IMG/VR virus record: IMGVR_UViG_3300037247_001518
Span: 1 to 22,861 of that record
DNA length: 22,861 nucleotides
Strand: one strand, 5' to 3'
From: a virus
Part shown: positions 1 through 22,861 of the stretch, in pieces
Numbering within the stretch: the first letter of the stretch is position 1
Layout of the letters: each line of letters starts with the position of its first letter
Notes under the pieces: model-generated
The model's database searches: none
Seen by the model: only the letters and a program-made list of their open reading frames with translations
Told to the model about the DNA's origin: nothing
Program-made: the position numbers and the translations under genes

Positions 1-1
1 C

Positions 2-589
2 CCGGTCTCGTTCCCGTGGTCGAGGCCGTGGGAGCCCGAGGAGGACGCCTTCGCCGGTCTCGACCTCGGTCAGGCGAAGGACTACACCGTCCTCGGGATC
101 TTCGGTGCGGACTCGGGCCGGATGCTGGCGGCCGACAGGTTCCGCCGTCTCCCGTGGCGGGCGACGTGCGAACGGGTCCGGGCGATGGTCAAGGACTATT
201 GTCGGGCGAAGGCGGAGAGGGTCGACGGGCGTGTCCGCCCGGCGCGTCAACTCGCGTTATATGTCGACGCGACTGGGCTCGGCGGTCCCGTCGTCGAGAT
301 GCTGTACGAGGTCCTCGTCGACCTCCCGGTCGAAGTGATCCCGACGGTCTTCGACAACCTCCTCAAGACCTCGATCGTTCAAGGCCTTCAGGTCGCGACC
401 CAGAGAAGAGAGATCGAGGTTCCCTACTTCACCGAGGCGATCTCCGAGGGCGAGACCTTCGAGATGACGGGTCTCTCGTCGGGGAAGGTTCAGTATTCAG
501 CGGCCGAGGGGTTCCACGACGACATCGTCATGGCGTGGGGCCTCGCGGTCCTCGGGATGAACAGACGAGTCACGGGTGAGGTGAGATGA
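2..589 (+). CDS. terL: Terminase large subunit, C-terminal nuclease part (5' truncated by window edge)
   Basis: This is the nuclease half of the packaging motor, which cuts concatemeric phage DNA at the start and end of packaging into the prohead. The frame is open from base 2, so the start and the N-terminal ATPase lie outside the window. The three acidic positions of the RNase H-like nuclease are visible: Asp in GLDLGQAKDYTV (codon 62-64), Asp in YVDATGLGG (codon 266-268) and the Asp pair in FHDDIVMAWG (codons 518-523). This arrangement is the established signature of phage TerL nuclease domains. The stop overlaps the portal start (ATGA at 586-589), so the two are translationally coupled. 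TerL followed by portal is the standard order in HK97-like head modules. The family call is confident; the packaging type (cos or pac) cannot be told. Confidence 0.93.
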   Translation, partial: PVSFPWSRPWEPEEDAFAGLDLGQAKDYTVLGIFGADSGRMLAADRFRRLPWRATCERVRAMVKDYCRAKAERVDGRVRPARQLALYVDATGLGGPVVEMLYEVLVDLPVEVIPTVFDNLLKTSIVQGLQVATQRREIEVPYFTEAISEGETFEMTGLSSGKVQYSAAEGFHDDIVMAWGLAVLGMNRRVTGEVR

Positions 590-2763
590 AACTTCTCGAT
601 GCGTTCAAGGGGATGGCGTTCGGGTGGCGGTTCGGATCCTCGGCCGTCGCCGGGTCGGCGGAATTTCTGAAGTCCGCCGGGTCGGACTGGATCGACAGGG
701 CGTTCCGGACAGGCCTCGACACGCGAGGCGTCGACGCGAGAATCACGGAGCCCTACCGTCAACACGCGACACTCCATCGGGCGATGAAGGTCTTCGCTCA
801 GAACGTCGCCCGCGTCCCTCTGGAGTTCTTTTCCGGCGAGACGGTTCAGGAGGCGAAGGACGACGTCCCGACTCTCTTCAGGCGGCCGAACGCACTCATG
901 AGAGGGACCGATCTGATCAAGTCCCTCGCCCTCGATTATCAACTCTTCGGCGATGCGATATGGTGGGTCGGTTCTCCCTCGACGAGTCTTCAGCGGAACC
1001 GAGGCCGCATCCCTGACACGATCCGACGCCTCGACCCCCGGAAGGTTCAGGGCCCCGAACTGAACGAGTTCGGCGAACCGACCGTCTACACCCTCACGAC
1101 GACGAACAGGGCGATCCCGGCCGAGGAGATCATTCACTTCCGCGACCTCTCGCCCTACGACGAGAAGAGGGGGATCGGATGGGTCGACGCCGCGATGTCC
1201 GAGATCGAGACCGACTTCTTCGCTCAGGCGTGGAACCGGCGTTTCTTCCTTCAGGGGGCGGTCCCCGAGGGGATCCTTCAACCGAAGGCGGGACACACCA
1301 TCACCGACCCGCAGGCGGAGAAGATCCGCCTCTCGTTCCTCGCCCGTCATCAAGGCCTGACGAAGGCTCACGCGCCCGCGATCCTTCCCGGGTCTCTCGA
1401 ATATGTGAAGACGGGGATCGGTCAGAAGGAGATGGACTTCGCGGGCCTCCGGGACGTCTCGCGACAGAACGTCCTCTCCGCTGGAGGGACGCCGCCCGCC
1501 GTCGCCGGGATCATGCAGTTCGCGAATTACGCGAACATGGCCCCACAACTCCGCCTCTTCTTCGAGTTCGATGTCATCCCGTTCCTTCACTTCGTCGAGG
1601 CGGTCATTCAGGCCGATTTCCTCGACCGCCTCGAGATCCCCCTGACGGTCGCGTTCAAGGTCGACGTCATCAACTCCCTCCTCGAAGACCTCGACGTCAA
1701 GACGAACGTCGCGCTCAAGCTGTTCAATATGGGCGTCACGATGGACGAGATCAACGATCGTCTCGAACTCGGTCTTGACCTGACCGACTCACCGACCTCG
1801 GATCAGTCGTTCCTCCCGTTCTCGGTGCAACCCGCCGAGTTCTCCCTCGACGAACCGGAGCCCGCGCCCGTCGTCACTCCTGTCGTCCCGGCGGCCGACG
1901 ATGACGACGCCGACGACGATGACGCCGACGCCGACGATGACGATGACGCGGCCGACGACGACGACGACCGGAAGGTCATCCCGATCACTCGGTCGGTCGA
2001 GGCGAAGAGGACGTTCGTCTGGAGGGCCCTGTCGCGGATACCTCGGTCTCTCACCTCTCGCGCCGAGGTCGCATGGAGGAGTCATCTCCGCCGCCTCCTG
2101 AAGGAGACCCTCAAGAACCTCGCGGCGGTCGAGGCGGCCTCGAAGTCAGGCCGACCCGGCCGGGTGAGGATCTTCCCGGGCGACGAGGAGTCCGCGATCT
2201 TCGATGTCGGGTCGGCGAGTCAGGAGTCGAAGATCATCCTTGAGCCGATCTGGCGGGGCTCGATGTTGCGGGGCTCGGACTCGGTCTCCGCTCAGATCGG
2301 TATCAACATCGCGTTCGACTTCCTCGACCCTCTCGTCATCGCGGCCCTCGACAGGCGGAGAGTCCGGATCGTTCAGACGACTCAGAAAATGGCGGCGAAG
2401 CTCCGAGTCGTGATCGGCGAGGCGACCGAGGCGGGCCTGACCGAGGAGGACACCCGACAGAGGGTCCTCGACTTCTTCAGCGGCCGGAGGCGGAACGCCC
2501 GCACCATCGCGAGGACCGAGGTTCACTCCTCGTTCTCCGAGGGGCGGTTTCAGTCGATGGCTCAGGCCGACATCAAACGGATCGAATGGTTGACCTCGCG
2601 AGACGCCCTCGTCAGAGACGATCACATCATCCTCGACACCGAGGCGACGGCGATCGGTGAACCGTTCTCGAATGGTCTTATGTACCCTCTCGACCCCGCC
2701 GGGCCTCCGGAAGAGGTCATCAACTGTCGATGTCAGGCCGTCCCCGTCGGGTCGATTATTTAG
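586..2763 (+). CDS. Portal protein fused to MuF/SPP1 gp7-like minor head protein
   Basis: The 725-residue product has three visible parts. Residues about 1-430 look like an HK97-type portal, the dodecameric ring at the packaging vertex, with segments such as LALDYQLFGDAIWW, IRRLDPRKV, EEIIHFRDL and ANYANMAPQLRLFF. Residues about 435-461 are an almost pure Asp/Ala linker. Residues about 470-725 end in a MuF-type domain (ARTIARTEVHSSFSEG at about 638, and CRCQAVPVG near 714; the C-R-C ending is typical of the family). Portal and MuF are normally separate neighbouring genes, so this is a fusion. The start overlaps the TerL stop; the stop TAG forms part of the next gene's Shine-Dalgarno (TAGGAGG at 2761-2767). 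Domain assignments rest on motif recognition, not on a search. A post-translational cleavage in the linker is possible but not shown. Confidence 0.88.
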   Translation: MKLLDAFKGMAFGWRFGSSAVAGSAEFLKSAGSDWIDRAFRTGLDTRGVDARITEPYRQHATLHRAMKVFAQNVARVPLEFFSGETVQEAKDDVPTLFRRPNALMRGTDLIKSLALDYQLFGDAIWWVGSPSTSLQRNRGRIPDTIRRLDPRKVQGPELNEFGEPTVYTLTTTNRAIPAEEIIHFRDLSPYDEKRGIGWVDAAMSEIETDFFAQAWNRRFFLQGAVPEGILQPKAGHTITDPQAEKIRLSFLARHQGLTKAHAPAILPGSLEYVKTGIGQKEMDFAGLRDVSRQNVLSAGGTPPAVAGIMQFANYANMAPQLRLFFEFDVIPFLHFVEAVIQADFLDRLEIPLTVAFKVDVINSLLEDLDVKTNVALKLFNMGVTMDEINDRLELGLDLTDSPTSDQSFLPFSVQPAEFSLDEPEPAPVVTPVVPAADDDDADDDDADADDDDDAADDDDDRKVIPITRSVEAKRTFVWRALSRIPRSLTSRAEVAWRSHLRRLLKETLKNLAAVEAASKSGRPGRVRIFPGDEESAIFDVGSASQESKIILEPIWRGSMLRGSDSVSAQIGINIAFDFLDPLVIAALDRRRVRIVQTTQKMAAKLRVVIGEATEAGLTEEDTRQRVLDFFSGRRRNARTIARTEVHSSFSEGRFQSMAQADIKRIEWLTSRDALVRDDHIILDTEATAIGEPFSNGLMYPLDPAGPPEEVINCRCQAVPVGSII
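1897..1969 (+). repeat. Asp/Ala-coding low-complexity tract in portal-MuF linker
   Basis: This stretch is a near-tandem array of GAC, GAT and GCC codons and encodes a run of about 24 Asp and Ala residues, mostly Asp. It separates the portal part from the MuF part. The codon mixture (GAC and GAT alternating) suggests expansion by slippage or small unequal crossovers. At protein level it should be a flexible, highly charged tether. Copy number may vary between related phages. Confidence 0.85.
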
Positions 2764-2772
2764 GAGGTCACG

Positions 2773-3765
2773 ATGCAAAGGATCTATCGGTTCATCTTCG
2801 ACGCGGCGTTCTGGACTTACGACAAGGTCGTCGAGGTGATGAAGGAGGCGGGATACCCGGGCGCGATCGTCGAATGGAACTCGGAGGAACAAGAGGCGAT
2901 CCGCGCCACCATCGAACCGACGGTCGTCTCGAAGGAGTTCCTCGAAGGACTGAAGGAGGGGGTCGAGGTCGTCTATGAGGTCGACCCGCTCGCCGATCCG
3001 ATGTCGACCTATAACGAGATCGACAACGCCCTCGCGATCCGAATGACGGCGGTCCCGGTTCGTCAGGCCGACGGGATGATCGTCATCGTCCCGATCATCC
3101 GGAAGACGTTCGCGGCCGTCATCGAGAAGGACGTCGGCGACGGGGACACCGGGAAACTCGGGCTCACCATCACGACCGACGAGCCGGATAGATACGGCGA
3201 CATCATCCCGGCCGACCTCTGGGAGTTCGAGAATTACATGAGGAACCCGATCGTCCTCTTCAATCATGAGTACGGCGTCGTGGCGAATCATCCTCCGAGT
3301 CAGGGGAAGACCCTGAAGATCACGGCGAAGAAACACTCGGTCAAGACGATCGTCGAGTTCCATCGCAAGACGGAGTTCAACGAGGAGCTATATCAGATGT
3401 ATCGGGGCGGCTACATGAACGCCGACTCGGTCGGGTTCGGGACGACATCGAAACCGGAACTCCGAGTTACCGACGAGGGCGAGTCGATCGGGCTCCTCTT
3501 CACCGGACAAGAACTCTTCGAGCATAGTCTCGTCGCCGTCGGCGCGAACGCCGGGGCCCTTCAGGACGCGGCGACGAAGGGGCTCATACGGAAGACGACA
3601 AGAGATTACCTCGTCTCTCTCTCACCGAACGCCGGGACAACGCGCTCAGGCGCGGCGGGAAAAAGTCCCGAGAAGGCGGCCCGCGATGAACGAGAGATCC
3701 TCGTCCGGGTTTTCAAGACCCGGGCTCAACTGAACGCAATAGAGACTCTCAGGAGACTGAAATGA
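2773..3765 (+). CDS. HK97-family prohead protease with N-terminal extension
   Basis: This serine protease matures the prohead by removing the scaffold (delta) region of the capsid protein and then itself. The 330 residues include the expected catalytic segments: His165 in NPIVLFNHEYG, Ser219 in YMNADSVGF, and Glu250 in LFEHSLVAVGANAGA, which matches the EvSlV-type segment of the family. The recognisable protease fold starts near residue 112 (KTFAAVIEK). The first 110 or so residues are not part of the usual domain and I do not recognise them. The start is fixed by a strong AGGAGG at 2762-2767, five bases from the ATG, so the extension is probably translated. The stop overlaps the capsid start (ATGA, 3762-3765), giving coupled synthesis of protease and substrate. 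Confidence 0.88.
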   Translation: MQRIYRFIFDAAFWTYDKVVEVMKEAGYPGAIVEWNSEEQEAIRATIEPTVVSKEFLEGLKEGVEVVYEVDPLADPMSTYNEIDNALAIRMTAVPVRQADGMIVIVPIIRKTFAAVIEKDVGDGDTGKLGLTITTDEPDRYGDIIPADLWEFENYMRNPIVLFNHEYGVVANHPPSQGKTLKITAKKHSVKTIVEFHRKTEFNEELYQMYRGGYMNADSVGFGTTSKPELRVTDEGESIGLLFTGQELFEHSLVAVGANAGALQDAATKGLIRKTTRDYLVSLSPNAGTTRSGAAGKSPEKAARDEREILVRVFKTRAQLNAIETLRRLK

Positions 3766-5204
3766 AAACAGTCGAACAGATTCTCGACGACGGGTTCGCG
3801 AAGTTCGTCGAGGCTCAGGACAAGTCGATCGCCCTTCACGACGAGAAGATCGCGAAGGTGCGGGAGGAAGGGAAGGCCGAGATCGCCGACCTCGAAAAGA
3901 GGGCGGACGGATGGCTGAAGGAGGTCCGGAAGGAGTTCCGGGCGGGCGGGGCGTTCCGTACCACGGGCGCGACGTCCGACGCGATCCTCGACGTCCTCGA
4001 TGAGAAGACGAAGGGGATGATCCCGATGGCCGAGGCCGTCTGTCGGGGTCAGGGCGCGGTCATCTCTCGGGATGGGCGCGTGAAGTTCAGCGCCGATCAG
4101 GAGAAGACCGTCAACGCCCGACCGTTCTACGACGACCCGATCCTGAAAGTCGCGTGCGGGAAGTGGCTCCAGACCCACATTCAGAAACAGCAGCGGCCCG
4201 CCGACTTCTCGGGCGAACGTCGTGAGGCTCATGAGAAACTGACGCTCGTCCTCAACGGGTTCCACACGAAGGCCTCCCTTCAGGAGGTCTCGACCGAGGG
4301 TCTGGAGTTCGTCCCGACCGTCGTCGAGGGGGAGATTCTCCGCCTCATCGTCGACAACTCGGAACTCCGGCCTCTCGTCAGGGTCGTCCCGATGACGTCC
4401 CTGACCCACAACTGGCCGAGGCGGAAGGGAACGATCTCCGCCGTCATGGTCGCGGAGGAGATCGCCGTCACGGATCAGATCTCCGCCGCGCCGTTCGAGA
4501 ACGCACCTCTCACCGCCCGTAAGATGATGTCGTTCGGGACGGTGTCGGGTGAACTCCTTCAGGACAACATCGTCGGTCTTGTCGACTATCTGTCTCTGGA
4601 GTTCGCCGAACAGTTCGGCCTTCTCGAAGATCAGCAGGCGCTCGAAGGCGACGGGACTCCCCCGAACTTCACGGGAGTCGCGTCTGACGCCGACGTGAAC
4701 GAGATCGACCCCGGGGGCGCGACTGGAGACCCGCTCTCGATCAAGGACCTCGTCGCCATGAAGTACACGGCGAGGCAGAAGAACAGTCGTCGCGGCGCGA
4801 TCTACTTCATCGCGACGACCATCTGGGGCGCGCTCGTCGGACAGCGGGCCTCCGCGATCGCGGCGGCCGACGGAGAGGGTCAGTTCCTCTTCAACCCCTC
4901 GACCGGAATCTCGGTCGAACCGAACAACGCGATCCTCGGGTCGCGTGTCATCGAACACTCGGGGATCAAAGAGGACCGGGTCAAGTCGACCTCGTCCGAT
5001 CTCACGAACCTCTACTACGGCCCTCCTCAGACGATCATTTTCGGCGACCGTCTCGGGATGCAGGTGGACCTGAACCCGTTCTCGAAGTTCGCGAACTTTC
5101 AGACGGACATCCGGGCCCTGAAGAGGACCGGGATCCTCGTCGGTGTTCCGACGGCGTGGACCCGGCTGATCAACATCGACATCTCCGAGGCGATCCTGAA
5201 GTAA
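3762..5204 (+). CDS. Major capsid protein, HK97 fold, with N-terminal delta/scaffold region
   Basis: The 480-residue protein forms the icosahedral shell. Residues about 1-70 are charged and helical, predicted coiled coil (for example HDEKIAKVREEGKAEIADLE), consistent with a built-in scaffold or delta domain; no separate scaffold gene is present. The mature fold probably begins near residue 170 (STEGLEFVPTVVEGEILR), followed by typical HK97-type segments: LEGDGTPPNFTGV in the A-domain region, IYFIATTIWGALV, and a C-terminal IFGDRLGMQVDLNPFSKFANFQTDIRA split here between P-domain strands. The N-terminal region before the fold is longer than the roughly 100 residues of HK97 itself. The protease directly upstream is the likely processing enzyme. 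The exact cleavage site cannot be read from sequence. Confidence 0.92.
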   Translation: MKTVEQILDDGFAKFVEAQDKSIALHDEKIAKVREEGKAEIADLEKRADGWLKEVRKEFRAGGAFRTTGATSDAILDVLDEKTKGMIPMAEAVCRGQGAVISRDGRVKFSADQEKTVNARPFYDDPILKVACGKWLQTHIQKQQRPADFSGERREAHEKLTLVLNGFHTKASLQEVSTEGLEFVPTVVEGEILRLIVDNSELRPLVRVVPMTSLTHNWPRRKGTISAVMVAEEIAVTDQISAAPFENAPLTARKMMSFGTVSGELLQDNIVGLVDYLSLEFAEQFGLLEDQQALEGDGTPPNFTGVASDADVNEIDPGGATGDPLSIKDLVAMKYTARQKNSRRGAIYFIATTIWGALVGQRASAIAAADGEGQFLFNPSTGISVEPNNAILGSRVIEHSGIKEDRVKSTSSDLTNLYYGPPQTIIFGDRLGMQVDLNPFSKFANFQTDIRALKRTGILVGVPTAWTRLINIDISEAILK

Positions 5205-5221
5205 GGGGAAGTCGAAGAACC

Positions 5222-5247
5222 GGGCGGGGGCCTTCGGGCCCTCGCCC
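5222..5247 (+). promoter_or_regulatory. UUCG-capped 11-bp hairpin after the capsid gene
   Basis: Bases 5222-5232 pair with 5237-5247 over 11 positions (ten Watson-Crick and one G-U) around a TTCG loop closed by C-G, the exceptionally stable C(UUCG)G tetraloop. It lies in the 56-base gap between the capsid stop and the Shine-Dalgarno of the next gene. No T-tract follows, so it is more likely an mRNA-stabilising or partial-attenuation element for the abundant capsid message than a full intrinsic terminator. Function is inferred. Confidence 0.75.
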
Positions 5248-5260
5248 ACTGGAGGACTAC

Positions 5261-5554
5261 ATGGGGCGGATCGAATGGATCAAGGCGGCCGCCGGGAGAC
5301 GCCCCGGCTACGTCGAAGAGTTCGGTCAGGAGGAAACCGTGGACAAGTGGGTCAAGGCCGGAATGGTCAAACGGGTCACGGCCCCGGCGACGTCGAAGGT
5401 CGACGTCAAGGGACCTATGAGTCATAAGTCGATGTCGGCCCCTCCCTTCAATCGGGCGATTCAGGCTCCGGTCAAGAGGACCCCGGCCCGCACCATGAAG
5501 GCGATCCCGGTGAAGAAGAGGAAGGCGAAGGCGAAGACGCGGCGGAGGTGGTAA
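5261..5554 (+). CDS. Small basic head-module protein, function unknown
   Basis: This 97-residue protein is not one I recognise. It starts at an ATG with GGAGGA five bases upstream (5251-5256); the frame is open further upstream but that part overlaps the capsid gene and the hairpin, so this start is preferred. The N-terminal third is mixed (EEFGQEETVDKWVKAGMVKRV, here quoted in part), and the C-terminus is strongly basic (KKRKAKAKTRRRW). Its place between the major capsid and the connector, with a separate strong ribosome binding site, fits a head accessory protein; the basic tail might touch packaged DNA. That role is inference from position and charge only. Confidence 0.75.
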   Translation: MGRIEWIKAAAGRRPGYVEEFGQEETVDKWVKAGMVKRVTAPATSKVDVKGPMSHKSMSAPPFNRAIQAPVKRTPARTMKAIPVKKRKAKAKTRRRW

Positions 5555-5557
5555 GTC

Positions 5558-6136
5558 ATGGCGGATCTCACGACCCTCGCGGCGGTGAGAGAGTACCTGA
5601 AGGTCGAGGTCGGTGACACCGAAGACGACGCCCTCCTGTCGGCGCTCGTCACCCGCCTCTCCGGCCTGACCGAGGACTTCCTCGGGCGAACGCTCCCGAG
5701 TGCCCGGGGGACGAACCCCGTGACCGAACACCTGAACGGACAGAATACGCCGTTCGTTCAACTGAAACTCTACCCGGCGGCGGACACGACCTCCGTCAAA
5801 CAGTCCCTCGATCAGGACTGGGGGGCGGCCGACGAACTCCTGACCGAGGTCATCCTCGACGAGGTGAACGGGATCGTCAAACTGAAGACCGGGATCTTCT
5901 TCGCGGGGTTCCGGAATGTTCAGGTCATTCACGATCACTCAGAGGTCCTCTTACTGGGGCTCGAACAGAAAGTGATCGAGATGGTCGCGAAGGCGTATCA
6001 GGAGAAGGACAACCTCGGCGTGGTCTCTCTGTCCCTGAAGGACGGCTCGATGACAAAGAAGTTACAGGTCGGCGCGATCTTCGAGGGGATGAAGAAGGAA
6101 CTCGCGCCCTACGGGAATCCCTCGGGGGTCTTGTAG
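5558..6136 (+). CDS. Head-tail connector protein (HK97 gp6-like)
   Basis: The 192-residue protein begins MADLTTLAAVREYLKVEVGD and continues TEDDALLSALVTRLSGLTEDFLGR, the helical opening typical of phage head-tail connectors of the HK97 gp6 family, which form the ring attached below the portal. The middle is beta-rich (VKLKTGIFFAGFRNVQVIHDHS) and the C-terminal part returns to helix (LEQKVIEMVAKAYQEKDNLG), again as in the family. Start ATG has GGAGGT about 8 bases upstream. It is followed without a gap by the next gene (stop 6134-6136, ATG 6137). It is longer than the roughly 100-residue classical members, so an additional C-terminal region is present. Confidence 0.82.
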   Translation: MADLTTLAAVREYLKVEVGDTEDDALLSALVTRLSGLTEDFLGRTLPSARGTNPVTEHLNGQNTPFVQLKLYPAADTTSVKQSLDQDWGAADELLTEVILDEVNGIVKLKTGIFFAGFRNVQVIHDHSEVLLLGLEQKVIEMVAKAYQEKDNLGVVSLSLKDGSMTKKLQVGAIFEGMKKELAPYGNPSGVL

Positions 6137-6622
6137 ATGGCCGGTCTCAGCATCCTCATGAACCTCGTCGGGTTCAATCTCGTCGTCTCGCAAGTGACGA
6201 GTGCCCAGAGAGGCGGCCTGAACCGATCGATCGAGAAGGTGATGAAGACTCTCGTCGAGAAGATCAGGGGGCGGGCCGTCTTCTATACCCGGGGGTCGAG
6301 AGCGGGGAACCCGCCCGACCGCCTCGGTCGCGTCTCCGGGAAACTCGCGGCCTCGATCGCGTCGAGGGTGAAGGGACAGAGCGGGACGATCGTCGGAGAG
6401 ATATTCACGCAACGCCTCGTCTACGCGAGGATCCATGAGTTCGGCGGAACGATCTTCCCGAGGCGGGCCCCGTTCCTCGTCTTCGAGACGAAGGAGGGGA
6501 ACCTCGTCTTCGCGAAGAAGGTCACGATCCCGGCGCGACCCTACATCGGCCGCGCCCTCGATGACTTCGCCGAGGTCATCAAAGACGATCTCGGAGACGC
6601 CTTCAAGGCGAGTCTCGAATAA
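6137..6622 (+). CDS. HK97 gp10-like / Mu gpG-like virion morphogenesis protein
   Basis: The 161-residue protein carries the recognisable ending of this neck or tail-completion family: LVYARIHEFGGTIFPRRAPF followed by KVTIPARPYIGRALDDF. The IHEFGG...PARPYIGRA pattern is shared by HK97 gp10-type and Mu gpG-type proteins, which sit at the head-tail junction. The N-terminal half is a helix with basic residues (NRSIEKVMKTLVEKIRGRA). The gene starts immediately after the connector stop and its own stop overlaps the next start (TAATG at 6620-6624). Placement between connector and tail terminator supports the call; which of the two families is the closer one needs a profile search. Confidence 0.82.
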   Translation: MAGLSILMNLVGFNLVVSQVTSAQRGGLNRSIEKVMKTLVEKIRGRAVFYTRGSRAGNPPDRLGRVSGKLAASIASRVKGQSGTIVGEIFTQRLVYARIHEFGGTIFPRRAPFLVFETKEGNLVFAKKVTIPARPYIGRALDDFAEVIKDDLGDAFKASLE

Positions 6623-7551
6623 TGGCGACTCACGACATACGACCTGACCTCGATCAACTCACGACAGGATGGTCGACGACCCCTCTGTGGTCGAAGGTCG
6701 ACGACCCGTGGTCGAGCCCGGACGACGGGACGACCGAGATCGAGACCTCCTCGACTGGTACGCCTTTCCGTGTCCGCCTCAAACAGTCCGACATCGACGC
6801 GATCGACGAGGCGAAGGAGAAGATCGTTCAGGTCGAACTGAAACATCGGTGGAGGCCGGGAGGGTTCGGCGGTCAGACCTACACGACGAGGACGGGGTTC
6901 CGCGTCGGGGGAGGGGGCGGGGTCAACGTCTGGGGCTCGGGGAAGGACCGCACAGGCGGGGGCGGGTACGGGAACGACTCGACCATCTACACCGAGAGGC
7001 CCGGCGGCGCGGCGTGGTCGAAGGAGACCCTCGCGGACTCGGCGCTCATCGGCGAGTACACGGCGATCCCGGCTAATCCGGATACGGGGAACTGGACTCA
7101 GATCATCGCGAGGGTCACGACCGAACCTCTCTCCATCCTCGAGCAGATTTGTCGCGAACTCATGGCGAGGATCCTGACCCTGTCCGACATCACGTCCTCG
7201 AAGACGGGGTTCAAGGTGAAGGGATGGCAGACCCTCAAGAGGCCGCCCGCCGTCTTCATCGCGCCCGCCGGAGAGAATAGCGCCCCGGGGCCGACGAAGT
7301 CGATGACGAATCAGGTCATCATCACGCTCCCGACTGTCGTCAAAGGGGCGGACCCCCTTGTCGACTTCTTCGATCTCTACAAGAGGATCAAGGAAGTGGT
7401 CGACGCCGATCCATCTCTCGGAGGGCTCGCGATCGATGCGTGGGTCTCCGGGTACGTCGGACTCGTCACCGACGAGTCAATAACGCCCGACCTTCACGTC
7501 TCGGACATCTTCGTGACGGTCGACTACCGTCACGATCGCGGATCACCATAG
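6622..7551 (+). CDS. Probable tail terminator with unknown glycine-rich N-terminal domain
   Basis: The 309-residue product appears to be two units. Residues about 150-309 (SILEQICRELMARILTLSD onward, ending IFVTVDYRHDRGSP) look like a tail terminator or minor tail protein U-type domain: such proteins usually end in a short strand with a YRHxRxxP-like tail and lie just before the tube gene. Residues 1-150 are not recognised and contain a glycine-rich segment (FRVGGGGGVNVWGSGKDRTG). A lone terminator domain is normally about 120-150 residues, so this is roughly double length. The stop TAG (7549-7551) is part of the next Shine-Dalgarno. The terminator role is inferred from order and C-terminal features. 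Confidence 0.6.
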   Translation: MATHDIRPDLDQLTTGWSTTPLWSKVDDPWSSPDDGTTEIETSSTGTPFRVRLKQSDIDAIDEAKEKIVQVELKHRWRPGGFGGQTYTTRTGFRVGGGGGVNVWGSGKDRTGGGGYGNDSTIYTERPGGAAWSKETLADSALIGEYTAIPANPDTGNWTQIIARVTTEPLSILEQICRELMARILTLSDITSSKTGFKVKGWQTLKRPPAVFIAPAGENSAPGPTKSMTNQVIITLPTVVKGADPLVDFFDLYKRIKEVVDADPSLGGLAIDAWVSGYVGLVTDESITPDLHVSDIFVTVDYRHDRGSP

Positions 7552-7560
7552 GAGGAGATG

Positions 7561-8520
7561 ATGCCACTCGGAAGAGACAGTCATATCGGATGGGCCGAGG
7601 AGTCGGCGTGGGGGACGACGACGGTCCCGTCGAAGTGGTCAGAACTCGTCGGCGAGTCGCTCCTCGGTCTCCGGACGAGGACGCCTCGACCGATCTTCAA
7701 TGGGCTCGACCCTCTCGACGACGAACTCTATGACGAACTGTTCGGCGGCGCGGGGTCGTTCACGATCGAGGCCCTTTACGAGGGTCAACTCCGCCTCCTC
7801 GAACATATCCTCGGCGTCGTCAACACGACACCCGACACGCCCGAGGCCGGGGCTAATACGCACGTCTTCACCCCGGCGATCGGGGAACTTCACGCCGGGA
7901 TCGGACTGTCGGTCTCGGTTCATAAGGGGCTGACCCAGTCTCTCCGCCTCATCGGCGGGAAGGTCAGGTCGGCGACGTTCTCGTTCGACCCGACCCGCAA
8001 CACTCAGATCGCGCTCGACTTCGTCGGGAAGGACGTCGAAGAGGTCGCCGAGACCTCTCCGACCTTCATCGCGAACAGTCTTCTCGTCGCCGGTCATCAA
8101 ACGGCGGTCGAGATCGACGACACGCCGAGAGTCACCGACACCGTCGAGATCACCTTCGACAACGTCCTCGACGACGCCGGGCGGGAGCTCGGGTCGAAGA
8201 ACATCCGGGAGCCTGTCCGGGCCGAGAAGAGGGCCGTCACCGGGACGATCACCTTCGACGCCGCCGACGCCGATATGGACAAGTTCCTCGCGGGGACGAA
8301 CTTTAAACTCGCGGTTATCGGGACGGGCGGAATCATCGGGGCGACCGCGACGAATTACGGTTACACCCTCGAACTCCCGGCCGCCCAGATCACCGATGAC
8401 CCGGTCACGGTTCAGGGTCCGGGGATCGTGAAGTCGACGGCCCCGTTCCGCGCCCTGAAGGTCGGCGCGGGGAACGTGATGAATCTGACCGTCATCTCGG
8501 CGGAGGCGGCGGTCGCGTAG
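7561..8520 (+). CDS. Major tail tube protein
   Basis: The protein polymerises into the tail tube. Its opening (MPLGRDSHIGWAEESAWGTT) and following VPSKWSELVGESLL match the pattern of a common siphovirus tube family, in which G-x-E-x-x-W-G-T is followed by an ES motif. The rest is beta-rich with segments such as RSATFSFDPTRNTQIALDFVGKD and TGTITFDAADADMDKFLAG; the second half repeats the architecture of the first, suggesting a two-domain tube protein. There are two adjacent ATGs (7558 and 7561); AGGAGG at 7550-7555 is only two bases from the first but five from the second, so 7561 is preferred. It sits between tail terminator and the G/GT chaperone, the expected place. Confidence 0.85.
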   Translation: MPLGRDSHIGWAEESAWGTTTVPSKWSELVGESLLGLRTRTPRPIFNGLDPLDDELYDELFGGAGSFTIEALYEGQLRLLEHILGVVNTTPDTPEAGANTHVFTPAIGELHAGIGLSVSVHKGLTQSLRLIGGKVRSATFSFDPTRNTQIALDFVGKDVEEVAETSPTFIANSLLVAGHQTAVEIDDTPRVTDTVEITFDNVLDDAGRELGSKNIREPVRAEKRAVTGTITFDAADADMDKFLAGTNFKLAVIGTGGIIGATATNYGYTLELPAAQITDDPVTVQGPGIVKSTAPFRALKVGAGNVMNLTVISAEAAVA

Positions 8521-8545
8521 TCAAACCCAGTCAAGGGAGGGCCCC

Positions 8546-8965
8546 ATGACGACGAACGACAACCGGCGGGCGACGGCCGAGGACATCCGGTCCGCCTCGA
8601 TGAAGGAGTTCAAGTTACTGTCTGGACTGACGCTCCAGATCCGGAAGGTTCCGTATTCGGCGATCTGCGAGATCACCGAGAACCTCCCGGACGTCGCCGT
8701 CCTCGGAGACCGGAAGGCGACCGAGAGGGCGGTCGATTCGATCAGCACCGCTCGACGGATGGTCATGATCGAGAAGATGGTCGTCGCGGGAGTGTTCGAT
8801 CCCGTCTTCACCATCGACGGGAAGAACGGAACGCCGAGACCTTCGGACCTCGTCCGGAGGGACCTGACGAACCTCTTCGACGCGATCATGAAACTGTCCG
8901 GAGTCTCTGAGGAGGCGGGGGCGGAGATACGCCCTTTGTCAGGAACACCCGCCTCCTCGAAGTAG
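8546..8965 (+). CDS. Tail assembly chaperone, G-type product (zero-frame)
   Basis: The 139-residue zero-frame product corresponds to lambda gpG: a soluble chaperone that coats the tape measure during tail assembly and is absent from the virion. It starts at an ATG with GGGAGG upstream (8536-8541). The visible order tube, G-type gene, overlapping second frame, tape measure is conserved across siphoviruses even though sequences diverge. The N-terminal half is beta-rich (FKLLSGLTLQIRKVPYSAI) and the rest helical (SISTARRMVMIEKMVV). The gene contains a slippery heptamer near its 3' end, described separately, after which ribosomes can enter the T frame. Confidence 0.82.
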   Translation: MTTNDNRRATAEDIRSASMKEFKLLSGLTLQIRKVPYSAICEITENLPDVAVLGDRKATERAVDSISTARRMVMIEKMVVAGVFDPVFTIDGKNGTPRPSDLVRRDLTNLFDAIMKLSGVSEEAGAEIRPLSGTPASSK

Positions 8966-9165
8966 TCGACGCGATCGGGAAGAGGTACGGCCGACTCCCG
9001 AGCGAAGTGATCGGGATGGAGGACGGGGCGAAGGCGTTCTCGATCAATATGTGGGCGATGAACGCCGGGGCGGGACGAGAGAAGATCGAGGCTATGAAGA
9101 CGCGACAGAGGACGCCGCCTATCAGGGCGACCGTCAGGCGAGGGAAGAGTGGCCGCAGGCGATAA
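8546..9165 (+). CDS. Tail assembly chaperone G-T fusion made by -1 frameshift
   Basis: Ribosomes that slip one base back at CCCTTTG (8932-8938) leave the G frame after its Leu codon TTG (8936-8938), read 8938-8940 as GTC and continue to TAA at 9163-9165. The result is a 206-residue fusion (131 G residues plus 75 T residues). The T part begins VRNTRLLEVVDAIGKRYGRL and continues PSEVIGMEDGAKAFSINMWA, which has the helical character and IGKRYG-LPSE wording typical of T-type extensions; it ends basic (VRRGKSGRRR). It overlaps the tape measure start by 17 bases. The T frame has no convincing start of its own, so it is reachable only by frameshifting. Efficiency cannot be read from sequence. Confidence 0.85.
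8909..8958 (+). promoter_or_regulatory. Programmed -1 frameshift site inside a perfect 11-bp inverted repeat
   Basis: The slippery heptamer C CCT TTG lies at 8932-8938 in the correct X XXY YYZ phase of the G gene. It sits inside the loop of an inverted repeat: gaggaggcggg at 8909-8919 is exactly complementary to cccgcctcctc at 8948-8958, with 28 bases between. The 5' arm also contains a Shine-Dalgarno-like GAGGAGG, and a second GGAGA lies 5 bases before the heptamer (8923-8927). Either the internal Shine-Dalgarno or the 3' arm pairing could stimulate slipping; which acts is unknown. Confidence 0.8.
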
Positions 9166-11230
9166 ACAAGTCCGGGCTCTAATCACCGCGAAGAACGAGG
9201 CGGGGGCCGCCCTCAGTTCGTTCAAGGGCGGGCTCGTCGCGATCGGTGCGGCGGCGGCGGCGGTGACGGCCGCGTTCGTCGGTCTGGGCGTGGCGTTCTC
9301 GAAGGCCGTCGACACCGCGAAGGAACAGCAGAAGGCCGACGTCGCCCTCGCGGCCGCCCTCCGGACGACAGGACAGAACACGAAGGAGGCCCGACAGGAC
9401 ATCTCTGATTTTACCGATCAGATGCAGGACCTCACCATCACCGACGATCGCGTCGTCAAGTCGGTCGCCGGGGTCCTCGCCTCCCTCGGCGAACTCAGCG
9501 GGACGGAACTGAAACGGGCGACGAAGGCGACCCTCGACTTCGCCGCCGCCCTCGGACAGGATGCGAACTCCGCCGCCCTCCTCGTCGCGAAGGCCTCGGG
9601 CGGGATGGTCTCGGTCCTCTCCCGGTACGGCCTGACGATCGACGACAACATCCCGAAGAACAAACAGTTCAACGCCGTCCTCCTTGAGATGGAGAAGAAG
9701 TTCGGGGGGATCGCCGAGGCGATGGGTCAGACCTTCTCCGGGAGACTCGAACGGGTCAATAACGATCTGAACGATGCGGCCGAATTGATCGGCGACGTCG
9801 TCGTCAGGTCCGAGGGGTTCAACCGGATCCTCGACCTCCTATCGACGACGGCGAAGGGATTCCAAGGGTCGATCAAGGACTCGAACGTCCTGATGAAGGA
9901 GTTCGAGGATGTCCTCCTCTCGACGACCCTCGCGGTCGGTCGGTCGGTCGTCGCTATGGCTCAGATCGCCCTGACCATCGCGGAGTCGGCGGCGGGGCTC
10001 GGCGAGTTCATCGACAGTATCGGCGGGCTCGGAGAGAAGTTTATCCGCCTTCAGTTCGCCCTCTCGGGCGTGTCCGAGGGGTTCGGGAAGACCCTCGACA
10101 AGATCAACACGACCACGCAGGCGACCGACGAGGCGGAGACTTCGACGACCGCCCTTCAACGGGCGATCCGATCGGTGATCGATGTCCTCGACGATCTCGA
10201 CTCGGGCCTCAAGACGGAACAGGAGAACCTGAAGAGGGTCGCCGACCTCGAAAGGATCGTCGCCGAGGAGGGGTTCAACACCGAACGGGGTATTCGGGCC
10301 CTCCAAGAACTGACGAGGCTCCGCTCCGAACCGATTAAGTCGGTCGAGGAGGCCCTCGGGAATCTCGCGCCCGCTGCGGAAGTCGCGGTCGTGTCGGTCG
10401 GCCGCGTCAGGGCTCAACTCGACGAACTGGACGTCGCGGCGAAGGAGGTTCAAGAGGACTTCGCCGAGGCGGTCGCCCTGTTCGAGTTAGGCGCGGAGGC
10501 TGGAGGGATCACCGCCGAACAATTCGACGCCCTCGTCGAGGGAATCAAGGCCTCCGGTCAGGCGATCATCAACACCGGAGGGGCCCTCGTCGACGCCGAC
10601 GGGCACTTTCAGGCCTTCCTGACGACGGCCGGATTACTCCCGGAGGTCCTCATCGCCGGTTTTCAGGAGGCGAAGGACGAGGTCATCTCTCTCAGTCAAG
10701 AGATCCAGACGGGTCTTGTCGACGAGGGAAGACAGGGGGCTCAACAGTTAGGGGCGTTCTTCGTCCGCGCCGCGATCGATGGCGAGGCCTCCTTTAAACA
10801 ATTCGCGAAGTCGTTCCTCAGTCAGATCGCGACGATGATCGTTCAGGCCCTCATCCTGCGGGCGATCATGACCGCCCTCTCGTTCTTCGGCGGACCGGCG
10901 GGCCCTCTTGTCGGAGCGGCCTTCGGGAGTGTCATCGCGGCCGCCGAGGGCGGTGTCGTGAAGGGCGGGACGCCCGGGGCGGACTCGGTGAACGCCCTCC
11001 TCCAGCCCGGAGAGATCATCCTCCCGGCGTCCCTGCAAAACGACTTCGGCGCGATCGCCGACCTCGCCGAGGCCGTTCGTTCGGGTCGTGGAGGGGTCGG
11101 GCCGAACGTCACGATCCCGCTGACGGTGACGGGCGAGGACGACGACATCCGGATCGCTCGGCTCATGGAACGCCTCACCGACGCCGTCGTTCGTGAAGGG
11201 TTCACGCTCGTCGCCTCGGAGACCCGTTAG
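9149..11230 (+). CDS. Tape measure protein
   Basis: The 693-residue protein sets tail length and is threaded through the tube. It starts at GTG 9149 (MAAGDKQVRALITAKNEAG) inside the T frame, with a purine-rich GAGGGAAGA just upstream. The body is helical and contains a hydrophobic stretch near residues 27-48 (VAIGAAAAAVTAAFVGLGVA) and another near 555-600 (MIVQALILRAIMTALSFFGG), both typical of tape measures. The C-terminus has GGVVKGGTPGADSVNALLQP then GEIILPASL, the widely conserved lambda gpH-like ending. By the usual relation of about 0.15 nm per residue, the tail would be around 100 nm long. No lysozyme or peptidase domain was noticed. Confidence 0.92.
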   Translation: MAAGDKQVRALITAKNEAGAALSSFKGGLVAIGAAAAAVTAAFVGLGVAFSKAVDTAKEQQKADVALAAALRTTGQNTKEARQDISDFTDQMQDLTITDDRVVKSVAGVLASLGELSGTELKRATKATLDFAAALGQDANSAALLVAKASGGMVSVLSRYGLTIDDNIPKNKQFNAVLLEMEKKFGGIAEAMGQTFSGRLERVNNDLNDAAELIGDVVVRSEGFNRILDLLSTTAKGFQGSIKDSNVLMKEFEDVLLSTTLAVGRSVVAMAQIALTIAESAAGLGEFIDSIGGLGEKFIRLQFALSGVSEGFGKTLDKINTTTQATDEAETSTTALQRAIRSVIDVLDDLDSGLKTEQENLKRVADLERIVAEEGFNTERGIRALQELTRLRSEPIKSVEEALGNLAPAAEVAVVSVGRVRAQLDELDVAAKEVQEDFAEAVALFELGAEAGGITAEQFDALVEGIKASGQAIINTGGALVDADGHFQAFLTTAGLLPEVLIAGFQEAKDEVISLSQEIQTGLVDEGRQGAQQLGAFFVRAAIDGEASFKQFAKSFLSQIATMIVQALILRAIMTALSFFGGPAGPLVGAAFGSVIAAAEGGVVKGGTPGADSVNALLQPGEIILPASLQNDFGAIADLAEAVRSGRGGVGPNVTIPLTVTGEDDDIRIARLMERLTDAVVREGFTLVASETR

Positions 11231-11539
11231 ATGGCGAGACGGTTCAGGAGACTCAGGGACCCGGACCCGCGCCGAGGTCAGACCGAACAGACCGAGACCA
11301 TCCTCCGCGAGAAGAAGAAGGCTCCGGTCAAACGCCTCGACCCGGATCAGCAGGCGGCGACCGTTCAGGTCATCGACGGCCTCGATGGGAACCTCACCGG
11401 GCTCGGAGAACTATCGTTCACAGGGTCGGCGATCGAGTCGGCCTCCTTCGACGCGACGGAAGGTCGGGTCACTCTCAACGTCGTTCCGAAGTTCGACGTC
11501 GATGTCATCTTCGGTTCGGAAGAAGAGTCGTTCTCATAG
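11231..11539 (+). CDS. Small tail-module protein, unknown
   Basis: This 102-residue protein starts directly after the tape measure stop (ATG 11231). I do not recognise it. The first 45 residues are very basic and helical (MARRFRRLRDPDPRRGQTEQ, then ILREKKKAPVKRL); the rest looks beta-rich (LTGLGELSFTGSAIESASFD). Its stop TAG at 11537-11539 is part of the next gene's Shine-Dalgarno. Position between tape measure and fibre-type genes suggests a virion or assembly protein. The reading frame follows the codon habits of its neighbours, supporting a real gene. Confidence 0.7.
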   Translation: MARRFRRLRDPDPRRGQTEQTETILREKKKAPVKRLDPDQQAATVQVIDGLDGNLTGLGELSFTGSAIESASFDATEGRVTLNVVPKFDVDVIFGSEEESFS

Positions 11540-11551
11540 GAGGAGAGGCGA

Positions 11552-11968
11552 ATGAGTGCGTTCAGCGATTTCTCGGAAGACACCATCATCAACGTATGGC
11601 TCAGAGTTCAGGCGACGTATAAGCCCGCCGGGATCTGGATCGGGCTCTGGACCGCGACTCTCGACGACGCCTCGACCGGGTCGACGGCCTCCGAAGTCTC
11701 GGGCGGGGGCTACGGGAGAGAACAGGTCGTTCAGGCCGACGCGAACTGGGACGCGACTGTCGGCGGCGACGGTCACACTCAGAACACGCTCCCGATCACC
11801 TTCACGACGGCGACCGCCGCGTGGGGGACCGTGACGGACGTCATGATCGTCGACGCCTCCTCGACGGGGAACTCGATCTTCTACGGGGCCCTGACCTCGC
11901 CGAAGGTCGTCGACACCGACGATACGTTCGAGTTCGCGATCGGAGACCTCGACATCACGATCGCGTAA
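11552..11968 (+). CDS. Small beta-rich tail/fibre-associated protein
   Basis: The 138-residue product resembles a widespread small phage family found next to tail fibre genes: IGLWTATLDDAS, followed by SEVSGGGYGREQVVQAD, then ITFTTATAAWGTVTDVMIVD and a closing beta strand region (FEFAIGDLDITIA). The pattern SGGGY-R-x-x-V ... TA-x-WG-x-V is how I recognise it; the family's exact role is not established as far as I know, though it is regarded as a virion protein. AGGAGG at 11538-11543 is eight bases from the ATG and overlaps the preceding stop. Confidence 0.7.
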   Translation: MSAFSDFSEDTIINVWLRVQATYKPAGIWIGLWTATLDDASTGSTASEVSGGGYGREQVVQADANWDATVGGDGHTQNTLPITFTTATAAWGTVTDVMIVDASSTGNSIFYGALTSPKVVDTDDTFEFAIGDLDITIA

Positions 11969-11980
11969 GGCGGATCTCCG

Positions 11981-12316
11981 ATGGCGGTTCATGAGATCCG
12001 TCCCGAGGTGAAGCTCGCGAACGTCCTCGGGTGGTCGGTTTACTACCCGAGAGGGGTCGTCTATAAGTCCGCCCGGGGATCGACCGAAGACGTCCTCCCG
12101 GTCGACAGATGTCAGGCCGTGGTCGTCTTCACTCAGGGCGACCGGGACCTCAATCAGAACCCCCGCAAGGTCTACCGGGAGACCCTCTACGGTTTCGGCG
12201 AGGACGTCGTCGAATACCGTCTCCCGGGGATGACGAAGACCCTCCGCGCCTCGGACATCCTCGACGCCGACTTCGAGAAAATCCGGAGACGAACCGACAT
12301 CGACTGGGAGTTCTGA
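11981..12316 (+). CDS. Small tail-module protein, unknown
   Basis: The 111-residue protein is not recognised. It begins MAVHEIRPEVKLANVLGWSV and is of mixed beta/alpha character, ending in a charged helix (ASDILDADFEKIRRRTDIDW). The start has AAGGCGG about 9 bases upstream, a weak ribosome binding site. Interestingly its first residues (MAVHEIRP) resemble the opening of the 309-residue protein at 6622 (MATHDIRP), which may be coincidence or a shared docking strand. It lies three bases before the long repeat protein and is probably co-translated with it. Confidence 0.65.
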   Translation: MAVHEIRPEVKLANVLGWSVYYPRGVVYKSARGSTEDVLPVDRCQAVVVFTQGDRDLNQNPRKVYRETLYGFGEDVVEYRLPGMTKTLRASDILDADFEKIRRRTDIDWEF

Positions 12317-12319
12317 TCG

Positions 12320-14359
12320 ATGGCGATCAAGTATTTCCTCAACTCGACCTCCGACGACACGACCTGTGACACCGTCGCGAAAAATCGCGACATGGACGAG
12401 ATTCAGGCGTCTCAACTCGACGTCACCTCGTCCACTGTCGGGTCGGATCAGGTCTGGACCGAGGCGATGGTCTGGGACGAGGACGTCACTGGCGACTCGC
12501 CCGGGACCGCTGACCACGAAGTCTCGATCGACGTCAACACGATCTCCTCCGGCGCGAGGGCGCGGTTCCGGATGCAGGCGGTCGACGACTCCGGCTGTGT
12601 CATCGATCACTCCTCCGCGTATTCCGCCGAGTTCACCGCGAACGGAATCTGGACGGCGACCCTCTCCCTGACGTGGGGCGCGGGGTCTGACCGTCTCCGC
12701 CTCTCCCTTGAGATATTCCGCGAGTCGGGACAGCACGGGAACAAGTCCGTCAACTTCAGCACCGGAGACGCCGACTCCTTCGTCAATTCTCTCTGGACCG
12801 CCGGAGGAGTCACCCACAACGGCGAGGCGGCCCTGTCGGTCTCGGCCGTTCTCGGCGCGAAGGCGAAGGTCACTCATTCGGCGAAGTGGTCGAGGTCGGC
12901 GTCGGCCGCTCTCACGGCGAAGCCGGAGGTCCTCCACTCCGCGAAGACCGCCCTCTCCGCCTCGGCGACACTCGCGGCCGAAGGGTCGGTCGCCGCCGTC
13001 AAGAAGGGTCAGGCGGCCCTGTCGGCCTCGGCCGTCCTCGGGGCGGTCGCCCGGGTCACTCACTCCGCGAAGGCCTCGGTCTCGGGCGTGGCGGCCCTGA
13101 CGGCGAAGGCTCAGGTCCTCCACTCCGCGAAGACCGCCCTCTCGGGGACCGCCGTCCTCGCGGCCGAGGGGGACGTCATCGTCGGGCTCACTCAGGGCAA
13201 GGCGGCCCTGTCCGCGTCGGCGGCCCTGACGGCGAAGGCTCAGGTCCTCCACTCCGCGAAGACCGCCCTCTCGGCGGCCGGGACCCTCGCCTCGAAGGCC
13301 CGGGTCGCCCACTCGGCGAAGGCGGCCCTCACGGGGACCGCGACCATCGTCGCCCGGTCGAGGCCGTTCGCCCTCGCGAAGGCGGCCCTCTCGGGTCTCG
13401 CGACCCTCCTCGCGAAGGGCCGGGTCACTCACTCGGCGAAGACCTCCCTCGCGGGAACCGGGGCGATCGCGGCGAGGGCCCGGGTCACTCACCCGGCGAA
13501 GGCCTCCCTCTCCGGGTCGGCGGTCCTCGCGGCCGAGGGGACGGCCGTCGCCCTCAGAAGGGGCGAGGCGGCCCTCACCGGAACCGCCACTCTCGGCGCG
13601 AAGGGTAGGGTCGCCCACCGGGCGAAGACGTCTCTCGCGGCCTCCTGCGTGGTCGCGGCGGCCCCTCTCGTCGCCCACCGGGCGAAGGCCGCCCTCACGG
13701 GGACGGCGACGGCCGTCTTCAAGGCGACCCCGATCGCGAACGCGAAGGCGGCCCTCACCGGGACGGCGGTCCTCGGGGCGAAGGCGACCGTCCTCCATTC
13801 CGCGAAGGCGGCCCTCACCGGAGTCGCGACCCTCGCGGCGAAGGGGCTCGTCCCCGAGACGATCCCCGGCGAGGCCTCCCTGACCGTCACGGCGATCCTC
13901 GGGGCCGTCGGGACTGTCCCTCCGAAGGGGAGGGCGACCCTCTTCGGATACGCTCACCTCTCTCCCTCGGCGTCGGTCCGGAAGGCCATGAAGGCGGCGC
14001 TCGAAGTCACGGCCGTCATGGAGGCGACCGGGACCGTCTCGGCCTCGGTGTCGTGGACTCAGTACCGGGCGGCCCGACTCTTCGACCGCGACCTCTGGGG
14101 GCCCGACGAGGAGGTGACGTTCACCTTCGTCGCGTGGGCGAAGAGGACGGGGTCGGCCGGGGCCCTCGTCCGCCTGTGGAACGTCACCGACGGCGTCGAG
14201 GTCGCCCGCGTCGAGACCGCCTCGACGTCATACGTCAGGCTCGAATCGGGCTCCTTCACTCTCTCGGGGGCGAAGGAGTACCGGGCCGAGGTCGGCGTGA
14301 AGACGGCCGCTCAGGCGGTCGAGTGTAACTACGCGGGGATCCGCGTCGTCTCAGAGTGA
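12320..14359 (+). CDS. Repeat-rich tail fibre-like protein
   Basis: The 679-residue protein has three regions. Residues 1 to about 167 form an N-terminal beta-rich domain (SARFRM-type strands, WTATLSLTWGAGSDRLRLSL), probably the virion anchor. Residues about 168-575 are some 20 tandem copies of a roughly 20-residue unit, consensus AKAALTGTATLAAKARVTHS, a few copies being 22-23 residues. Residues about 576-679 form a C-terminal beta-sandwich-like domain (VTFTFVAWAKRTGSAGALVR, then VRLESGSFTLSG), plausibly a lectin-type tip. Alternating small residues with a fixed period suggests a beta-solenoid or fibrous shaft. Functionally a tail fibre or decoration is inferred from context and architecture. 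The start follows the previous stop by three bases with GGGAG ten bases upstream. Confidence 0.72.
   Translation: MAIKYFLNSTSDDTTCDTVAKNRDMDEIQASQLDVTSSTVGSDQVWTEAMVWDEDVTGDSPGTADHEVSIDVNTISSGARARFRMQAVDDSGCVIDHSSAYSAEFTANGIWTATLSLTWGAGSDRLRLSLEIFRESGQHGNKSVNFSTGDADSFVNSLWTAGGVTHNGEAALSVSAVLGAKAKVTHSAKWSRSASAALTAKPEVLHSAKTALSASATLAAEGSVAAVKKGQAALSASAVLGAVARVTHSAKASVSGVAALTAKAQVLHSAKTALSGTAVLAAEGDVIVGLTQGKAALSASAALTAKAQVLHSAKTALSAAGTLASKARVAHSAKAALTGTATIVARSRPFALAKAALSGLATLLAKGRVTHSAKTSLAGTGAIAARARVTHPAKASLSGSAVLAAEGTAVALRRGEAALTGTATLGAKGRVAHRAKTSLAASCVVAAAPLVAHRAKAALTGTATAVFKATPIANAKAALTGTAVLGAKATVLHSAKAALTGVATLAAKGLVPETIPGEASLTVTAILGAVGTVPPKGRATLFGYAHLSPSASVRKAMKAALEVTAVMEATGTVSASVSWTQYRAARLFDRDLWGPDEEVTFTFVAWAKRTGSAGALVRLWNVTDGVEVARVETASTSYVRLESGSFTLSGAKEYRAEVGVKTAAQAVECNYAGIRVVSE
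12821..14050 (+). repeat. About 20 tandem repeats of approximately 60 bp (coding)
   Basis: The array encodes the shaft of the preceding fibre-like protein. Units mostly begin GCGAAGGCGGCCCTC and carry a CACTCGGCGAAG or CACTCCGCGAAG junction; most are 60 bases, with some 66 or 69 where GGxx-type insertions such as AAEGSVAAVKKGQ occur. Copies differ by several bases each, so the array is not freshly amplified, but two pairs are nearly identical (around 13093-13145 and 13222-13274, CTGACGGCGAAGGCTCAGG in both). Confidence 0.88.
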
Positions 14360-14673
14360 GGGAGGCGGTGTTAGTCGAGATCGAATACGAGAGAGGGAAG
14401 ACCCTCGTCGGGGAATGGGGGGACCTCCCGGAGAGAGGCGTCGAGGCCGTGAGTCTCGTCACGGCCGAGGGGAAGGCGAGATTCGGAGGGTATGACGTCT
14501 ACTTCTTCAACCCGGCGACGGCGATCTTCGGGGCCTACTACGACGAGGCCTTCGGGAATCATCGCGCCTCGTCTGTCCGTCTCCTCCCGGGGATGACGCC
14601 TGAACATCTCGGCGAACTCGCCGACCCGGAGAAGGAGGCGAGGGGCTCGACGAAGAAGTATCGAGGGACGTGA
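14356..14673 (+). CDS. Small tail-module protein, unknown
   Basis: The 105-residue protein is not recognised. A GTG at 14356 overlaps the previous stop (GTGA), and a second GTG at 14368 follows an AGGGAGG at 14359-14365 but with only two bases of spacing, so the start is uncertain by four codons. The protein reads MREAVLVEIEYERGKTLVGE, then ARFGGYDVYFFNPATAIFGA; ends in a charged tail. Its stop overlaps the next gene's start. Placement between fibre-like and Dit-like genes suggests a small tail component or assembly factor. Confidence 0.65.
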   Translation: MREAVLVEIEYERGKTLVGEWGDLPERGVEAVSLVTAEGKARFGGYDVYFFNPATAIFGAYYDEAFGNHRASSVRLLPGMTPEHLGELADPEKEARGSTKKYRGT

Positions 14674-15833
14674 TGACGATCATCGGCGATCCGGCGTGGC
14701 CGGTTCCGAACTTCTCATGGTATCTCGACGACGGGCGAGGCGACCCGGGCCTCGTCGAGCTCGGCGACGAGAATCACCGACTCGTCAACCTGTTCGAGGG
14801 GTCGGCGAAGACGGTTCCTCTCACCGTCACGAATCAGAAGGCCTCGGTCATCCGGTTCGTCTCTCCCCAGAATCAACCGAATACGAACTTCTGGGGCCTC
14901 GGGACCGATCCGGCCTTCAACGTCCGAGGGCGGTTCCGGGTGCTGACGTCGGACGATAACGTCAAGTGGAGGATCAACGTCCAGCGGGTCGACTTCGAGG
15001 GGCGGTTCCTTCAGGTCTACGCGAACACGCCGGGCGATATTCCGACCTTCCCTCCGGGGTTCAAGAACTGGAACACGGGCGCGATCCGGGATCAGTCGGA
15101 GCCCCAGTCGCCTTCCTTCCCTCACGTCCCGGTCCGCGCCTCGGATAGAATACGCCTCGACCTCGTCTTCGTGACGTCTCTCTTCGCGGGACAGTTCATC
15201 GAGATCGAAGTCGGGACGACCGACTCATTCGTGGAGGTACCGATCGCTATGGGTCTCTCAAGGATCGTATTCGATGGAACGTCTCTCTCCCTCCCGAAGG
15301 AACTCTCGTCGTGGCGGTATCGGCGGCGGGCGAACCGGAACCTCGTCATCTCTCAGGGCGGCGTCCCGACGACCTCCGTCCGCCACCTCTTCGACGAGGT
15401 CGAGGCGTCGTGGGATAGATTGACCGACACGGCGTTCGAGGAATCGCTCCGCGCCTTCTTCGCGTGGGCCTCGACCGGGAACCCGTTCGCGTTCTCGCGG
15501 AACGTCGACGACGCTCAACTGACGACATTGAACGGAGGGGTCTCCGCCGGTCAACAGTCGATCCCCGTCGTCAACGAGGCCGGGTTCGTCAATGGGAATA
15601 CCTATCTCATTCGACAGGCGAAGGGCGACCGCGAGGAGATGATCACGGTCTTGACGACAACGCCGGGATGGGTCGTCGCGGTCTCGAACCTGAAGTTCTC
15701 ATATACGATCGAGGACGTCCTGAAGTCGAGGTTTCACTTCCCGAAACTCATTCTCCTCGACCCGGACGACCCCGTCGTCGAGGGCCTGACATGGTACGAC
15801 TTCACGCTCAGGGCCCGGGAGGACCTCTCTTGA
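14673..15833 (+). CDS. Tail protein, possibly distal tail-like
   Basis: The product is about 386 residues. It follows GAGGGA at 14663-14668; a GTG at 14670 directly precedes the ATG at 14673, and spacing favours the ATG. The N-terminal half is beta-rich (VNLFEGSAKTVPLTVTNQKA, FIEIEVGTTDSFVEVPIAMG). The C-terminal half contains RHLFDEVEASWDRLTDTAFE, AFFAWASTGNPFAFSRNVDD and ends in strands (GLTWYDFTLRAREDL). It precedes the tail hub gene, where siphoviruses normally encode the distal tail (Dit-like) ring protein; that role is inferred from position and beta-rich two-domain layout, not from a motif I can name. Confidence 0.65.
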   Translation: MTIIGDPAWPVPNFSWYLDDGRGDPGLVELGDENHRLVNLFEGSAKTVPLTVTNQKASVIRFVSPQNQPNTNFWGLGTDPAFNVRGRFRVLTSDDNVKWRINVQRVDFEGRFLQVYANTPGDIPTFPPGFKNWNTGAIRDQSEPQSPSFPHVPVRASDRIRLDLVFVTSLFAGQFIEIEVGTTDSFVEVPIAMGLSRIVFDGTSLSLPKELSSWRYRRRANRNLVISQGGVPTTSVRHLFDEVEASWDRLTDTAFEESLRAFFAWASTGNPFAFSRNVDDAQLTTLNGGVSAGQQSIPVVNEAGFVNGNTYLIRQAKGDREEMITVLTTTPGWVVAVSNLKFSYTIEDVLKSRFHFPKLILLDPDDPVVEGLTWYDFTLRAREDLS

Positions 15834-15982
15834 TTCAGACCGTCGACCTCGACTGGGTCCCTGAGATCGCCGACGAGGCCGTCGATCTGATCCGGTTCCT
15901 CCTCGTCGAGCATTTCTGGAGGACCCTCGCGGTCCTCATCGTCATCGCCCTCGCGGTCGTCATGAAGGGGAGGCGGAGGTGA
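15830..15982 (+). CDS. 50-residue single-span membrane microprotein
   Basis: A TTG start at 15830 overlaps the previous stop (TTGA) and has GGAGG at 15817-15821 or nearby at a suitable distance. The product begins MIQTVDLDWVPEIADEAVDL and has an acidic N-terminal half of about 27 residues, one hydrophobic span (WRTLAVLIVIALAVVM) and a basic end (KGRRR). By the positive-inside rule the C-terminus would be cytoplasmic. Its stop overlaps the start of the hub gene (GTGA, 15979-15982). It is too short for most annotation cut-offs, but the double overlap, ribosome binding site and codon use all support it. No family is recognised. Confidence 0.75.
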   Translation: MIQTVDLDWVPEIADEAVDLIRFLLVEHFWRTLAVLIVIALAVVMKGRRR

Positions 15983-18597
15983 GTCACTCGTTCAATGCGA
16001 ACTGGATCGCGGCGACGGAGTCGGGGGCCCTCCTCCCGACCTACTTCATTCGGATCGAAGGGATCGACGACAAACAGTTCTCGACCGCGCCGATCCGGGG
16101 CGCGACCCGTGACACCCGGGTCCTCCTCGAAGTCCCCGATTCGGTCGGTCAGGTCATCGATCAACTCCGAGGGAAGTCCTCTCTCTCGATCACGAAGATC
16201 CTCCTCGTCGATCACGCTGACGACCTGACGACCATCTTCGCGGTTCAGCGGCCCGGCTCGGTCATCAACACGACGGTCAATCGCGAGATTCAACTCTTCT
16301 CGGGGTACATGACCCTCGACGAGACCGACTACGAGGAGATCGCCCGAGGACAGATCGCGACCCTCAAACTCCGCCCCGACGAGAAGACCTACGAACTCAG
16401 GATCGTCGACGAGAAGAGGGGGCAGGACGAGGACGTGATGACGAACGCCGACGCCGGGTCTCTCCAGAGAGTCGCGACGATCATCACCGGGGCGGTCTCT
16501 TCGGGCGAGGAGTTCGTGAACATTCTCGACATCAACGGCGTCGACGTCGAGGACTTCTTCTTCATCGGCCCGAACCTGAACGGGGACGAGGAGAGGGTCG
16601 AGGTCAGGTCGATCGTCGGGAGCCGGATCCGCCTCCTCGACCCTCTCGTCTTCTCGTATGAGGTCGGGTCCGAGTTCCGATGGGGGACGACCATCATCGA
16701 GGGGAACCCCGTGAACATCCTGTTCTCGATCCTCCTCGGGAAGTTCGACGACCCCGCGTTCCCTCTCGACTTCGTCAGGGGTCTCCCGACCGGGCTCGAC
16801 ATCCCCGCCGCCCGCCTCGTCTCGGCCGACTTCATCCGGGAACGGGACTACTGGCACGGCGACGAGGTCTGGAGGCTGGAGTTCAAGAGGGAGACTCGCG
16901 GCCTCAACCTCCTCGAACGGGTGTTTTATCGGTTCCTCGGATACCCGACGATCGCCCTCGACGGTCGAGGCTCCTTCCGGATGTTCCATCCGGCGTTCGC
17001 GGAGGACGCCGTCCTCGGCCTGAAGAAACTCGGGAAGGCCGACGTCCTGTCGTGGAAATGGGAGCGGGCCCATAAACTTCACGTCAACCGGGTCGAGATG
17101 GGAGTCGACGACGACCTTGAGTCGAACGAGCCCGGGTTCATCGAGGTGATCGAAGACCTTCAGGATCAGGCCGACTCGAAGGAGACGGTCATCATCGAGG
17201 AGGAGGGGACGGGATTCCGGACAGGACTTCGAGGCGTTCGCCTCGCACAGGAGAGGGGGGAGATAATCCTCGCCCGCCTGAACCCTCCGCCCGATCAACT
17301 GAGGCTCGACGTCTCGACGACTCACCGGGAGATCGAGGTCGGTCAGGTCGTCGAACTCACTCACCCGAACATCCCGAACCGGCGGACAGGGCAACGCGGC
17401 CTCGCCGACGAACGGCTGGAGGTGGTCGGGAGGAACGAGGCCTTCGGGAAGTCCTCCGTCGAACTCCTCCTTCAGGACGCGAATTACGAGAGGCCCGCCT
17501 TCATCGGCGACGACGTGAAGGATCTCCTCTTCATCAACTTCACCGACATCTCGGAATCAGAAGGGTTCTTTTTTTACGAGGACTATGAACTCGACGACTA
17601 TCCTCAGACAGGGTTCGGGGTCAACTCCGACATCACCCTCGGATGGCTCGGGACTCCGACGATGACCTCCTTCGACCGCGACGTTCAGGCCGACGAACGG
17701 AAGGACTCCGGGGTTATCGTGACCGGACAATTTCAGGCGAGGCGGTTTCAGATCGACGTCCCGAACGGAGTCTATACTCTCCGCCTGATCGCCGGAGACC
17801 CGTCGAACGCTCACGGCCCGATGACCTGTCGGGCGAACGGCGTCACCTTCTGGAGTGTGGCCTCGCTGGCGGCCGACGAGTACCTCGACGTCTGGAAACT
17901 CATCACGGTCACGGACGGGACGATCGTGATCAATATGTCGGTTCCGTCGGGCGGGACGACGTCGGTTCTGAACGCGATCAATCTGAGTGACGACTATGAC
18001 GGTTACGACTCCGCGACGGACAATCAAAAGGAATACGCCCACATCGGGAGCGACCCGGCCGCGCCCGACCTGACCGACTTCGTCCGCCTGAACTTTCAGA
18101 CGCCGAGCGGATCGGGATTCGCCGGATACGACTCGAACTTGAACGTCATCTATCCGAACTTCGGACACGGCGTCGACGGGACGACCGTCCTCGGGTTCAC
18201 CGGGTCGGGGTCGGTGGTGTTCTTCAACGCCGACAACGTCGCCTCCCCAGACGAGCGATACGATACCGGGGTCTTCACGAACCCGGGACAGACGAGGGGG
18301 TTCCGGGTCGATGTCCCGAACGGGGTCTATATCGTCCGCGTCGTCGGCGGTCATGCGTTCGTAGTTATGGGCCCGGCGTTCCTGAAGATCAACGGCGCGA
18401 CGATCTGGAGTAACTCGATCATACCTCTCGCGACGTGGAACGATGTCACGACCGAGGTCAACGTCACGAACGCGAGGATTCAATTAGAACTCGGGGCGGT
18501 CGGGTCAGGACGATCGCCGATCAACTGGGTCCTCATTCAGAGAGTGGACGTCGGCGGCCTGTTCGACGACGACGGAAAACCCTACGGGATCACATAA
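15979..18597 (+). CDS. Tail hub / tail-tip protein with two C-terminal carbohydrate-binding-like domains
   Basis: The 872-residue protein starts at GTG 15979, with GGGGAGG ending five bases upstream. Residues 1 to about 510 look like a tail-tip hub: an opening TYFIRIEGIDD strand set, then a long beta-rich body (REIEVGQVVELTHPNIPNRR, VEVVGR-type strands). From about residue 515 two homologous domains follow, about 515-665 and 700-860. Both contain DVPNGVY(T/I) followed by R(L/V)(I/V)(A/G)G, a preceding RxDTGV-like strand, and an asparagine/glycine segment (RANGVTFW, KINGATIW). This is how malectin-like or similar beta-sandwich carbohydrate-binding domains read. A sugar-binding tail tip is therefore inferred; hub identity rests on size and position. 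Confidence 0.75.
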   Translation: MSHSFNANWIAATESGALLPTYFIRIEGIDDKQFSTAPIRGATRDTRVLLEVPDSVGQVIDQLRGKSSLSITKILLVDHADDLTTIFAVQRPGSVINTTVNREIQLFSGYMTLDETDYEEIARGQIATLKLRPDEKTYELRIVDEKRGQDEDVMTNADAGSLQRVATIITGAVSSGEEFVNILDINGVDVEDFFFIGPNLNGDEERVEVRSIVGSRIRLLDPLVFSYEVGSEFRWGTTIIEGNPVNILFSILLGKFDDPAFPLDFVRGLPTGLDIPAARLVSADFIRERDYWHGDEVWRLEFKRETRGLNLLERVFYRFLGYPTIALDGRGSFRMFHPAFAEDAVLGLKKLGKADVLSWKWERAHKLHVNRVEMGVDDDLESNEPGFIEVIEDLQDQADSKETVIIEEEGTGFRTGLRGVRLAQERGEIILARLNPPPDQLRLDVSTTHREIEVGQVVELTHPNIPNRRTGQRGLADERLEVVGRNEAFGKSSVELLLQDANYERPAFIGDDVKDLLFINFTDISESEGFFFYEDYELDDYPQTGFGVNSDITLGWLGTPTMTSFDRDVQADERKDSGVIVTGQFQARRFQIDVPNGVYTLRLIAGDPSNAHGPMTCRANGVTFWSVASLAADEYLDVWKLITVTDGTIVINMSVPSGGTTSVLNAINLSDDYDGYDSATDNQKEYAHIGSDPAAPDLTDFVRLNFQTPSGSGFAGYDSNLNVIYPNFGHGVDGTTVLGFTGSGSVVFFNADNVASPDERYDTGVFTNPGQTRGFRVDVPNGVYIVRVVGGHAFVVMGPAFLKINGATIWSNSIIPLATWNDVTTEVNVTNARIQLELGAVGSGRSPINWVLIQRVDVGGLFDDDGKPYGIT

Positions 18598-18606
18598 GGG
18601 GAAGAG

Positions 18607-19488
18607 ATGGCCGACTTCATCGAACTGACCGACGCGGAGACCGCCTTCAAGAAACCGATTCGACAGGCGCTCATGCGTAAGATTAAGGACGACTTCACGA
18701 ACCTGAACGCCCGCCTAAAGGAGGTCGAGGCCGGGACGAGGATCTTCGATCACTTCGCGAACGGTGTGGCTGGCGCGAGATCGTTCCCTCTGTGGTCGGT
18801 CAATGATGCGGGGTCTCCTATCGACTACATGAACGACGTCACCGCCGCGAGGAAGGGGCTCAACTGGATCCTCCTCGGTCGGACTGACGGCGCGTCGGGG
18901 GCGAACCCGGTCATCTCGAACGACGTCAAACCGCATTATTCGATCGCGAGAATGAACTCCGCCTCGACGTGGGGGAGTCTCGTCGGGACGGGCCGATGGA
19001 ACCTCGCCTTCTCGACGATCGGATTCCAGTTCGACAACGTCGTGAAGCCGATCATCTTTCGCGGTCACTTCCGGATGTCCGACACGAACCGGGGGATCTT
19101 CATCGGCCTCTACGGAACGCAGACCTTCAATCATCTCGACCCATCGAAGGACGGCGTCTATATTCAGCGGGTCGACGCGACCGACTGGAGGTTCGTGTCG
19201 GAGTTCTCGGGGTCGAGGACGAACGGCGCGACGTTCACGAAACCGGGAAATAACACATGGTTCGATGTCGAGGTCGAGTTCACCGACACGCCGGTCAACA
19301 AGGTCCTCACCCGGATCGCGAAGGACGGACAACCTCTCGCCCAGATCGACGACCTTCAGGCTGACCTCCCGATGACGGTTCCTCTGTTCCATATCTTCGG
19401 AGTCGATCATCAAGTCGTCGCCTCGAACGTATGGCTCGACGCCGATCACGCCGAATACCGGGCGGGCGACTACACCGAGGCGTCATGA
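18607..19488 (+). CDS. Probable tail fibre / receptor-binding protein
   Basis: The 293-residue protein has an N-terminal helical segment of about 45 residues (AFKKPIRQALMRKIKDDFTN, then LNARLKEVEAG) likely forming a trimeric coiled coil, followed by a beta-sandwich-like domain (IIFRGHFRMSDTNRGIFIGL, WFDVEVEFTDTPVNKVLTRI) that reads like a concanavalin/LamG-type jelly roll. Such architecture is usual for receptor-binding proteins. It starts nine bases after the hub stop with AAGGGGAAGAG upstream, and its stop overlaps the peptidase start (ATGA, 19485-19488). Sugar ligand and exact fold are not determinable here. Confidence 0.62.
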   Translation: MADFIELTDAETAFKKPIRQALMRKIKDDFTNLNARLKEVEAGTRIFDHFANGVAGARSFPLWSVNDAGSPIDYMNDVTAARKGLNWILLGRTDGASGANPVISNDVKPHYSIARMNSASTWGSLVGTGRWNLAFSTIGFQFDNVVKPIIFRGHFRMSDTNRGIFIGLYGTQTFNHLDPSKDGVYIQRVDATDWRFVSEFSGSRTNGATFTKPGNNTWFDVEVEFTDTPVNKVLTRIAKDGQPLAQIDDLQADLPMTVPLFHIFGVDHQVVASNVWLDADHAEYRAGDYTEAS

Positions 19489-19952
19489 TCCTCTCACCGA
19501 CTGGAGTCCTGACAATTCGCGGCCCTGACCCGATTGCCCCCGACGGCGGAGCGTTCGGCGCGACCCGGGCGAAGTGGGTCACGAAGAACGGGGTCAGGGT
19601 TCGCGAAGAATACGAACACAAGGGGACCGACTGGGTCCGGGCGATCTGGAGTCCGATGTACGCGCCGACCGACAGGGCGAAGATCAGGCGGGTCGGCTAC
19701 GCCTACATGAGGACGAAGACTCAGGTCGACCCGAGGTTTCACGTCATCGTCATCGAGTGGGATGAATGGTCGATCAAGTATCTGTATGTGTGGCCGAGGT
19801 TCCTCGCCGGTCGCATCCTGAAGAGGGGGGAGGTGTTCGGGTTCATGGAGGACCTGACGTCGAAGTATGAGAACGTCACTCCTCACGTTCACACCGAGGC
19901 GAGGTATCAGGGGGTCCTCGTCGATCCTGCGTCGATCATGGAGGCCGCCTGA
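19485..19952 (+). CDS. Divergent M23-family metallopeptidase, candidate endolysin
   Basis: The 155-residue protein shows the two zinc motifs of M23 (LytM/lysostaphin type) peptidases that cut peptidoglycan peptides: HxxxD at His45-Asp49 (EYEHKGTDW) and HxH at His134-His136 (TPHVHTEARYQG), the latter followed by VLVDP as in active family members. The segment that usually reads YxHL, carrying a catalytic His, reads YLYVWPRF here, so that His appears replaced. No signal peptide is present. ATGA overlap joins it to the fibre gene, and two small membrane proteins follow, which is a typical lysis cassette; a virion-bound role at the tail tip is the alternative. The start is the overlapping ATG, as the upstream extension lacks support. 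Confidence 0.75.
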   Translation: MILSPTGVLTIRGPDPIAPDGGAFGATRAKWVTKNGVRVREEYEHKGTDWVRAIWSPMYAPTDRAKIRRVGYAYMRTKTQVDPRFHVIVIEWDEWSIKYLYVWPRFLAGRILKRGEVFGFMEDLTSKYENVTPHVHTEARYQGVLVDPASIMEAA

Positions 19953-20240
19953 ATGAACGGAATCGCCGAGACCCTCACCATCGAAATTGTCAAGGCCGTC
20001 CCGGCCCTCGGCGTTCTCGCGTGGATCGTTCATCGGTTCCTCGCACACCTGAAGGAGAAGGCCCTCGTCGACAAACAGATCGCCGAGGCGTGTCACACCG
20101 TCATCGAGAAGTCGACGACGGCGGTGAACGAGAACTCGAAGGTCATCGGCGGGGCCGTCAAGGTCATGGAGACGTCGAGCGGCGTCATGCTGAAAGTCGA
20201 AGAGATCGTTCGTCACTGTCAGAGAGGAGGTCAGTCATGA
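19953..20240 (+). CDS. Small membrane protein, holin-like candidate
   Basis: The 95-residue protein starts immediately after the peptidase stop. It has one hydrophobic span near residues 10-31 (IVKAVPALGVLAWIVHRFLA) followed by a charged helical region with heptad-like character (HLKEKALVDKQIAEACHTVI, then EKSTTAVNENSK). One membrane span plus coiled coil is seen in several phage holin or holin-accessory families. The stop overlaps the next ATG (ATGA, 20237-20240). Assignment as holin is inferred from lysis-cassette position. Confidence 0.65.
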   Translation: MNGIAETLTIEIVKAVPALGVLAWIVHRFLAHLKEKALVDKQIAEACHTVIEKSTTAVNENSKVIGGAVKVMETSSGVMLKVEEIVRHCQRGGQS

Positions 20241-20428
20241 TCAGAGGAATCGTTTACAAGTTGCTCCGGGGAACACTGGCGTCAGGGGCGGCCGTCGCCC
20301 TGACGATGTTGACCGCGAGTCCGTTCGGATGGGTCGCCGTCCCGATCATCACGGCCCTCGGGAAGGCGATTCGCGTTCGTCTGGAGAAGGCGGGGAAGAA
20401 GGACCTCGTCAAGTGGGTCGTCATCTAA
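20237..20428 (+). CDS. 63-residue membrane protein, second holin-like candidate
   Basis: The gene begins at an ATG overlapping the previous stop with AGAGGAGG at 20223-20230, six bases upstream. The product reads MIRGIVYKLLRGTLASGAAV and continues ALTMLTASPFGWVAVPIITA, giving one long or two short hydrophobic spans between residues 13 and 42, then a basic end (RVRLEKAGKKDLVKWVVI). Small size, membrane segment and basic C-terminus fit a holin. Which of this and the previous protein makes the hole, and which modulates it, cannot be told from sequence. Confidence 0.65.
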   Translation: MIRGIVYKLLRGTLASGAAVALTMLTASPFGWVAVPIITALGKAIRVRLEKAGKKDLVKWVVI

Positions 20429-20430
20429 GG

Positions 20431-20470
20431 TTTGATTATCTCGACCTCAAATGAGGTAGAGAAAATCAAG
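20431..20470. promoter_or_regulatory. AT-rich 17-bp imperfect hairpin upstream of the outer-membrane protein gene
   Basis: Bases 20432-20448 pair with 20453-20469 at 15 of 17 positions around an AAAT loop; T20431 and G20470 add a wobble. It is clearly AT-richer than its surroundings and abuts the GGGAGG Shine-Dalgarno of the next gene (20470-20475). No T-tract follows on either strand. It may be an operator, a translational control hairpin or a weak transcription barrier; I could not find a convincing promoter in it. Confidence 0.65.
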
Positions 20471-20480
20471 GGAGGGTTCG

Positions 20481-20972
20481 ATGAAGAGATCGTTCATGAA
20501 GTGGGGCCTCGCGTTCACGATCGGGGCCCTTCTGTTCACACCCGCCGTCGCCGAACGCGAACAGGAACTATCGTTCGGCCTCGATGGCGTCGTCTTCGAC
20601 AATAATGACAACCGGCTCGACCTCGCCCTCGAATGGCGTCTCCCTCTGGGGCGACTGTTCTCTCTGGGCCCGGTCCTGAACTGGAGTCAGGTCAAGGTCG
20701 ACCACGACAAGGCCTCTGTCTTCGGCCTCGGCGCGGTCGGGCGGTTCATCCTCGGAGGAGAGGGAACTCACTTCTATTTCTCGGCCGAGGCGGTGAAACT
20801 CTTCGAGGATCAGGAGGGGTACTTCGTCGCGCCCGGGTTCGGCGGCGTCCTCGGGGGCGATAACTTCTTCGTCGACCTCGGGATCGACCGACCGTTCAGG
20901 GGCGACACGGGCGACTCTCTCGCCTCGGATGATTCGTGGAGGACCCGCGCCCGCCTCGGGATCCGGTTCTGA
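20481..20972 (+). CDS. Small outer-membrane beta-barrel protein with signal peptide
   Basis: The 163-residue protein starts with a clear Sec signal peptide (MKRSFMKWGLAFTIGALLFT) and a signal peptidase I site AVA at residues 22-24, giving a mature chain of about 139 residues. That chain alternates polar and hydrophobic residues in strands (RLDLALEWRLPL, THFYFSAEAVKLF, NFFVDLGIDRPF) and ends TRARLGIRF with a terminal Phe, the established C-terminal signal of outer-membrane barrels. Size fits an eight-stranded barrel such as Lom, Ail or OmpX. It lies between a hairpin (20431-20470) and a terminator (21015-21058), the layout of a moron gene. A surface-modifying or superinfection role is inferred; a direct function in lysis is the alternative. 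Confidence 0.8.
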   Translation: MKRSFMKWGLAFTIGALLFTPAVAEREQELSFGLDGVVFDNNDNRLDLALEWRLPLGRLFSLGPVLNWSQVKVDHDKASVFGLGAVGRFILGGEGTHFYFSAEAVKLFEDQEGYFVAPGFGGVLGGDNFFVDLGIDRPFRGDTGDSLASDDSWRTRARLGIRF

Positions 20973-21014
20973 GGTGAAGGTCGGCGTTAGGGGACCCTCC
21001 CGCCGGCTGACACG

Positions 21015-21058
21015 CCCGGCCCCGTGATCGTACCGGCGCGGGGCCGGGTTCGTGTTAT
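21015..21058 (+). terminator. Rho-independent terminator of the rightward late operon
   Basis: Bases 21015-21024 (cccggccccg) pair perfectly with 21039-21048 (cggggccggg) around a 14-base loop. TTCGTGTTAT follows, a moderately T-rich run. It is the first strong hairpin after the last + strand gene. Confidence 0.75.
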
Positions 21059-21081
21059 CCTCGCCTCGTCTGATGTCACGG

Positions 21082-21134
21082 CGACAAAGACAAGAACGCC
21101 CCGGGAGGGCCAGCTACCCGCCCCGGGGCGTTCT
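21082..21134 (-). terminator. Rho-independent terminator of the leftward operon
   Basis: Bases 21093-21105 (agaacgccccggg) pair perfectly over 13 positions with 21122-21134 (cccggggcgttct). Read on the - strand, the stem is followed by TGTCTTTGTC, giving a T-rich tail continuous with the TTCT of the stem. It lies 33 bases past the stop of the last leftward gene. Confidence 0.8.
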
Positions 21135-21135
21135 C

Positions 21136-21177
21136 CCGTCGGTCAGGGAAGGAGGTCGCCTTGACCCTTACCGACGG
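21136..21177 (-). promoter_or_regulatory. 3'-UTR hairpin whose loop is complementary to the operon's ribosome binding sites
   Basis: Bases 21136-21148 pair with 21165-21177 at 12 of 13 positions, with a 16-base loop (21149-21164). The stem includes the TAA stop of the last leftward gene. On the - strand the loop reads TCAAGGCGACCTCCTT, which is complementary at 15 of 16 positions to AAGGAGGTCGCCATGA at the start of the first leftward gene. Antisense regulation is a hypothesis. Confidence 0.6.
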
Positions 21178-21458
21178 AACGCTTTCGCCTCGACGACCAT
21201 CTTCACCGAACCCGACACGACCCGCGACTTCATCGCCCGGACACAGGTCGGACAGAGTTTCCGGAACCTGACATCGGGGATGAAGTCGAAAAGGTCGACC
21301 CGCCTCTCGGACATAGCGCGGCCGCAGAACGACCACACCATCGGGCCCGAGATGACCGACACCGGGTCGCGACTTCGACGCTGAGTCATCGCCTCAGAGA
21401 CCGCGTGGAGGCTCATCCCGAAGAGGCCGATCACTCCCCACCTCGCCCGGCCCTTCAT
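21168..21458 (-). CDS. Small Cys-containing early protein, unknown
   Basis: The 96-residue product is read leftward from an ATG that overlaps the stop of the preceding gene (ATGA) and has GGGAGG six bases upstream. The N-terminus is short and hydrophobic (GVIGLFGMSLHAV). The second half has Cys45 (SFCGRA) and Cys69/Cys72 (KLCPTCVRAM), suggesting a partial zinc-knuckle, though a fourth ligand is not obvious. I do not recognise a family. It is last in the leftward operon; its stop codon is inside a hairpin stem. Confidence 0.7.
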   Translation of the reverse strand: MKGRARWGVIGLFGMSLHAVSEAMTQRRSRDPVSVISGPMVWSFCGRAMSERRVDLFDFIPDVRFRKLCPTCVRAMKSRVVSGSVKMVVEAKAFRR

Positions 21459-22165
21459 GACCGACCTCCCGACAGGATCGACCGCTGGAAAATCCGAAGA
21501 CCCTTGATCTCTCGAACCCCTTCGCGGATCGCACCGTTGACCGCCTTCGGGTCGAGGAGGAGATACACCGCCGGGACCTTGTTGATATTCTCGACCTCGA
21601 ACGTCCACACCTTCCGGACCGTCGCCTTCGACCTCGGCGTCTCGATCGTCGTGACCGGGACGGGCGGGAGGATGATCGGGCTCTCGTCCTTGACCGCCTC
21701 GGCCTCCAGTTCCGCGAGTTCGGTCGACTCCTCCTCGGTGAACCCGGCCTCGATGGCCTCCGCCTCCGCCGTCTTCCGGGCCTCCTCCGCCTCGGCCTCG
21801 GCCTTCACGCGGGCCTCCTCGACCTTCCGGCGATGTTCCTCGCGGGCGAGGCGTTCGACCTCCGCCGTATAATCGAGGATGTCCTTCTTGACGACCCCTT
21901 CGAGACGGGCGAGTTCGACGGCGAGAGGCCTGACCCCGGCGTTAATGAAGAGGACATGATCGTTCAGGGGCTTGACGAGGGAGACCCTCATCGCCTCGAC
22001 CCTCTTCTTCCGGGCGAGGATCAGGCCGAGGACGTCGGTCCCGACGGCGACAGACGCCGCGTCGAAGACGCGGAGGTCGTGGACCTTGTCCGTCAGGAGA
22101 CCGATACCCGTTCGGATCTCGTCGATCTCTTCCTGTTCGTGAATTGCGATCGCTCCTTCACTCAT
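21455..22165 (-). CDS. Coiled-coil phage protein (DUF1351-like), unknown role
   Basis: The 236-residue protein begins MSEGAIAIHEQEEIDEIRTG. The start is fixed by AAGGAGG six bases upstream; an open extension to 22312 overlaps the previous gene and is rejected. Residues about 95-180 form a long charged coiled coil (ARLEGVVKKDILDYTAEVER, REEHRRKVEEARVKAEAEAE). The C-terminal 75 residues read VRKVWTFEVENINKVPAVYL and AIREGVREIKGLRIF, a pattern I associate with a common family of phage coiled-coil proteins often encoded near single-strand annealing proteins. A recombination-linked role is possible but not demonstrated here. Confidence 0.72.
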   Translation of the reverse strand: MSEGAIAIHEQEEIDEIRTGIGLLTDKVHDLRVFDAASVAVGTDVLGLILARKKRVEAMRVSLVKPLNDHVLFINAGVRPLAVELARLEGVVKKDILDYTAEVERLAREEHRRKVEEARVKAEAEAEEARKTAEAEAIEAGFTEEESTELAELEAEAVKDESPIILPPVPVTTIETPRSKATVRKVWTFEVENINKVPAVYLLLDPKAVNGAIREGVREIKGLRIFQRSILSGGRS

Positions 22166-22178
22166 GACGACCTCCTTT

Positions 22179-22424
22179 TTATCTGAGAAACAAACACTCG
22201 AACGCCTCGTTCTGGTAGAACTCCGCCGAGGTCGAGGCGAAGATCGTTCCCGACTCGTTTCGACCGATACTCCAGATCCATGATTCGGTTTCGGCGTCAC
22301 AATAATCGACATACTCGACGAACCGGGCTAGCTGAAACCGGCCGCCACCTAGAGATGATCCCTCCTTCCGAACATCGAGACAATCTCCCGACTTCAACTT
22401 CTCCTCCATGCGGAGATTCCTCAT
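22179..22424 (-). CDS. Small conserved-looking phage protein, unknown
   Basis: The 81-residue protein starts at an ATG overlapping the preceding stop (ATGA, 22424-22421) with AAGGAGGTCGTC directly before it. It reads MRNLRMEEKLKSGDCLDVRK and ends AEFYQNEAFECLFLR, preceded by WIWSIGRNESGTIFAST. The WIWSIGR ... FYQN ... ECLxLR ending is one I recall from many small uncharacterised phage proteins, mostly of proteobacterial phages; I cannot give a function. Two Cys (15 and 42) plus Cys78 are scattered rather than paired. Confidence 0.72.
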   Translation of the reverse strand: MRNLRMEEKLKSGDCLDVRKEGSSLGGGRFQLARFVEYVDYCDAETESWIWSIGRNESGTIFASTSAEFYQNEAFECLFLR

Positions 22425-22756
22425 GACGACCTCCTTTGATTGTAGATAGCACCGCCCAAGAACGCCCACTGACAGAGACCGCAGGCCTCAAGAATGGGGT
22501 CTCCCGCGTAGTCGCGATACCCGAAGACGTTCAGGCCGAGACCGTGACACCGGACACAACCCGGGTCGAACCCGGAGACCTCGTCGATCTCACCGCACAC
22601 CTGACACTCGACCTCAGTCTCGAATGAGAGACCGTCACGGTCGCCCTCGCACCACCACGCGACGATCTCGAACCTCTCGTCGTTCGTCCCGCATATCTGA
22701 CACCCGTCGAACTGGAGTTCCTCGACCTTCCGCTCTGTCCTATCTGACATTCTCAT
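22421..22756 (-). CDS. Double zinc-ribbon early protein, unknown
   Basis: The 111-residue protein carries four CxxC pairs: Cys19/22 (GCQICG), Cys51/54 (ECQVCG), Cys67/70 (GCVRCHG) and Cys92/95 (ACGLC). Pairing 1 with 2 and 3 with 4 gives two zinc ribbons. The start ATG at 22756 has AAGGAGGTCGCC directly before it and lies just downstream of a candidate promoter; the frame is open further upstream but that part contains the promoter and ribosome binding site. Nucleic-acid binding or a regulatory role is plausible but unproven. It is first in the operon seen in this window. Confidence 0.75.
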   Translation of the reverse strand: MRMSDRTERKVEELQFDGCQICGTNDERFEIVAWWCEGDRDGLSFETEVECQVCGEIDEVSGFDPGCVRCHGLGLNVFGYRDYAGDPILEACGLCQWAFLGGAIYNQRRSS

Positions 22757-22768
22757 GGCGACCTCCTT
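22757..22768 (-). promoter_or_regulatory. Ribosome binding site shared in form by the leftward genes
   Basis: The leader AAGGAGGTCGCC here recurs as AAGGAGGTCGTC at 22425-22436 and 22166-22177 and as GGGAGGTCGGTC at 21459-21470, each directly before an ATGA. The extended match beyond the Shine-Dalgarno core is unusual. Confidence 0.8.
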
Positions 22769-22771
22769 GTC

Positions 22772-22807
22772 TGCGGTCAATGTACCACGACTACGACGGG
22801 CCGTCAA
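22772..22807 (-). promoter_or_regulatory. Candidate sigma70-like promoter of the leftward operon
   Basis: On the - strand TTGACG (22807-22802) is followed after 17 bases by TACATT (22784-22779). This is five of six and four of six consensus matches at ideal spacing. Transcription would begin near 22772, a few bases before the AAGGAGG of the first gene, giving a very short leader. The remaining bases to 22861 show no gene. Confidence 0.6.
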
Positions 22808-22861
22808 CCGGAATCTCGGATTATCTCAGGGCCCCGTTATGTCCTCCGGAGGGGACACAAA

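Follow-up and report, generated by a model that had tools for sequence, protein, structure and literature searches.

The stretch of DNA that we analysed, referred to here as the window, is the whole of the virus record IMGVR_UViG_3300037247_001518 (22,861 bases, positions 1 to 22,861), and it holds a rightward block of structural genes and then, where the record ends on the right, a group of four leftward genes (22756-21168) packed so closely that neighbors overlap or almost abut. The leftward ORFs have the codon-position G+C pattern typical of genes, and we infer that the four are transcribed as a single unit. A promoter-like site found by consensus scan would have this mRNA start a few bases upstream of the first leader, although the site is a consensus guess rather than a start with proof of use. 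At its other end, the operon has a strong intrinsic terminator. On the opposite strand, a GC-rich hairpin at 21015-21049 (+), itself followed by a T-rich stretch, faces the leftward terminator, and so the terminators of the two gene blocks seem to be convergent.

Our concern in what follows is a second leftward hairpin, which sits at the last stop codon of the operon, upstream of the terminator, and whose 5' arm contains the TAA of gene 4 (21170-21168). An earlier note on this DNA had pointed to this hairpin, and the coordinates that it gave are all correct; a hairpin scan returned the same 12/13-bp stem and the same loop, 21164-21149. The predicted fold has an inner helix, AAGG/CCUU, that closes part of the loop and leaves only CGACCU unpaired at the tip. 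The loop also contains ACCUCCUU, the 3' end of 16S rRNA, a piece of mimicry that the note had described as well. Coordinates of these features and of the leaders are collected in Table 1.

Table 1. Features of the leftward operon and its flanks (positions in the window)
Feature	Position	Strand	Description
Promoter-like site	22779..22807	-	TTGACG-17-TACATT, TG before -10; consensus scan, 9/12 positions
Leader 1	22753..22768	-	AAGGAGGTCGCCATGA; spans RBS and start codon of gene 1; complementary to loop in 15/16
Gene 1	22421..22756	-	111 aa, cysteine-rich (CxxC pairs); without family match
Leader 2	22421..22436	-	AAGGAGGTCGTCATGA; 12-mer AAGGAGGTCGTC at 22436-22425 pairs 12/12 with loop, one G-U
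Gene 2	22179..22424	-	81 aa; without family match
Leader 3	22162..22177	-	AAGGAGGTCGTCATGA; 12-mer AAGGAGGTCGTC at 22177-22166 pairs 12/12 with loop, one G-U
Gene 3	21455..22165	-	236 aa; match to phrog_10477 (labelled exonuclease), E = 3.6e-11
Leader 4	21455..21470	-	GGGAGGTCGGTCATGA; 9 bp with loop
Gene 4	21168..21458	-	96 aa, CxxC (LCPTC); last gene of operon
3'-end hairpin	21136..21177	-	Stem 12/13 bp; reads CCGTCGGTAAGGG / TCAAGGCGACCTCCTT / CCCTGACCGACGG (21177-21136)
Hairpin loop	21149..21164	-	TCAAGGCGACCTCCTT, 16 nt; complementary to leaders 1-3
Intrinsic terminator	21093..21134	-	Perfect 13-bp stem, then T-rich stretch; strong

Predicted Pairing Between the Loop and the Leaders

What does a loop at the end of a message have to do with the beginnings of its genes? 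The identical 12-mer AAGGAGGTCGYC stands immediately upstream of ATGA in three of the four leftward leaders, with a related version in the fourth, and a search of the whole record for the motif AAGGAGGTCGYCNTG, allowing at most one mismatch, finds four sites, namely, those three leaders and the loop. Each of the four leftward leaders contains AGGUCG, the complement of the loop tip CGACCU, and the 21 rightward leaders compared all lack it. The 15/16 complementarity that the earlier note had claimed between the loop and the RBS and start region of gene 1 (22768-22753) was found again, and its match to two further leaders, tolerant of G-U pairing, runs the full length of the 12-mer at the cost of one G-U in each.

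Net pairing energies, which include the cost of opening both partners, come to -13.8 kcal/mol for leader 1, -13.8 kcal/mol for leader 2, and -14.7 kcal/mol for leader 3; pairing is weaker for leader 4 (-5.5 kcal/mol) and for the 21 rightward leaders (-7.6 kcal/mol at best). By these predictions, pairing of the loop is thermodynamically favorable and selective for leaders 1-3. For the full-length message, of 1686 nt from likely start to terminator, an equilibrium partition function for naked RNA without ribosomes or proteins, with the transcript start a consensus guess, gives 6.7 expected pairs between loop and leader 1; earlier starts give 9.5 and 12.6. When the middle of the transcript was shuffled, the expectation exceeded 11 pairs in 8 of 10 cases, and when the loop was scrambled, it was 0 in 10 of 10 transcripts. 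In its minimum-energy structure, the native transcript retains the local hairpin, and the best structures forced to pair leader 1 or leader 2 in cis lie 1-2 kcal/mol above the overall minimum, so that by this calculation the cis duplex only competes with other folds.

A Possible Feedback from the End of the Message

Because the loop is nearly perfectly complementary to the RBSs of its own operon, the tail of the message could lower its own translation. We propose, as the best of the readings considered but a tentative one that we place just short of probable, that the mRNA of the leftward operon may carry at its 3' end an antisense element directed at its own RBSs or, in other words, a device of negative autoregulation. 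Transcription of the operon to its terminator would produce a hairpin whose CGACCU tip meets the AGGUCG of a leader; the inner helix would then open, and a 12-bp duplex would form, extending to as much as 15/16 with leader 1. Such a duplex would mask the Shine-Dalgarno sequence and what lies between it and the start codon, blocking binding of the 30S subunit at genes 1-3, and it may also form a substrate for RNase III. The action could take place within one mRNA, 5' end to 3' end, or between molecules, and the trans route would perhaps use a terminator-ended fragment remaining from mRNA decay or a released small RNA. The outcome would be negative feedback, in which more finished message means less translation.

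We infer, then, that the loop would be available in the cell, that it would repress, and that it would do so in cis or in trans. The earlier note had suggested an antisense element of just this kind, and the suggestion is plausible, since the pairing is favorable and selective and the fold of the whole transcript favors pairing of its two ends; plausible is as far as it goes, and no relative with the operon was found in the searches described below. Against feedback stand the partial closing of the loop by its inner helix and the calculation in which the cis duplex only competes with other folds. Ribosomes finishing gene 4 would disturb the hairpin, whose stem contains the stop codon, and three strong leaders are hardly what one expects of an operon destined for weak translation; both points count against feedback too.

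Might a single hairpin be the shared off-switch for all of the cistrons of a phage operon, a one-to-many and self-encoded translational brake? The thought arises from the near identity of the cistrons' leaders, which suit the one loop, and we regard it as unlikely. Were the proposed feedback real, several phage genes would be controlled together by repeated leaders and a single 3' loop, without a dedicated protein. The 3'-end feedback of Vibrio and Staphylococcus would then have a counterpart in a phage, and one could suspect that the leaders repeated along other phage operons are at times addresses for regulation as well as strong RBSs.

Relation to Known Systems

Feedback from the 3' end of a message is known from Vibrio cholerae, where OppZ and CarZ are autoregulatory 3'-UTR small RNAs (PMC7398697). 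The phage hairpin resembles them in its position, between the last stop codon, which it adjoins, and a Rho-independent terminator, and in being complementary to the translation start regions of its own operon; pairing of OppZ and CarZ with their own operon transcripts inhibits translation, which is the effect predicted here. There are differences too. OppZ is released by RNase E and requires Hfq, and pairing in cis has been excluded for it (PMC7398697). The phage element, unlike OppZ and CarZ, matches three or four leaders of one operon.

In Staphylococcus aureus, an anti-Shine-Dalgarno motif in the icaR 3'-UTR binds the Shine-Dalgarno sequence of the same mRNA, in cis or in trans, which blocks ribosome loading and forms a substrate for RNase III (PMC3868564). 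In the phage operon, a 3' motif likewise pairs with a Shine-Dalgarno sequence in the full-length fold, here by calculation only. The icaR motif is seven nucleotides long, lies 260 nt after the stop codon, and serves a single gene, whereas the phage match is of 12 to 15 bp, lies right at the stop codon, and belongs to a polycistronic operon. The UCCC-motif small RNAs of S. aureus, RNAIII and RsaE, also pair with Shine-Dalgarno sequences through a C-rich motif (PMC3868564). These, however, are separate genes with mRNA targets in trans.

The C4 RNA of phages P1 and P7 is made from the transcript that it regulates. It lies upstream of its target and has a conserved fold of its own, and in both respects, it differs from the hairpin described here. 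Rfam had no family at gathering score in the whole window, and in 20900-22861, it gave two sub-threshold matches only, both at chance level and neither of them C4. In P1 and P7, C4 blocks translation of ant by binding around the RBS, and its complementary sequences are likely to be in loops, so that it shares with the present case the idea of a phage antisense RNA against an RBS region (PMC12197685).

With icaR, OppZ and CarZ, and C4 all known, a claim of no precedent is too strong, and the earlier note, which knew of no described phage control of this form, overstated the case, given what C4 does at the RBS of ant (PMC12197685) and how close the layouts of OppZ and CarZ (PMC7398697) and of icaR (PMC3868564) are. 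What differs from the known systems is the length of the match, the fit of one loop to several cistrons, and the setting in a phage operon.

Alternative Explanations

The serious rival to feedback is a neutral or historical one: template switching or some similar event, of the kind that also gave the operon its several copies of the leader, would have left an inverted copy as the loop, and the hairpin would do no more than protect the 3' end or aid termination. The leader is indeed an 18-nt direct repeat, with copies in three places, the inverted match to leader 1 is prolonged, weakly, to 21 nt (CAG..AAGGAGGTCGCC.TGA, 18/21), and the neighboring terminator alone is enough to end transcription. 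Nor did we find relatives in which the loop might have been seen to persist. Operon DNA searched against phage and plasmid collections gave no relative with the operon, gene 3 searched against viral contigs, genome contigs, and phages gave no sequence holding it, and searches with genes 1 and 4 and with a neighboring gene ended in the same way; taken together, the searches covered phage, plasmid, viral-contig, and genome collections.

Elsewhere, we found the loop sequence in 16 viral stretches and a loop- or leader-like pattern in 29 genomic ones, none of them in a comparable hairpin; where the loop sequence turned up, it belonged to an ordinary leader or to other sequence. Thus, nothing shows a recurring element, and there is room for a neutral origin as an inverted copy. 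Two features sit poorly with it, however. The strong match stops almost exactly at the borders of the loop, and the tip fits all four leaders, which is not required of a random inverted copy. We give this explanation real weight while thinking it somewhat less than likely, and we note that an inverted leader copy could be raw material for regulation as well.

It is improbable, in our estimate, that the loop is instead a general anti-Shine-Dalgarno decoy, or a trans RNA, aimed at mRNAs of the host or of other phages and not at its own operon. Such a role would suit the 16S-like ACCUCCUU in the loop and the fact that leaders of the AAGGAGGTCGYCNTG type are common in viral and bacterial contigs, but the remaining leaders of this phage pair weakly, and the complementarity reaches past the anti-Shine-Dalgarno core into bases that are specific to the operon.

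How far could chance alone take a GC-rich hairpin loop? The observation is a post hoc one from a single window, in which it is not rare for a 16-mer, away from the loop as well, to match the surroundings of the four leaders in 13-14/16 at one offset or another (11 reach 14/16, of which 4 overlap the loop itself). We set it against a hairpin survey of the window plus 135 further viral contigs (1.32 Mb), which took stems of 9 or more paired bases with loops of 8-22 and scored each loop against start regions on the same strand. Among the 1840 hairpins in these 136 contigs, the 3'-end hairpin is the clear outlier with a score of 13, the runner-up having 10. For this match, picked post hoc as it was, the probability of at least 15/16 with the anti-Shine-Dalgarno core taken as fixed is P = 1.3e-4, or about 1 in 7700 tries. 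What is improbable is not the near match alone but its occurrence in a hairpin loop with which the same operon ends, and a survey of contigs that use the same leader gave no second case of the same geometry of hairpin and leader. Chance is, we think, unlikely but not negligible.

Hardly credible at all is a plus-strand gene for which AAGGAGGTCGCCTTG (21149-21163) would be the RBS, followed at acceptable spacing by a TTG start and a rightward 36-codon ORF; we rejected it on length and codon-position composition, for the ORF has only 36 aa, is antisense to gene 4, and has codon-position G+C of 0.51, 0.78, and 0.51, where real genes are high at the third position, and its RBS would lie within a hairpin loop, with two strong terminator-like hairpins ahead of it.

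Other Features of the Record

Searches with the capsid and portal proteins led to one contig, IMGVR_UViG_3300043256_000460, whose versions of the two are identical; judging by its length, it stops short of the operon. It runs about 2.3 kb past the left end of the window.

On the + strand, a single 725-aa ORF (586-2763) combines a portal protein with a head-morphogenesis (minor capsid) region, which are encoded by separate genes in Marinomonas phage P12026 and others; here, an Asp-rich linker, DDDDADDDDADADDDDDAADDDDD, connects the two parts. The + strand also encodes a 679-aa protein (12320-14359) with many imperfect tandem repeats of the AKAALTGTATLAAKGRV type, which is probably structural or fibre-like.
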